DNA of 64,000 nt from Centipeda flueggei ATCC 43531 (GTDB lineage: Bacteria; Bacillota; Negativicutes; Selenomonadales; Selenomonadaceae). The DNA is taken from positions 426,532 to 490,531 of the forward strand of contig NZ_GG694006.1 of assembly GCF_000160695.1 (NCBI RefSeq). Direction: 5' to 3'. The notes under the pieces are model-generated. The model saw only the letters and a list, made by a program, of their open reading frames with translations. It had not been told where the DNA came from and did not search any database. Position numbers and translations under genes: made by a program. Positions 1 through 64,000 of this stretch are shown here, piece by piece. Position 1 is the stretch's first letter. Each line of letters starts with the position of its first letter.

Positions 1-42
1 GTACACTGCGTGCTTTTTTACCGTGTGGTGGAAAATAAAATC

Positions 43-1431
43 TCAAACACTTTGCAGGAAGGTATCATATCCCTTTTTCATTTCATAGATGTCCGCCTTG
101 CTCGTAACCTCCCACGGTGCATGCATGCTCATCACTGCAACCCCGTTGTCGATCACGTTCATCCCATAGCGCGCCATAATGTAGGCAATCGTCCCGCCGC
201 CGCCGAGATCGACGCGTCCAAGCTCTGCAAGCTGATAGCGGACGCCGTTTTCATCCATCATGCGGCGCAGTTCGCCCAGATACTCTGCACTCGCGTCACT
301 GGAGCCGGACTTGCCGCGTGATCCCGTGAACTTGTTGAATACCATTCCTCGTCCAAGATAGGCAACGTTCTTCTTCTCAAACGCATCCGCATAGAGCGCG
401 TCATAGGCGCTCGAAACATCCGAGGAGAGCATCCGCGAACAGGCGAGCGTACGGCGCAGGGAGAGCTCCGTATACTGCCCGCAGGCAGAGAGCACCTCGG
501 CGACCATGTTTTCAAAGAAGCGCGACTGCATCCCTGTCGCGCCGACGCTGCCGATCTCCTCCTTGTCAACGAGGAGGCAGCACCCCGTACGCCGCACATC
601 CGCCGTCTCAACCATGGAGCGGAGTGCCGTATAGGAGCAGACGCGGTCATCCTGTCCGTAGCCGAGCACCATGCTGCGGTCAAATCCCAGCTCACGCGCA
701 CGGCCTGCCGGAACGAGGGTCAGCTCTGCCGACTGGAAATCCTCCTCATCAATGCCGTACGTCTTCCGGATGAGAGCCAGCACGCCATCCTTGACGGACT
801 CTTTTTCCTCCTTTGCGAGGGGGATTCCGCCGATCAGCACATCGAGTTTCTCACCCTCGATCACCTTTGCCGCTTTTTTCTCCAGCTGCTCCTGCGAGAG
901 ATGGACGAGCAGATCCGTCACGCAGAACACGGGGTCGTCCGCCTTCTCCCCGAGCGTGATCGTGACCGTTGTGCCGTCCTTCTTGACGACAACACCGTGC
1001 AGGGCAAGCGGAATCGTCACCCACTGATACTTCTTGATGCCGCCGTAGTAATGCGTATCAAAGTACGCCAGTCCGCCGTCCTCATAGAGCGGATTCTGCT
1101 TCACATCAAGGCGGCACGTGTCGATGTGTGCACCGAGGATATTCATGCCGTGTTCCATCGGCTCTGTGCCGATATGAAAGAGCACAATCGCCTTTTTCAT
1201 ATTGACGGCGTAGACCTTGTCCCCCGCGCGGAGCTGCGTCCCCTCAGCGATAATGTCCGCCAGATCGCGGTAGCCCGCCGCCTCAGCAGCACGTACCGCC
1301 TCCTGCACACTCTCACGCTCCGTCTTGCAGTCCGAGAGGAAATCAATATAGCCGCGTGCGAGCGCATCCACCGCTGCGCGTTCCTCTGCCGAATAGCCCG
1401 TCCAAACGGACTTTTTCTTATCGTCACTCAT
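43..1431 (-). CDS. M18 family aminopeptidase
   Basis: Predicted cytosolic zinc aminopeptidase of the M18 (aspartyl aminopeptidase/ApeB-like) family, 462 aa, close to the usual family length. Visible family motifs are AHID at residues 101-104 (first metal ligand), GYGQDDRVC at 258-266, the metal/catalytic DKEEIGS at 289-295 and a C-terminal MHAPWE-type motif near residue 436. The ATG at 1431 follows AAAGGAACC. It is the last gene of the birA-coaX-dusB operon and starts 16 bp after the dusB stop. M18 enzymes remove N-terminal residues, often acidic ones, from peptides; the substrate here is not readable. No clear terminator is visible in the 42 bases left before the window edge. Confidence 0.92.
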   Translation of the reverse strand: MSDDKKKSVWTGYSAEERAAVDALARGYIDFLSDCKTERESVQEAVRAAEAAGYRDLADIIAEGTQLRAGDKVYAVNMKKAIVLFHIGTEPMEHGMNILGAHIDTCRLDVKQNPLYEDGGLAYFDTHYYGGIKKYQWVTIPLALHGVVVKKDGTTVTITLGEKADDPVFCVTDLLVHLSQEQLEKKAAKVIEGEKLDVLIGGIPLAKEEKESVKDGVLALIRKTYGIDEEDFQSAELTLVPAGRARELGFDRSMVLGYGQDDRVCSYTALRSMVETADVRRTGCCLLVDKEEIGSVGATGMQSRFFENMVAEVLSACGQYTELSLRRTLACSRMLSSDVSSAYDALYADAFEKKNVAYLGRGMVFNKFTGSRGKSGSSDASAEYLGELRRMMDENGVRYQLAELGRVDLGGGGTIAYIMARYGMNVIDNGVAVMSMHAPWEVTSKADIYEMKKGYDTFLQSV

Positions 1432-1447
1432 AATGGTTCCTTTCTAC

Positions 1448-2419
1448 CTATACTCCCCATGCCCCATGGAGAATCTCTGCAAACTCTGTCCGCGATGCCG
1501 CGCGGTTGAATCGCTCACGCAGCTCTGCGCTGCCCTTCAGACCGCGCGTGTACCACGCCGCATGCTTGCGCATCTCGCGGATCCCAATGTACTCGCCCTT
1601 GTACCCGACTAAGAGATCGAGATGGCGCAGAATCACCGCCGCACGCTCCGCCAGCGTCGGCGGCGGCAGCTCCTCCCCCGTATGCAGCCAGTGAATCAGC
1701 TGCGGAAAAATCCATGGATTTCCCTGCGCACCGCGCCCGATCATCACTGCATCTGCCCCCGTGATCTCAAGTGCACGTTTGAGATCGGCAGGACGGCGGA
1801 CATCCCCGCTCACGATGACGGGAATCCCGACCGCACGCTTCACCGCGGCAATCGCTGCATAGTCCGCGCTGCCGCTGTAAAACTGCTCGCGCGTCCGCCC
1901 ATGCACGGCGACCGCGTCCACGCCGACCGCCTCCGCCATGCGTGCGATTTCCACTGCGTTGCGCGAGGCATCGTCCCAGCCGAGCCGCATCTTCACCGTG
2001 AACGGCAGACGCGTCGCACGGCGGATCGCCGTCAAAATCTCCTCCGCCCGCTTTGGGTCACGCATCAGTGCTGATCCTTCGCCGTTCCTGACGACCTTCG
2101 GTGCGGGACATCCCATATTGAAATCGAGGATATCCGCCGTTCCAAGCTCCTCGATATACGCCGCCGCCTCGGCTGCCATCCTCGCCGACTTGGCAAAGAT
2201 CTGCATCGCAATCGGACGCTCATCCGGCTCCGTACGCAGCATATTCATCGTGTGCTCATTGCGGTAGTGAATGCCCTGACTGCTGACCATCTCCGCGAAG
2301 GCGAGCGGGCAGCCCATTCCATGCGCAATCACGCGGTAGGAAGTATCCGTGACCCCCGCCATCGGCGCGAGAAAAATCGGATCGTCAAAGGCAAACGCGC
2401 CGAGTTTCATTGGGTTCAC
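1448..2419 (-). CDS. dusB: tRNA-dihydrouridine synthase, DusB type
   Basis: FMN-dependent enzyme that reduces uridines in the tRNA D-loop to dihydrouridine. The 323-aa protein has the TIM-barrel start APMAGVTD (residues 18-25) and the active-site stretch [10 protein letters not shown] with Cys104, the general acid of the family, followed by an RNGEGSALM motif. The GTG at 2419 is chosen because it overlaps the coaX stop (GTGA) and is preceded by GAGAGG at 8 nt; an in-frame ATG at 2410 is an alternative. The translational overlap with coaX argues for one operon. The subfamily (DusB rather than another Dus) is inferred from the Firmicute context. Confidence 0.93.
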
Positions 2420-3183
2420 GGCAGATTCCTCTCATAGAGGACGCGCAGACCCGTCAGCGTCAGAAAGTGATCGACCTTGTCGATGGTCTGGGACTCCTTT
2501 GCTACCATACGAGCAAACCCGCCCGTGGCAACGACCTTCATCTCCATCGCGAGCTCCGCCTTGATGCGGCGCACGATTGCATCAATCTGACCCACGTAGC
2601 CATAGATGATGCCCGCCTGCATGCCCTGAATCGTACTGCGGCAGACCACCGTCTTGGGCGGTACGAGCTCGATGCGCGGGAGCTGCGCTGCCCGCTGAAA
2701 GAGCGCTTCGGCACTTGAGCCAAGTCCCGGTGCAATCACGCCGCCGAGAAAATCTCCGTTCTCTGCCACAATGTCAAATGTCGTCGCCGTTCCAATGTCG
2801 ATCACGATCAGCGGGCCGCCGTACTGCTCATGTGCACCGATGACATTCACAATACGGTCTGCACCGATGGACCGCGGATTCTCGTAGTTCAGCCGAATCC
2901 CCGTCCGTATCCCGGGACCGACGATGAGCGGGCGGATGTGGAAATATCGCTCGCACATCTTGCGCAGTGGGACGACCAGCGGCGGTACAACCGACGAGAT
3001 AATGACGGCCTGAATATCCGACAGAGAGAGCCCCTGATAGTGAAAGAGCTCATTGATCAGGATGCCATACTCATCTCCTGTCTTCTGACGATCTGTCGAA
3101 ATGCGCCAATGCCGCAGGAGCTTCGCCCCGTCATAGGCCCCCATCACGATATTGCTGTTTCCGATGTCCAGTACAAGCAGCAA
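2416..3183 (-). CDS. coaX: Type III pantothenate kinase
   Basis: Phosphorylates pantothenate in the first committed step of coenzyme A synthesis; CoaX enzymes are not feedback-inhibited by CoA and need a monovalent cation. The ASKHA fold motifs are DIGNSN (residues 6-11), GADRIVN and [11 protein letters not shown] start the gene at TTG 3183, not at upstream in-frame codons, because GGAGG lies at 3191-3195 with 7-nt spacing and the protein then begins directly with the first beta strand (255 aa, the family length). It follows birA by about 66 bp. Pairing of birA with coaX is common in Firmicutes. Confidence 0.94.
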
Positions 3184-3249
3184 ATTCCTTCCTCCATACA
3201 AACGTCTCTGCCATTCTGTCACGTAAACGCTTTGCGCACGTATACGTAC

Positions 3250-4221
3250 TCATTTCTTCGGACGAATCGAAACGTCTCCTGCGAGCACGCGCCGCCGCCC
3301 CATCTTTGTATCGACAAAGAGCGCTCCGTCTGCGTCAATATCCGCCGCAACGCCCTCGAACTCCTCGCCTGCCGGGCCTATAACGCGTACCGTCTGCCCG
3401 AGCGTCACGGCATACTTGCGCCACGCTGCAAGCACAGGAGCAAAGCCTTCCCGCTGTACCTCCTGATAGAGCACATCCACCGCACGCAGGAGCTCCTGCA
3501 AAAATGCTACGCGCGGCAGCGGCGTCCCCTTCATCTGCATCAGCGATGTCGCCGTGTCCCGCAGTTCCTCGGGAAAATCCTCACGTGCAATATTCACGTT
3601 GATGCCGATTCCGATCACGACATAGTCCACGCGATCCATCTCTGCACTCATCTCCGTGAGAATACCGACCAGTTTACGCCCCTTATGAATAATATCATTC
3701 GGCCACTTGATTGCTGCACGCAGACCGAAATGCTCCATCGCGCGCGCAACGGCAACCGCCGCCATCAGTGTACACTTTGGTGCATCCTGCGGCAGAAACG
3801 TCGGGCGCAGGAGAATACTCACCCAAATTCCTTTGCCCGGCGGTGAGAAAAAATGCCGCTCCATACGCCCGCGTCCCGTCCCCTGGCTGTCGGCAACAAC
3901 GACCGTGCCGTCCTCTGCGCCCTCATGTGCCAGCTGTTTCAGGACAAGATTCGTCGAATCCACAGCATCATAGCAGATGATCTTTTTCCCAACGAGTGCC
4001 GTTCCCAGATCCTTTGTGATCTCCGCCTCAATCAGCCGATCCGGAGCAGCCCGCAGGATGTATCCGCTGCGCGGTGCACTTGCAATGTCATAGCCCGCCT
4101 CACGCAGTGCCGCAATCTTCTTCCACACTGCTGCGCGCGTCACACCGAGCCGTGCCGCAATCTTCTCCCCCGAAACACAGCCCCCTGCCTCACGCAGCAG
4201 TTCCAATACATCGCTCCGCAT
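3250..4221 (-). CDS. birA: Bifunctional biotin-[acetyl-CoA-carboxylase] ligase / biotin operon repressor
   Basis: Activates biotin as biotinyl-AMP and attaches it to a lysine of biotin-carrier domains; the N-terminal winged helix suggests it also represses biotin genes. The 323-aa product has an N-terminal HTH (about residues 1-60), the biotin/ATP loop GRGRMERHFFSPPGKG and KWPNDI. The loop carries Met-Glu where many family members have Gly-Arg. Start ATG 4221 is preceded by GGAGG (4229-4233) at 7 nt; the in-frame start 18 nt upstream has no such site. First gene of the birA-coaX-dusB-M18 operon. Confidence 0.93.
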   Translation of the reverse strand: MRSDVLELLREAGGCVSGEKIAARLGVTRAAVWKKIAALREAGYDIASAPRSGYILRAAPDRLIEAEITKDLGTALVGKKIICYDAVDSTNLVLKQLAHEGAEDGTVVVADSQGTGRGRMERHFFSPPGKGIWVSILLRPTFLPQDAPKCTLMAAVAVARAMEHFGLRAAIKWPNDIIHKGRKLVGILTEMSAEMDRVDYVVIGIGINVNIAREDFPEELRDTATSLMQMKGTPLPRVAFLQELLRAVDVLYQEVQREGFAPVLAAWRKYAVTLGQTVRVIGPAGEEFEGVAADIDADGALFVDTKMGRRRVLAGDVSIRPKK

Positions 4222-4238
4222 CGCCGCACCTCCAAACA

Positions 4239-4275
4239 AAAAGTGATCTGCCCCATTATACAGCAGATCACTTTT
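4239..4275 (-). terminator. Terminator of the glycan operon with a TATAAT in its loop
   Basis: A perfect 12-bp inverted repeat (AAAAGTGATCTG / CAGATCACTTTT) followed on the minus strand by TTTTTGTTT, 37 nt downstream of the glycosyltransferase stop at 4312. The 13-nt loop contains TATAAT (plus-strand 4255-4260), so the same stretch could serve as a -10 element for birA. No good -35 is present 16-18 nt upstream, so the promoter reading is weak, while the terminator reading is strong. Confidence 0.75.
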
Positions 4276-4311
4276 CCACGCTACAAAAACATTGAACGAT
4301 AAATCCGATCT

Positions 4312-5667
4312 CTAAACACGCTTCGCCCGAACAAGCCACTGATAGGCATCGAGGTCCTCCGCATCCACAGAGATCGTTTGGAGTGACAGAAGTTCCTCGC
4401 GCAGCCGTTTCCCTATGTCAGGAGATGGAACGGTTACGTATCTCATGTCCTGGATATCAAATTGGGCTTCCTGAAAGAGCTTGATTATCTCTTTTTTCGT
4501 AAAAAACCGGAAGTGCGTCCGATCCAAAATTCCCATATCTTCGTAGGTCCAGCGGCCGGAAAGAAGACCATAAAACGTGCTGATATGGGCCACATTGGGA
4601 ATACTCGCGATAACTTCTCCGCCGGGAGCGAGCAGTTCCCGCATATTCTCGATTGCTTTCCATGGATTCTGTAAGTGCTCAATGACATCGCCCATGACGA
4701 TATAGTCGAAGCGTTCGGCAACTTGTGATGGATCAAGACGCTCTACATCCATCGAAAGAATCGTCGCATACGGTGCAGCAATTTCTGCTGCCTTTTCGTT
4801 CAGTTCCACACCATAAAGACGTACTGATGGATTTTGTGCACCGATTTCCCGCAGGGTCGCCCCACAGGCGCAGCCGATCTCAAGGACACGCAAACCAGCT
4901 TTTGAGAAGTCCATCAAAGACATAAGATCTCTGCGCGGGAAAAATGAATAGTCCAGTGAAACGCCCCATTTTTCATGGAAGAAATCACATTCCCGTCGAT
5001 AGCTGTCCGACGTCGTATCGGGATTTTCTCCATCACGATGCACATAGGTGCTCGGCAAGGACGCCAGCCCATAGCCTGCCCGTGTCATACGGACCGTAAA
5101 GTCATAGGACGCGAGTGCAGGAAGAGAGTAACGCTCATCGAGATTTCCTGCCGCCGATACGGCATCTCTCCGTGCCATCAGCGCAAACATCTCCACAAAG
5201 ATTTCTGGACGAGGCGGATTCCCCTGCGCACGAATCTCCTCCGCCACATGCACATAGTCATTCCACGAGAGATAGTCGTTCGGTGGGATCAGCTGCGCCC
5301 TCCGATATGCCACAGGGGCAACGCCAATCACTGCCCCAACGTTTGGGTCCGCAATGAGCACATCCAACATATCCTCCACCGTATGCTGCGCGAGCATCAC
5401 ATCTGCATGAAGGAAAAGAAGGACCTCCCCCTCTGAGGCTCGAATCCCCTCATTCACCGCATGTGCATAGCCATGATGCTCCTCACTGCGAAGTATACGA
5501 ACATGGTCCATCGCATCAGATGTAAAAATCTGCTCATCTGCCGACGAACCATCATCGACAACAATCACTTCATACGGAATACGCACTGTATTCCGTACAG
5601 AAAAGAGGCAGCGTTCCAGATGTTCCCGCATGTTGTAAACCGGAAGGATAATGCTTAATTTTGCCAC
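4312..5667 (-). CDS. GT2 glycosyltransferase fused to class I SAM methyltransferase
   Basis: 451-aa two-domain protein. Residues 1 to about 230 are a family-2 glycosyltransferase (SIILPVYN at the N-terminus, VVDDGSS, and LHADVML as a DXD-like motif). Residues from about 255 on are a class I methyltransferase with VLEIGCACG, DYIVMGDVIEHL and an LLAPGGEVIASIPN strand, resembling UbiG/Methyltransf_23-type domains. It should transfer a sugar and methylate a related acceptor, but neither substrate is readable. The GTG at 5667 follows GAGGT at 6 nt. It is the last gene of the glycan island and is followed by a strong terminator. Confidence 0.85.
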   Translation of the reverse strand: MAKLSIILPVYNMREHLERCLFSVRNTVRIPYEVIVVDDGSSADEQIFTSDAMDHVRILRSEEHHGYAHAVNEGIRASEGEVLLFLHADVMLAQHTVEDMLDVLIADPNVGAVIGVAPVAYRRAQLIPPNDYLSWNDYVHVAEEIRAQGNPPRPEIFVEMFALMARRDAVSAAGNLDERYSLPALASYDFTVRMTRAGYGLASLPSTYVHRDGENPDTTSDSYRRECDFFHEKWGVSLDYSFFPRRDLMSLMDFSKAGLRVLEIGCACGATLREIGAQNPSVRLYGVELNEKAAEIAAPYATILSMDVERLDPSQVAERFDYIVMGDVIEHLQNPWKAIENMRELLAPGGEVIASIPNVAHISTFYGLLSGRWTYEDMGILDRTHFRFFTKKEIIKLFQEAQFDIQDMRYVTVPSPDIGKRLREELLSLQTISVDAEDLDAYQWLVRAKRV

Positions 5668-5688
5668 CTGATTACCTCACAATCTCTG

Positions 5689-6477
5689 CTATGCCCACAG
5701 CTTCCACGGAGCACTGTTCTTATTCCACATATCATTCAGCCGCAGCTTATCTCGCTGGGTGTCCATGCACTGCCAAAAGCCGTTGTGTTTATAGGCATGC
5801 AGCCCTCCCTCTCGTGCAATGCTCTCAAGCGGTGTCGTCTCAAAAACACACAGATCATCATCCCGCAGATAGTCAAATACTGTCGGCTCAGCAACCATAA
5901 AGCCGCCGTTGATCCATCCGCCGTCTTCCTTCGCCTTTTCGACAAAACGGTTAATTTCGTTCGTTCCAGAATCAATATCCAACACGCCAAATCTGCCGCC
6001 GGGCTGAATCGCTGTCATCGTCACCACGGCTTTTCCATGATTTTTTTTATGTGTGTCGAGCAAATCATGAATGTCTACATCGCTCACCCCATCACCATAG
6101 GTCAGCATAAAGGCCTCATTTCCAATATACTTCTGCACGCGCTTAATACGCGCGCCTGTCTGCGCATCAAGCCCTGTATCGACAAGCGTTACCTTCCATG
6201 GTTCAGAGACATTGTTGTGCACGGTCATGCGATTGCCCTGTGTAAAGTCAAAGGTAACATCTGAGGTATGCAAATAGTAGTCTGCAAAGTATTCCTTGAT
6301 CATATACCCTTTATAGCCAAGGCAAATGACAAACTCATGAAACCCATAGTGGGAGTAAATCTTCATAATATGCCAGAGAATTGGTTTCCCACCGATTTCA
6401 ATCATGGGCTTTGGTCTGGACACAGACTCCTCGCTGATGCGCGTTCCACGTCCACCTGCCAGAATCACGACCTTCAT
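5689..6477 (-). CDS. rfbF: Glucose-1-phosphate cytidylyltransferase
   Basis: Makes CDP-glucose from CTP and glucose 1-phosphate, the entry step to CDP-deoxy sugars of surface polysaccharides. The 262-aa protein begins with the nucleotidyltransferase signature LAGGRGTRISEES followed by RPKPMIEIGGKP, and contains the YGDGVSDVD metal-binding motif. The ATG at 6477 is chosen because the sugar-nucleotide motif begins at once and GGGGAG lies just upstream; an in-frame start 24 nt earlier would only add an unrelated leader. CDP-glucose 4,6-dehydratase (rfbG), its usual partner, is not found in the window. Confidence 0.92.
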   Translation of the reverse strand: MKVVILAGGRGTRISEESVSRPKPMIEIGGKPILWHIMKIYSHYGFHEFVICLGYKGYMIKEYFADYYLHTSDVTFDFTQGNRMTVHNNVSEPWKVTLVDTGLDAQTGARIKRVQKYIGNEAFMLTYGDGVSDVDIHDLLDTHKKNHGKAVVTMTAIQPGGRFGVLDIDSGTNEINRFVEKAKEDGGWINGGFMVAEPTVFDYLRDDDLCVFETTPLESIAREGGLHAYKHNGFWQCMDTQRDKLRLNDMWNKNSAPWKLWA

Positions 6478-6530
6478 ACAGTTTCTCCCCTCTGCTGCCA
6501 ACAGACCGGCATCAACAACGCCTGAGATGC

Positions 6531-7397
6531 TTACATCAATTCTTTATACATTCGCTCCCAACCTGGCAGAATCCTGCCTCCGCGCCATGGCATCATCACT
6601 TCACGCGCCCGATATGGCTTTGCCCCCCAGTCCACAGGAAACTTTACCCCCAAAAGGAGTTCATAGCGACGAACCAATTCCTTCAGCATAATGGCATGCC
6701 CTGATGACACAGCATAGTTGCCGCATCGCTCAATATGCCCTTCTGCAAGATACTGTCCTGCCAATAGAAAAGCTCTTGCGGCATCCTTTACATGGACAAA
6801 ATCCACGTACTGCTCTCCTTCTGACAGAGCAAGCCGTTTTCCCTGCGCAGCAAGTGTCGGCAAAACGGCAAGAAGCTTATTCCTGCGATCATGTTCTCCA
6901 TACGTATCAAACAGAGTCAACCGGATGCTGTGCAGATCGTGCGCCGACTCATAGAATCGAACCATCGCATCAAACGCCTCTTTTGATGCCGCATACAGAT
7001 TCACCGGCTCATATGCATCACCACGATAGTACTGCCACGAAGACCGCGCATACACGAAATTTTGTACGCCATGCTGTGCCATGGCGTCGAGCAGCTTTGT
7101 CCCAAAGGTGATATTGGCGGAAATCAGTGCATCAATTTCCGCCGGAGAATGTACCGTCGTATAGTACGTGGCGAGATGAAAGACAACATCCGGCGCAGCT
7201 GTACGCACGATCTCCAAGAGAGGCATTTGATCTGCATCATAAAACTGCATATCGTCCCGCACCGTCGGCGGCAGCACATCGCGCTGCGATGTCGAGCGTA
7301 CAACGGCCGAAACATGCCACCCCTCCGCATGCAGACACTCCGCCACATATCCTCCGACAAAGCCTGTGGCGCCTGTAATCAATGCCCGGTACTTCAT
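6531..7397 (-). CDS. NAD(P)-dependent sugar epimerase/dehydratase (extended SDR)
   Basis: 288-aa extended short-chain dehydrogenase. The Rossmann motif TGATGFVGGYVAE lies at the N-terminus and the catalytic tyrosine motif is YAASK (about residue 140). Neighbouring rfbF suggests it acts on a CDP-linked 4-keto or epimerised hexose, as RfbJ-type reductases do, but this is inference; the sequence alone does not separate reductase from epimerase. The ATG at 7397 follows GGAGGA; an alternative start 15 nt upstream overlaps the preceding glycosyltransferase stop. The overlap with the upstream gene implies co-translation. Confidence 0.82.
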   Translation of the reverse strand: MKYRALITGATGFVGGYVAECLHAEGWHVSAVVRSTSQRDVLPPTVRDDMQFYDADQMPLLEIVRTAAPDVVFHLATYYTTVHSPAEIDALISANITFGTKLLDAMAQHGVQNFVYARSSWQYYRGDAYEPVNLYAASKEAFDAMVRFYESAHDLHSIRLTLFDTYGEHDRRNKLLAVLPTLAAQGKRLALSEGEQYVDFVHVKDAARAFLLAGQYLAEGHIERCGNYAVSSGHAIMLKELVRRYELLLGVKFPVDWGAKPYRAREVMMPWRGGRILPGWERMYKELM

Positions 7398-8689
7398 TGT
7401 TCTCCTCCGCAAAACTCATTCCGCCATTCCTGCAGCTGAACATCCGCAGGAAACACACGCGCAAAATGCGGCAGTGAGCTTTTGTTCTCTTCCCTGAGGA
7501 TCGGCGGCAGTTCACGCATGACCGGTTTTTGTCTGCAAAAAAGATCACGCAGTTCAACAGGCAGTCCATACAGAAAGAACTCATGCGGTACGCGCCCAAC
7601 GGCATGACAAAAACAATACTGCCGCTCATCCTCTTGGAGCACTTCGTCATAGAGCTCATGCAGCTGCCGCACCGTATTGGCAACAGAGAAATCATGCCGG
7701 ACTTTTTCCCGCGCTGCATTCCCCAAACGAACACGCTCCTCCGGATGTGCAAAAAGGAACTCAATGGCCCGGCGGTAATCGTCCCTGTTTTTAATCAACA
7801 TGCCCGTTTCATTATGTGTAATGAGATACTTTTCCGCACACTGATCAAGTGCAATCACAGGAAGCCCTGCTGCCATGGCCTCCAGAAGTGCATTCTCCGT
7901 CGTACCAAAATGATGGGAGCTCAGCAGATAGCCGAATACATCCATCTTCGCAAGCTCCGCACTCACATCCCGCACATAGTCAACAAAGCGGAACTTTTCC
8001 TCAATCCCAAGGGAGCGCGCTTCCGCGCGAATCTGCGTCACGTTGGTCAGATCGCCGACCAAAACGAACTCAATCCCAGGGACATGCGACACGGCCGCAC
8101 AGTACCTCACAAAGTCCCGATTCATCTTCGCATAGGACTGGGTACCAACATAGCCGACAACGAATCGGTCACTACGCACACGCGGCTCATGTGGACGGAT
8201 CGCATCGAATCCGCCCGAACTGTGGATCATCGACGTATGCGCACGCGCCCATGTGCGCTCTGCTTCACTCCAATAAGGATTATCCAGTGAGTACGGCGAT
8301 GTAAAAATAAAACGCTGCGGCACACGCAGGAATGCAGGCGAAATATACGGATACCAACAGCCGGAGACATGTGCCCAGACCGTCAGATGCATCCGTGTCT
8401 GCGGAAAATCTGCCAAAAAAGCCGCCATGCGCGGATGGTGCCACCATTCGATCTGCACAACATCCGCAGCATGAACGGCTGCCTCAATTTCCTTTCTGCC
8501 CGGTGCGCAAAGAATCTCCACCCCATTCGCACGGCAGGCATCAATAAAGTTCATCTTTTGCGGCTGCTCCAGCAGCAGAATGCGGTGCCGATACGGGGCG
8601 TTTGTGCGTGCCGCATACGATGCAGCGCCCGAGAGCACCTTGCCGACACCGCCGCCCATATGCGTCGTAATATGCAGTACTTCGCGCAT
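7394..8689 (-). CDS. GT4-type glycosyltransferase
   Basis: 431-aa GT-B fold glycosyltransferase. The N-terminal domain has a THMGGGVGKVL glycine loop, and the C-terminal donor site has FGTTENALLEAMAAGLPVI (the EX7E motif of GT4). This type usually adds hexoses to a growing cytosolic glycan using a nucleotide sugar. The ATG at 8689 is preferred over the GTG at 8704 because AGGAGACC precedes it. It overlaps the following epimerase by 4 nt and lies 11 nt after the RmlC-like gene, so the three are one translational unit. Confidence 0.85.
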   Translation of the reverse strand: MREVLHITTHMGGGVGKVLSGAASYAARTNAPYRHRILLLEQPQKMNFIDACRANGVEILCAPGRKEIEAAVHAADVVQIEWWHHPRMAAFLADFPQTRMHLTVWAHVSGCWYPYISPAFLRVPQRFIFTSPYSLDNPYWSEAERTWARAHTSMIHSSGGFDAIRPHEPRVRSDRFVVGYVGTQSYAKMNRDFVRYCAAVSHVPGIEFVLVGDLTNVTQIRAEARSLGIEEKFRFVDYVRDVSAELAKMDVFGYLLSSHHFGTTENALLEAMAAGLPVIALDQCAEKYLITHNETGMLIKNRDDYRRAIEFLFAHPEERVRLGNAAREKVRHDFSVANTVRQLHELYDEVLQEDERQYCFCHAVGRVPHEFFLYGLPVELRDLFCRQKPVMRELPPILREENKSSLPHFARVFPADVQLQEWRNEFCGGEQ

Positions 8690-8700
8690 AGAGGTCTCCT

Positions 8701-9249
8701 TCACTCGAACACAAACGGGCTGACAAACTCATCCAGCAGAGGAAACAGCGCATCCCGTGCCGACAGAATAGGATGAGCGGCGTTCCACGGAATTCCTGCC
8801 GAATCCCATCGTACACCTGCATCACAGTCCGGTGCATAGACACTCGTTACCTGATACATCATCAATGCATTTTCACTGAGCACATAAAAGCCATGCGCCA
8901 TCCCTTTCGGGATATAGATCATTGTGCCCTCTCCCGCGCACAGATGAAAGAGCTCGTGCTGTCCATACGTCGGCGAACCGCAGCGCAGATCAACAACCGC
9001 GTCCAGGACTTCCCCCTGTGCACAATAAACGATCTTTTCATGATCCATTGGTGGGGTCTGAAAGTGAAGTCCGCGCAAAACACCACAATGGGAAACAGAA
9101 AAATATTCTTCCGCAAAGGACGTGGGGAGCCCCAATCGCCGAAACTCCTCAACATGAAAGGTCTTGATGAATATGCCGCGCTGGTCTGCACGTACAACGG
9201 GACGAATTCTCAGACATCCGGGCAGCAAGGTCTCCTCTGCATCAAACAT
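8701..9249 (-). CDS. dTDP-4-dehydrorhamnose 3,5-epimerase-like protein (RmlC family)
   Basis: 182-aa cupin of the RmlC family. The family motifs VLRGLHFQ (with the His near the active site), DAVVDLR and YIPKGMAHGF are present. RmlC enzymes epimerise C3 and C5 of 4-keto-6-deoxyhexoses. No rmlA, rmlB or rmlD is nearby, while rfbF is, so the substrate may be a CDP-linked ketosugar; that is inference. The length matches the family. The ATG at 9249 has a GAGGAGG site 7-8 nt upstream. Confidence 0.86.
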   Translation of the reverse strand: MFDAEETLLPGCLRIRPVVRADQRGIFIKTFHVEEFRRLGLPTSFAEEYFSVSHCGVLRGLHFQTPPMDHEKIVYCAQGEVLDAVVDLRCGSPTYGQHELFHLCAGEGTMIYIPKGMAHGFYVLSENALMMYQVTSVYAPDCDAGVRWDSAGIPWNAAHPILSARDALFPLLDEFVSPFVFE

Positions 9250-9261
9250 ACTTACGCCTCC

Positions 9262-9858
9262 TCACAGCGGCACAACAGTACAGAGCCCGAGCACAGACTC
9301 CACCGACCGTCCCATCCTGCGCTCGAATTCTGCTTTCATCGCAAACAGCTTCCGCCAGCGCGGCATCGAAGTATGATCTACGCCATAGCGGAGCATGATA
9401 TCCATCATACGCCGTTCAATCGCCACAATCCCCTCATGGGTCGCCATCGCGTCGCAAAGCTGAATGAGCTGATCATACAGTGTATAGGTTCGCTTCTGCA
9501 GAAAATGATCCAAAAACGCATAATCCTCATCGCTCAGATCCCATCCTCCGTTAACGCCCGTGATGTCCTGCACGGGAAAAGAATGCGTCAGGCATATCTC
9601 TGCAGCCTCTGCATCGCCCTCTGCCAGCAGAAAGCGATAGCCTAGGATCACATGATTCATGCCCATCTCGCCAAATCTGCGTCCAATATCGTGCAGAGCG
9701 CCAAGAACAAAGGCACGTTCTGCATCCAGTTCTTCGATATGGACAGCGATACGCTCCGCCGCCGTTCCTACGGCAAGCGAATGGAAAATCCATCCGCCAT
9801 TGTTAAGAGTACGCGCTTGATCCAGATGGCACAAAGCGTCCCTGCGTGAGATTTTCAC
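9262..9858 (-). CDS. HD-domain hydrolase-like protein
   Basis: 198-aa protein with an HD-type metal site: a His at about residue 26 (WIFHSLAV) and GALHDIGRRFG around residues 52-62, plus later conserved His (THSFP). HD proteins are phosphohydrolases of nucleotides or related compounds; the substrate is unknown. Start GTG 9858 follows AAGAGGT; a further upstream GTG at 9876 is also in frame. It sits at the head of the sugar-nucleotide genes, directly after an inverted-repeat element. Association with a glycan cluster could mean removal of an inhibitory nucleotide sugar by-product, but nothing in the sequence proves that. Confidence 0.75.
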   Translation of the reverse strand: MKISRRDALCHLDQARTLNNGGWIFHSLAVGTAAERIAVHIEELDAERAFVLGALHDIGRRFGEMGMNHVILGYRFLLAEGDAEAAEICLTHSFPVQDITGVNGGWDLSDEDYAFLDHFLQKRTYTLYDQLIQLCDAMATHEGIVAIERRMMDIMLRYGVDHTSMPRWRKLFAMKAEFERRMGRSVESVLGLCTVVPL

Positions 9859-9883
9859 ATTTGACCTCTTCCGCACACAATGA

Positions 9884-10046
9884 TGGAATCACTGATAAAA
9901 TGCGGTTGCCAGATTGGCGTAGATTTTTTGTCCGATTAAGGCAGCAAACCGGACGCAGGGCAGAGGCTATGTGGAGGATTTGCTAACGATAAGCGGGCGA
10001 AAAAGATGCGTCAAGATGGTTGTTCCGAATTTATCAGTGCTTCCTT
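9884..10046. repeat. MITE-like element, copy A
   Basis: About 163 bp with imperfect terminal inverted repeats: GGAATCACTGATAAAAT on one side and TTATCAGTGCTTCCTTAT on the other. It matches a second element at 63607-63774 read in the opposite orientation, including the internal blocks CATCTTGACGCATCTT, ATCCTCCACA and CGCCAATCTG. The end near the HD gene has lost the outer TTAA-type bases. It contains no ORF of note and lies between the FkbM stop (10051) and the HD start (9858). No target duplication is clear. Confidence 0.75.
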
Positions 10047-10050
10047 ATAT

Positions 10051-11115
10051 TCAAACTGCATAAAATACAGACTCTCCGCTCGTCACACTGTGATGACGGA
10101 AATAGAAGCGATATCCGCCATAAAACGACTGAATCAACAGCGGTATACGAATATAATCTTCAAGGCTGTGATAAACGCAGACGGCAAGTTTTGGATGAGA
10201 CTCACGGATTGTCCGCTCTGCCCCATGGAGAGCATTGTACTCTGCCCCCTCGATATCCATCTTAATCAGTGTCGGCGCTTCGGTCATCACTGCATCGAGC
10301 GGCATTGCCGTGATCTGCGCCCCATCTCCGTCTCCCTCAATCCCCAAACGAGAAGCAGAGGGGGTTGCCTGATTTCCTGAAAACGAGAGCCGCTCCTCCA
10401 CATTCCAAAGAGCATAGGGATAGAGGGAGACCTGCGGAAGATCCACATATTTTTTCTTGAGCAGCTCACAGCTCTTCCCATCCGGCTCAAATGCATGCAC
10501 GCGGACTTTTGGATTCATGGCGAGTGCCTTGTCGATCTCCTCACCGCCGCATACGCCCGCATCCACAAACACCTCGTCATCACGAAGCGTCGGAATCACA
10601 TCGTTGGCAAAGTACTGATTGGCATCAACAAGCGAGAAATCCACCGGCCGACCATGAACCATATTATCAATCAGGCTGCGATAGAGTCGGCGTGATTTCT
10701 CATCGGCAAATGAGGCACAGATTGTATCAATATCCTGCTCATGCTCCGCAAAGTAACATGACGCATCCATCTGAACAGCAGATCGTATATCCGCCTTTAC
10801 TTCCTGCTTCTCCAACTGAGAGATGATTTGCAGCAGATTGATGCCGGTGACCCCAACAATGATAACAAGAGGCTGATCCGTCAAATAATACCGGCGGCAA
10901 AGCTCGAAGATTTGCTCAGATGACTGTACTTCGATTCCGTCAATCGTTGTGCCCTGCTTACTTTCTGCGTTATCACAGTAATAAAGCGGTTTCTGCAGCA
11001 TGTTCCGCTCTGCGCAGTATCTCCGATAAAATGCGCGCGCCACACGCCCTGTCCCCCAGAGCACATAGTCCCTCCCGCACAGCTCAGCAAAGACATTCGT
11101 TCTTTCAGCACACAT
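10051..11115 (-). CDS. FkbM family methyltransferase
   Basis: 354-aa protein. The N-terminal part (VLWGTGRVARAFYRRY) has a Rossmann-like glycine motif; the C-terminal half is an FkbM methyltransferase with VFVDAGVCGGEE, HAFEPDG and LIKMDIEGAEYNAL, the diagnostic FkbM strand. Such enzymes O-methylate sugars or polyketides. The ATG at 11115 has GAGGAG 8 nt upstream. It resembles the gene at 14520-15671 in architecture; the two share the pattern KMDIEG near residues 280-300 and an HPxLAVCVYH motif, suggesting paralogues. It starts 12 nt after the truncated radical SAM remnant. Confidence 0.87.
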   Translation of the reverse strand: MCAERTNVFAELCGRDYVLWGTGRVARAFYRRYCAERNMLQKPLYYCDNAESKQGTTIDGIEVQSSEQIFELCRRYYLTDQPLVIIVGVTGINLLQIISQLEKQEVKADIRSAVQMDASCYFAEHEQDIDTICASFADEKSRRLYRSLIDNMVHGRPVDFSLVDANQYFANDVIPTLRDDEVFVDAGVCGGEEIDKALAMNPKVRVHAFEPDGKSCELLKKKYVDLPQVSLYPYALWNVEERLSFSGNQATPSASRLGIEGDGDGAQITAMPLDAVMTEAPTLIKMDIEGAEYNALHGAERTIRESHPKLAVCVYHSLEDYIRIPLLIQSFYGGYRFYFRHHSVTSGESVFYAV

Positions 11116-11127
11116 GCGTCTCACTCC

Positions 11128-11400
11128 TCAGTGGGTTGAATCAGATCCAATATATTGATGATATAGAACCATTCCTATGTTGTACTTCTTGAGATATGCC
11201 TGCACCGTCTCGGCAACATTCCCCTCCTCATGGTTCATGTTGACCGTATATACTCTCAGCCCTGCCGTCTTCATACAGGAGGATGCATAAGGGATACTCA
11301 GCGGGAACTGATACCATTCACCGACTTTGTCAACGAAACGCGGCATTACCAGTATATAATTCAACAAAAGTGCCCTCAAATAGATTATCAGCGGATTCAC
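11128..11400 (-). pseudogene. Truncated B12-binding radical SAM protein, N-terminal remnant
   Basis: A 90-codon frame starting at GTG 11400 with AGGAG upstream. The text (YQFPLSIPYASSCMKTAG, then RVYTVNMNHEEGN) resembles the N-terminal B12-binding domain of cobalamin-dependent radical SAM enzymes, which are normally several hundred residues long. The radical SAM domain is missing: the frame stops after a short DSTH tail and the FkbM gene follows directly. I read it as a remnant left by a deletion, possibly still translated. It could also be a small stand-alone protein; without alignment I cannot exclude that. Confidence 0.55.
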
Positions 11401-11412
11401 CCGAAATATCTC

Positions 11413-12423
11413 CTACGCAATCACACCGCGTGCCAACAGAGCCGCAACATCCGCATCAAGGATATCTTCCTCAAACATGGCATACTGATATTGTTGGCAT
11501 TTTGCACAAATTGGATACTGCCCTTTATGAAATTCCAGTTGTGCGCGGCGAAACAGTTCCATCTTTTTCCCTTGCCAGATCGACCGCATGGATTCTTTGG
11601 AAAGGTCACCAAGAATATAGGGCGTTTCCATCGAACAGCAGGGCACGATCATTCCATCAGGGTTCAGCTGCATCATATAGAAAGGCTGCGGACAGACAGC
11701 GGCGTGTCCAACGGCAGCGCCGTTCTGCGTCACGTCCGCAGTGCCGCCAAGACTGTCATAATCAATCTGTGATACGGCGGGGATAAGATGCTCCACGGCA
11801 ATGAAGTCAGAAATGTCCCCAAATGTATCCAGAAAAGTCTGCTCCTCCCCCTCTTTCAGGGCACAGTCAATAATCTTTATATAGACCTTTGACGATTGAC
11901 GATGCTCATAAAAAAAACGAATCTGCTCAACGAGTGTACGAAAAATACCGCTGCGTCGTGTATGTGCGTATGCCGCATCATCAAGTCCTTGTATTGATAT
12001 ACGAATGCGTCCAATCCGTGCTGCAATAAGCGCACGCGAAAGTTCCTCCGTAAGGGCAAGCCCGTTCGTCACGATATCGATGGTATCGGCAACACCACGC
12101 TCTGCGGCATAGGCAACCATATCGGCGATACGTGGATGAAGCAGCGGCTCACCTGTCCCGGCAAAACGGAGCATCTTCAATGGATGCGGGAACTCCATCA
12201 GCCCGTCAATACATTTCCGATAGATTTCGTCATCCAACACAGCCTTGCCCGCAACAAATCCGCGCTGTTCCGTCGGAACAGAGTGAATGCAGTACGCACA
12301 GGCAAGATTGCATCCGTAGATGGGAAATATTTGCACAGAAAAAGGCGTGGAAAGCGGCAGCACGTCAGCGAGACGAGTGCGTTTTCCTCCCGGAGTCTGT
12401 CCGTCAATGCGCTGTGCTTTCAT
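11413..12423 (-). CDS. Radical SAM/SPASM protein (array member 3)
   Basis: 336-aa radical SAM enzyme. The AdoMet iron-sulfur motif CX3CX2C is at Cys38, Cys42 and Cys45, the GTGEP glycine motif follows around residue 90, and the C-terminal third carries further cysteines (VCPQPFY, VPCC, CAKC) in the pattern of a SPASM auxiliary cluster domain. The N-terminus shares LADVLPLSTPF with the two upstream genes. The ATG at 12423 overlaps the stop of the preceding radical SAM gene (ATGA), with GGAGG upstream. SPASM enzymes modify peptides, sugars or other small molecules; the glycan setting favours a sugar or lipid-linked substrate, but that is inference. Confidence 0.85.
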   Translation of the reverse strand: MKAQRIDGQTPGGKRTRLADVLPLSTPFSVQIFPIYGCNLACAYCIHSVPTEQRGFVAGKAVLDDEIYRKCIDGLMEFPHPLKMLRFAGTGEPLLHPRIADMVAYAAERGVADTIDIVTNGLALTEELSRALIAARIGRIRISIQGLDDAAYAHTRRSGIFRTLVEQIRFFYEHRQSSKVYIKIIDCALKEGEEQTFLDTFGDISDFIAVEHLIPAVSQIDYDSLGGTADVTQNGAAVGHAAVCPQPFYMMQLNPDGMIVPCCSMETPYILGDLSKESMRSIWQGKKMELFRRAQLEFHKGQYPICAKCQQYQYAMFEEDILDADVAALLARGVIA

Positions 12424-13439
12424 CGATGCACCTCCGCGAGACGTGACAAAATCCCCTGTGCCGCATCATCAAGATGATCCTCCGGATGTGCTACGTCATT
12501 CGGCGCACAGCAGTTTGCACAGCGTATATTCTCACTGCGACGGCCTTCCAGCTGCATCCGCCAAAACTCATGCATCTTTTCACCATGCCACATATCCAGA
12601 ATATGACCATGATGAACGTTGCCGAGTACAATGGGCTTATAAATGGTGTCGCACGGCTCGACATCACCATTCGGAAAAACTCCGAGCATGTAGAATGCAA
12701 GCGGGCATACCTGATAAATACGATCGGTCTTAACGCCGTTGCGGTCAGTCTCGATCACCATATCCTTTGTCATCTCAACACCATCATAGGCGGGCAGCAT
12801 GTGCTCGATGTACATCCGATCGGTACAGTCGCTAAAAAGGCGATAAAACTGCTCCTCTTCCCCCTCATCCAGGGCAACATCCATCACCTTGAGGAAGAGA
12901 TTGGTCTGTTTCTTATGTGCATAAAAATAGCGAATGTTTTCGACAAATTCATCAAAATCTACCTTTGCCCGACAGATATCCTCATATTTTTTTGAGGAGA
13001 GTCCCTGCAAAGAAACACGCAGCGTATCCAGCCCCGCATCGATCAGTGCATCAGAAAGAGTCGGGCGAAGCAGCGATGCATTCGAGATAATCTCAATGCG
13101 CTCAGCGACATTCTTCTCCTTGGCGATGCGCACCATATCGGCAATGTGAGGATTCAGCAGCGGTTCCCCTTGCCCCGTGAGCGAGAGCATTTTGAGCTTC
13201 TGCGGGAACTCGGCAAGCTGTTCGATGGTCTTCTCATAGGTCTCCATCGTCATGTGCTCAGGTGTGAAGTCATACTGTTTCTTCATCTCAGTGAAGCCGA
13301 GCGAATGGCCGCAGTAGGCGCATTTGAAGTTGCAGAAAGTCGTTGGAAAGACAAATGCACTGTATGGCGTCGCAAGGGGGAGCACTGAGGCAAGCTGGAC
13401 ACGGTCTGTCCCGTAGATGGGTTTAATCTCTGATGCCAT
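12420..13439 (-). CDS. Radical SAM/SPASM protein (array member 2)
   Basis: 339-aa radical SAM enzyme with CX3CX2C at Cys36, Cys40 and Cys43 (CNFKCAYC), a GQGEP motif, and a SPASM-like C-terminus (VCPLAFY, EPCDTIY, CANCCAPND). It is the middle gene of three tandem paralogues; the shared N-terminal LASVLPLATPY and the conserved Q-G-L stretch after the second glycine motif support duplication. The ATG at 13439 follows GGGAGGAGG. It ends in a 4-nt overlap with array member 3. Confidence 0.86.
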   Translation of the reverse strand: MASEIKPIYGTDRVQLASVLPLATPYSAFVFPTTFCNFKCAYCGHSLGFTEMKKQYDFTPEHMTMETYEKTIEQLAEFPQKLKMLSLTGQGEPLLNPHIADMVRIAKEKNVAERIEIISNASLLRPTLSDALIDAGLDTLRVSLQGLSSKKYEDICRAKVDFDEFVENIRYFYAHKKQTNLFLKVMDVALDEGEEEQFYRLFSDCTDRMYIEHMLPAYDGVEMTKDMVIETDRNGVKTDRIYQVCPLAFYMLGVFPNGDVEPCDTIYKPIVLGNVHHGHILDMWHGEKMHEFWRMQLEGRRSENIRCANCCAPNDVAHPEDHLDDAAQGILSRLAEVHR

Positions 13440-13451
13440 AACTCCTCCTCC

Positions 13452-14480
13452 CTAGTCTTCAAAGAGCGGCAGCAGACGTTCTGCATCGTCATCCAGCTGT
13501 TCCATCGGATTGTTGATCGCATTAAAGCATGTACACGTTGCACAGTCCGGAATTTGATCCTTCTCTTTCTTCAGCATCTTGCGCAGAAATCCCCTGCGTC
13601 GGCTGCCGTTCCAAATCTCCACGAGGGTATGCTCTTTCGCATTTCCCATGGAGAGATTCCTGCCAAGCCCCGGGACAGGACAAGGAAAGATATCTCCCTC
13701 GCAGCCGATCTGCATAAAGTAGAAGGACTGAGCACAGACCTTACGATTTACGTCAAGCTCTTCTCCATAGAAATTCTTTGTGCCGTCAACAATCTCACGC
13801 AGTCCATCCATCTGCTGCTGCATGACAACGAGATGCTCAATGTAGATGCGATCGGCAAAGGGGCTGAAAATCCGGAAAAATTTCTCCTCGTTTTCCTTCG
13901 TTTTGAGCGTCGCGTCAATCGCCTTGATGTAGATTTGTACGTTTCCCTTATGTTCGTAAAGATATTTCAAATTCTCCAAATAATGGTCAAAGTCAATACG
14001 GACACCGCAAGTTTCCTGATAGCCCTCGGCGTCCAGTCCCTGCACAGAGATATTGATATTTGTGATGCCTGCTTCTACAAGTGCTTTACTTTTCTCCGGT
14101 GTCAGAAGGAGCCCGTTGGTGATGACCTCGACGCGTCCGGCAATCCCCGCCTCTACTGCCATCCGCACATAGTCCGGCAGACGCGGATTCATCAGCGGCT
14201 CACCGAGTCCTGAGAATACGATTCGTTTGATTCCCCCCTGCGGAAATGCTTTCAGATCATGGATGATCTTCTCAAAAAAGCCCTCGTCAATGTGCTGCAT
14301 ACGATGTCCGAGTGCGCGGAACTCCCCATCCGCCTCATCACGTGTGGAGTGAATGCAGTAGAAGCATTTGAAATTGCAATATTTCGTCTGCTCAATATAG
14401 ACGGTAAACGGAGCGGCGAGCGGGATGATCTCCGCAAGCTTCTTCCTCTTCGTATCATAGTTTGGCTTAATCTCTGCCAT
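13452..14480 (-). CDS. Radical SAM/SPASM protein (array member 1)
   Basis: 342-aa radical SAM enzyme with CX3CX2C at Cys35, Cys39 and Cys42 (CNFKCFYC), GLGEP, and SPASM-type cysteines (VCAQSFYF, IFPCPVPG, DCATCTC). First of three tandem paralogues, preceded by an FkbM methyltransferase and followed 12 nt later by array member 2. The three genes have diverged strongly enough that simple redundancy is unlikely; each may act on a different position or substrate. The ATG at 14480 has AGGAGAG 9-10 nt upstream. Confidence 0.86.
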   Translation of the reverse strand: MAEIKPNYDTKRKKLAEIIPLAAPFTVYIEQTKYCNFKCFYCIHSTRDEADGEFRALGHRMQHIDEGFFEKIIHDLKAFPQGGIKRIVFSGLGEPLMNPRLPDYVRMAVEAGIAGRVEVITNGLLLTPEKSKALVEAGITNINISVQGLDAEGYQETCGVRIDFDHYLENLKYLYEHKGNVQIYIKAIDATLKTKENEEKFFRIFSPFADRIYIEHLVVMQQQMDGLREIVDGTKNFYGEELDVNRKVCAQSFYFMQIGCEGDIFPCPVPGLGRNLSMGNAKEHTLVEIWNGSRRRGFLRKMLKKEKDQIPDCATCTCFNAINNPMEQLDDDAERLLPLFED

Positions 14481-14519
14481 TACTCTTCTCTCTCCTAGCG
14501 GCGATCCTTCGCCACGTGG

Positions 14520-15671
14520 TCATGGAACGGCATACACGACCGTTTCCAGCCCCATAAATTGATAGTTGCGGATATAAATGCGATATCCGTCATACAGCGA
14601 CTTGATCTGCAGAGGGATCTCCCACAGATGCGAAATATCGTGATAAACACATACGGCAAGCTGCGGATGATACTGACGGATGAGTCCTGTTGCTCCTGCA
14701 AGTGCCAGTGGCTCCATCCCCTCGATATCCATCTTGATCATCGTCGGTGCGAAGCCGTGCAGTACACCGTCAAGCGGTACGCATTGAAGTATCGCCGTCC
14801 CGGATGGATCTGCTTTCGCAGCCGATCGCCCATCCGACGTCTCAGTGAAGTGCAGCTGCTCATAACAATCCGATACCCCCAGCGGAAGAATATATGACTC
14901 AGGAATATCATCTCGCTGCTGAACAAAGGACTGAATCCCCGCACAAAGATCACTCTGCGGCTCAAATGCAGCATACGCCTCAATTCTCCTGCCGTGATGA
15001 AGCAGACTTCGCAGAGTATCACCATCGTAGGCACCGCAGTCGATCAGGCGCCGATAGTCCATCTGTTCCGGGACATCTTCCGCAAGATACTGCCCTTCAA
15101 GAGGAAGAGGCACAGGAAATCGTGTGACATCACCTGCACGATATGCCATGAGGACGGCGAGAAAAAACGCCCGCTCCTCTTCCGTCGAGAACAGTTCGTA
15201 TGCTGCCCTTATCTGCTGTTCATCACGTGCGAGATTGGCAGAATCATAAGATCCGATAAACAGATGAGACAGAAAGGATTGACTTTCGATGGTCTGCCAG
15301 TTGATTTCATGGAGGGCATATATATGACGAAACCCCTCCTCCTGTAGGCAGTGCCGTATCATGGCATCCTGTGTCCGTCCGAACAGTCCTGCCAAGATGA
15401 CAACCGCATCCTCATGGAAAGGCTCCAGTTCCTTTGCTGTCGGAATAAAAGCCGATACAGGCGTGCTGCAAGCAGCAGCATTCCGATCAATAAAGCAGCT
15501 CGGCTGCACACCATTTTCCATGAGACACGCATACAGCTTTCTGCCAAGATTGCCCGCCCCATAGAGCAGTATCTTGGATTCTTTCCATGCAGAAAATCCG
15601 CCAACACAGCCGGCTCTTGGCTTCTCCGCAAAGAAGCGGTTCAAGGACTCACTGTCTCCAAAATGCTTCAT
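14520..15671 (-). CDS. FkbM family methyltransferase with N-terminal nucleotide-binding-like domain
   Basis: 383-aa protein. Residues around 30-50 (KILLYGAGNLGRKLYA) form a Rossmann-type glycine loop, as found in small dehydrogenase-like domains attached to glycan enzymes. The C-terminal half is FkbM-type with RLIDCGAYDGD, YAAFEPQ and MIKMDIEGMEPLAL. The ATG at 15671 overlaps the upstream GT2 stop (ATGA) and has GAGGAA upstream. It probably methylates a sugar hydroxyl on the glycan made by this island. Its partner at 10051-11115 has the same layout, so the two may be duplicates with different site preference. Confidence 0.86.
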   Translation of the reverse strand: MKHFGDSESLNRFFAEKPRAGCVGGFSAWKESKILLYGAGNLGRKLYACLMENGVQPSCFIDRNAAACSTPVSAFIPTAKELEPFHEDAVVILAGLFGRTQDAMIRHCLQEEGFRHIYALHEINWQTIESQSFLSHLFIGSYDSANLARDEQQIRAAYELFSTEEERAFFLAVLMAYRAGDVTRFPVPLPLEGQYLAEDVPEQMDYRRLIDCGAYDGDTLRSLLHHGRRIEAYAAFEPQSDLCAGIQSFVQQRDDIPESYILPLGVSDCYEQLHFTETSDGRSAAKADPSGTAILQCVPLDGVLHGFAPTMIKMDIEGMEPLALAGATGLIRQYHPQLAVCVYHDISHLWEIPLQIKSLYDGYRIYIRNYQFMGLETVVYAVP

Positions 15672-17233
15672 TGCGTTTTCCTCAGCAGAATGACATATTT
15701 CGTCATTAATGTATCAAACCGCTCTTCCGAATACAGTGCCCTCATGTGTGCATCCGTATGATATTCCTCTATCGATGCCAGTTGATCAAAGAAAGCCTGT
15801 TTCACCTCGGCAGGAAATTCCATATAGGGAAACAGACGAATCTCATAGTTCATCTGCTCCAACAGGGGAATCAATGCATCCACGTGCCATGAAACTTTTG
15901 GGGGCGTGTCCCTTAGTGCATTTGCGATTTCCTGCAGATCCTCCGACACATCGTAATACCTGACTTTTAATGCCAAAACACCGCCATCGGAAAGCAGATC
16001 AGTAAGATCTTGTATCAGTGCAATTGGATTCTCATAGGTATCCGGAAATTCTCCCAGAATAATGGCATCATATGGATGTCCGCCTGCTTTGTTCTTCACA
16101 CGATCCGCATCGCCGCAGAATGCTTCCCCTTCGCAGACAAAATACAGATCCTGCCAATACTTTGGCGTGGTTGTATAGGCAGCTAAGGAAGTATCCGCTA
16201 TTCCTCGCGAACGCAGCATATTCTTCACTTCGAGAAGCGGAGTGCCGCACCGCACATCAACCCCTAGTATGTGTGGAGAATTCTGTCGAAGCAGCTCCGA
16301 CTCATGAAGGAGTACATCCAGCATAGACTCTTCATAATTAACTACATCAGACCAAGCGTCAATCCCACAATACTTTTGCTGAAATAGTCTGCGCCCTTTC
16401 GCCAGATCTTCTGCCTGCTTCACAGGATCAGCACCGACAACAGTACTCCCCTCATGATGAACAAACACATCCCCGCAGAGCACGTTGCGGTAGCCAAGCC
16501 GACGATAGGCAAACGAAATATCATCATCGGCAAAATTATAGTAAAAGGCATAGTCTGCTTCATAAAATTCACGCAAAGATGCACGAATCATACAAACCGT
16601 CGGAATCAGACGTATACGGTCATACCATTTGGATGGATCGGATTGGTTGAACTGCGCCGCCTTTTTTTGCATATCTTCAAAATCAGTATACCCCAAATCC
16701 ACATCCTGAAAGTTTGATACATGATCCGACATGGGGACAATAAATCCAATACGTTCATCAGACTCCGCACAGATCAGCATGTTTTTCAGCCAGTTTTCGG
16801 TAACCAAAATATCATTCGGCACACCGACAAAATATTTTCCGCGTATAAAGCGTCCGCATGTCGCGTTTTTTGCACCAAAATACCCGTATAGAGCACCAAT
16901 ATTTTTTGTAATGCGATAAATGCGTTTTCTTGGGTGATCGAGACTTTTGAAATATTCAAAGGTCCCATCGGTCGATCCGTTATCCACTAAGATCAGCTCA
17001 TAATCAATATCCTTCGTATAGCGAAAAAGCGCCTCAATCGCTGGTTTTGTATAGTCCTCCAGATGATTGTATGCCTGGAAATAAATACTGACATAAGGAT
17101 CATCCGTTTCGGCGATCGTCTCCATATTCTTCTCACGGTTTGCATAGGGATTTAATACATCTCCATAAACGATAGGCTCTTTCTCATCCGAGTCTACAAT
17201 GCAAACCATACCATCGGCCGCAGCTGCTCTCAC
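15668..17233 (-). CDS. GT2 glycosyltransferase with C-terminal methyltransferase-like domain
   Basis: 521-aa protein. A GT2 domain spans roughly residues 40-290, with VSIYFQAYNH, LVDNGSTDGT and the acidic FADDDIS motif. The C-terminal ~200 residues contain strands such as DAIILGEF and LLSDGGVLALKV that look like the second half of a class I methyltransferase; a clear SAM glycine loop is not obvious, so this part may be inactive or a binding domain. The same arrangement recurs in the gene upstream. Start GTG 17233 follows GAGG at 5 nt. Confidence 0.78.
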   Translation of the reverse strand: MRAAAADGMVCIVDSDEKEPIVYGDVLNPYANREKNMETIAETDDPYVSIYFQAYNHLEDYTKPAIEALFRYTKDIDYELILVDNGSTDGTFEYFKSLDHPRKRIYRITKNIGALYGYFGAKNATCGRFIRGKYFVGVPNDILVTENWLKNMLICAESDERIGFIVPMSDHVSNFQDVDLGYTDFEDMQKKAAQFNQSDPSKWYDRIRLIPTVCMIRASLREFYEADYAFYYNFADDDISFAYRRLGYRNVLCGDVFVHHEGSTVVGADPVKQAEDLAKGRRLFQQKYCGIDAWSDVVNYEESMLDVLLHESELLRQNSPHILGVDVRCGTPLLEVKNMLRSRGIADTSLAAYTTTPKYWQDLYFVCEGEAFCGDADRVKNKAGGHPYDAIILGEFPDTYENPIALIQDLTDLLSDGGVLALKVRYYDVSEDLQEIANALRDTPPKVSWHVDALIPLLEQMNYEIRLFPYMEFPAEVKQAFFDQLASIEEYHTDAHMRALYSEERFDTLMTKYVILLRKTQ

Positions 17234-17279
17234 AGCGCCTCACACTCCCCTCGTATCCCTGACGCGTTTCACTTATACA

Positions 17280-19130
17280 TTATCGGACACACAGCATGAC
17301 GACATCTCCTGCCAATAAATAATGCAGATCGCTTGATGCCCCGAGAATCTGTGTCACCATCTGCTCAAAACCAGTTATATCCTCAAAATAATGAGCACGC
17401 GTCCAATAGCCGACATGTACACGTTCAGCGGAGAACTGCTCTTTCAATGCATGGACAAGGCGCGGAATGGGAAAAACGCGTCCTCCATTTAACGACAGAA
17501 TGCTGTCATAGATGAGACAAGGTATATCGTTGGGGAGATTCTCCATTACATGTTCAAAGCTGTTGTAATTGAGCAGAGATACATAAATAGATCCATTAGA
17601 TTTCAGGATGTCATGCATTTGTATGAAGAATGGAACAATCCCTGAAATGGGCAGCACATTGAGAAATGCTCCCAAGATGACAGCATCATAGTTCTCTTTC
17701 ACTTCATCCGGCAGGTTGTCAAGAGCTGTCAGTCGCAGGACCGTGTCTGCCATATACTTTGCTTCAGTCAAATATCTCTCATTGCAGACAACAGCATCGA
17801 TCACGACCTTCTTCTGAATACGGCGGAAGTAGTTGCGAATGGTCAAAAGGCCCTCGCCAAACATTGGTTCAATGAAAAGAATACGCGCAGGAACTTCACC
17901 CGCAGGAATGCTCTCCAACAATTGATCCAAAAAAGGCAGATGACCTCGTGACTCCCACGGGTCGACACCCCATTTGCTTTGAAAGACCGGACGCATGGAT
18001 ATAATGGTCTTATAATTTCCGCGCTTCGTGCGCACCTCGTTTAAGGTTACTCCCCCGAAATGATGGACAAAGGTATCCTTTGCGAGAATTTGACGAAATC
18101 CCGATCGGCGTAGTGTTGCAGAAAAATCATCATCCTCAAAATCACAGAGGACATAGCGATAGTCTGCACGAATCTCGGGCACATCAAAAAGATTTGGCAC
18201 AACGCTCACAAAGGGCATAAGAACGGCCCGTTCCTCCCAGAGGAGTGGGTTCGACACATTATGCGCTGCAGCAAACGCCTCCATTTCCGGCATTGCCTCA
18301 AACCGATTTTCATAGTCTACCGGAATTCCTTGGCGATTGGAGATGCAGTTCTCATTACACGTGGGAACGACCCAGAAGACATCCTTCTCCGCCTGGTGCA
18401 CGGCAAGGAGATTTTCCAGCCAATGCGGTGTGGCGACGGCATCGTTGGAGAAGTAGACGACGTACTCGCCCTCTGCGATATGACGGGCTATCCCCCACCC
18501 GAGGTGATTGTATACGTTGTACTTCAGATTGATTTTCTTCTCGTGAGGCAGGCTGTTAAAATACGCCTCTGTTCCATCCGACGATCCATCGTTGATCGTA
18601 ATGAGTTCAATATCTCCATGTGAAAAGTCCGTATGGCGAAAGAGGCTGTCAATGGCACAACGCGAATACTCCACTTTGTTGTAGGCAGGGACGATGATCG
18701 ACACGCGGTATTTGAAGTCCGTCCGGCGCGGTCTCTTCCGCGCCGCCTCAAATGCCGCAATCGTCTGCGCCAGATAGGCATCCCGTCCTTCTGGATGCTG
18801 CAGGATGTGATATTCCACATCCAACTGATAGCGCAGATCCAAAAAGAGCGGCCGCAATTCGTAGAAAAAATACTTCCTCGCATCCCGTGCGTCTTCCGCA
18901 GCCAACGCTTTCTGTCCACTGCACGCTGCATTCAGTGCATAGCGACGGCACTTTTCCATGAGCGTCCCCTTCTCCTGGGATAAGCGCTCTGCAACTCCGT
19001 TCATCGCCGCAGCAAAATCCGTCAGCACCTGACGCGTCGGTTCTTCCATGCTGCCGTCTGTGGAAAGCGCACTGCCGATGTACTCCACAGCTTCCTGTGC
19101 TGTGTCCATGATCTCCTCATACCACTGCAT
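17280..19130 (-). CDS. GT2 glycosyltransferase, large, with C-terminal methyltransferase-like domain
   Basis: 616-aa protein. An N-terminal helical region (about 140 residues) precedes a GT2 domain with YRVSIIVPAYNK, TINDGSSDGT, FSNDAVA and FEDDD acidic motifs. The last ~200 residues contain DAVILGAFLNVLP and LKSNGSIYVSLLNYNS, similar to the C-terminal region of the next gene. ATG 19130 (MQWYEE) is preferred: AGAGG is 5 nt upstream, whereas the longer frame starting at 19196 runs across the likely promoter. First gene of the glycan operon. Confidence 0.82.
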   Translation of the reverse strand: MQWYEEIMDTAQEAVEYIGSALSTDGSMEEPTRQVLTDFAAAMNGVAERLSQEKGTLMEKCRRYALNAACSGQKALAAEDARDARKYFFYELRPLFLDLRYQLDVEYHILQHPEGRDAYLAQTIAAFEAARKRPRRTDFKYRVSIIVPAYNKVEYSRCAIDSLFRHTDFSHGDIELITINDGSSDGTEAYFNSLPHEKKINLKYNVYNHLGWGIARHIAEGEYVVYFSNDAVATPHWLENLLAVHQAEKDVFWVVPTCNENCISNRQGIPVDYENRFEAMPEMEAFAAAHNVSNPLLWEERAVLMPFVSVVPNLFDVPEIRADYRYVLCDFEDDDFSATLRRSGFRQILAKDTFVHHFGGVTLNEVRTKRGNYKTIISMRPVFQSKWGVDPWESRGHLPFLDQLLESIPAGEVPARILFIEPMFGEGLLTIRNYFRRIQKKVVIDAVVCNERYLTEAKYMADTVLRLTALDNLPDEVKENYDAVILGAFLNVLPISGIVPFFIQMHDILKSNGSIYVSLLNYNSFEHVMENLPNDIPCLIYDSILSLNGGRVFPIPRLVHALKEQFSAERVHVGYWTRAHYFEDITGFEQMVTQILGASSDLHYLLAGDVVMLCVR

Positions 19131-19169
19131 ACAAACCTCTCTGTCCCCCTGCTGAACCCTTTTCCCTAT

Positions 19170-19175
19170 ATTATA
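19170..19175 (-). promoter_or_regulatory. Putative -10 box of the glycan operon
   Basis: TATAAT on the minus strand, 40 nt before the first glycan gene and downstream of the ftsH terminator. No convincing -35 is present 16-18 nt upstream, so this is a low-confidence promoter. Confidence 0.3.
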
Positions 19176-19205
19176 ACTATCGGAAGAATCATACATGATT
19201 TAAAG

Positions 19206-19248
19206 AAAAAAGGCACTGTCGCTCACCTTTCCTTGCGGCAATGCCTTT
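19206..19248 (-). terminator. ftsH terminator
   Basis: Minus-strand hairpin AAAGGCATTG / CAGTGCCTTT (one G-T pair) followed by TTTTTTC, starting 4 nt after the ftsH stop. Separates the housekeeping operon from the glycan island. Confidence 0.8.
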
Positions 19249-19251
19249 CCA

Positions 19252-21246
19252 TTATTTATCCCACTGGGTTACGTTGAACTTCGGTTCTGGTGCGGCGACT
19301 GGCGCAGGGCGTTCTTCGGCGGCACGCTCTGCCTCCTCGCTGGTCTGGGTGGAGTCATCAATCACGACATCGACAGGAATCGGCGCGGGATTTCCCATGT
19401 CGTCCGTATCGTCATCTTTCTCATCCTTGTCGCTGATCGAGCCTTTCGTCATCAGCTCCTCAAGTTCAGCCGCACTGAGCGTCTCACGCTCGAGAAGTTC
19501 CTTGGCGATCAGGTCGAGTTTGTCACGATTCTCCACGATGATCGTACGGCACGCTTCATACGCCTCTTCGATGTAACGGCGCACCTCACGGTCAATCTCG
19601 CCCGCAATCTCCTCGGAGTAGTTCCGCTCGCGATTCAAATCACGGCCGAGGAACACCTGATGATTCTCTTCACCATAGGCAATCGGGCCAATTGCATCGC
19701 TCATGCCGTACTCCATGATCATGCTGCGGATGATGCGCGTTGCCTGCTGAATGTCACTGGACGCGCCCGTGCTGATCTCACCAAGGACGACCTCCTCCGC
19801 AACACGTCCGCCGAGGGCGACCTTAATGCGGTCGATGAGCTCAGAGCGCGTGCGGTAGGAACGATCTTCCTTCGGCAGGGAAAGCATATAGCCGCCCGCG
19901 CGCCCGCGCGGAATGATCGTAACCTTATGTACGGGATCGGCGTGTTCGAGCAGGAGTCCAACGAGGGTATGTCCGCCTTCATGATACGCGGTAAGACGCT
20001 TTTCCTCATCCGTCATGACATGTGACTTGCGCTCCGGACCTGCGAGGACGCGCTCTATCGCCTCTTCCATCTCCGCCATCGTAATCTTCTTCTTGTCACG
20101 GCGTGCGGCGAGGAGTGCCGCCTCATTTACAAGGTTGCTGAGATCCGCGCCGGTAAAGCCGGGCGTTCGCCGTGCGAGCACATCAAGGTCGACATCATCG
20201 GCAATTGGCTTCCCCTTGGTATGCACTTTAAGGATTGCCTCACGTCCGCGCACATCCGGCTTATCGACAACAATCTGCCGGTCGAAACGGCCGGGACGCA
20301 GGAGTGCCGGGTCAAGTACATCGGGACGGTTCGTCGCTGCGATAATGATGATGCCCTCATTGGAGGCAAAACCATCCATCTCAACGAGGAGCTGATTAAG
20401 CGTCTGCTCACGCTCATCATGCCCGCCGCCAAGTCCCGCACCACGTTGGCGTCCAACAGCATCGATCTCATCGATAAAGACGATACAGGGTGCCGCCTTC
20501 TTTGCCTGCTCAAACAGATCACGCACGCGTGACGCACCGACACCGACGAACATCTCAACAAAGTCCGAACCACTGATGGTAAAAAACTGAACGCCTGCCT
20601 CACCTGCGACGGCCTTTGCAAGAAGTGTCTTACCTGTACCCGGAGGGCCGAAGAGGAGAACCCCCTTCGGAATGCGTGCCCCAAGCTCGTTGAATTTATC
20701 CGGCGTCTTGAGGAATTCGACGACTTCTTCGAGTTCCTGCTTCGCCTCGTCCGCGCCCGCCACGTCAGCAAACGTTACCTTTTTCTTGTCACTCACCATG
20801 AGCCGTACGCGCGACTTGCCGAAGTTCATCATACGGCCGCCGCCCATCTGAGATTGCTGCATGATGAAGAACCAGAACCCGATCAGCAGTGCGATTGGAA
20901 TCAGCGATGTGAGGAGTGTCTGCCACCACGGCGGCTCCGGCGGATTTTCCGCCGAGATGGATACCCCTTTCTCTGAGAGGCGCGTATAGAGATTACGGTC
21001 ACTGCTCGGCGCATCCGGCGCGATCGTGGTGAACTCCGTTCCATCCTTCAGTGTGCCGCGGATGTTGTTTTGGACGATAACAACTTTGTCCACTTCACCG
21101 TCTGTTACTTTTTCAGTAAAATCACTGTAACTGAGTGCTGTTGCCTGCGCTGTTTGATGACTGCCAGACATATAGTCAGCGACGGTCCAAACGACGAAGA
21201 ACATGAGCGCATAGAACGCAAGATTGCGCAGTAATGATTGATTCAA
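19252..21246 (-). CDS. ftsH: ATP-dependent zinc metalloprotease FtsH
   Basis: Membrane-anchored AAA+ protease that degrades membrane and short-lived cytosolic proteins. The 664-aa protein has a first membrane helix (about residues 8-25), an extracytoplasmic loop, a second helix (about 110-130), Walker A GPPGTGKT (near 200), Walker [10 protein letters not shown], the second region of homology with RPGRFDRQI, and the zinc site HEGGH (near 425) where many homologues have HEAGH. The C-terminal tail is rich in Asp/Glu and Pro. Last gene of tilS-hpt-ftsH, a conserved Firmicute order, and followed by a terminator. Confidence 0.97.
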
Positions 21247-21258
21247 AACACTCCTCCT

Positions 21259-21804
21259 TCATTCGTAAACGGAATGCCGAAGCACTCCAATATAGGGCAG
21301 ATTTCGATATTTCTCCGCGTAGTCAAGACCATAGCCAACAAGGAACTCATCAGGAACCTCATACCCAAGATAGTCAATCTTCACCGGCGTTACACGGCGT
21401 GACGGCTTCGATAGAAATGCACAGAGGCGGATGCTCTTGGGATGTCGTCCCTGCAGCAATCCTTTCAGGTAGTGCATCGTTGTCCCCGAGTCGATGATGT
21501 CCTCAACAATGAGGACATGCTTTCCTTCGATGGAAAAATCAAGATCTTTCAATATCTTGACCTGCCCACTGGACACAGCGGCATCCCCATAACTGGACAC
21601 AATCATAAAATCAAAGTCAACCGGACGGTCAATCGCACGTACAAGGTCCGTAAAGAAAACGGCTGCACCCTTCAGAATACCAACGCAGTAGACCGTCTCC
21701 TGTGCATCACAATAGTCCCGCGTGATCTGCGCACCAAGTTCCCGTACGCGCGTATGGATCTCCTCGGCCGAGAAAGATATGCGCTCAATATCATCACTCA
21801 TCAT
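21259..21804 (-). CDS. hpt: Hypoxanthine phosphoribosyltransferase
   Basis: Salvages hypoxanthine/guanine to IMP/GMP with PRPP. The 181-aa product has the PRPP-binding signature VLIVEDIIDSGTTM and the family length. Two adjacent ATG codons (21804 and 21801) overlap the tilS stop, with AAAGGAG about 10 nt upstream; I list the first. It lies between tilS and ftsH as in Bacillus. Confidence 0.95.
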   Translation of the reverse strand: MMSDDIERISFSAEEIHTRVRELGAQITRDYCDAQETVYCVGILKGAAVFFTDLVRAIDRPVDFDFMIVSSYGDAAVSSGQVKILKDLDFSIEGKHVLIVEDIIDSGTTMHYLKGLLQGRHPKSIRLCAFLSKPSRRVTPVKIDYLGYEVPDEFLVGYGLDYAEKYRNLPYIGVLRHSVYE

Positions 21805-23234
21805 GATGTTGTATTCTCCTTTTCCCACTCAACGGCCAAAACAGTACTATGCTCCGTCACCGGTGCAAGGATGCTTCGCCTTCCCCCGACCATCCAAAAG
21901 ATCTCACTGCTGCCTGCAACGGCAAGCACCGGAATACTGTCCCGCGTTTCACGCGGGATCTTATCATCGATCATAATCTCTTTGAGTTTTTTGCATCCGA
22001 TGGGGAGCTGCATATAGTCTCCTGGCCGCCGCGTTCGAAGAACAAGCGGCGGCAGCTCCGCCGCATCAGCATAGACAGCCTTTCCGCACACTGCCTTCTG
22101 CCATTCGTCCGCCCGCATAACGATCCCCCGCCGCAGAGAAAATAATCTTCCTTTGAAGGTCATTATATCATATTCGCAGTGCAAGGGAAGGAAAATTTCT
22201 TCCGCATCCCCCTGCGGCTGTTTCGTCGGACATGCTCCATGCTGCAGGAAGAGCATATCATAGCGCAGGACAGCAGTCCATCCATGCGGCAGGCTGCACT
22301 GCGCCGTTCCCCGGGAAGCGAGAAGCGCACGCATCCGCTCCTCTTGATGATACGAAAAATCCTGCTCCTTGGTTGTCGATGCCCAAAAAAGCCGCAGGAC
22401 ACGCCGCTGCATCGCAGGATGCAAGGCACGCACAGCGGCGGCAGAAAGTCCATCCCGACACACAGCCCGCCGCAGCTCTTCCGCAGCAAGCTGTGCGAGA
22501 TAATCATCCTCTTCCGCGGAAAGTATACTGAGACGCACAAGTGCATCGTCTACGGCAGGATTGCCGTAGGTACGAAGCTCCGGCAGCAAGGCATGACGAA
22601 TGCGGTTGCGCTGGATATCCTGCTGATCATTCGTCACATCATGGCAGGGACGAAGATTGTGCTCTCGGATGTACACCTCAATCTCAGCACGTGCCGTAAA
22701 GAGAAATGGCCGCAGGTGCACGCCGTCCCACACACGCATAGCGGCAAGCCCCGCCGGCCCCGTCCCGCGAAGGATGCGCATCAGCACCGTTTCTGCGAGA
22801 TCGTCTGCATGATGGGCAAGTGCGATGCCGTCGCACTGCTCACGGATATGTACCCGATGGAGGAAGTCATAGCGGCAGACACGTGCCGCTGTCTCTATCG
22901 AGCACTTATGTGCGCGCGCATAATACGGCACATCCCCCGCCTCGATCACGCACGGAATATGGTGCTCCGCACAATACGCGGCAACAGCATCTGCGTCCGC
23001 CCGTGATGATCCTCCGCGAATCCCGTGTTCATAGTGGGCACACATCACGTGCGGCCCCCCCTCTGCACGTAATCTCATGAGAACGTCAAGCAAAGCGAGG
23101 GAGTCCGTCCCCCCTGAGCAGGCACAGAGCACAGAGCTGTTTGGAGTATAGAGATCATGTGCACGCAGGACATCGGTCACCCGTGCGTTCAATATGCTCT
23201 CCTGATTACAGGAGTTACGGATAAAGCTTCGCAT
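21801..23234 (-). CDS. tilS: tRNA(Ile)-lysidine synthase
   Basis: Converts C34 of the AUA-reading tRNA(Ile) to lysidine using ATP and lysine. N-type PP-loop motif CSGGTDSLALL near residues 39-49; the C-terminal domains include KLKEIMIDDKIPRETR, characteristic of TilS. I take ATG 23234 (477 aa) with an AAGGCGGG-type site nearby; an in-frame ATG at 23261 would add nine residues and has no visible site. The stop overlaps the start of hpt. Confidence 0.93.
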   Translation of the reverse strand: MRSFIRNSCNQESILNARVTDVLRAHDLYTPNSSVLCACSGGTDSLALLDVLMRLRAEGGPHVMCAHYEHGIRGGSSRADADAVAAYCAEHHIPCVIEAGDVPYYARAHKCSIETAARVCRYDFLHRVHIREQCDGIALAHHADDLAETVLMRILRGTGPAGLAAMRVWDGVHLRPFLFTARAEIEVYIREHNLRPCHDVTNDQQDIQRNRIRHALLPELRTYGNPAVDDALVRLSILSAEEDDYLAQLAAEELRRAVCRDGLSAAAVRALHPAMQRRVLRLFWASTTKEQDFSYHQEERMRALLASRGTAQCSLPHGWTAVLRYDMLFLQHGACPTKQPQGDAEEIFLPLHCEYDIMTFKGRLFSLRRGIVMRADEWQKAVCGKAVYADAAELPPLVLRTRRPGDYMQLPIGCKKLKEIMIDDKIPRETRDSIPVLAVAGSSEIFWMVGGRRSILAPVTEHSTVLAVEWEKENTTS

Positions 23235-23290
23235 ATTCCCGCCTGCCTTATGAACAACCATCGAGGAGATTTATCCATTCATGATTCCAT

Positions 23291-23322
23291 AAAAAAGGCA
23301 CTCCATATGGAGTGTCTTTTTT
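23291..23322. terminator. Terminator after the S1-domain gene, bidirectional shape
   Basis: Near-perfect stem GCACTCCATATGGAGTG flanked by A6 and T6 runs, so it has a T tract on both strands. In this setting it ends transcription of the S1-domain gene (minus strand, stop at 23363). Confidence 0.85.
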
Positions 23323-23362
23323 CTCCTCATATCCCATCGGGTTCAAAAGAGATGTGCCAAGA

Positions 23363-23809
23363 TCAGCCGCGCCGTGACCCACGCCCTCCGCGCTTAGAAT
23401 CCGTCTTGCGGCGCAAATCTGTCAGCCGCTCATCGCTGTCCTTCAAAAACCGCGACAGCTTATCCTCAAACGAGGGCGAACCGATCTGTCGTGATGCCGC
23501 CGTGCGGCGCATATCACGCGACGGGCGTGGGGGGCGCACTGGAGCTGCAGCAGCCTGCTGCCCCGCTGACGGTTTATCCTGAAGTGCCTTGATCGACAGG
23601 CCGATCTTTCCACGTTCGTCAACGGTGAGCACCTTGACCTTGACTTTGTCATGCTCCTTGAGGAAATCATGGACATCATTCACATAAACATCGGCAACCT
23701 CAGAGATGTGAATCAGCCCCGTCTTTCCTTCCGGAAGTTCGACAAAAGCGCCAAAATTCGTAATTCCTGTGACGACGCCTTCCACTACGCTGCCAACTTC
23801 AATGGCCAA
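23363..23809 (-). CDS. S1 RNA-binding domain protein (YabR/GSP13-like)
   Basis: 148-aa protein. The first ~75 residues are one S1 domain (VGSVVEGVVTGITNFGAFVEL, then TGLIHISEVAD and VKVKVLTVDERGKIGLS). The remaining half is a low-complexity basic tail with Pro, Ser and Arg. TTG 23809 is chosen because the protein then begins MAIEVGSV like YabR and an AAGGGAAG site lies 7 nt upstream; an in-frame TTG at 23827 is the alternative. Probably RNA or ribosome associated; the exact role is unknown. Confidence 0.86.
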   Translation of the reverse strand: MAIEVGSVVEGVVTGITNFGAFVELPEGKTGLIHISEVADVYVNDVHDFLKEHDKVKVKVLTVDERGKIGLSIKALQDKPSAGQQAAAAPVRPPRPSRDMRRTAASRQIGSPSFEDKLSRFLKDSDERLTDLRRKTDSKRGGRGSRRG

Positions 23810-23915
23810 AGCAACTCTTCCCTTCAACTACAAATCACCGAGGGAACTCTCCCCCTGTCAGACCCGTTCATTATACAGGTCATACGCCCAACCTGTCAAG
23901 AAGATGCATGCCGTA

Positions 23916-24215
23916 TCAGTTGCCGCCTGAACGTTTTCCGGGGGCATAAGGAAGTTCTCCTGCCCCTGTCATGCCAAGTTCCTCACGCGCCAATTTTTCA
24001 ATGTATGGAAGTTCGCCAAGATGTGTCTTTTCCGCCTGCAAATGATTGTTTTCCTCCTGTGCCGCAGCGAGGCGTTCAGATGCCGCGTGCTGTTCCGCGC
24101 GGACATGAAAAAGATAGATTCCCTGCGATATGATCATCGTACCGAAATAGCCAAGGATCAGCAGCATAACGACCATAAACCAACGCGGCCGCCGCGCACT
24201 CTTTTTCCGAGTCAT
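23916..24215 (-). CDS. Septum formation initiator, DivIC/FtsB family
   Basis: 99-aa bitopic membrane protein: basic N-terminus, one membrane helix (about residues 13-33), then a heptad-like coiled coil (about 38-70) and the ending LPYIEKLAREELGMTGAGE, typical of DivIC/FtsB. It would work with DivIB/FtsQ and FtsL at the divisome. Located between the S1-domain gene and a glycosyltransferase, close to the DivIC-S1 pairing of other Firmicutes. ATG 24215 is preceded by AGGAATAC. Confidence 0.88.
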   Translation of the reverse strand: MTRKKSARRPRWFMVVMLLILGYFGTMIISQGIYLFHVRAEQHAASERLAAAQEENNHLQAEKTHLGELPYIEKLAREELGMTGAGELPYAPGKRSGGN

Positions 24216-24228
24216 CCGTATGTATTCC

Positions 24229-25353
24229 TCACTTTCCCCTCAGCATCTCCATCAGTATCCCTGCTGCACGCTGTGCCGCTTCCTCTCTGGCACAGGCGTG
24301 TGCCGCTCTGCGCATCGCCGGAAGCCGATGGGCAAGGATCTCCTCCACAGCAGGAGCCATGCGCTCTCCCGGATGCAGCCACACCGCCGCACCGCAGCGC
24401 GTGGCATAGACGGCATTCTCCGTCTCGGGGCCGGGGATCGGATCGTGCAGAAGAAGCGGCAGACCCGCCGCGAACGCCTCACTGATCGTGAGTGCACCAG
24501 GTTTTGTAATAAGAAGATCCGATGCACGCATCAATACCGCTACTTCATTGGTATACCCACGAACATATACCGCATGGTGCGAACGCTGTGCCATGACCCG
24601 CGCACGTTCCTCAAGTGCGGTATTGCGGCCGGCCACCACAAGTATGGAAAGCCGCTGCTCTACCTGCTCTAATGCCGCAAGAGTCGTGTCCATATCGCCA
24701 AGACCGAGCCCTCCGCCCATGAGGAGCAGGGTTGGCAGATCCTCCGAAAGCCCCGCCTGTTCCTGCGCCTCACGACGTGCCAAGCGGCTTGCGGTAAGAG
24801 TGATGGGAATCCCCGTCGCATAAATCTGTTGACGGTCGAAGCCAAACGCCGCCATATCATCGGCCATTGCCTCTGTCGCAACAAAGTAGGCATCTACGTC
24901 ACGAACAAACCAGATCGCATGAAGAGCATAGTCCGTGAGGAGTGCCGCAAGCAGAAAGTGCGCGTCATGCCGTATGCGCCACAGCGCTGCCGCCCCTTCA
25001 GGAAAAGGGTGGGTTGCGACCACAAGATTGGGCTGATGCCCCCGTATGATGCGCCCCATCGTGCGCACCATTACCCAAGCAAATGCAGCACGCACCATGC
25101 CTCCGCCGGCTCTCTTTCCTGCCATACGGAAGAACACATCATAGAGATTGGGCACAAAACGAAGCATCGTCAAATAAACGCGTTTCATAAGGTAGTGAAT
25201 CATGGACACGTCACGCGACATAAAGTCCACAACGCTGATCTCCAGTTCTGCTGCCTCCGGCCGCGCCATCAGGGCTGCACGGATTGCCTCCGCCGCCCGC
25301 GTATGCCCCGATCCGATGGAGGCGGTTAAAATGAGAATGCGGGCTTGCCCCAT
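24229..25353 (-). CDS. GT28 glycosyltransferase, MGDG synthase/processive diacylglycerol glycosyltransferase type
   Basis: 374-aa GT-B enzyme. N-terminal ILTASIGSGHTRAAEAI is the MGDG-synthase family signature; the C-terminal half has MGGGLGLGD and KPGALTISEAFAAGLPLL, the donor-binding site shared with MurG. Relatives move hexoses onto diacylglycerol at the membrane; others act on undecaprenyl intermediates. Acceptor not readable. It has its own promoter (25381-25409) and continues into divIC with 13 nt between. Confidence 0.85.
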   Translation of the reverse strand: MGQARILILTASIGSGHTRAAEAIRAALMARPEAAELEISVVDFMSRDVSMIHYLMKRVYLTMLRFVPNLYDVFFRMAGKRAGGGMVRAAFAWVMVRTMGRIIRGHQPNLVVATHPFPEGAAALWRIRHDAHFLLAALLTDYALHAIWFVRDVDAYFVATEAMADDMAAFGFDRQQIYATGIPITLTASRLARREAQEQAGLSEDLPTLLLMGGGLGLGDMDTTLAALEQVEQRLSILVVAGRNTALEERARVMAQRSHHAVYVRGYTNEVAVLMRASDLLITKPGALTISEAFAAGLPLLLHDPIPGPETENAVYATRCGAAVWLHPGERMAPAVEEILAHRLPAMRRAAHACAREEAAQRAAGILMEMLRGK

Positions 25354-25380
25354 CGGACACCTCCTCGTTCGAATACAATT

Positions 25381-25409
25381 ATTTTAGCACAATTTTGAAC
25401 AATGGACAA
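25381..25409 (-). promoter_or_regulatory. Promoter of the GT28-divIC unit
   Basis: Minus-strand TTGTCC (25404-25409), 17-nt spacer, TAAAAT (25381-25386), about 28 nt before the ATG at 25353. Fits a housekeeping sigma promoter. Confidence 0.6.
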
Positions 25410-25441
25410 AATTTTTTACGCAGGACACAGCTATATGGAGA

Positions 25442-26218
25442 TTACGCCGTCAGCCCGCCGTCAACTGTATAAACACTTCCTGTGATCCATGCCGCCGCGG
25501 AGGAGGCAAGAAAGACGGCGACGGCAGCGGCCTCTTCTGCCGTGCCGATGCGTCCAAGCGGGTAGATGGACGCCATCTCCCGCAGCTGATCCTCACGTGA
25601 AAGATGTGGGCAGAGCTGGTGCTCCGTGAGTGGGGTGAGCACATCCGCCGGTGCAACAGCGTTCACACGCACACCGTCATGCGCCGTCTCAAGGGCAAGC
25701 GAACGCGTCAGCGCGACGACAGCCCCCTTAGTTGCTGCATAAGCCGCACAAAAATAATTCCCATGCAGACCGGCATCGGAGGCGATATTCACGATATTCC
25801 CGTGCGTCTGCCGCAGACACGGGAGTGCAGCCTGGGTCAGATAAATTGTTCCCTTGAGATTTGTATCAATCAGCGCATCCAGTTCTTGCGGAGCAATATG
25901 GTCAATCGCCCCCTCTTCGTAGACTCCTGCCGCATTGACAAGGATGTCGAGTGCGCCGCAGCAGGCCATGGTCTTCTCAACAGCGCGTCTGCAGTCCTGA
26001 GAGAAGCGCACGTCTCCCGCACAGAACGATGCCCTCTCTGCCCCCGAGAGGAAATGGAGTGCTTCGCTCCCGCGCTCCTCATCACGCCCCATGAGTACGA
26101 CCTGTGCGCCGGCATCCAGAAAGATTGCGGCGGCCGCACGCCCGATGCCGGATGTCCCTCCGGAAATCAACGCTGTCTTCCCGGCAAATGCATCCACGGC
26201 AAAGACTTGGTTCTTCAT
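25442..26218 (-). CDS. SDR family oxidoreductase
   Basis: 258-aa classical short-chain dehydrogenase. NAD(P) motif GGTSGIGRAAA near the N-terminus, NAAG motif (VNAAGVYEEG), catalytic Ser region and YAATK active-site motif, ending in the VYTVDGG strand common to FabG-like enzymes. The substrate cannot be told; relatives include 3-oxoacyl-ACP reductases and sugar-alcohol dehydrogenases. ATG 26218 begins just before the Rossmann fold. It lies directly after the HU terminator, with no clear own promoter seen. Confidence 0.85.
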   Translation of the reverse strand: MKNQVFAVDAFAGKTALISGGTSGIGRAAAAIFLDAGAQVVLMGRDEERGSEALHFLSGAERASFCAGDVRFSQDCRRAVEKTMACCGALDILVNAAGVYEEGAIDHIAPQELDALIDTNLKGTIYLTQAALPCLRQTHGNIVNIASDAGLHGNYFCAAYAATKGAVVALTRSLALETAHDGVRVNAVAPADVLTPLTEHQLCPHLSREDQLREMASIYPLGRIGTAEEAAAVAVFLASSAAAWITGSVYTVDGGLTA

Positions 26219-26236
26219 ATTTATTCCACAACGCAG

Positions 26237-26265
26237 AAAAACCGGACTCCCATCGGAAGTCCGGT
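26237..26265 (-). terminator. HU gene terminator
   Basis: Minus-strand stem ACCGGACTTCC / GGAGTCCGGT followed by TTTTTC, 13 nt after the HU stop. Confidence 0.85.
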
Positions 26266-26277
26266 CACTCTGCAAAA

Positions 26278-26550
26278 TCAGTTCACAGAATCCTTCAGAG
26301 CCTTGCCCGCCTTGAACACAGGGTTACGCGAAGCCGCGATTTCAATCACCTTGCCCGTCTGGGGGTTGCGGCCCTTGCGCGCCTTACGATCCTTTACCTC
26401 AAACGTGCCAAACCCGATCAGCTGAACTTTGTCACCCTCGGAAAGCGCACCCTTGATCGTCTCGAAAAGGGCGTTGACTGCCTTCTCCGCGTCCTTCTTC
26501 GTGAGACTTGCCTGCTCTGCTACGTTTGCGACCAATTCCTGCTTGTTCAA
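26278..26550 (-). CDS. hup: HU-family DNA-binding protein
   Basis: 90-aa nucleoid protein that bends DNA as a dimer. The beta-arm region has the usual RNPQTGK motif ([12 protein letters not shown]) and the protein ends with [11 protein letters not shown] use TTG 26550: GGAGG at 26559-26563 is 8 nt upstream and the product ([13 protein letters not shown]) has exactly the HU length, whereas the longer frame reads through the leader. An out-of-frame ATG directly abuts the GGAGG and opens a 3-codon frame whose TGA overlaps the TTG start. Confidence 0.95.
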
Positions 26551-26586
26551 AGTAGCATCCTCCTTTAAGATATTTTCCATTTTCCT

Positions 26587-26606
26587 CGCGACTCTATGGG
26601 GTCGCG
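26587..26606 (-). promoter_or_regulatory. Hairpin in the HU leader
   Basis: Inverted repeat CGCGAC / GTCGCG with an 8-nt loop, between the promoter and the ribosome-binding site of the HU gene. It could influence translation or transcript stability; function unknown. Confidence 0.4.
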
Positions 26607-26619
26607 CTGTCATGAGAGA

Positions 26620-26647
26620 ATTTAACAGAATTACCCCGAAAAATCAA
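26620..26647 (-). promoter_or_regulatory. HU promoter
   Basis: Minus-strand TTGATT (26642-26647), 16-nt spacer, TTAAAT (26620-26625), in a very AT-rich stretch. The -35 is flanked by CCCC and GGGG blocks that form a small inverted repeat. Confidence 0.55.
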
Positions 26648-26707
26648 GGGGAAAAATTAAAAAAAGATGATTTTTCCCAAAAACATGTCGATTTTTTAGC
26701 TTTTTTT

Positions 26708-27383
26708 TCAAAAAAACGGTGAATAAGGGACAAAAATGGTGGTCAAATGGTCCATATTGTCCTGCCGATCCAGTTCAAAAAGCGGTATGCGCCGTACCTC
26801 CTGATCGGGCAGACTGAGATGATGCAGATAGTATACCTCCTGCATATCGGAGAGGTGTTCCATCAAGAGGAGCTTGAGATCAGACGCAATTGCACGGGAA
26901 TATACCTGCGTGAAGATGCAGTCCTGCCTCAGCGGTGCACTGACCTGTTCCTCGTTCAGCGCGTCGAGAATGGAAAGTCCATTTACGGGATCGATGCCAA
27001 CTGCTGCAAAGAGCGGATCCAAAAAGCTCATGCCCGGCAAAATCTCGAGAGAGATTGCCTCTTCCTCTGCTGCCGTACGCAGGAGCTGCACCGTACGCTC
27101 CGCAACGTGCGGGCTGCCGGGAACGAGATAGAGCAGATTTCCGGTACGGGCACGCGTACAAAGATCGGTGACAATCGCCGCATACAGCGTCTCAAAGTCC
27201 GCCGTCTTCTCATAGAGTCCGTCATACGACTCATAGTCAATGTGCGCAGTATCCAGTGCTTCTGCACTCGGGTGGATGTGCGTACGCAGGACAATCTGCT
27301 CCGCCTGTTCAATCCGCGTCCATGTTTCACGCGTCATCAGCCCTGCATCACCGGGGCCAAGTCCCGCGACGGTCAAACGATAG

Positions 27384-27391
<8 letters not shown>
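26708..27391 (-). CDS. Tetrapyrrole methylase-family protein (YabN N-terminal type, no MazG domain)
   Basis: 227-aa protein with the SAM-dependent tetrapyrrole methylase fold: VAGLGPGDAGLMT at the N-terminus, YLVPGSPHVAE and a later LEILPGMSF. In Bacillus-type YabN this domain is followed by a MazG pyrophosphohydrolase (total about 480 aa); here the protein ends after the methylase domain. It lies between mfd (8-nt overlap at its start) and HU, the same place where yabN is found elsewhere, so it is probably the yabN orthologue that lost or never gained MazG. Enzyme role unknown. Confidence 0.82.
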
Positions 27392-32633
<5,242 letters not shown>

Positions 32634-32662
32634 GGATAAACTCCTTTCACACCAGCGTCATA

Positions 32663-34321
32663 TTACATCTTCTCCGGAGCTGAGACGCCCAGGATACCAA
32701 GACTGTGACGAATCACGTGCCCTGTCGCAAGCACAAGAGAAAGTCGCGCCGCTGCAAGAACGGGCTCCTGTCCGACAATGCGGCATTTGTTGTAAAACGA
32801 ATGGAACGCTGCAGCAAGCTCATGGCTGTACCGTGCAATACGCTGCGGGGCAAGTTCCGATGCTGCGCGCTCAATCTCCTCTGGATATGCCCCCAGCTTC
32901 TTGATGAGGGCTATCTCCGTCTCATCTGTCAGGACATCCAGTTTCTCTCCTTCGGCAGGGTCAATTCTCATCTCGGCCGCTTGACGGAAAATGCTCGAGA
33001 TGCGCGCATGTGCGTACTGGATGTAGTACACAGGGTTCTCATTCGATTTCTTTTTCGCGAGGTCAAGATCAAAATCGAGCTGACTGTCGAGAGAGCGCAT
33101 CAGGAAGAAATATCGTGCCGCATCAACGCCGACCTCCTCCATCAGCTCCCGCAGGGTAACCGTCTCGCCCGTACGCTTGCTCAGCTTGACAACCTCGCCG
33201 TCCCGATAGAGGCTCACCATCTGGAGAAGCAGCACCGTCAGCTGCTTTGAATCGTGCCCAAGCGCTTCCATCGCTGCCTTCACACGGGCAACATAGCCAT
33301 GATGATCTGCCCCCCAGATATTGACGAGCCGGCCGAAGCCGCGTGCATACTTATTATCGTGATAGGCAATGTCCGCTGCGAGATACGTCGGCACACCGTT
33401 ATCGCGGAAAATCACGCGATCCTTATCGTCCCCGTAATCCGTTGAGCGCAGCCACACTGCACCATCCTTCTCGTAGGCTGTGCCGCGTTCCAGCAGCACA
33501 TCAACAACGCGTTGCACCGCCTCCGGATGAAGCGTGCGCTCACTGAACCAGCGATCGAATGTCACCCTAAAATCCGCCAGATCTTCTCTCAGAACCGCGA
33601 GCTTCTCTTTATAGGCAATATCCTTGAACTTCTCCAACCGCTCCTCTTCGGACAAGGCGAGATAGCGATCCCCATCCCGGTCAATGATGCGCTGTGCTGT
33701 ATCGATGATGTCCGCACCGTGATAGCCGTTCTCTGGAAATACAATCTTCTGTCCGAGTCGTTCAAGATAGCGCGCATTCACCGATATGGCAAGCAGATCC
33801 ATTTGCTTCCCCGCATCGTTGACATAATATTCACTCTGGACCTCATAGCCTGCCGTACGCAGCAGCTTCACCAGTGCCGAGCCAACCGCCGCACCGCGTC
33901 CATGTCCGACGTGGAGGGGCCCCGTCGGATTCGCACTGACGTACTCTACCTGTATCGGAGGCAGATCTTTCGGCGGAAGCGCGCCATAGTTCTCCCCTGT
34001 ACGGAGAATGTCGCGCAGCGTATCTGCAATCACATCTTTCTTGAGATAGAAATTAAGAAAGCCGGGACCCGCCACCTCTGCATGATCAAGCCATGAGCCC
34101 GTGATGTGAGTCCCCAGAATCTCCGCGATCTTCTTCGGAGGTTGATGAAAAATACGTGCCGACTGCATGGCGAAATTTGTTGCAAAATCGCCAAGTTCCT
34201 TGTTCGGCGGTTCCTCCAGAAGAATGGGCGGAAGCGTACCGCCCTCCGAAAGTTCTCCCGCTGACACCGCCGCTTTTACGGCATTGATGAGCGCCTGCTC
34301 AATCTGCTGTTTGATATCCAC
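32663..34321 (-). CDS. argS: Arginyl-tRNA synthetase
   Basis: Class I aminoacyl-tRNA synthetase, 552 aa. It has the N-terminal Add-1 domain, the HIGH signature SANPTGPLHVGHGRG, and the C-terminal anticodon-binding DALR domain. GTG 34321 is chosen: AAAGGAGACC lies 8 nt upstream and the product starts VDIKQQIEQAL, as expected for the family; it overlaps the DUF1934 stop by 23 nt. No T-box leader is visible, and the gene appears to be transcribed with DUF1934. Confidence 0.96.
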   Translation of the reverse strand: MDIKQQIEQALINAVKAAVSAGELSEGGTLPPILLEEPPNKELGDFATNFAMQSARIFHQPPKKIAEILGTHITGSWLDHAEVAGPGFLNFYLKKDVIADTLRDILRTGENYGALPPKDLPPIQVEYVSANPTGPLHVGHGRGAAVGSALVKLLRTAGYEVQSEYYVNDAGKQMDLLAISVNARYLERLGQKIVFPENGYHGADIIDTAQRIIDRDGDRYLALSEEERLEKFKDIAYKEKLAVLREDLADFRVTFDRWFSERTLHPEAVQRVVDVLLERGTAYEKDGAVWLRSTDYGDDKDRVIFRDNGVPTYLAADIAYHDNKYARGFGRLVNIWGADHHGYVARVKAAMEALGHDSKQLTVLLLQMVSLYRDGEVVKLSKRTGETVTLRELMEEVGVDAARYFFLMRSLDSQLDFDLDLAKKKSNENPVYYIQYAHARISSIFRQAAEMRIDPAEGEKLDVLTDETEIALIKKLGAYPEEIERAASELAPQRIARYSHELAAAFHSFYNKCRIVGQEPVLAAARLSLVLATGHVIRHSLGILGVSAPEKM

Positions 34322-34769
34322 CTTGATTTGGTCTCCTTTGCATTGGCTCAATTCGTATCTCAAGGGTATTGTCACTCTGGCGCATACCGTCAACATAGAG
34401 TGTATAAAAAATATATGCCTCCTCCACCCCATTGGAGAGCGTGCGTACACGCAGGCGGCGCGTCAATGTAGAGAGCGAGAACCGCCCATAGGGTGTTCGG
34501 TAGTCTCCGTGCCGTTCCTGCCCCGGCACAAAACTCTGTGTACAGCGCACAACGCCGCGCCGCTGCAGGCGCACTTCCTCCGTATTGATGCGCAGAATGG
34601 TCGGCACCGTCGCTCCTTCAATCAGCTCAGCATCGTCATAGCTTACATAGCGGCTCTCTCCACGCAAAAAACGCCGTCCCATAACGGACAGCGTAATACG
34701 GCTCTCCTCACCCGCAGCATCTACCTGTCTTCCTCTAAAAAAGACACGCACCTGCTCTGCACCCTTCAT
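34299..34769 (-). CDS. DUF1934 domain protein (YwiB-like)
   Basis: 156-aa beta-rich protein. The pattern of strands, VSYDDAELIEGA, and the QSFVPGQERHGDYRTPYG-type segment match DUF1934 proteins, which have a lipocalin-like barrel and are often encoded just before argS in Firmicutes, as here. Function unknown. ATG 34769 follows GGAGGGG. Its 3' end overlaps argS, suggesting coupled translation. Confidence 0.8.
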   Translation of the reverse strand: MKGAEQVRVFFRGRQVDAAGEESRITLSVMGRRFLRGESRYVSYDDAELIEGATVPTILRINTEEVRLQRRGVVRCTQSFVPGQERHGDYRTPYGRFSLSTLTRRLRVRTLSNGVEEAYIFYTLYVDGMRQSDNTLEIRIEPMQRRPNQGGYQTAD

Positions 34770-34814
34770 CGAACAACCCCTCCGATAAAAAGTGTTCTGC
34801 GCAGCGAAAGCATG

Positions 34815-34842
34815 ACAGAAAGCTGCATATCTGTCATCCCTT
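34815..34842. repeat. Inverted repeat between cheX and DUF1934
   Basis: ATGACAGA / TCTGTCAT stem with a 10-nt loop, just after the CheX stop. It lacks a T run on the minus strand, so it is a structural repeat or weak terminator. Confidence 0.4.
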
Positions 34843-34847
34843 CGATA

Positions 34848-35312
34848 CTAAACCTGGTCAACAGCGATATCCAGCTCGACAAGTTTCCCGCTCAGATCCA
34901 TGGAAACGACGAGATATTGTCCATCGCAGACCTTTACTTCGAAGTCGGCACCAACCGTCAGCGAAGGAGTCGAAATATCAACATCCAGCTCCAGTGCCGT
35001 GATGTTCGTTGCCGTATGTGCCGTCAGCATATTACTGAGCTCCGAGATTGCACTCTGCGCCATCTCGTCAAACGACTCAACCGGCATCCCCATCATCATC
35101 TGGGAGGCAATGAACTTCGCCGTATCTTCGCTCATATTGTAAACCACATTCCCACGAATCTGCTTCGTAAAGCCGACCAGCATGGACACGCCGTGGCTTT
35201 TAACCCGGCTCGACGCCGCATAGAGCTTTGTGCGCGTCGGTTCTGGAAACCCCAGCATCGGCATGACCGTTGTAAAGGCATCCACAAAAGGATTGATCAG
35301 TTTTGCGTCCAT
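34848..35312 (-). CDS. CheX/CheC-like chemotaxis phosphatase
   Basis: 154-aa protein of the CheC/CheX/FliY phosphatase family. The catalytic pattern E-x2-N is visible in SAISELSNMLTA (about residues 85-97). CheX dephosphorylates CheY-P. It begins 3 nt after the CheY-CheX fusion gene, so the pair is co-translated. The ending lies before a hairpin at 34815-34842. No other che genes are nearby. Confidence 0.83.
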   Translation of the reverse strand: MDAKLINPFVDAFTTVMPMLGFPEPTRTKLYAASSRVKSHGVSMLVGFTKQIRGNVVYNMSEDTAKFIASQMMMGMPVESFDEMAQSAISELSNMLTAHTATNITALELDVDISTPSLTVGADFEVKVCDGQYLVVSMDLSGKLVELDIAVDQV

Positions 35313-35315
35313 CGA

Positions 35316-36179
35316 TTACTCTCCTTCTGCAAAGCCCACATTCATCTGGACCGTCCCTATCGGCAGCTGTATGCTGATACAGAACGTCGTCATGCGGGGA
35401 CTCACAATATGCACTTTTGTCCCACAGATCGTTCCTGGAGGAGTCAAGCGCAGTTCCTTCCCGTCCAGCACATTGTTGATCTTCGAAACGGCCCGGCCTG
35501 CAATGATGTTTGCAGCTTCTTCCACTGCATCCACTGCCTCATTTTCACCAAGTTCCTCCACCGTGGAGCGCCCGAGCATATGCATAGTAAAAAGGCGTAC
35601 TACCGGCTCTTCTGCATAGAGAATGACACGACCAGTGGTATACCCCGTGATCCCAATGATGACAGCGGCACCATTCACATCAAGCGTACGCGGCACATAA
35701 GGTGTGATTTCCGTTTCGCCCTCCATCTTAAGAAGGCCGGCCGTTCCCTGCTGAAGTGCCCGTGCAAATGGCTTTGCATAAAGTTCACGGAAAGCAGCCT
35801 CCCTGCTTTCCGTTCCGTGTGCGATCAGATGCAGCGTATCCACCAGATCATGCTTCGACACCGGTTTTTGAAGGAATGCACGTACCCCAACTGCCTTGCC
35901 CTGGGTGATAAGCTTCAAATCCTTCATTGCACTGATCATTAGAATCCGTGCATCTGCATTCTGTATAAGGATACGTCTGCTGCACTCCAGCCCGTTGGTG
36001 TCCGGCAAATTCATATCCATTGTCACGAGATCTGGCTGCATCTCTGTATAGAGCTTCAGTGCCTCTGCTGCATCGCCAGCCATCCCACAGATCTCGAAAT
36101 CCGTCTCCCTTAGGTTCTCAGCAAGCATCACGCGGCTGATCTTGGAGTCATCCACGATCAGCACCCGCAATTTTCCCAT
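35316..36179 (-). CDS. CheY-like receiver fused to a CheX/CheC domain
   Basis: 287-aa fusion. Residues 1-120 are a receiver with the acidic pair (LIVDDS), phospho-acceptor Asp in LVTMDMNLPD and a KPVS lysine. Residues from about 135 are a CheX-like domain, with EAVDAVEEAANIIAGRA containing the E-x-x-N phosphatase pattern. Thus receiver and phosphatase lie in one chain, which may make the receiver self-resetting. Together with the next gene it forms a two-gene chemotaxis or motility signal module. Confidence 0.82.
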   Translation of the reverse strand: MGKLRVLIVDDSKISRVMLAENLRETDFEICGMAGDAAEALKLYTEMQPDLVTMDMNLPDTNGLECSRRILIQNADARILMISAMKDLKLITQGKAVGVRAFLQKPVSKHDLVDTLHLIAHGTESREAAFRELYAKPFARALQQGTAGLLKMEGETEITPYVPRTLDVNGAAVIIGITGYTTGRVILYAEEPVVRLFTMHMLGRSTVEELGENEAVDAVEEAANIIAGRAVSKINNVLDGKELRLTPPGTICGTKVHIVSPRMTTFCISIQLPIGTVQMNVGFAEGE

Positions 36180-36244
36180 TCAAGCGCCCCCTCTGCTGTG
36201 AACAATCGGCTTGGAATATATTATACACAAAAAAGAACCGTTCG

Positions 36245-36610
36245 TCACATGTTTTTTGGGAGAACTTCAATCCAATAACCATCCGGATCCTCTACAAAGT
36301 AAATTCCCATCCCTGCGTTTTCATAGCAGATGATTCCCATCTCCGTATGTCTTTCATGTGCCGCTTTGTAGTCATCCGCATGAAGTGCCAGATGGAACTC
36401 TTTTTCCCCAAGATTATAGGGGTCCTTGCGTTCATGCAGATACGTCAGCTCCAGTTCAAAGTCCGTCGTGCCATCCGTCAGGTAAACGAGGGTAAAGCCC
36501 TCCGCCTCCAGACGGCGCTTCTCCCGAAAGCCAAATGCCATCTCATAAAACGCCATGCTGCGTTCCAGATCAAGTACGTTGAAATTCACATGTGTAAAGG
36601 TAAACGCCAT
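36245..36610 (-). CDS. gloA: Lactoylglutathione lyase (glyoxalase I)-like
   Basis: 121-aa protein of the vicinal-oxygen-chelate fold, typical glyoxalase I length. It begins with the metal His in FTHVNFNVLDLERSMAFYE, and the Glu/His ligands FELELTYL, FHLALHADD and WIEVLPK are in place. It would detoxify methylglyoxal as the hemithioacetal with glutathione or another thiol. ATG 36610 follows GGGGAGG. Confidence 0.88.
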   Translation of the reverse strand: MAFTFTHVNFNVLDLERSMAFYEMAFGFREKRRLEAEGFTLVYLTDGTTDFELELTYLHERKDPYNLGEKEFHLALHADDYKAAHERHTEMGIICYENAGMGIYFVEDPDGYWIEVLPKNM

Positions 36611-36715
36611 AATATCCTCCCCATCGTCGTAAGCACCAAGAGGCGCAGGCTGAATATCAGCACTTCTTCTATATCGGCAAATTCCGTCATCATCATAAGA
36701 GCATCGCGCCGTTCT

Positions 36716-38188
36716 CTACTGCCGATTCACACGGTCAAAGAGCTCCGTCACGGCCACAGGCGGCTCTGCATCCATCCAACTCACAAGGCAGACGGCGAGA
36801 AGTGCCAGCAGAAAGCCCGGGACGATTTCATAGAGGCCGAAGAAGGCAAACTGCTTCCAGACGAGCACGGTCATGCCGCCCGTCACAATGCCTGCGAGCA
36901 CACCACGTGCCGTCGTCCGCCGCCAAAAGAGGCACAGAAGAAGCGCAGGGCCAAAAGCGGCGCCGAAGCCTGCCCATGCGTATGCCACCATATCGAGGAT
37001 AAAATTGTCCGGGCTGAGTCCGAGGTAGATTGCCGCCGCCGCAATGACAAGAACGGACAGGCGGCTTACCCAGACCAGTTCCCCCTGCTGTGCCGCAGGG
37101 CGGAAGCTGCGCCGATAGATATCCTGTGCGAATGCCGAAGCCGCGACCAGGAGCTGTGCCGATGCCGTACTCATAATCGCCGCCAGCACCGCCGCCAAGA
37201 TCAGTCCTGCGACGATTGGCGGAAAGAGCTTGCCCGCCATCGTGAGGAACACAGTCTCTGCAGCCGTACCCAGCAGCGGAACCTCAAGATATACCGCTCC
37301 CACCATGCCGACGAGAATCGCCGCCGAGAGGGAAATCACTACCCACGACATGGCAATGCGTGTCGCCTGAGGGAGCTCATCTGCATGGCGGATCGCCATA
37401 AAGCGCACAAGGATATGCGGCTGTCCAAAGTAGCCAAGCCCCCACCCCATCAGCGAAATGAACTCGATGACCCCCAGCGTGCTGCCGTCCGCTTTCATTA
37501 ATGGTGAGAAAAATGCGGGGTGCTGCGTATAGATCAGATCCGCCGTTGCCGTGAATCCTCCCAACATCAGTGCTGCTCCCACGGGTACCACAAGGATGGC
37601 AAAAAACATCATTGCGCCCTGAATAAAATCTGTGCGTGACACGGCGAGAAATCCGCCGACCAGTGTATAGAACACGACAACCGCCGCACCGAGCAGCAGT
37701 GCTGTCAAATACGGGAGCTGAAAGATCATCTCAAAGAGACGCCCTGCCGCCACAAAGCCTGACGAGGTATAAAGAATAAAAAAGATAAGAATAAAGATCG
37801 CCGGAACAACGCGCAGTGCGCCCGAATGGGCAAAAAAACGATTTTCAAAGAAATCCGGCAAAGTCAGGGAGTTCTGTGCCAGCTCCGTATAGACACGCAG
37901 ACGCGCCGCGACAAACTGCCAATTTGCCCATGTCCCAAGCGCAAGACCGAGCGCAATCCACCCGGCATTGAGCCCTGCCACATAGGCGAAGCCGGGCAGC
38001 CCCATCAGCATCCACCCCGACATATCTGATGCTTCGGCACTCATTGATGTCACCCAGGCGCCAAGCTTCCGATTGCCGAGGAAGTAGTCACTCATATTGC
38101 GTGTCCGCCGATAATAGTAGACACCAATCCCCATCATTATGAGCATATAGACGAGAAAAATGGCACTGATCTCAATTCGCTCTGCCAA
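36716..38188 (-). CDS. putP: Sodium/proline symporter
   Basis: SSS-family (SLC5-like) transporter, about 490 aa with around 13 membrane helices. Conserved PutP stretches include FLGNRKLGAWVTSMSAEASDMSGW (split across helices) and GGFLAVSRTDFIQGAMM. Three consecutive TTG codons (38194, 38191, 38188) follow GGAG; I use 38188, which gives 8-nt spacing. It imports proline with Na+ and could feed catabolism or osmotic balance. No putA is in the window. Confidence 0.9.
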   Translation of the reverse strand: MAERIEISAIFLVYMLIMMGIGVYYYRRTRNMSDYFLGNRKLGAWVTSMSAEASDMSGWMLMGLPGFAYVAGLNAGWIALGLALGTWANWQFVAARLRVYTELAQNSLTLPDFFENRFFAHSGALRVVPAIFILIFFILYTSSGFVAAGRLFEMIFQLPYLTALLLGAAVVVFYTLVGGFLAVSRTDFIQGAMMFFAILVVPVGAALMLGGFTATADLIYTQHPAFFSPLMKADGSTLGVIEFISLMGWGLGYFGQPHILVRFMAIRHADELPQATRIAMSWVVISLSAAILVGMVGAVYLEVPLLGTAAETVFLTMAGKLFPPIVAGLILAAVLAAIMSTASAQLLVAASAFAQDIYRRSFRPAAQQGELVWVSRLSVLVIAAAAIYLGLSPDNFILDMVAYAWAGFGAAFGPALLLCLFWRRTTARGVLAGIVTGGMTVLVWKQFAFFGLYEIVPGFLLALLAVCLVSWMDAEPPVAVTELFDRVNRQ

Positions 38189-38323
38189 CAACAAATCTCC
38201 TAACTGCACAAAAGAAGCACCGATAAAATCTCCGCAGTCCGTGCTTCTCAAAATATCCAGTTCATTATACGGGATTTCGGAAGGAAAAGCAAAATATTTC
38301 CCAGCCCTTCTGCTCTGTCATAC

Positions 38324-38348
38324 AAAAAGCCCCGCGCACGCGCGGGGC
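38324..38348 (-). terminator. Rubredoxin gene terminator
   Basis: Minus-strand stem GCCCCGCG / CGCGGGGC with a 4-nt loop followed by TTTTT, 19 nt after the rubredoxin stop. Confidence 0.85.
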
Positions 38349-38366
38349 AAGAGCAGAAGTATCCTG

Positions 38367-38528
38367 TCACTCCTGCTGCTCAAACATGCTCTTATCCACC
38401 CCACAGAGAGGGCAGACAAAATCCTCCGGCAAATCATCGAACGCTACACCGGGAGCGAGATCGTAGTCTGCATCCCCTTTCGCCTCGTCATACACCCAGC
38501 CGCACACTGTGCAAACCCACGTCTTCAT
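38367..38528 (-). CDS. rd: Rubredoxin
   Basis: 53-aa iron-sulfur electron carrier. Translation gives the two CxxCG knuckles, [12 protein letters not shown] (first pair) and [14 protein letters not shown] (second pair), spaced as in classical rubredoxins, with [12 protein letters not shown] between them. The single Fe(Cys)4 centre would pass electrons, for example to superoxide reductase or rubrerythrin-type partners in anaerobes. ATG 38528 follows GGAGGAG. It is transcribed alone, between its own terminator and an AT-rich promoter region. Confidence 0.95.
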
Positions 38529-38604
38529 AAGAACTCCTCCTCATATATAATACACCGATAATCATTGATGATATTGGCTGCGTATCTACTAACCAATAAC
38601 TATT

Positions 38605-38636
38605 ATTATATTATAGCATCTTTCCCTTTTTGTCTA
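38605..38636 (-). promoter_or_regulatory. Putative rubredoxin promoter
   Basis: Minus strand TAGACA (38631-38636) followed by overlapping TATAAT-like boxes (38605-38615). The best spacing is not certain (15-20 nt). The leader also contains an ATCATTGATGAT palindromic stretch near 38563-38574, of the Fur/PerR-box size but only partly similar. Confidence 0.35.
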
Positions 38637-38655
38637 TAGGGAGAAAGAAAAAATT

Positions 38656-39423
38656 TTACGAGTTTTTTCCGTAGCGATACTCTGTCGGCTTCATGCCCAT
38701 GTGCTTTTGAAAGATCTTGCTGAAATACCGCGTGTCCTGATAGCCGCAGGCGGCAGCAACGGCATAAACCTTTGCATCACTCTCACGCAGCAGATGCCCC
38801 GCCCGGCGCAGACGGCACTCCGTCAAATAAGAGCTGAACGATGTTCCGCAGCGGGAAAAGAGCTTGTGCAGATAGCTGACGCTCAGCCCCAGCTCGTCGG
38901 CGACCTCACGTACCGTGATCGGTTCTGCTATATGTTCCTCCATGTGGCGCATGGCATGCAGGAGATACCCGCGCACAGGCTCTTCCTTGGGCAGAGCAAT
39001 GTTCCCGCACATATCCTCCCTTTGATCAGGATGAATGTTTTCCGTACGGCGCCCCATGATATGCCCCGCAGCAAGCTTCATTGCGGCAGCCAGCTCTTCG
39101 TCATCCAACGGCTTAAGAAGATACGCACACACCCCGAGAGAAATGGCCCGTTGGGCATATTCAAACTCACTGTATCCGGACAGGATGATATACTCCGCAT
39201 CCAGTTCACCGCGCAGACGGGAAATGACTTCCAGCCCCGTCAGCCCCGGCATCTTGATGTCCACAATCAGTATGTCGGGGCGGTGTTCCCGCGCCATGAG
39301 GATCCCCTCCATGCCGCTGCCGGCAGCGCCGACGACCTCAGCGCCAAAATCCTTCCACGGGGTCAGCTGCACAATGCCCTGTCGCTGCATTGGTTCATCA
39401 TCAATGACAAGCACCTTAATCAT
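38656..39423 (-). CDS. AraC-type response regulator (YesN-like)
   Basis: 255-aa two-domain regulator. Residues 1-120 form a receiver (VIDDEP, phospho-acceptor in ILIVDIKMPG, and KPLDD). Residues from about 150 form an AraC/HTH_18 pair (ITVREVADELGLSVSYLHKLF, then AAACGYQDTRYFSKIFQKHMG). It overlaps the histidine kinase gene by 8 nt, so they form a two-component system. Likely target genes are transport or surface functions sensed by the kinase. Confidence 0.9.
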   Translation of the reverse strand: MIKVLVIDDEPMQRQGIVQLTPWKDFGAEVVGAAGSGMEGILMAREHRPDILIVDIKMPGLTGLEVISRLRGELDAEYIILSGYSEFEYAQRAISLGVCAYLLKPLDDEELAAAMKLAAGHIMGRRTENIHPDQREDMCGNIALPKEEPVRGYLLHAMRHMEEHIAEPITVREVADELGLSVSYLHKLFSRCGTSFSSYLTECRLRRAGHLLRESDAKVYAVAAACGYQDTRYFSKIFQKHMGMKPTEYRYGKNS

Positions 39424-41110
39424 CGCACGGAGCCTCCTTCATGTACTTCAACGTAAGCCGCACCTCAGTCCCCTTCTTCTCCACGCTGGAGAGATCAATG
39501 CCGCAGTCTGCATCTCCATTTAAAGCAGCGCGCATATGGACGTTATAGAGGCCGAAGTGATTGTCGTCCTTCCGCGCAAGCACTTCCCGCCGTCGCTCGT
39601 CAGACATTCCCTGACCATCATCTTTCACCACAAAAATGACATGACTGCCATCTTGCCGCCCCGTGACAGCGATGTGTCCACCGCGCTCCACACTCTCAAT
39701 GCCGTGTTGTATCGCATTCTCAACGAGTGGCTGAAGGATTAGCTTTGGCACATAGCTTCCTGCAATTCCCGGCTCCACATTTATCGCCACCATCAGACGT
39801 CCCTCAAAGCGCCGCTGCTGGATTTTCAAATAAGTTCGCAAAAATGCCAATTCTTCTGCCACTGTGACAAACTCCTTCATAGCCATTGAAGCACGCAGAA
39901 GCTTTCCAAGCTGTACCGCAGTATCTGCAGCCCCCTCTGCATCACCGAGTTTGGCGCTCCACTTAATGAGATTCAGGGTATTATACATAAAATGCGGGCG
40001 AATCATCTCCGTCAGCGACTTGACCTCTGCCATGCGCAACCGCCGTTCACGCGCGCGGTTCTCCGCCAGAAGTATCCGTATATGCTCGACAAGGCTGTTG
40101 AACGTACGTGCCAGCTCGCCAATCTCATCGTGTCGCCGCGCATCCAGTTGTGTACAGAAATCGTCCGAGGTACGCACCCGCCGCATTGCTGTTGTCAGCG
40201 TGTGGAGCGGACGCCAGAGCCGGCGGCTGAGCTGCCATGTCAGATATGCCGTTACCGCCAGAGCAGCACCATCTACGGCGAGAACGAGGCGAAAGAGTTC
40301 ATCCACCGGCGCAGCATCCATACGCTGACGCAGATGAACGGCAATCCCAGTTGCCGCTGAGGTGTACACATAGTCACGAAATACAGATGCTGATGTTTCC
40401 TCCTCTGCCGCAGGAGAAAAAAGTGCAGAAAATCCCTCACGGTGATGATCGAGCATATCCATCATCACGTAATGATGACGGTCCGTTAGGATGATCTGTC
40501 CCTCGTTGCCGTCCTGAACGCGCTGAATAAGCGGAACAAGAGCCTCACGGTGCACATCGACAACAACAACGCCGAGGAGTTTTCCGTCGTGTCTCAGTGC
40601 ATGTGCCATCGAGAACACGGTATCCTGCTGATCTGGAGCAGAACGATCTGCCGCCAAAAGGGCCCAGTGATCCTCCGCCGTCGCCCTGCCAATCACTCCC
40701 CAATAAAGATTTTCCGGCAAACGATATGCACGTGGTACATCATCCGTGGCAACAGCACGCCTCCCATCCGCGGGGAGCAAATAGACGGCCGCCTCGCCGG
40801 AGCGTCCGGAGAGTGCTCCGTAAAGATCTGCATAGAGGTGAGCCAGATCCGTCTGCATGCCCTCCATATAGTCAAAGACCTCATCTCTGACAAGAAGAGG
40901 CATCATCAGTCGCTGATAGCCGAGGACGAGATGATCTATCTCACGTGAGATGCGCTGTACCTCTGCACGCCCTGCCTTAGCCTGCGTATCCTCATAGGCA
41001 CGATCCGCAGCATAAAGGATAATCGCTGAGGCGATCAAAAGAGGAAAGAGCCCGCCCAGAAGGAGGTATGCGAACAAGCGCTTTTGATAGCTGATCGAAT
41101 ACCACTTCAT
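39416..41110 (-). CDS. Sensor histidine kinase (YesM/LytS-like HPK7 class)
   Basis: 564-aa membrane kinase. Membrane helix near residues 12-32, an extracytoplasmic domain of about 240 residues, second helix near 275-295, HAMP, then a kinase with the phospho-His in MIRPHFMYNTLN and ATPase motifs LQPLVENAIQHGI and VKDDGQGM. This kinase class pairs with AraC-type regulators, as here. ATG 41110 follows GAGGTGG. It has a promoter of its own (41206-41234). Confidence 0.9.
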   Translation of the reverse strand: MKWYSISYQKRLFAYLLLGGLFPLLIASAIILYAADRAYEDTQAKAGRAEVQRISREIDHLVLGYQRLMMPLLVRDEVFDYMEGMQTDLAHLYADLYGALSGRSGEAAVYLLPADGRRAVATDDVPRAYRLPENLYWGVIGRATAEDHWALLAADRSAPDQQDTVFSMAHALRHDGKLLGVVVVDVHREALVPLIQRVQDGNEGQIILTDRHHYVMMDMLDHHREGFSALFSPAAEEETSASVFRDYVYTSAATGIAVHLRQRMDAAPVDELFRLVLAVDGAALAVTAYLTWQLSRRLWRPLHTLTTAMRRVRTSDDFCTQLDARRHDEIGELARTFNSLVEHIRILLAENRARERRLRMAEVKSLTEMIRPHFMYNTLNLIKWSAKLGDAEGAADTAVQLGKLLRASMAMKEFVTVAEELAFLRTYLKIQQRRFEGRLMVAINVEPGIAGSYVPKLILQPLVENAIQHGIESVERGGHIAVTGRQDGSHVIFVVKDDGQGMSDERRREVLARKDDNHFGLYNVHMRAALNGDADCGIDLSSVEKKGTEVRLTLKYMKEAPCDD

Positions 41111-41203
41111 TGGTGCAATCCACCTCGTTCAAAATCGGAGAATCATTCTATAAAATATCCGTCATAAAGAATCGCTCTATTCCTCAATCTTCAGACTATA
41201 AAG

Positions 41204-41225
41204 AAAGAATAAAGACAAATTCTTT
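41204..41225 (-). promoter_or_regulatory. Possible operator inside the kinase promoter
   Basis: Perfect 7-bp inverted repeat AAAGAAT / ATTCTTT covering the -10 and the spacer of the histidine-kinase promoter; position suits a repressor or autoregulator site. Confidence 0.4.
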
Positions 41226-41234
41226 CTCTGTCAA
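41206..41234 (-). promoter_or_regulatory. Promoter of the kinase-regulator operon
   Basis: Minus strand TTGACA (41229-41234), 17-nt spacer, TATTCT (41206-41211), about 95 nt before the kinase ATG. Confidence 0.65.
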
Positions 41235-41290
41235 GTGAAAATTATCAATTCGTATATATTTTTATTGTGCTCCATTAAAAAAGACAAAGG

Positions 41291-41316
41291 AAAAACCGCC
41301 ACGCAATGTGACGGTC
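41291..41316 (-). terminator. Terminator of the binding-protein gene
   Basis: Minus strand ACCGTCAC / GTGGCGGT (one G-T pair) with T5, separating the substrate-binding protein from the kinase operon. Confidence 0.8.
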
Positions 41317-41319
41317 TTG

Positions 41320-41360
41320 GAAGGGGAAAATATGGGAATGGGGGATGGGGGGAAATGGGG
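41320..41360 (+). repeat. Clustered G-runs with quadruplex potential
   Basis: Five runs of 3-6 G on the plus strand (41323-41326, 41334-41336, 41340-41344, 41347-41352, 41357-41360) with loops of 2-7 nt. They lie between the stop codon of the binding-protein gene and its terminator; the transcript carries the C-rich complement. Confidence 0.75.
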
Positions 41361-41362
41361 AT

Positions 41363-42376
41363 TTATTTGATAACCGCAGCACGCCATTTGCTGAGAAATT
41401 CATCTCTGAAGGCGACGGCACGCCGGGCATCAAACCGTGTGCAACGAATCTCCGCCAGCGGCAGGAGATTCGGCGGTGCCGATACATCGGCACGCGCAGA
41501 ACGTCGTTCATAGACGCCGAGGCGTTCATGAACTTGACGGCTCATAACAAAATTAAGAAATTTCTTTGCATTCTCCATATGCGGAGCATTCTTGATGACC
41601 GCTATTCCTGTGGAAGAAACACGCGTCCCTTCCTGTGGATAAACGATCTGTATATGTGCACCGGCAGCTCTGTACTTCAGTACCGCCTGCTCAGGAGTCG
41701 CAGTAACCATGTACGCTCCATCGGCGAGCGCCTTGATCTGCTCCGCCGATGTAGACGTGACGCGTCCATCCAACTGATCTGCCATACGGGAGATCACAGC
41801 AGAATCACCGCCAAGCACATCCATCATCGTAATGAGGACATCATAGGAAGAAATTGACTTCGTCGGGTCAGCAAGAGCAATATGCCCACGAAACTGAGGA
41901 TTGAGAAGATCGCTCCATCCTGCAGGTGCATGCTCTGCATCAACAAGATCCGTATTGTAAGCAATTACATAGGGATCCATCGTCATAGAGCAGAATGCGG
42001 CACCCTCGCAGGAAAAATTCCCGCGCAGCGCATCCTTTTCCGGGTACTCATACCGTTCCAGATAGGATGCAAGGAATATGTAGGTATCCTCCATACCGCC
42101 CCACAGCACATCTCCACGCGGATTCTCCTGTTCCGTACGGACACGTGTCATGAGTGCATCGGACGAATCACTCACCAGCCTGACTTGAATGCCTGTCTCC
42201 TCTTGAAACTCCTTTGCAATGGGCGCTGTCCAATCCTCCGTGCCGCAGTTATAGACAACGACAAGGTTTTCATCATCCGCAGGATCCTGCCGAACAGTAC
42301 CGCATCCGACGAGGATGAAATTCACGCCAAGGAGGAGTGCCGCACACAATATCTGCATACGTTGAAAGATGAGCAT
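41363..42376 (-). CDS. Substrate-binding lipoprotein, iron/spermidine-type (SBP family 1-like)
   Basis: 337-aa exported lipoprotein with a short signal peptide ending in the lipobox LVGC (Cys about residue 25). The mature part begins LVVVYNCGTEDW and matches the Fe(3+)/thiamine/2-aminoethylphosphonate class (DVLWGGMEDTYIF, PYVIAYNTDLV, AHIQIVYPQEGT). No permease or ATPase gene follows; instead a terminator, then a sensor kinase and regulator. It may load a transporter elsewhere or serve as the ligand-binding partner of the kinase. ATG 42376 follows AGGAGGTG. Confidence 0.85.
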   Translation of the reverse strand: MLIFQRMQILCAALLLGVNFILVGCGTVRQDPADDENLVVVYNCGTEDWTAPIAKEFQEETGIQVRLVSDSSDALMTRVRTEQENPRGDVLWGGMEDTYIFLASYLERYEYPEKDALRGNFSCEGAAFCSMTMDPYVIAYNTDLVDAEHAPAGWSDLLNPQFRGHIALADPTKSISSYDVLITMMDVLGGDSAVISRMADQLDGRVTSTSAEQIKALADGAYMVTATPEQAVLKYRAAGAHIQIVYPQEGTRVSSTGIAVIKNAPHMENAKKFLNFVMSRQVHERLGVYERRSARADVSAPPNLLPLAEIRCTRFDARRAVAFRDEFLSKWRAAVIK

Positions 42377-42737
42377 CGTGCGACACCTCCTAAATGAGAT
42401 GTCATCAATTTCAAATCTTTTTGATAATTCTACAATAATCAGAACTGCAATTCAATCGTACAGTCCATCATTTTGGTGTGATAATCCTATCTTGATAATT
42501 CGCAACCATTCAAAACACACTGGCGATTACTGCATGTTCTCTGCGGTCCTTTGTTTCACGAGTCTCTGTTTTTCCGTACCTGATCGATGAGGTCTGCATT
42601 GTCCTCATCAGCCATATCCATAGTCCCCCCTATGATTTAAGGATGACAGCCATGGCATCAAGATCATCTTCCCCTACGCCGTTATTTCCTATCAGAATGC
42701 AGCGGAAGGTTTCCCGTTTATCGTTGGGGTAAACAGT
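42377..42737. other. 361-bp intergenic region between the binding-protein gene and uvrC
   Basis: AT-rich on the side of the binding-protein gene, with its promoter at 42427-42455. It also holds a possible 21-codon minus-strand frame (42556-42621) behind a GGGGGG stretch, which I do not consider a proven gene. Near uvrC there is an inverted repeat AAACAGT / ACTGTTT centred on the uvrC stop codon, without a T run. No tRNA or conserved riboswitch shape is recognised. Confidence 0.5.
42427..42455 (-). promoter_or_regulatory. Promoter of the binding-protein gene
   Basis: Minus strand TTGAAT (42450-42455), 17-nt spacer, TAGAAT (42427-42432), about 50 nt before the ATG at 42376. Confidence 0.55.
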
Positions 42738-44567
42738 CTACTGTTTCCCTCGCAATTCCTGCTGTGCGTCAAAGAAATGGCGTACTGCCTCCGCAGAAGT
42801 GCGATTCATGCCGGGGGCGGCAGCGAGTTCCTCCACGGATGCCTCCTTGATTTTTTCCAGCGATCCGAAGTGGGTGCGCAGGCTTTGCCGCCGTTTTGGA
42901 CCAATACCGACAATGTGGTCGAGGACGGAGACGAGATTGCGCTTGCCGCGCAGTTTGCGATGAAAGGTGATGGCGAAACGATGCGCTTCATCACGGATGC
43001 GCTGGATGAGATAAAGTGCCTGACTGCGGCGCGGCAGTTCAACAGGATCTGGATTTCCCTCTGTAAAGACCAGCTCAAACTGTTTTGCAAGCCCGACAAC
43101 AGGGACATCCTTATGCCCTGCTGCATGGCGGATGATTTCGAGGGCCGAGGAGAGCTGTCCCTTGCCGCCGTCAATGATGATGAGGTCGGGCAGTTTCTCC
43201 TCAGCCAGTCCTACATAGCGGCGTGTCGTCACCTCGCGCATGGAGAGAAAGTCGTCTGGCTTGCCCTCCGTGCTGCGGATCTTAAAGCGGCGGTAATCCG
43301 ATTTTTTCGGAGCACCATCCTCAAAGACGACCATCGACGCAACGGTCTCCTGCCCCTGATTATGCGAGATATCAAAACACTCCATACGGCGCGGCGGATG
43401 CTTCAGTCCAAGATACCGCCCGAGTTCCTCCACGGCACCAAGCGTCTGCTCATCCATAAGGCTGCGCCGCGTCTCCTCATCTGAAAGAAATTTTTCCGCG
43501 TTTCCGGTCGCCATCTGCACAATATCGTGCTTCGTGCCGCGCTGCGGAGAGAGGAGCGCGACCTTGCCCCCCCCCTTGCGCGCAGCAAGCCACGACTCAA
43601 TAGTCGCACGTGCCGTATCATCGATGTCCTGCGGCAGGAGGACCTCACGCGGTACAAAGGTCGCCTGATTGTAGTACTGTTCCAAAAAGGCACGCAGGAT
43701 GTCCGCATTGGTCTCCTCCTCGCTGCCGCGCAGGAGAAAGTGTTCTCGGCCGATCATCTTGCCGCCGCGGATGAAGAAGATCTGCACACAGACGCCCGCC
43801 GCCGAGCGCGCCATGCCAATCGCATCCTGATCGCCTGCCCCCGTTACGATGTTCTGCCGCTCTGCCGCCGTACGCACAGCACTGAGCTGATCGCGGAGGC
43901 GCGCCGCTGTCTCAAAGTGATATGCCTCCGCTGCCGCGTGCATCCGCTGCTCCAGCTCACCCTCTACATCATCCGTCCGTCCTTCAAGAAAGAGCAGTGC
44001 AGCGCGGATCATCGCACGGTAGTCCTCCTCCCCCACCTTGCCGACGCAGGGGGCGAGGCATCGCTTGATGTGGTACTCAAGGCAAGGACGCTGGGGCATC
44101 GTGCGGCACGTACGCAGAGGAAAAAGACGCCGCAGGAGCTTCAAGCTGTCCCGCAGCGCCGTCACATTCGTATAGGGGCCGAAGTAGCGCGCGCCGTCAC
44201 GCAGCACACGCCGCGTGATAAAGACGCGCGGAAATTCCTCCTGCACCGTCACCTTGACATAGGGGTAACTCTTATCGTCCTTCAGCCGTATATTATAACG
44301 CGGCCGATGTTTCTTGATCAGGTTCGCCTCAAGGATCAGCGACTCCACTTCGTTCGCCGTCATGATCGTCTCAAAGTCAGCGATATGCGAGACCATTGCG
44401 CGCACCTTTGGCGTGTGGTTTCGGCTGCTCTGAAAATACTGCCGAACACGGTTTTTGAGGACAATTGCCTTGCCCACATAGATGATTTTTCCGTGATCGT
44501 CCTTCATAATGTAGACCCCCGGACTGTCCGGCAGCAGCTTCAGTTTCTCTGCAACAATATCGGTCAC
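42738..44567 (-). CDS. uvrC: Excinuclease ABC subunit C
   Basis: Makes both incisions in nucleotide-excision repair. The 609-aa protein has the GIY-YIG nuclease (SPGVYIMKDDHGKIIYVGKA) at the N-terminus, a UVR motif in the middle, the RNase H-like nuclease (CFDISHNQG) and C-terminal HhH motifs. GTG 44567 overlaps the leuA stop region (TGATGTGA), implying co-translation. The stop lies in an inverted repeat. Downstream no T-run terminator is seen. Confidence 0.96.
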   Translation of the reverse strand: MTDIVAEKLKLLPDSPGVYIMKDDHGKIIYVGKAIVLKNRVRQYFQSSRNHTPKVRAMVSHIADFETIMTANEVESLILEANLIKKHRPRYNIRLKDDKSYPYVKVTVQEEFPRVFITRRVLRDGARYFGPYTNVTALRDSLKLLRRLFPLRTCRTMPQRPCLEYHIKRCLAPCVGKVGEEDYRAMIRAALLFLEGRTDDVEGELEQRMHAAAEAYHFETAARLRDQLSAVRTAAERQNIVTGAGDQDAIGMARSAAGVCVQIFFIRGGKMIGREHFLLRGSEEETNADILRAFLEQYYNQATFVPREVLLPQDIDDTARATIESWLAARKGGGKVALLSPQRGTKHDIVQMATGNAEKFLSDEETRRSLMDEQTLGAVEELGRYLGLKHPPRRMECFDISHNQGQETVASMVVFEDGAPKKSDYRRFKIRSTEGKPDDFLSMREVTTRRYVGLAEEKLPDLIIIDGGKGQLSSALEIIRHAAGHKDVPVVGLAKQFELVFTEGNPDPVELPRRSQALYLIQRIRDEAHRFAITFHRKLRGKRNLVSVLDHIVGIGPKRRQSLRTHFGSLEKIKEASVEELAAAPGMNRTSAEAVRHFFDAQQELRGKQ

Positions 44568-44568
44568 A

Positions 44569-46239
44569 TCAGTGCCCTGCCTTCATGCGGTTGATCGCGG
44601 AGAAGAGGGCCAAAATTGACGAGGTGATAATATCCGTATCCAACCCCGCTCCCCAGTATACGCTGCCATCTCCGCCCGTAATGCTGATATAGGAGATTGC
44701 ACGGGAACTCTGCCCCAGCTCCAAGGCATGCTCACTGTACGTCAGGTTCGTATAGGAAAGGTGCAGATTCTCCTGCATCGCATTTGATACGGCATCAAGA
44801 CGGCCGTTGCCGTGTGCCTCATAGGTACGATCCTCGCCGTCCACCCGCAGATGCACGTCGCCGCGCCGCGTGCCGTCCGGCTGCTTGTTCAGGCAGAAAT
44901 CTGAAAGCTCGTAGGGAAATACAACATTGACATAAGTGTCCATGAACACCTTGTAGATCTCGTCCGGCTGCAGTTCCTTGTGTCCAGCGTCGGAGACAGC
45001 CTTGACGCGGTAGCTGAGATCTTCGCGCATCTTCTTCGGCATGTCGATGCCATACTGCTGCTCCATAATGTAGCCGACGCCGCCGCGCCCCGACTGACTG
45101 TTGATGCGGATGACATCACCGTCGTAGGTGCGCCCAATATCCTTCGGGTCGATGTAGAGATACGGCAGGCACCAATGCTCCGGCTTCTTTTCCGCCCAGT
45201 AATGCATGCCCTTCGCGATGGCATCCTGATGCGAGCCGGAGAATGCGGCAAAGACAAGCGAACCGGAGTATGGTTGCCGCGGATTGACCTGCATCCGCGT
45301 CACCTTCTCATAGACCTCGACGAGATGCGGCAGATTGGAAAAGTCCAGCTGTGGGTCAACGCCGAGGGCAAACATATTCATCCCCACCGTGATGATATCC
45401 ACGTTGCCCGTGCGTTCCCCATTGCCAAACAGCGTTCCCTCAACGCGATCCGCCCCCGCCAAGAGGCCCATCTCCGTATCCGATACGCCGCAGCCGCGGT
45501 CATTGTGTGGATGGAGAGAGAGAACAACGGCATCACGGTACTTCAGATGATCGTTCATATAGGCGATCTGCATCCCGTAGACATGCGGCATCGACATTTG
45601 CACCGTCGAGGGCAGATTGATGATCGCCTTGCGGTCGGGCGTCGGCTGCCACACGTCGAGCACAGCGTTGCAGACCTCAAGGGCATATTCCGGCTCCGTG
45701 CCCGTAAAGCTCTCGGGCGAGTACTCAAAGCGATACGTCGCACCTGACTCCTCTGTCAGTTCCTTGAGGAGTTTTGCTCCGTCCACGGCGATCTTCAGGA
45801 TCTCCTCCTTCGAGCGCGCGAAAACCTGCTCACGCTGTGCCGCCGAGGTGGGATTATAGACGTGGACGATAGCGTTCTTCACACCGCGCAGGGCATCGAA
45901 CGTCTTGCGGATGATGTGCTCGCGCGCCTGTGTCAAGACCTGCACGGTCACATCGTCGGGGATGAGATCGTCCTCGACCAGGCGGCGCAGGAACTCATAC
46001 TCCGTATCCGATGCCGCAGGGAAACCGACCTCGATCTCCTTGAACCCAACATGCACAAGGAGGTCAAAGAACGCAAGCTTCTCATCGAGGCTCATCGGGA
46101 CGATAAGTGCCTGATTGCCGTCGCGCAAATCAACCGAGCACCAGATTGGTGCATGATCCGGTGCATCCTTTTTCAGCCAGTCCATGCGGATCTCCGGCGG
46201 CATAAAATAGCCCTTGGTGTACTTCTCGTAGTTCATCAT
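44569..46239 (-). CDS. leuA: 2-isopropylmalate synthase, LeuA2 type
   Basis: Condenses 2-oxoisovalerate with acetyl-CoA in leucine synthesis. The 556-aa protein has the DRE-TIM metallolyase motif (SVDLRDGNQAL), the SLHPHNDRGCGVSDTE metal motif and a C-terminal regulatory LeuA dimer domain (leucine inhibition). Its length and the start NYEKYTKGYF fit the longer LeuA2 subgroup. Two adjacent ATGs (46239, 46236) are possible; GGGGGAAA lies upstream. The remaining leu genes are absent, so it stands apart from a leucine operon. Confidence 0.93.
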   Translation of the reverse strand: MMNYEKYTKGYFMPPEIRMDWLKKDAPDHAPIWCSVDLRDGNQALIVPMSLDEKLAFFDLLVHVGFKEIEVGFPAASDTEYEFLRRLVEDDLIPDDVTVQVLTQAREHIIRKTFDALRGVKNAIVHVYNPTSAAQREQVFARSKEEILKIAVDGAKLLKELTEESGATYRFEYSPESFTGTEPEYALEVCNAVLDVWQPTPDRKAIINLPSTVQMSMPHVYGMQIAYMNDHLKYRDAVVLSLHPHNDRGCGVSDTEMGLLAGADRVEGTLFGNGERTGNVDIITVGMNMFALGVDPQLDFSNLPHLVEVYEKVTRMQVNPRQPYSGSLVFAAFSGSHQDAIAKGMHYWAEKKPEHWCLPYLYIDPKDIGRTYDGDVIRINSQSGRGGVGYIMEQQYGIDMPKKMREDLSYRVKAVSDAGHKELQPDEIYKVFMDTYVNVVFPYELSDFCLNKQPDGTRRGDVHLRVDGEDRTYEAHGNGRLDAVSNAMQENLHLSYTNLTYSEHALELGQSSRAISYISITGGDGSVYWGAGLDTDIITSSILALFSAINRMKAGH

Positions 46240-46272
46240 GATCGTTTCCCCCGCATCCATATATTTCATCCA

Positions 46273-47175
46273 TCAGCGCAGCCGCGCATTAAACTTCTCG
46301 ATCAGCTTCTCTGGCTTGTATGACTCCTTCGCCTTGCGCAGCCCCTCGATGCCCATATCCTCCTCGCGGTTGATGTAGGTGAGATGACTCCATGCGTGCT
46401 CCACAAACCCCTGATTGATGGCAGGATACGCGCCGCGCACCTCTGGATCCGCCTTTTCCACATGGATGACTGCCGTATCCGTATTGAGCTGCTCCCCGAA
46501 GGTAAAGGCAACAATGCGTCCGCCCAGACGAATTGCTCCTCCCTGCAGACCGAAGTAGTCAAAGTCGTTCAGCACTTCGAGAATCGCCGTACGCTCATAG
46601 TCGATGAAGGGGTCGATTGTACCGTCCTCACGGATATGCTGCTTGTACCAACTATTCAGCTCCAGCTTGCACTGTGTGACGACGTCCTCCGTGATCGGCA
46701 GGTACTCCGCCTCGGGATGCTCCTTGCGGAATGCATTCAGATGGTTCTTCTTCGAGTGCAGCCTGCGCCCCGCGAGACTGATGAGTTTGTCCGAGAGATA
46801 TACATAGTCATAGTTGTCGCGGTCGGCGACCACCTCGAAATCCGCGCAGGCGCAGCCGCGCAGGAAATCCGCGTAGCCGCGTTCCATATCGTAGATGTGG
46901 AATGGCTGCTCAATCTCCTCAAAGTAGGCGAGGATCTTCTTGGTCGCCTTAGGATAGCGGGCAGGATCGCAAAACGGCTGCAGCGCCGAAATGATCCCCT
47001 TCCACTCGCTTACTACATAGAGCACATCGTCCTCCTCGGCAATATGCACGAAGAACGGCGCACGCCACATATAAAGGTTGGTAAAGTTAAAATGCGAGTT
47101 TTCATAGTAATTCGCATGAAAATAACGGTCTAACAGCGGTTTATCTTCTTTTTTTAATGTTCGGAAGTCAATCAT
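46273..47175 (-). CDS. DUF2156 / phosphatidylglycerol lysyltransferase-domain protein
   Basis: 300-aa acyl-CoA N-acyltransferase-like (GNAT-fold) protein of the DUF2156 family, recognised by HFNFTNLYMWR near the N-terminus, SKKNHLNAFRKEHPEAEY in the middle and INREEDMGIEGLRKAKESY near the end. The family includes the catalytic domain of MprF and aminoacyl transfer enzymes; a specific role is unclear. ATG 47175 follows GGAGG at 6 nt. It heads the operon with leuA and uvrC. Confidence 0.85.
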   Translation of the reverse strand: MIDFRTLKKEDKPLLDRYFHANYYENSHFNFTNLYMWRAPFFVHIAEEDDVLYVVSEWKGIISALQPFCDPARYPKATKKILAYFEEIEQPFHIYDMERGYADFLRGCACADFEVVADRDNYDYVYLSDKLISLAGRRLHSKKNHLNAFRKEHPEAEYLPITEDVVTQCKLELNSWYKQHIREDGTIDPFIDYERTAILEVLNDFDYFGLQGGAIRLGGRIVAFTFGEQLNTDTAVIHVEKADPEVRGAYPAINQGFVEHAWSHLTYINREEDMGIEGLRKAKESYKPEKLIEKFNARLR

Positions 47176-47207
47176 CCGCATCCTCCTCATGAATTTATCG
47201 TGTATCC

Positions 47208-47236
47208 ATTATAACAAAGCCGTCAAGTACAGTGAA
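47208..47236 (-). promoter_or_regulatory. Promoter of the DUF2156-leuA-uvrC operon
   Basis: Minus strand TTCACT (47231-47236), 17-nt spacer, TATAAT (47208-47213), 32 nt before the ATG. Confidence 0.6.
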
Positions 47237-47264
47237 AGCCTTCCGTGTACGGTATTCACAGTGG

Positions 47265-48230
47265 TCACACCTTGCTGAGGATCAGCTCCCCCGCCCCGCG
47301 CAGGGTATATCGTCCAAAGTTCGCAGGAACAAAGACGCTCTCCCCCTTGGCGGCAGAGAGTTCTCCGTCTGCCCACGTCAGTGCAAATCCCCCCGCAAGG
47401 ATCGTCAGGCAGTGGAATGAGTCTGTCTCCGCCTCACAAGTACAACAATGGCCGATGCGCAGATGATAGGCGGTAAAGTACGGGCATGCAGCGAGCAGAC
47501 GCACCTCTGCGCCCGTAAAGGCATCCGCCGCAGGAAGCTGCTCCGCACGTGCAGAGACGGGAATAAGCGAAGTCACATCGAGGGCCTTGTCGATATGGAG
47601 CCCGCGCGGTTTTCCATCTGCTCCGACTCGCCCGTAATCATAGACACGATACGTTGCATTGGAGCTCTGCTGTATCTCACAGATGAGCAGCCCTTTGCCG
47701 ATCGCGTGGAGCGTGCCTGCGGGGATGAAGAACGCATCCCCTTTCTTGGCCGGTACGTGATGCACAACTTCAAGGAGGGTATTGTCCCTGATGCGTTGCC
47801 GAAATTCACCCTTTGAAATCTTGTGGGCAAAACCATAGAGGATCTCCGCCCCTGGTGCTGCGTCCACGACATACCACAACTCCGTCTTGCCGTACTCTCC
47901 TTCCACACGCAGGGCATATTCGTCACTCGGATGCACCTGCACAGAGAGATTGTCATGCGCATCGATCAGCTTGATGAGCAGTGGGAAATATGGGAACTGC
48001 GCCGCCCGTGTGCCGAGTACCTCCGCACCCTCGTGCGCAAGCCACGACTCAAGCGTCTCTCCTGCTGATGCACCGCTTGCAATCACGCTCTTTCCGTCGC
48101 GGTGACAGGCGAGCTCCCAGCTCTCGGCCACCTTCGGCAGTTCCGTGTGCTTGCCGTACTCGTCCCGCAGGCGCGTGCCGCCCCAAAGATAGTCCTTCAG
48201 CGGAGCAGTCAGTTTCATCGGCTCATGCAT
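47265..48230 (-). CDS. manA: Mannose-6-phosphate isomerase, class I
   Basis: Zinc enzyme interconverting mannose 6-phosphate and fructose 6-phosphate. The 321-aa cupin protein has QVHPSDEYAL, GKTELWYVV and AGTLHAIGKG, the metal and active-site motifs of the short Firmicute type. Start ATG 48230 has GGAGG at 8 nt; the protein then reads MHEPMKLTAPLKDYLWGG. It would feed mannose into glycolysis or provide mannose phosphate for glycans. Monocistronic by appearance, with a palindrome in its promoter. Confidence 0.92.
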   Translation of the reverse strand: MHEPMKLTAPLKDYLWGGTRLRDEYGKHTELPKVAESWELACHRDGKSVIASGASAGETLESWLAHEGAEVLGTRAAQFPYFPLLIKLIDAHDNLSVQVHPSDEYALRVEGEYGKTELWYVVDAAPGAEILYGFAHKISKGEFRQRIRDNTLLEVVHHVPAKKGDAFFIPAGTLHAIGKGLLICEIQQSSNATYRVYDYGRVGADGKPRGLHIDKALDVTSLIPVSARAEQLPAADAFTGAEVRLLAACPYFTAYHLRIGHCCTCEAETDSFHCLTILAGGFALTWADGELSAAKGESVFVPANFGRYTLRGAGELILSKV

Positions 48231-48256
48231 CGGCAATTCCTCCTTGTTTTTCTAAC

Positions 48257-48297
48257 ATCTTATCGAAACCCTCTGAAATCTTCAAGGAAAAGATTTC
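48257..48297 (-). promoter_or_regulatory. manA promoter with overlapping palindrome
   Basis: Minus strand TTGAAG (48280-48285), 17-nt spacer, TAAGAT (48257-48262). A perfect 8-bp inverted repeat GAAATCTT / AAGATTTC (48275-48297) covers the -35, the position of a repressor operator. Confidence 0.5.
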
Positions 48298-48355
48298 GCT
48301 GTCCGTCGATTCCCTGAATTTCCCCGTAACCCCCTTACTCCTTCAAAAGTCCCGA

Positions 48356-48384
48356 TTGTCCCTCACCTGCGTCTATGATATGAT
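48356..48384 (+). promoter_or_regulatory. uraA promoter
   Basis: TTGTCC (48356-48361), 17-nt spacer, TATGAT (48379-48384), about 50 nt before the uraA ATG; divergent from the manA promoter. Confidence 0.55.
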
Positions 48385-48397
48385 AAGAATCGCCGCC

Positions 48398-48412
48398 GCC
48401 CCACAGAGGGGC
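48398..48412 (+). promoter_or_regulatory. Small hairpin in the uraA leader
   Basis: GCCCC / GGGGC with a 5-nt loop between the promoter and the ribosome-binding site (GGGGTGA). The CCCC arm could also pair with the GGGG of the ribosome-binding site, so an alternative fold is possible. No PyrR-type attenuator is recognised. Confidence 0.35.
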
Positions 48413-48436
48413 GATATATCTAAACGGGGTGATTTC

Positions 48437-49696
48437 ATGTCTCAAACAAAGATCGACACCAACGAGCGCCCGCCGCTCCAACGAACCATTCCTCTCTCCC
48501 TGCAGCACCTCTTCGCCATGTTCGGCTCGACGGTGCTCGTTCCCATCCTCTTCCATGTCAATCCCGCGACTGTGCTGCTCTTCAACGGCATTGGCACACT
48601 CTTCTACCTCATCCTATGCAAGGGAAAAATTCCTGCCTACCTTGGCTCGAGTTTTGCCTTTCTCTCCCCTGTTTTTATTGTTCTGTCCGAGTACAGCTAT
48701 GAGGCGGCACTCGGCGGTTTTATCGTTGTCGGCATGGTTTTCTGTCTGGTCAGTCTGATCGTTCACACCATCGGCACAAGCTGGATCGATGTGATCTTCC
48801 CGCCCGCCTCGATGGGCGCAATCGTCTCCGTCATCGGGCTTGAGTTGATGCCGACAGCGGCAGGCATGGCAGGTCTGACGGCAGAGAACGTCGATCCTAC
48901 GGTTGTCTTTGTCTCCATCGCGACACTCGCGATCACAATTTTCGCCTCCATGGCATTCCGCGGGTTCCTCTCCATCATCCCGATTCTCATTGGTGTCATC
49001 GCAGGCTATCTCATCGCCTATGCTGTCGGCATTGTCGATCTCTCGCACGTCACCGCTGCTCCGTGGCTTGCCCTCCCGACCATCTACACGCCGACCTTCG
49101 AGCTGAACGCCGTCCTCATCATCCTGCCTGCCGCCATCGTTGTTGTTGTCGAACACATTGGGCACCTCATCGTGACGGGCAACATCGTCGGACGCAACCT
49201 CGCCAAGGATCCGGGACTTGACCGTTCCCTGCTCGGCAACGGCATCTCGACCATCTTCTCCGGCTTCTTTGGCTCCACGCCGAACACCACCTACGGAGAG
49301 AACATCGGCGTCCTTGCCATCACAAAGGTCTACTCGACGTGGGTCATCGGCGGTGCAGCGATCTTCGCCATTCTGCTTTCCTGCCTCGGCAAACTCGCCG
49401 CACTCATCCAGAGCATCCCGACACCGGTCATGGGCGGTGTTTCCATGCTGCTCTTCGGCGTAATCGCCGCCTCAGGCATCCGCATCCTCGTCGAGGCAAA
49501 GGTGGACTACAACAATCCGATGAACCTTCTCCTAACCTCCATTGTCATGGGGATCGGCGTATCGACCGCCAGCATCACCATCGGCACGGTGACCCTGCGC
49601 GGTATGTCGCTTGCCACCGTTATTGCCATCATTCTATCCATCTCCTTCCGCATCATCCTCGCCCTGCGGCGCAAGGATGCCGCCGCGCAGAAATGA
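48437..49696 (+). CDS. uraA: Uracil/xanthine permease, NCS2 family
   Basis: 419-aa nucleobase:cation symporter with about 12-14 membrane helices. Family landmarks are FAMFGSTVLVPIL near the N-terminus, VVEHIGHL (the transport-site Glu/His) in the middle and NTTYGENIGV. It would import uracil (or another base). I use ATG 48437 with a GGGGTGA site; the longer open frame upstream runs across the manA promoter region. It ends with a 4-nt overlap to rluA and is one of few plus-strand genes. Confidence 0.92.
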   Translation: MSQTKIDTNERPPLQRTIPLSLQHLFAMFGSTVLVPILFHVNPATVLLFNGIGTLFYLILCKGKIPAYLGSSFAFLSPVFIVLSEYSYEAALGGFIVVGMVFCLVSLIVHTIGTSWIDVIFPPASMGAIVSVIGLELMPTAAGMAGLTAENVDPTVVFVSIATLAITIFASMAFRGFLSIIPILIGVIAGYLIAYAVGIVDLSHVTAAPWLALPTIYTPTFELNAVLIILPAAIVVVVEHIGHLIVTGNIVGRNLAKDPGLDRSLLGNGISTIFSGFFGSTPNTTYGENIGVLAITKVYSTWVIGGAAIFAILLSCLGKLAALIQSIPTPVMGGVSMLLFGVIAASGIRILVEAKVDYNNPMNLLLTSIVMGIGVSTASITIGTVTLRGMSLATVIAIILSISFRIILALRRKDAAAQK

Positions 49697-50577
49697 CGGA
49701 GATACATGTTGCCCTGCCTGCCGGCGAAACATGTTCCGCAAAGGCATATCTCATGCACGTGCACGGTATCTCAGGCAGTCTGTGGAGGCGCATCAAACAC
49801 CATGGTGCATTCACGCTGAACGGCATCCCTGCCGTTGCCGCACGCACAATGCTAAAGGACGGCGACTGGATCGCATACGATCTTCCTATTGTCAGCAGCG
49901 TCATTCCCGAGTCACTGCCGCTCTCGATCATCTACGAAGACGATGATCTGCTCGTCCTCGATAAGCCTGCAGGACAGCTCGTCCACCCGACAACAAAGGA
50001 AACGCACGGCACCATCGCGAACGCCGTGCGCGGATACTATGCCGCATGCGGCGTGCATCTCGACTTTCATCCCTGCCACCGTCTCGACCGCAACACGAGC
50101 GGCCTGCTCCTCATCGCAAAGCATCCCGAAGTGCAGTACCAAATTGCCCAGCAAAATACACTGAGACGAGAATATCTTGCCTTGATCGCGGGTTCACTCA
50201 CTCCACCCGAAGGATGTATCGATGTACCGATTGCGCGTGCCCTGCCGAGCATCATCCTACGCTGTGTCAGTACAGAAGGAAAGTCGGCATGCACCCATTA
50301 CGTGACGGTGCAGACGGACGGCAGATACAGCCTCCTGCGCCTGCAGCTCGACACAGGACGCACGCATCAGATTCGCGTCCACCTCGCTCATCTGGGCCAT
50401 CCGCTTCTCGGTGACGATCTCTATGGCGGCACACGCGCGGAGATCGCACGTCATGCACTCCACTCCGCTCATCTCACCCTCGTACATCCGCGCACGAAGA
50501 AAATGCTTGCGCTCTCCGCCCTGCTCCCTGCAGATATGGCGCGGATTACAGCGGAGATTGACAATAATACAGCATAA
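49693..50577 (+). CDS. RluA-family pseudouridine synthase
   Basis: 294-aa enzyme that isomerises uridine to pseudouridine in rRNA or tRNA. The catalytic motif HRLDRNTSGLLL holds the Asp nucleophile; YLALIAG and GRTHQIRVHLAHLGHP follow in order. Start ATG 49693 overlaps the uraA stop (ATGA); the open frame upstream lies within uraA. The target is not predictable (RluD-like YlyB/YjbO/YhcT families are candidates). Confidence 0.9.
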   Translation: MTEIHVALPAGETCSAKAYLMHVHGISGSLWRRIKHHGAFTLNGIPAVAARTMLKDGDWIAYDLPIVSSVIPESLPLSIIYEDDDLLVLDKPAGQLVHPTTKETHGTIANAVRGYYAACGVHLDFHPCHRLDRNTSGLLLIAKHPEVQYQIAQQNTLRREYLALIAGSLTPPEGCIDVPIARALPSIILRCVSTEGKSACTHYVTVQTDGRYSLLRLQLDTGRTHQIRVHLAHLGHPLLGDDLYGGTRAEIARHALHSAHLTLVHPRTKKMLALSALLPADMARITAEIDNNTA

Positions 50578-50582
50578 AGAAT

Positions 50583-50622
50583 GGGCTGCTGCACGAGGGA
50601 TGGTTACCTCGTGCAGCAGCCC
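50583..50622. terminator. Shared terminator between convergent genes
   Basis: Perfect 16-bp stem GGGCTGCTGCACGAGG / CCTCGTGCAGCAGCCC, lying between rluA (+) and the amino-acid binding protein gene (-), with short T-rich flanks on both strands. Confidence 0.75.
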
Positions 50623-50644
50623 ACTTTATGCCCGATGCGATTCC

Positions 50645-51415
50645 TTACTTATTCGCGCCGAACCACTTTTGATAGATCTTATCGTACTCGCCGTTATCAT
50701 GCAGCTTCTTAAGTGCCGCATTGATCTTCTGCTGAAGCTCGGTGTTGTCCTTCGCCATAGCGATGCCATAGTCCTCAGCAGAGAGGCGGTCTGCGAGTGT
50801 CTTCACACCGGTTGCCTGTGACTGATTGATGTAGTAGTCATTGACCGGTCGATCGTTGATCACGGCATCTACGCCGCCTGCTTTCAGCTCCATGAAGCAG
50901 TCCGCCGGCGTATTCAGTTCGCTGACGGTGACGCCCTCCATCTCCTTTGCCATCTTGGCACCCGTCGTGCCGATCTGAGCGGCGACCTTATGCCCCTTCA
51001 GATCGCTGAACGACTTGATGTTCTCCTCATCGCTGCGCACAACCATCGTCAGGCCGGACTGATAGTAGGGATCAGAGAACGCGACCTTCTCCTTGCGCTC
51101 GTCGTTGATCGTCATACCGCTGATGATCACGTCGATGTTCTTCGCCTGCAGGGCAGGAATCAGACCGTCGAAGCCGATGTTCTGGATCTCTGCCTCGCTG
51201 CCCATCTCCTTGGCAACGGCACGGATGAGATCCATATCAAAGCCCTGATAGTCCTTCTGTCCCTCATCCTGGAACTCAAACGGGGCAAAGTCAATCGATG
51301 CGCCGACGCGGAGCTTGCTTGCCTGCTTCGCCTGATCGCCGCCTGCGCCGCATCCGAGCAGGGAAAGGCTCACGAGTGCACCCGTCAGCACGAGTGCCAA
51401 TTTCTTCAGCTTCAT
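50645..51415 (-). CDS. Amino-acid ABC transporter substrate-binding lipoprotein (SBP family 3)
   Basis: 256-aa lipoprotein: basic start, hydrophobic stretch, lipobox SLLGC (Cys near 22). The mature domain begins LRVGASIDFAPFEF and has GFDMDLIRAVAKEMG, the SBP family 3 signature, so it should bind polar amino acids such as glutamine. ATG 51415 follows AGGAGGTTT. The matching glnQ-glnP genes lie 11 kb away at 62190-63573, on the same strand, so this may be their unlinked partner. It ends at a shared hairpin. Confidence 0.9.
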   Translation of the reverse strand: MKLKKLALVLTGALVSLSLLGCGAGGDQAKQASKLRVGASIDFAPFEFQDEGQKDYQGFDMDLIRAVAKEMGSEAEIQNIGFDGLIPALQAKNIDVIISGMTINDERKEKVAFSDPYYQSGLTMVVRSDEENIKSFSDLKGHKVAAQIGTTGAKMAKEMEGVTVSELNTPADCFMELKAGGVDAVINDRPVNDYYINQSQATGVKTLADRLSAEDYGIAMAKDNTELQQKINAALKKLHDNGEYDKIYQKWFGANK

Positions 51416-51503
51416 GGGAAACCTCCTCAAAAGATAAAGGACACACAGATAAATCCAGCCGCATTATTTCCAATCCAACGGGCTGTTTTATCCGTGATTC
51501 CAA

Positions 51504-51546
51504 AAAACAAAGGGGGATGCCGCACCGTCTGTGCTGCTATCCCCCC
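51504..51546 (-). terminator. Terminator of the zinc-ribbon gene
   Basis: Minus strand GGGGGATAGC paired with GCGGCATCCCCC, followed by TTTGTTTTTT; 17 nt after the stop at 51564. Confidence 0.8.
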
Positions 51547-51563
51547 ATGAAATCTAAATCGTT

Positions 51564-51860
51564 TTAGAAACGTGCTGCGCGCTTTGCATTGAAGCAGTCG
51601 CGGCAGTAAACCGGACGATCCGTCTTCGGCTCGAACGGGACTTCCGTGTCCTTGCCGCACTCGGCGCAGACCACATGGAACATCTGACGCTCGCCATGAT
51701 TCTGATCGTCACGGCTGCGGCGGCGCTTGTCGCGGCAGTCACGGCAGCGCGCCGGCTCGTTCTCAAAGCCTTTCTCTGCGTAGAACTCCTGCTCACCTGC
51801 GGTAAACACGAAGTCCTTGCCGCACTCTTTGCATACGAGGGTTTTGTCTTCAAAAGCCAT
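51564..51860 (-). CDS. Zinc-ribbon protein (four CxxC)
   Basis: 98-aa basic protein with four CxxC pairs: LVCKECGK, RCRDCRDK, VCAECGK and YCRDCFN, consistent with two zinc ribbons. It belongs to the CxxC-x17-CxxC type family seen in diverse bacteria; function is unknown, with nucleic-acid binding plausible given the Arg/Lys-rich linker. ATG 51860. The unusually long leader (about 156 nt) carries two hairpins. Confidence 0.83.
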   Translation of the reverse strand: MAFEDKTLVCKECGKDFVFTAGEQEFYAEKGFENEPARCRDCRDKRRRSRDDQNHGERQMFHVVCAECGKDTEVPFEPKTDRPVYCRDCFNAKRAARF

Positions 51861-52017
51861 TCTTCCACAATCTCCCTTGAAAAATAATTTTGACTCTCCA
51901 TTCGCCGCACTCGGAAAGCGTTCACTGAGATTATGGTTCGGGCAAACACTGCATATATAAACAGTGCTTCACTCGTTCATTGAACGACGATCAGGACTTG
52001 AGGAACGGATTTCAACG
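51861..52017 (-). promoter_or_regulatory. Structured leader of the zinc-ribbon gene
   Basis: Long 5' untranslated region between the predicted start of transcription and the ATG. It contains a perfect palindrome TCGTTCAATGAACGA and next to it an imperfect repeat GCACTG ... CAGTG with an AT-rich loop. No known riboswitch class is recognised. Confidence 0.4.
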
Positions 52018-52023
52018 CTCTGT

Positions 52024-52052
52024 ATTATACAGGCATTTTTCATGAAGTGCAA
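52024..52052 (-). promoter_or_regulatory. Promoter of the zinc-ribbon gene
   Basis: Minus strand TTGCAC (52047-52052), 17-nt spacer, TATAAT (52024-52029). Confidence 0.65.
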
Positions 52053-52104
52053 GCATTTTTTATTGTCGTTCAGATGGTAGGGCTGTCATGCCTTCATCTC
52101 CCTT

Positions 52105-52797
52105 TTACATTCCATCATTAAAGCGGTACCCTGCCCCCCAGACCGTCTGCAGCCACTGCGGATGGGCAGGATCACGTTCCATCTTTTCGCGCAGCCGATT
52201 GATATGGACGGAGACGGTCGCCGTACTGCCCATGGCATCCAGCTCCCAGACGCGGTCATACAGCGTCTCCTTGCTGAAGACGACCTGCGGATGCTGCGCG
52301 AGAAAGAGCAGAAGATCAAACTCGCGTGCTGCAAGAATCACCTCGTTTCCCCCAAGAAATACGCGCCGCGTCTGCGGCTGAATCTCAAGCGCGCCAAAAC
52401 GCAGGACAGCCGCATCTCCTGCACTGCCTTTGAGGCGCTCATAACGCGCAAGATGTGCCTTGACGCGTGCCGCCAGCTCACTCGGACTGAACGGTTTGAT
52501 GATATAATCATCCGCCCCCAGTCCGAGTGCGCGTATTTTATCGACATCCTCAAGACGCGCCGAGACCATGAGGATGGGGATATCGTATGCTTTCCGAACA
52601 TCACGGCAAATGGCAAATCCATCCGCCCCCGGCAGCATCACATCCAGCAAAAGCAGATCATAGTCCCCCGTCATGGCGAGGCGCTTCCCCGCATCGCCGT
52701 CCGCGGAAATATCGACGGCGAAGCCATCTGCTTCCAGATAGTCACGCTCCAGCTCGGCAATAGCAGCGTCATCCTCGACCAGCAGTATCTTCTTCAT
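52105..52797 (-). CDS. OmpR/PhoB-family response regulator
   Basis: 230-aa regulator: receiver (ILLVEDD; phospho-Asp in LLLLDVMLPG; KPFS) and a C-terminal winged helix (VWELDAMGSTATVSVHINRLREKME). ATG 52797 with AAAGGAGG is used; it overlaps the histidine kinase by 29 nt. Binding-site style for this family is direct repeats, and such repeats occur upstream of the divergent PepSY gene at 54363-54390, which could be its target. Confidence 0.92.
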   Translation of the reverse strand: MKKILLVEDDAAIAELERDYLEADGFAVDISADGDAGKRLAMTGDYDLLLLDVMLPGADGFAICRDVRKAYDIPILMVSARLEDVDKIRALGLGADDYIIKPFSPSELAARVKAHLARYERLKGSAGDAAVLRFGALEIQPQTRRVFLGGNEVILAAREFDLLLFLAQHPQVVFSKETLYDRVWELDAMGSTATVSVHINRLREKMERDPAHPQWLQTVWGAGYRFNDGM

Positions 52798-54283
52798 GCG
52801 TGTCCTCCTTTTTCTGAATTGGCAGCAGCAGGACGATGCGCAGCCCTCCCATAGGGGATTCCTCTGCCCGCACACTGCCGCCGAACGTCGTCATCATCCG
52901 GCGCACGATCGCCAGTCCCAGCCCGCTGCCGTCAGCGACATGGGTACGCGCTGCATCCGTGCGGTAAAAGAGGTCAAACAGCCGCTCCCGTTCCTTCTCG
53001 CGCACGCCAACGCCGTCGTCGTCACAGCGGATGGAGAGAAAATCTCCCTCATGAGAAAGCGACATACAGACGTGCGCTCGTTCCCCGCGGCGGTACTTCC
53101 CGCTGTTTTCCCATAGATTTTCGAGCACGCGGGCGAATGCACTGCGGTCAATGCGAATGTATGTCTGCTCCCTGTCTTCTTCCATCGACAGCTCAATGCC
53201 CCGCTCGCGAAAGTCCGCCGCATGTGCATCAACAAACGCATTGAGCCATGTCTGCGCCTCAACGACCTCCCATGTAAGCGGCACCTCGCCTGTCCCCGTG
53301 CGCAAAAAAGAGCGCAGCTGTGTGGTCAGCCCCTCCATCGTCACCGCCGCACGGGCGATGCGCTCAGCATAGGCGCGCTGCTTCTCCGGCGTCGCAGCGA
53401 TCCCGTCGATCAGGCCGCTCGCATATCCCTTGACGGCGGTCAGCGGCGTTGCGATGTCATGGAGTACACCGATGAGGAATTCCCGCCGCCGTGCCTCCTC
53501 CTGTTCCTCCCGCAGGCGTGCGCGCCGCAGATCGCTGCGCATGGCATCAAAAGCGCGGCAGGTCGCCCCCACCTCATCACTGCCCATCGGAGGCATGGCA
53601 TGGTCGAAATCACCATGCTGCATGGCAGCAGAGGCATCACGTATCGCAGCAAGCGGTGCAAGAATCTGCGCCGAAAGGAGGCGGGCAAGATAACGCCCGA
53701 GCAGTAAAATCCCTGCCGAGGTGATGACGATGAAGAAAATAAACACAGCGTTGATCACCGTCTCCCGCATCGGCGGCGAAATGCGCATCTCATCGTGATG
53801 CCGCATCATAGGAACAGCGCCTGCCCCCATGAAAACAATGCCGCTGCGGTCCCCCTCATAGCGAAAAAAAAGTCCCGCATCGTTCCATGTCAGTGCGGAG
53901 CCGCGCGCCCCGCATTCACGCATGACCGCATACCGAATGTCATCGGCATCTGCCCCATCGGTCAGATAGAGGAGACCATCCTGCACGATAGAGACGCGGA
54001 CGCCTGCCGACTCCAGCAGATGAACGTCACGCTCAACATGATTCCATTTGAACTGCTTCCTCTCTGCGGCAGCACGCAGAGAACTCAGTGCAAAGGGTAC
54101 AGAGAGATTTGTCCCCTTCTCCGGCCAGAGCAGTTCAAGTGCCTGCTGCTGCAGCGTTCCTGCATGGCGCAGTCCGCCAAGAAGCGCCGCACCGATGGCG
54201 ACAAGGACGCAGATCGGTATGACGACCATCAGCGCATTGGTCAACAGGAGCTTTATTTTCAGCGACAAATCACGCAGGTGCAT
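52769..54283 (-). CDS. Sensor histidine kinase
   Basis: 504-aa membrane kinase. First membrane helix about residues 11-35, extracytoplasmic domain of roughly 140 residues, second helix about 180-205, HAMP, HisKA with LHDIATPLTAVKG, and HATPase with LENLWENSGKY and DGSGLGLAIV. ATG 54283 follows GAGGTG. Forms a pair with the OmpR-type regulator. It is divergent from the PepSY gene; the TATAAT at 54309-54314 is a possible -10 with a poor -35. Confidence 0.9.
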   Translation of the reverse strand: MHLRDLSLKIKLLLTNALMVVIPICVLVAIGAALLGGLRHAGTLQQQALELLWPEKGTNLSVPFALSSLRAAAERKQFKWNHVERDVHLLESAGVRVSIVQDGLLYLTDGADADDIRYAVMRECGARGSALTWNDAGLFFRYEGDRSGIVFMGAGAVPMMRHHDEMRISPPMRETVINAVFIFFIVITSAGILLLGRYLARLLSAQILAPLAAIRDASAAMQHGDFDHAMPPMGSDEVGATCRAFDAMRSDLRRARLREEQEEARRREFLIGVLHDIATPLTAVKGYASGLIDGIAATPEKQRAYAERIARAAVTMEGLTTQLRSFLRTGTGEVPLTWEVVEAQTWLNAFVDAHAADFRERGIELSMEEDREQTYIRIDRSAFARVLENLWENSGKYRRGERAHVCMSLSHEGDFLSIRCDDDGVGVREKERERLFDLFYRTDAARTHVADGSGLGLAIVRRMMTTFGGSVRAEESPMGGLRIVLLLPIQKKEDTHEEDTAGRG

Positions 54284-54362
54284 ATCGACACCTCACTTTC
54301 ATGATGCCATTATAATGGATTCAGAAGAAAAAATCCGCGCTGTCCGTCGATTTTTGAAAAAG

Positions 54363-54403
54363 TTTTACGCGTGTTTACACTTTGTTTAACTTTCTCCGAT
54401 AGG
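54363..54403 (+). promoter_or_regulatory. PepSY gene promoter with direct repeats
   Basis: TTTACA (54374-54379), 18-nt spacer, GATAGG (54398-54403). Three similar boxes (TTTTAC at 54363, TTTACA at 54374, TTTAAC at 54385) recur about every 11 nt, the arrangement of OmpR/PhoB-type binding sites. Confidence 0.45.
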
Positions 54404-54449
54404 ATGTACCTGTCAGCAAAAATGTGACGAACAAAAGGAGGATTTCATC

Positions 54450-55031
54450 ATGGAAGCACAGAAAATCAAAGAACAGGTCAAGGGCGTATTCAGTCCCGCA
54501 CATCTGAAGAAGGCAGCAGCTCTCGCTGTTCTCGTCGGCGTCGCCACCGCCGGCACAGCCTACTTCCACTATCAGCAGGCCGAGGCACAATCCCTCATGA
54601 AGCGGCAGGCTCGCTCGGAAATGATCGCTGCTCAGGCAGCACAGCGAAACATTGTTCTGCTCGATGAGGACAAGGTGCGGTCGATTGCCGCCGACTCCAT
54701 CGGAAAATCCGAGGCAGAGCTGACCTTCCGCCCACTCGAACTGAAGCTGAACGATCACGACGGCGATCGTGACCACGACCGCAAAGGGCACAAGAAGGGG
54801 AAGCACGGAAATCGGGACCACAGAGGACAACAGGCACAGTCCGCACCTGCTGCAGCGGCGCAGGACGCAGCGGCACCTGCCGTGCCTGCTGATCCTGCCG
54901 CACAGACAGACTTCCGCCCATTCTACAAGGTGAAATGCACGGCAAACAACATCACCTACAAGCTCCGCATCGACGCCGTGACCGGCGCACTCCTCGCGAG
55001 TGACGCTGATACAGACGACCATATTTTCTAA
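54450..55031 (+). CDS. Membrane-anchored PepSY-like protein with charged insert
   Basis: 193-aa protein. N-terminal membrane helix (about residues 21-38), a short helix, then a PepSY-like start (LDEDKVRSIAADSIGKSEAEL) and end (FYKVKCTANNITYKLRIDAVTGALL). Between them lies an insert of about 65 residues rich in Asp, His, Lys and then Ala/Pro. The His/Asp part may bind metal. Likely extracytoplasmic. It is transcribed away from a two-component operon, which suggests regulation by it. ATG 54450 follows AAAGGAGG. Confidence 0.75.
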   Translation: MEAQKIKEQVKGVFSPAHLKKAAALAVLVGVATAGTAYFHYQQAEAQSLMKRQARSEMIAAQAAQRNIVLLDEDKVRSIAADSIGKSEAELTFRPLELKLNDHDGDRDHDRKGHKKGKHGNRDHRGQQAQSAPAAAAQDAAAPAVPADPAAQTDFRPFYKVKCTANNITYKLRIDAVTGALLASDADTDDHIF

Positions 55032-55051
55032 ACAATAGAGGAATCGCATCA

Positions 55052-55102
55052 ACGGGAGAGTCATGCACAGACCAATCGTCTCGCATGGCTCTCCCGTTTT
55101 TA
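55052..55102 (+). terminator. PepSY gene terminator
   Basis: ACGGGAGAGTCATGC / GCATGGCTCTCCCGT followed by TTTTTAT. Confidence 0.85.
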
Positions 55103-55108
55103 TATCCG

Positions 55109-56035
55109 CTAAAATAAATTCTCCTGCCGTTCGAGCCAGCTTTCCTGCCGCGCCTCATGGATACGGTCACCCTCCTCCGCATGGCCGATGAGAAAGGGGG
55201 ATGCGGGATCGTGAGCGAGACGGCTGCGGCGCACACGTGCAGGATGCCTATTGGCGTAGCAGTAGCGGCAGAGATGCGGGCAGCTGTCGTATGCGCCGAT
55301 GTCCGCGCCAAGATAGCAGCGACACTCCCTGCGCTGGGGCTGATAGCGCGGGAAGTGAATGCGCCGCCCAAGTGCCCGCTCATAGATGCGAGGGGTCATG
55401 CAGCCGCCCGTATCCGCCCCGTATAGAGCGAGTGCATCACCGCCGCCGCACGGATAGACGGTCATACCGCACCGCCGTGCCGTCTCAATGATAAATGCAC
55501 CGAGCTCCATGCGCTCTGCGTGCGTGACATCACGTCCCTCGGGAAAGTTGCGGCGCGTCTTGGCATAGCGCGTGAGAAAGCTGATGACGACCACCTCCGT
55601 CTGCCCCGCCAGCTGCTCTGCCATCGCGGCAAACATTGTTCTGTGCCACGCCAGCGTATGATGTTCGTCAAGGATGATCGGATCGTAGCGCCACCCGACG
55701 GCGCGCGTTCCGAGAGCAGCCGAGAGCTGATGAAATGAACGCACAACTTCCTCCCATGGCGGAACATGGGGCTCAATATCCCTGCCATAGGGCGTGATGG
55801 TGACGTACCAGAACTGCCCGAACGGTGCGAGGAGATCCATATAGGGGAGCATCGGTGCGGGATTCTTCGTACAGAAGCCGATGAGGTCAACCACGCGCGG
55901 ATCAAGGCGATAGCGCGTCACCTGCTGTGTGTCATAGGGATTACGGACACAGACCTCGCCCGCACGCAGCCGATTCGCCAGCCACGGCGCATAGAACGCC
56001 GGAATATCCGTACGCATGCCCGTGTTGAGTATCAT
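55109..56035 (-). CDS. DUF1848 family protein
   Basis: 308-aa cytosolic protein of the DUF1848 family. The features that identify it are FCTKNPAPML and FGQFWYVTITPYG in the first half and a C-terminal cysteine cluster (CRCYLGADIGAYDSC, then CRYCYAN). The fold is TIM-barrel-like and the cysteines probably hold an iron-sulfur cluster; distant relation to radical enzymes such as spore photoproduct lyase is reported for the family. No function is assigned. ATG 56035 follows GGGGGG. Confidence 0.85.
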   Translation of the reverse strand: MILNTGMRTDIPAFYAPWLANRLRAGEVCVRNPYDTQQVTRYRLDPRVVDLIGFCTKNPAPMLPYMDLLAPFGQFWYVTITPYGRDIEPHVPPWEEVVRSFHQLSAALGTRAVGWRYDPIILDEHHTLAWHRTMFAAMAEQLAGQTEVVVISFLTRYAKTRRNFPEGRDVTHAERMELGAFIIETARRCGMTVYPCGGGDALALYGADTGGCMTPRIYERALGRRIHFPRYQPQRRECRCYLGADIGAYDSCPHLCRYCYANRHPARVRRSRLAHDPASPFLIGHAEEGDRIHEARQESWLERQENLF

Positions 56036-56082
56036 CGTTCATCCCCCCTTTTTCACAGAATAACACGAATGGAAGGAAAAGG

Positions 56083-56111
56083 AAAATCCCCGGCTGCAGA
56101 AGCAGTCGGGG
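56083..56111 (-). terminator. Terminator of the permease gene
   Basis: Minus strand CCCCGACTGC / GCAGCCGGGG with a 4-nt loop and ATTTTCC tail, 19 nt after the permease stop. Confidence 0.7.
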
Positions 56112-56129
56112 ACAGTATTCTACATATTC

Positions 56130-57416
56130 TTAAAGATACCGAATATAAACGTAGATGTTCGAGACGATGATCGTGAACACCATGACCGGGAACGCGACCT
56201 TCATGAAGCCAAGGAAGGAGATCGGACGGCCGCGCTGTGCCGACATCGACGCGACAACGACGTTCGCACTTGCACCGATCAGCGTTCCGTTGCCGCCGAG
56301 ACACGCGCCGAGAGCAAGCGACCACCACATCGGATCGAGGTTGCTGAGTCCCATCTGCCCCATATCCTGAATCAGCGGAATCAGTGTGGCGACGAATGGG
56401 ATGTTGTCGATAAAGGCAGAGGCAAAGGCACTCATCCACAGAATGAGAATGGCGGTTGCCTCGACATTGCCGCCCGTCGCCTTGATCGCCTCAGCCGCAA
56501 GCATACGGATGACGCCCGTCTCTACGAGTGCACCGACAAGGATGAAGAGCCCGCCGAAGAAGAAGATCGCGGGCCACTCAATCTTTGAGAGCACCTTGAC
56601 GATCGCGCCCTCATCGCGCGTCGCCGTGAGAAGGAGGAGGAGCCCTGCGCCCGAGAGTGCGACCGTCGCGGACTCAAGGCCGAGACTGCCGTGCAGGACA
56701 AAGAGCGTAATCGTGAGGAAGATAACGGCAAGGCACTTGCGCAGAAGAGCATGATCGGTGATCTGTGCGCCCGCAGGGAGACGCATGATCTTATCCTGCA
56801 GCTCCGGCTGGGTATGCAGGCCCTTATGGTAGAGGCCAATAAGAATGAATTGTACCAAGATAAAGATAATTATCGAGATCAATGTAAGGTTCTCAACGAA
56901 CGCCATGAAGTCGAGCCCGACCGCACTGCCGATCATGATGTTCGGCGGATCGCCGATGAGCGTTGCCGTACCGCCGATGTTCGACGCCAAAATCTGCGAG
57001 ATGAGATACGGCATGACGTCGACCTTGAGCTGCGATGTGATGCTGAACGTGATTGGCACGGTAAGCAGAACCGTCGTGACGTTGTCCAGAAGAGCCGAGC
57101 AGACCATCGTAATGGTCGAGAGGACGACGAGGAGCGCAATGGGCTGCGCCTTGACCTTCTGCGCCGCCCAGATGGCGAGGAAATTAAATAGCCCCGTCTC
57201 ACTCGTAATATTGACGATGATCATCATGCCCATGAGCAGTCCGAGCGTATTGAAGTCGATATGGTGAACTGCGACCTCCTGATCGATGATCCCGAAGAGT
57301 ATCATGAGCATCGCGCCAAAGAGTCCCACGATGGTGCGGTGCACCTTTTCGGAGATGATGAGCGCGTATGCGACGACGAATATGACAATCGCCACAATCG
57401 TTGCTGTTTCCATCAT
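56130..57416 (-). CDS. ArsB/NhaD-family membrane permease
   Basis: 428-aa integral membrane protein with about 11-12 helices. The signature segments (GLLMGMMIIVNITSETGLFNF, then NIGGTATLIGDPPNIMIG and SAFASAFIDNIPFVATLIPL) place it in the ArsB/NhaD anion or Na+/H+ transporter group. The substrate cannot be told apart by reading. ATG 57416 follows AAGGATG. It is the last gene of the run from glnP and ends in a terminator. Confidence 0.87.
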   Translation of the reverse strand: MMETATIVAIVIFVVAYALIISEKVHRTIVGLFGAMLMILFGIIDQEVAVHHIDFNTLGLLMGMMIIVNITSETGLFNFLAIWAAQKVKAQPIALLVVLSTITMVCSALLDNVTTVLLTVPITFSITSQLKVDVMPYLISQILASNIGGTATLIGDPPNIMIGSAVGLDFMAFVENLTLISIIIFILVQFILIGLYHKGLHTQPELQDKIMRLPAGAQITDHALLRKCLAVIFLTITLFVLHGSLGLESATVALSGAGLLLLLTATRDEGAIVKVLSKIEWPAIFFFGGLFILVGALVETGVIRMLAAEAIKATGGNVEATAILILWMSAFASAFIDNIPFVATLIPLIQDMGQMGLSNLDPMWWSLALGACLGGNGTLIGASANVVVASMSAQRGRPISFLGFMKVAFPVMVFTIIVSNIYVYIRYL

Positions 57417-57449
57417 TACACATCCTTACTTCTCGTTATGAGAAATCCA

Positions 57450-57746
57450 TCACGTCGCCGTGATAATCACCTGTCGGCCGCTGCGGCGGATCTTCAGCTT
57501 GACATTTGTCTCGCCCTCCTGCGCGAGTGCCAGCTTCAGCTCTAGCAGAGCCTTGCCGAGTTCTTCTGCCTGCGCGGCGCTGAGTCCCGCACGCGCGAGA
57601 TCGGCGGGCGGTTCCTTTGCCGCTGCCGCCTGGGCGCGTTCCTCTGCCTGCCGCTCCTGACGCAGCATAGTCTCGGCGAGAGTTTCCTCTGCCTCGTGCC
57701 CCTGCATCATATCCTTGTCGGACAAATCTTTTGGTATCTTTGCCAC
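57450..57746 (-). CDS. Small conserved-looking protein of unknown function
   Basis: 98-aa protein starting at GTG 57746 with GGAGGAGG 6 nt upstream. Residues 18-45 are Glu/Ala/Arg-rich (alpha-helical, possibly coiled coil), a middle part reads LSAAQAEELGKALLELKLALAQEG, and it ends with a basic strand KLKIRRSGRQVIITAT. No family recognised. Overlapping frames on the same strand lack a site of this quality, so this is the chosen reading. It sits between glnS and the permease. Confidence 0.6.
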   Translation of the reverse strand: MAKIPKDLSDKDMMQGHEAEETLAETMLRQERQAEERAQAAAAKEPPADLARAGLSAAQAEELGKALLELKLALAQEGETNVKLKIRRSGRQVIITAT

Positions 57747-57800
57747 AGCAAACCTCCTCCTGCCGTCCGTGGCACATAACACATCGAGAAAAAGAATGCG

Positions 57801-59468
57801 CTACTTGATTTTGCTCCACGTATCCTTCAGCCCGACGATGCGGTTGAACACTATATGATCCGGCGTAGTATCCGGGTCAACAACAAAGTAACCGACGCGC
57901 AGGAACTGATAGCGCATCCCTGCCGCTGTGAGACGGACGCTCGGCTCCACCTTCGCGTCTGTCAGCACCTCAAGTGAGTGCGGGTTGAGCGCCGCAATGA
58001 AGTCTGCCGGCTCCTCCTCGCCCTCCTCTGCCGTACGCAGTAGGCTGTCATAGAGGCGCACCTCCGCTGTGAGTGCATGCTCTGCCGCGACCCACTGGAT
58101 CGTCCCCTTCACCTTGCGGTTCGCCGCCGTACCGCCGCTCCGCGTCTCTGGATCATAGGTACAGCGCAGCTCCGTGATCTCGCCCGCCGCATCCTTTACG
58201 ACTTCCTCACAGCGGATAATATAGGCGTGCTTGAGGCGCACCTCGCCGCCCGGCTTCAGGCGGAAGAATTTCTTCGGCGCATCCTCCATAAAGTCTTCGC
58301 GGTCGATGTAGAGTTCGCGCCCAAAGGGCACATATCGCCGTCCTCCGTGCGTCGGGCTGTTCTCGGCGAGCAGATACTCCGTCTCGCCCTCAAGATAGTT
58401 CGTGATGACAAGTTTCAAGGGACGCAGCACCGCCATAATGCGCGGCGCGTTGTGGTTCAGCTCATCGCGTACACAGTGCTCAAGCATGGCGCTGTCCACC
58501 GTGCTGTTACTCTTGGCGACGCCGATCTCCTCGCAAAAGGCACGGATGGCTGCGGGCGGATAGCCGCGCCGCCGCATCCCCGAGATGGTCGGCATACGCG
58601 GATCGTCCCACCCGCGCACATGCCCCTCCTCAACGAGCTGGCGCAGCTTGCGCTTGCTCGTGATCGCGCCCGAGAGATTCAGACGTGCGAACTCGATCTG
58701 ACGCGGCCGCTCCCCCGCAGGGAAGCCCAGTGACGTGAGCAGCCAGTCGTAGAACGGGCGATGCTCCTCGAACTCCAGCGTGCAGAGCGAGTACGTAATG
58801 CCCTCAATCGCATCCGAGAGCGGGTGGGCAAAGTCATACATCGGATAGATACACCACGCATCGCCCGTCCGATGATGAGACACATGGGCAATACGGTAGA
58901 TCACGGGGTCGCGCATGACGAGATTCGGCGACGCCATGTCGATCTTGGCGCGCAAAACGCGTGCTCCGTCCGGAAACTCACCCGCACGCATACGCGTGAA
59001 GAGATCCAGATTCTCCTCGATCGAGCGCCCGCGGCACGAACTTTCCTTGCCCGGCTCGGTCAGCGTACCGCGATAGGCCCGGATCTCCTCCGCCGTGAGA
59101 TCATCCACATAGGCAAGCCCCTTCTTAATCAGCTCGACTGCATATTCATACAGCCGCTCGAAATAGTCCGAGGCATAGAACCGCCGATCGCCCCACGAGA
59201 AGCCGAGCCAGCGGATGTCCTCCTGAATGGAGTCCACATACTCGACGTCCTCCTTCGTCGGGTTCGTATCGTCAAAGCGCAGATTGCAGAGACCATTGTA
59301 ATCCTCAGCAACACCGAAGTTAAGGCAGATGGACTTTGCGTGTCCGATGTGCAGATAGCCGTTCGGCTCGGGCGGAAACCGCGTATGGATCCCCTCCGCA
59401 TGTCGTCCCGCACGCAGATCTTCGTCGATGATATTTCGGATAAAATTTGATGTCTTTACATCCGCCAT
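57801..59468 (-). CDS. glnS: Glutaminyl-tRNA synthetase
   Basis: 555-aa class I synthetase. HIGH motif within [17 protein letters not shown] and a KMSKS-equivalent TSKRK in [12 protein letters not shown], followed by two anticodon-binding beta barrels. GlnRS (rather than GluRS) is indicated by the length and by the motif [18 protein letters not shown] 59468 starts MADVKTSN and has AGGAAC upstream; a longer frame adds an unrelated leader. Many Firmicutes rely on GatCAB instead, so its presence is notable. Confidence 0.94.
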
Positions 59469-59499
59469 GTTCCTATCCCTCTGTCCGTATAATTCCATA

Positions 59500-60285
59500 T
59501 CAATCGTTCTGTGCGCAGTACCGATCGATGTAAGCGCGCAGCTTTGCTACGCCCTCGGCAATCCCCGCCTGCGCAGGAAGGCTCGCAATAAAAGTGTCCA
59601 CATAGCCACGTTCTACAATGCGGCGCAGCGTCCACATAAAGTTGATATCGTAAATCCACATGAGACGTACGATCTTGCGGTCTCCATTCGTACGCAGACG
59701 GTAGTAGTCCGCCTGTCGTCCTGCGGCAAAGTCCGCCACGAAATCGGGGCTGACCTCCTGCGCTGCGTCCGACGGGACGAAGTTCGGTGCCTTCTCCGCG
59801 CCCTCCGGCGTGAGGAACGGGAGGAGAACGCGATAGATGTCAAGCTTGTCCGCATCACGGATCACCTTGGCAAAAAACAGCTTGCGCTCATCTCTGGTCG
59901 GAGCAATTTCCTTTTTGTTGTGATATTTGATCGCAAAACGCACCGCCTCTGCATCCACATCGCTAAGCGGCGCGAGGATATTCTCCTCTGCGAGTACCTT
60001 CAGTCCGAGTTCCGCATGATCCTCCGACGCAGCATCGTTGAACGTCCGATAGCGGGCATACTGCCGAAACCGTCCAACATCGTGAAAGAGTCCGATGATC
60101 TCAGCAATAGCCATATCGTGCGCATGGCATCCAAGATGCTTGGCAAGTGCGCGGGCATGTGCCGTCACATAGCCGGTATGAATCTCCTTGAGCTGAATGC
60201 CGCGCATGACCTCGGGGTCATTCGTTCGGAAGGAACGCATATAGGAGACCATCCAGCGGTGCATCTCCGTCAGCATATCCTGCAT
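59500..60285 (-). CDS. HD-domain metal-dependent phosphohydrolase
   Basis: 261-aa protein with an HD domain: [16 protein letters not shown] supplies the first His, [13 protein letters not shown] the HD pair and [12 protein letters not shown] the last Asp. This is the same arrangement as other (p)ppGpp- or nucleotide-hydrolase-like HD proteins, but the substrate is unknown. ATG 60285 with AAAGGAAG is used. It lies between glnS and the ftsZ paralogue. Confidence 0.82.
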
Positions 60286-60317
60286 CTGCGTTCTTCCTTT
60301 CACGTACACACCCCCAA

Positions 60318-61298
60318 TCAGCCCTTTGCCGGTGCAGTATAGGCATCGTCAAAATCCGTTGCGACAAGCGTCGCCTGCACCTTTTCCTCCATATCATCCT
60401 GCACAACCAATCCTGCAATGATATTCACGGCAGGATGCGTCTGCGTATGGACATAGTGCACAGCCTCGTCCACATCGCACAGACTCATCTTTGGTCCTCC
60501 CGTAAGGTTGAGCACAACACCGCGTGCTCCTGTGATATCACGGTCAATCAAAGGGCTTTCAATGGCACGCTGCACTGCCTTTTGGGGTGTCTCATCCGTG
60601 CCGATGGCGAGCAGCGTGTCGCTGGATGTCCCTTGGCGGAATATCGTCATTACATCGGCAAAATCGACATTGATGACGCCTGTCGTCAGAATCAGCTCCG
60701 CCACGCAGCCAACGGTCTGGCGCAGGACTTCATCGGCAAGAGCAAAGGCGTCGATAAAAGACATCTTGCGATTCGGTGCGATTTTCAAAAGATTGTCATT
60801 GCGGATCGTAATGAACGCATCGGTCAGCTCCTGCATACAGGCAATTCCTGCCTGTGCCGTCTGCATCTTGCGCGGCATTTCAAAGTGAAACGGCGTCGTC
60901 ACCACGCCGATGGAGAGGATCCCCATATCGTGTGCGATCTCTGCCACGACAGGTGCCGCCCCTGTTCCGAGTCCGCCGCCCATCGTCGCCGTAATAATGA
61001 CAAGATCCGTTCCATCCAGCATCTTTCGGATGGCTCTTTCCTCATTGCGCGCCGCCTGCTCACCGATCTCGACGCGGCCGCCTGTGCCGCGTCCCTGTGT
61101 CAGTCTCTCCCCGATAGGCAGCACCGTAATCCCCTGCTTGCTCAGTGTGTTGAGCTGACGCAAATCAGAATTGATGCTGATGAGCATCATGTCAAGATCA
61201 TAGTTCTCGCGCACATTGGACAGGATGTTGCCCCCGCCGCCGCCCACACCAACGACCTTGATCGAAATTTTGGGTTTGATGATTCCCTCGGTCGGCAT
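60318..61298 (-). CDS. FtsZ/tubulin-family GTPase, divergent paralogue
   Basis: 326-aa FtsZ-like protein. It has the N-terminal VVGVGGGGGN loop (16-24), the tubulin signature in the form GGGLGTGAAPVVA (107-119; canonical FtsZ has Thr where Leu110 stands) and the T7 synergy loop VINVDFADVM (208-217). It ends right after the GTPase/C-terminal domains, without the linker and conserved tail peptide that bind FtsA/SepF. No divisome genes adjoin it. It may act as a separate polymer or modulator of division. ATG 61298 has GGAGG at 6 nt. Confidence 0.85.
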   Translation of the reverse strand: MPTEGIIKPKISIKVVGVGGGGGNILSNVRENYDLDMMLISINSDLRQLNTLSKQGITVLPIGERLTQGRGTGGRVEIGEQAARNEERAIRKMLDGTDLVIITATMGGGLGTGAAPVVAEIAHDMGILSIGVVTTPFHFEMPRKMQTAQAGIACMQELTDAFITIRNDNLLKIAPNRKMSFIDAFALADEVLRQTVGCVAELILTTGVINVDFADVMTIFRQGTSSDTLLAIGTDETPQKAVQRAIESPLIDRDITGARGVVLNLTGGPKMSLCDVDEAVHYVHTQTHPAVNIIAGLVVQDDMEEKVQATLVATDFDDAYTAPAKG

Positions 61299-61309
61299 AT
61301 CACACCTCC

Positions 61310-62188
61310 TTATTGATCGCACTCTTTCGGTGTTGTCTGTGCCATAAAAGCACCACACAGCAGCAGCATACAGCCAAGCAGCTGTGCCATGCTCATCGCT
61401 TCATCGAGCACCGCCCATCCTGCCGCAGCGGCAAAGACAGCCTCCATCGACATGAGAATTGCCGCCTGTGTCGGTTCGACATACGACTGTCCCAGAATCT
61501 GACACGTATAGGCAACACCACAGGAAAGAATCCCCGCATAGGCAATCGGGAGTACCGCAGCAAAAAGTGCCTCCCATGTACAGGACTCAAAGAGTACGGC
61601 AAGCAGCGCACTGCCAAGCGTACAGATCAGCATCTCCATAAGGCACAGCTCGATGGCATCCACCATCTGCGCAAAACGGTCAATGAGCAGAATCTGCGCC
61701 ATCCAGAAGAACGCACAGATAAAGACAAGCACATCGCCCCGGTTCAGCGTCGTTTCCCCGTAGGCGGAAAGAAAGTACACCCCTAGAAAAGCAAGCAATG
61801 CCCCGCCCCACTGCAGCCGTCCGATACGGCGTCCGAGAAGAACGGCGGCAAGCGGCACGAGTACGATGTAGAGCGTCGTGATAAACGCCGTCTTACCCGC
61901 TGTCGTCGAGAGGAGCGCCACCTGCTGCAGCGTCACGCCGACAAACATCGCCAGCCCGACGGGAATCCCGGCGCGAAAGCCCGAATGGAACGTGCCCGCG
62001 CGCCGCTGCGCCTTACGCTGTCCGCGATAGAGCAGCCAGAGCGCCGTCATGAACAGGGTCCCGAGGGCAAAGCGCGCTGCTGCATAGGTATAGGGACCAA
62101 GCCCCTCCATCCCGAGAATCTGTGCGACGAACGTCGTCCCCCAGAAGAAAGCCGCCGCCAGCAGCATCAAACTCCCACGCAGGCGCAT
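61310..62188 (-). CDS. DMT-family transporter (EamA repeats)
   Basis: 292-aa membrane protein with ten predicted helices in two EamA repeats; typical segments are FFWGTTFVAQ near the start and AILMSMEAVFAAAAGWAVLDEAM near the end. Such proteins export or import amino acids or metabolites; substrate not identifiable. ATG 62188 starts just after the glnQ stop; an in-frame longer reading lies in glnQ. It is co-transcribed with glnPQ, so an amino-acid-related role is possible. Confidence 0.86.
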   Translation of the reverse strand: MRLRGSLMLLAAAFFWGTTFVAQILGMEGLGPYTYAAARFALGTLFMTALWLLYRGQRKAQRRAGTFHSGFRAGIPVGLAMFVGVTLQQVALLSTTAGKTAFITTLYIVLVPLAAVLLGRRIGRLQWGGALLAFLGVYFLSAYGETTLNRGDVLVFICAFFWMAQILLIDRFAQMVDAIELCLMEMLICTLGSALLAVLFESCTWEALFAAVLPIAYAGILSCGVAYTCQILGQSYVEPTQAAILMSMEAVFAAAAGWAVLDEAMSMAQLLGCMLLLCGAFMAQTTPKECDQ

Positions 62189-62189
62189 C

Positions 62190-62909
62190 CTAGAGCACCT
62201 TTGACAGGAAGCTGCGCGTACGCTCCTCCTGCGGATGCTCGAACACCTCGCGCGGTGCCCCCGACTCAATGATGCGTCCCTCGTCCACGAAGAGCAGGCG
62301 GTCGCCTACCTCACGGGCAAAGCCCATCTCATGTGTCACAATAACCATCGTCATGCCCTCGTTAGCGAGGGCACGCATGACATCGAGCACCTCGCCGACC
62401 ATCTCGGGATCGAGTGCCGACGTCGGCTCATCGAAGAGCATCACCTTCGGGTGCATCGCGAGAGCACGCGCGATGGCAACACGCTGCTGCTGACCGCCCG
62501 AGAGATTGTCGGGATAGGCATCCGCCTTCTCCGCCAGCCCCACGCGTGCCAGCAGCTCACGCGCCGTTTTCTCAGCATCGGCGCGTGCGATATGCTTTAC
62601 CTTCATCGGGGCGAGCATGATGTTGTCGAGCACCGTCATGTGCGGGAACAGGTTGAACCGCTGGAACACCATGCCGACCTCTTCACGCACTTTATTGATG
62701 TTTGCCTCGCCCGAAAGTGTGATGCCGTCGATGGTGACCTCGCCCGCCGTCGGCTCCTCGAGATGATTCATGCAGCGTAAAAGCGTGCTCTTGCCGGAGC
62801 CGGACGGACCAATGATGACAACGACCTCCTTCTCCGCAATGGAGAGATCAATGCCCTTCAGCACCTCATCCGCGCCGAACGACTTACGCAGTTCTTTAAT
62901 CTCAATCAT
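62190..62909 (-). CDS. glnQ: Polar amino-acid ABC transporter ATP-binding protein
   Basis: 239-aa ABC ATPase: Walker [11 protein letters not shown]-loop, signature LSGGQQQR, Walker [15 protein letters not shown] and H-loop THEMGFA, the classical GlnQ arrangement. ATG 62909 overlaps the permease gene by 8 nt. With GlnP it powers uptake of polar amino acids; the binding protein is not adjacent. Confidence 0.94.
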
Positions 62910-63573
62910 GGACGCGGCACCTCCGTTCCAGATACGCGACAAAGCGCGAGATCGTCAGCGTCATCACGAGGTAGATCACGGCGACGCTCATCCAGATTTC
63001 AAACGACCCGTAAGTCTTCGCGATAATGAGCTGCCCGCGCCGCGTCAGCTCCTCAAAGCCGATGACGGAGACAAGGGACGAATCCTTCAGCATCGCAATA
63101 AACTCGTTGCCGAGCGGCGGAATGACGCGCTTGAACGCCTGCGGCACAATGATGTAGCGCATGGTCTGCAGCCACGTCATACCAAGTGAGCGCCCAGCCT
63201 CCATCTGCCCCTCATCGACCGACTGTATCCCCGCACGAAAAATCTCCGCCACGTACGCGCCGGAGTTGATGCCGCAGGCGGAGATCGCTGCGATGAACGG
63301 ATCGATGCGCTGCCCCGTGATCACAGGAAGGGCAAAGTAAAAGAGGAAAATCTGCACGAGCAGCGGCGTGCCGCGGAAGAACTCCACATAGACCTCCGCC
63401 AGCATCCGCAGCGGGCGCAGATGCGAGATGCGCGCCACGCCCACGATCAGACCGATCACAAAACCGATCGCTGTCGAGAGCACCGTGATCTGAATCGTCA
63501 CTCCAGCACCGACAAGCAGGAGCGGGAACGAATTAACCACGAGATTCATATCGAAATTCATAAACTCATCCAT
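62902..63573 (-). CDS. glnP: Polar amino-acid ABC transporter permease
   Basis: 223-aa membrane protein with about five helices and the EAA-type loop ([23 protein letters not shown]), the His/Glu/Gln-family permease. ATG 63573 is listed; an internal ATG 12 nt downstream follows GGATGAG and is also possible. First gene of glnP-glnQ-DMT-ftsZ-like run. Its promoter is a consensus TTGACA/TATAAT pair next to element B. Confidence 0.9.
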
Positions 63574-63606
63574 TCCGTCAATAGTACGACGGCATAAACA
63601 GCCGTC

Positions 63607-63774
63607 TTAAGGAAGCATTGATCAATTCAGCGCCATCATCTTGACGCATCTTGTTTGCCCGCACGTCGGCGAAATATCCTCCACAGAGCACCATTCTGCC
63701 TCCGTTTTTCCACCGCGTTCGGACGAAAAACCTGCGCCAATCTGACGACCTTCATTTTATCAGTGATTCCTTAA
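63607..63774. repeat. MITE-like element, copy B
   Basis: About 168 bp with terminal inverted repeats TAAGGAAGCATTGATCAA and TTTATCAGTGATTCCTTA (near-complementary). Related to copy A at 9884-10046 over the full length, the two lying in opposite orientation. The ends read TTAAGG and CCTTAA, so a TTAA- or TA-type target may have been duplicated. It lies 2 bp downstream of the -10 box of the glnP promoter and would form most of the glnP leader. Confidence 0.8.
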
Positions 63775-63776
63775 AT

Positions 63777-63805
63777 ATTATATTTCAATCCCCCTGCGCT
63801 GTCAA
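63777..63805 (-). promoter_or_regulatory. Consensus promoter of the glnPQ operon
   Basis: Minus strand TTGACA (63800-63805), 17-nt spacer, TATAAT (63777-63782): the consensus hexamers and spacing. The start of transcription would fall inside element B. Confidence 0.75.
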
Positions 63806-63833
63806 TAAATTCACGCTCTTTACAGCTGTTGTA

Positions 63834-64000
63834 TTACGTTAATTCACATTCCCAAATCTCACGGCACATTTCTCTGTTTTTGTCCCATTCATTGTAAGGT
63901 TCACTCTTCGTTCGATGAAATCCAAATTTATCATAAAGATGGCGTGCAGGCTTTAAGAGATCGAGTGTCCCCAGAAAGAGCTGGCGGTAGCCTTTTCCGC
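63834..64000 (-). CDS. GNAT-type N-acetyltransferase, C-terminal part (runs off the window)
   Basis: Partial gene: about 54 codons are visible, ending at TAA 63834-63836. They include GKGYRQLFLGTLDLLKPARH and LYDKFGFHRTKSEPYNEWDK, the C-terminal acetyl-CoA-binding region of a GNAT acetyltransferase (similar endings occur in MarR-GNAT fusion proteins). Substrate and N-terminus lie outside the window. Confidence 0.75.
   Translation of the reverse strand, partial: GKGYRQLFLGTLDLLKPARHLYDKFGFHRTKSEPYNEWDKNREMCREIWECELT

Follow-up and report, generated by a model that had tools for sequence, protein, structure and literature searches.

The question raised by this locus is whether two matching stretches, lying in the 64,000-nucleotide stretch of Centipeda flueggei ATCC 43531 DNA analysed here (the window; contig NZ_GG694006.1, positions 426,532 to 490,531), represent a mobile element, and, if so, what moves it and what its long hairpin signifies. 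We confirmed that both stretches (hereafter, copies A and B) are copies of a genuine non-coding miniature inverted-repeat transposable element (MITE), characterized by insertion with a 4-bp duplication, empty sites, ends shared with an insertion sequence (IS), a genus-wide spread and a covarying hairpin. We hold with high confidence that they belong to a genus-wide family of non-autonomous IS5-type miniature elements of ~160 bp, probably mobilised in trans by a transposase of the IS5 family. The family is a member, not described before, of the already familiar class of bacterial MITEs. The Selenomonas/Centipeda group comprises oral bacteria; none of the titles or abstract openings in the literature searched names this oral-Selenomonas element family, and by term counts neither Selenomonas nor Centipeda appears in the main text of a paper on non-coding RNA in periodontitis.

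Copy A occupies 160 bp at 9885..10044 on the forward strand, with its bounds taken from the aligned copies and its orientation being the one that gives the better RNA fold. The target duplication TTAT lies on its right (10045..10048) and a degraded version, TGAT, identical at three of four positions, on its left (9881..9884). The left terminal inverted repeat, GGAATCACTGATAAA (9885..9899, forward strand), agrees at all 15 bp with an end of the full-length IS of L071 and L073, and the right one reads GGAAGCACTGATAAA on the reverse strand (10030..10044). Copy A is inserted between two reverse-strand open reading frames (ORFs), which carry an HD domain (9262..9876; listed GTG start 8 bp from the element) and an FkbM methyltransferase domain (10051..11124; stop codon 6 bp from the element), respectively, and the sole listed ORF of at least 100 aa that enters it (10006-10380, forward strand) is antisense to the methyltransferase ORF. 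Copy B, also of 160 bp, lies on the reverse strand at 63611..63770 between exact TTAA duplications (63607..63610 and 63771..63774), upstream of an ABC-transporter permease gene (BPD_transp_1; 62902..63573, reverse strand) to which its hairpin strand is sense. The nearest named relatives of this permease are found in Selenomonas and Centipeda species, with 99% identity to that of S. felix. In addition, a short degraded relative of 63 bp is present at 51439..51501 on the reverse strand as a weak profile match (E 4.0e-5) with no clear duplication (TAAA/AAAA).

Copies A and B are ~75% identical, and the sequences bear out the shared ends and opposite orientation reported in the preliminary description. 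The range it gave for copy B (63607-63774) does contain the element, but takes in both target duplications as well. Its shared end motif needs correction as well, in that the end is preceded by a duplicated YTAR-like target and not by a fixed TAA; across the family this end reads mostly GGAA[TGA]C[AG]CTGATAAA. The terminal inverted repeats measure 15 bp, with 97.5% of the terminal-helix cells paired across 68 copies, as expected of a MITE. In agreement with the length of such elements (less than ~400 bp, without a transposase gene), 172 of 183 distinct copies are free of N and 148-164 bp long.

The two copies had been described as a pair; both are real, but the family numbers dozens of copies. 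A blastn search with copy A returned 41 matches in its own 2.16-Mb genome (8 contigs), while a covariance model built from 68 copies located at least 88 distinct places there. The latter is a lower bound in that the best 150 of 981 candidates were scored, and it corresponds to 108 matches (E up to 0.001) minus 20 second-strand repeats, with degraded and short copies included. The terminal pattern, allowing up to three mismatches, occurs 173 times in this genome (90 + 83) versus 8 times (5 + 3) for a reversed control, which is far above chance. The nearest pair of own copies shares 98.8% identity, and the median nearest-neighbour identity is 91.9% for 62 full-length copies of this genome, namely those compared because a neighbour aligned with them over 140 bp. 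Shorter forms were also observed in this genome, namely of 56-59 bp (L335, L337, L340, L342, L344, L346 and L348; four of seven with exact 4-bp duplications) and of 101-105 bp (L330, L332 and L338; one of three with an exact 4-bp duplication). Such discrete size classes with family ends are either separate mobile subfamilies or hairpin-tip deletions; most of the remaining 101-102-bp entries were discarded as spurious pairings within full-length copies.

When copy A was searched against 41 genomes, all 14 genomes of the genus gave matches and none of the 27 others did (11 other genera of the family and 16 other families of the class). Together with the target duplications, this leaves no sign of the structure conserved across genera without mobility that the preliminary description had named as the outcome contradicting its MITE reading. 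Model matches per genus genome, with second strands counted, ranged from 1 (G003) and 2 (G013) to at least 150 (G007). Among plasmid records the element was not matched at E 1e-5. A viral contig of 21.5 kb (L380, IMGVR_UViG_2834304018_000001) contains a 38-base pattern, taken from the 3' portion of the element, without any mismatch.

The flanks of the copies point to insertion. Exact 4-bp duplications border 35 of 68 copies (6.2 on average and at most 13 in shuffles) and, in a larger set that takes in one spurious 26-base entry, 90 of 182 copies (mean 14.6 and maximum 27 in 1000 shuffles), being absent from the other 92. The duplicated targets among these 90 are TTAA (25), TAAA (12), TTAG (11), CTAA (7), TATA (7), CTAG (6) and others in smaller numbers. 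The targets are thus YTAR-like, and the IS5 family is known for a 4-bp YTAR-like target in IS classification.

Orthologous places lacking the element were found for both window copies. At the site of copy B, compared in 8 Selenomonas/Centipeda records, the element is at the same place in S. felix and six of the eight lack it; none of 72 more distant records from the same search has it. S. infelix carries its own separate insertion nearby (L117:2822-2982), upstream of the same permease gene, with a duplication that looks more like 3 bp, and the copy B locus is in this sense a recurrent insertion site. For copy A, both flanking ORFs have matches in G004 and G001, where the element is missing between them, a comparison that is approximate because the flanks and the intergenic sequence have diverged.

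A full-length IS with the same ends is present in relatives, though none was found in the own genome. We detected six elements of 1,235-1,247 bp in five genomes (two in G001 and one each in G003, G006, G007 and G008), the ends of which match the MITE over 15-18 bp. Their flanks are YTAR-like in nearly all six copies, with an exact 4-bp duplication in one (L072). Their transposase of 332 aa is assigned to the IS5 family (NF033581, E 1.5e-87, 293.6 bits versus a cut-off of 140) and has DUF772 and DDE_Tnp_1 domains; no solved structure was matched at E 0.001. L072 and L076 (G001:C1:1726482-1732359) are two IS copies ~5 kb apart with the transposase gene interrupted in both. Whole or in pieces, the transposase was found in 8 of the 14 genus genomes searched, but not in the own genome (a draft of 8 contigs, 99.7% complete, in which an IS could sit in a gap), nor in G002, G004, G005, G010 and G013. 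Its presence is uncoupled from the number of element copies across these 14 genomes: in G003, 7 transposase matches go with a single element match, and G010 is the reverse, with 131 element matches (second strands included) and no transposase. The IS copies and pieces of G003 lie at loci L069, L079, L082, L088, L102, L105, L108 and L111, and several of its 7 transposase matches are partial.

Beyond the terminal 15-18 bp, MITE and IS share interior matches of 8-13 bp only (E 0.14 or worse). Since these are short chance matches, nothing visible marks the MITE as a shortened IS, and an internally deleted derivative is rejected on account of an interior that lacks IS homology. Considering the ends, the targets and the family of the transposase, we propose from sequence comparison that an IS5-type transposase probably moves the MITE in trans. 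Another transposase may be the mover, given how short the shared end is and that one end reads CTGAAAAATT in several IS copies.

The preliminary description had also remarked that the ends could fold into a long RNA hairpin. This remark proved correct, and the hairpin both covaries and favours one strand. In the alignment of 68 copies (A1), 96.6% of the consensus-structure cells pair, against 35-50% when the structure is slid. Cells changed on both sides number 119 versus 39.2 in shuffles, and 15 of 42 pairs show a two-sided change, a count reached in 11 of 500 shuffles, versus a shuffled value of 11.4. The fold of copy A amounts to -71.6 versus -41.9 kcal/mol for the two strands; shuffle z-scores around it are -6.46 for one of the strands and -2.21 for its complement. 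All 68 copies fold better as RNA of the element's forward strand (means -71.8 versus -45.8 kcal/mol), and one strand is more stable as RNA in 167 of 172 copies of the larger set. Rfam has no family at gathering scores within the window, and copy A gave a chance match only (E 5).

This strand bias is due to G-U pairs. In the larger set, G-U exceeds A-C cells by 1181 to 204 with the structure of the better strand and by 313 to 169 with that predicted without G-U, and by 386 to 311 and 310 to 157 with structures predicted from the other strand; on the 68 copies the counts are 303 versus 47, and 240 versus 14 at mismatches of G-U-free folds. Common pair types are 12 G-U versus 1 A-C (p 0.003) with the structure of the better strand, dropping to 4 versus 0 and 5 versus 1 with a G-U-free or an other-strand structure. 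Rare variant cells are symmetric (75 G-U versus 79 A-C) and reflect the decay of single copies. Parsimony on the tree yields a mild excess of G-U, with 196 G-U versus 147 A-C events with the structure of the better strand (149+47 versus 116+31; p 0.009), and 172 versus 127 and 168 versus 124 with other-strand structures (p ~0.01). The consensus bias of -28.1 kcal/mol compares with a symmetric null whose mean is -11.5, not 0 (sd 9.8; p 0.04).

Overall, these results constitute moderate evidence for selection on the strand bias (p ~0.003-0.04, values that are generous given the relatedness of the copies and their recombination). A large part of the bias was present in their common ancestor. In our reading, the spreading lineages would have been strand-biased from early on, with single copies free to decay and ongoing selection weak at most. 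In keeping with this, copy B has diverged from its S. felix counterpart at 19 of 159 sites of the element, and no constraint is seen on it, because this divergence exceeds that of the third codon positions of the permease (12 of 223) and of the upstream flank (3 of 229 sites). A more speculative reading, which we consider rather unlikely, is that of a SINE-like bacterial element, in which a founder RNA that was structured, or became so, was captured between IS5 ends; spreading lineages would then keep a one-strand hairpin, its RNA aiding either the spread or the tolerance of insertions by the host.

The covariation over the whole length of the hairpin (119 versus 39.2; 96.6% versus 35-50% paired) and the better RNA of one strand in 167 of 172 copies would also suit a repeat that is primarily a structured host RNA, either cis-regulatory or a small RNA, maintained at every locus because the host uses it and mobile in appearance only secondarily. 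Such an RNA would have to be reconciled with copies that show no orientation preference toward neighbouring genes (54, 53, 32 and 24 of 163), with a copy B lacking visible constraint against S. felix (19/159 versus 12/223 and 3/229), with a strand rule broken evenly by rare variants (75 versus 79) and with the absence of an Rfam family; target duplications and element-free sites show insertion. We regard this explanation as very improbable.

The strand bias could, on the other hand, mark a folded single-stranded DNA substrate, as in an element of the REPIN or IS200/IS605 kind that a Y1/RAYT transposase mobilises. The element's forward strand, the one to which DNA parameters were applied, folds well with them too (z -4.14). 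Y1 single-strand transposition is not expected to involve terminal inverted repeats or target duplications, and the MITE has both, sharing the former with a DDE-type IS5 element and being flanked by 4-bp duplications. Even considering that REPIN hairpins have been described with compensatory changes (PMC3116915), this alternative appears extremely improbable. The non-autonomous IS5-type MITE remains our preferred reading, and it accounts for the further copies, empty sites and relatives' IS with the same ends that were found where the preliminary description had suggested looking.

The position of the copies relative to genes was evaluated with a home-made codon-usage gene caller on copies of at least 140 bp, 16 of which were dropped for a missing neighbour. 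Among the remaining 163, 140 are intergenic (<20% overlap), 22 overlap a gene partly and 1 is wholly contained in a called gene. Their orientation is sense in 54, antisense in 53, convergent in 32 and divergent in 24 cases; the near equality of sense and antisense copies rules out an orientation-selected UTR element. With the same gene caller, 36 of 171 flanks facing gene 3' ends (about a fifth) lie at 0-3 bp, versus 2 of 155 facing 5' ends. This excess at 3' ends would result from insertion into YTAR targets that contain a stop codon, preserved by the duplication. MITEs at terminal codons have been described elsewhere (PMC2674063).

Based on these findings, we propose a theoretical scheme for the spread of the family. 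A full-length IS of the IS5 family (~1.24 kb) would supply a transposase that binds the shared 15-18-bp ends and acts in trans to insert the element at YTAR-like targets, of which 4 bp are duplicated. A stop codon, TAA or TAG, may belong to the duplicated target, so that the gene would stay whole. The copies of the own genome are probably stranded unless an IS arrives, because no such transposase was found there. The interior, unrelated to the IS, turns the whole element into one imperfect hairpin, the transcript of which could form double-stranded RNA, a possible substrate for RNases such as RNase III. By analogy with Correia elements (RNase III) and ERIC, the hairpin may affect transcripts.

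The element fills dozens of intergenic places per oral Selenomonas/Centipeda genome, at gene ends and in upstream regions, where annotation or masking is advisable. Its many copies, comparable empty sites and parent-type IS in relatives make it suitable for asking if the spread of a MITE is affected by its RNA fold and not by its DNA ends alone.

Several known systems resemble this family in part. Correia elements differ from the Selenomonas MITE in ends and targets, RUP is moved in trans by an IS of the IS630 type rather than the IS5 type, and no parent IS is known for ERIC. The QMITE1 and QMITE2 elements of Coxiella burnetii are described as numbering ~50 copies apiece, in full-size and smaller forms, with predicted transcripts that are very stable and in some cases give small RNAs, but differ in length, host and duplications of 2-3 nt (QMITE1) and 7-11 nt (QMITE2) (PMC5896051). 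RUP of Streptococcus pneumoniae, with 108 repeats of 107 bp, is likewise believed to be mobile via its terminal repeats, according to a passage of PMC2229807 that describes no hairpin function for it. ERIC is a 127-bp intergenic repeat with another sequence and other hosts, reported at gene 3' ends to alter mRNA levels in an orientation-dependent manner (PMC10969869, PMC2229807). Correia/nemis elements of Neisseria are also small (107- and 155-bp species) and numerous, and their stem-loop transcripts are cut by RNase III (PMC2229807, PMC10969869), whereas their hosts are others and such cutting is presumed for the Selenomonas element. Covarying hairpins have precedents among bacterial repeats, because REPINs and stem-loop repeats of Borrelia plasmids are described with compensatory changes in their hairpins (PMC3116915, PMC2674063); REPINs, unlike the Selenomonas element, are associated with RAYT (Y1) transposases and have no IS5-type ends.
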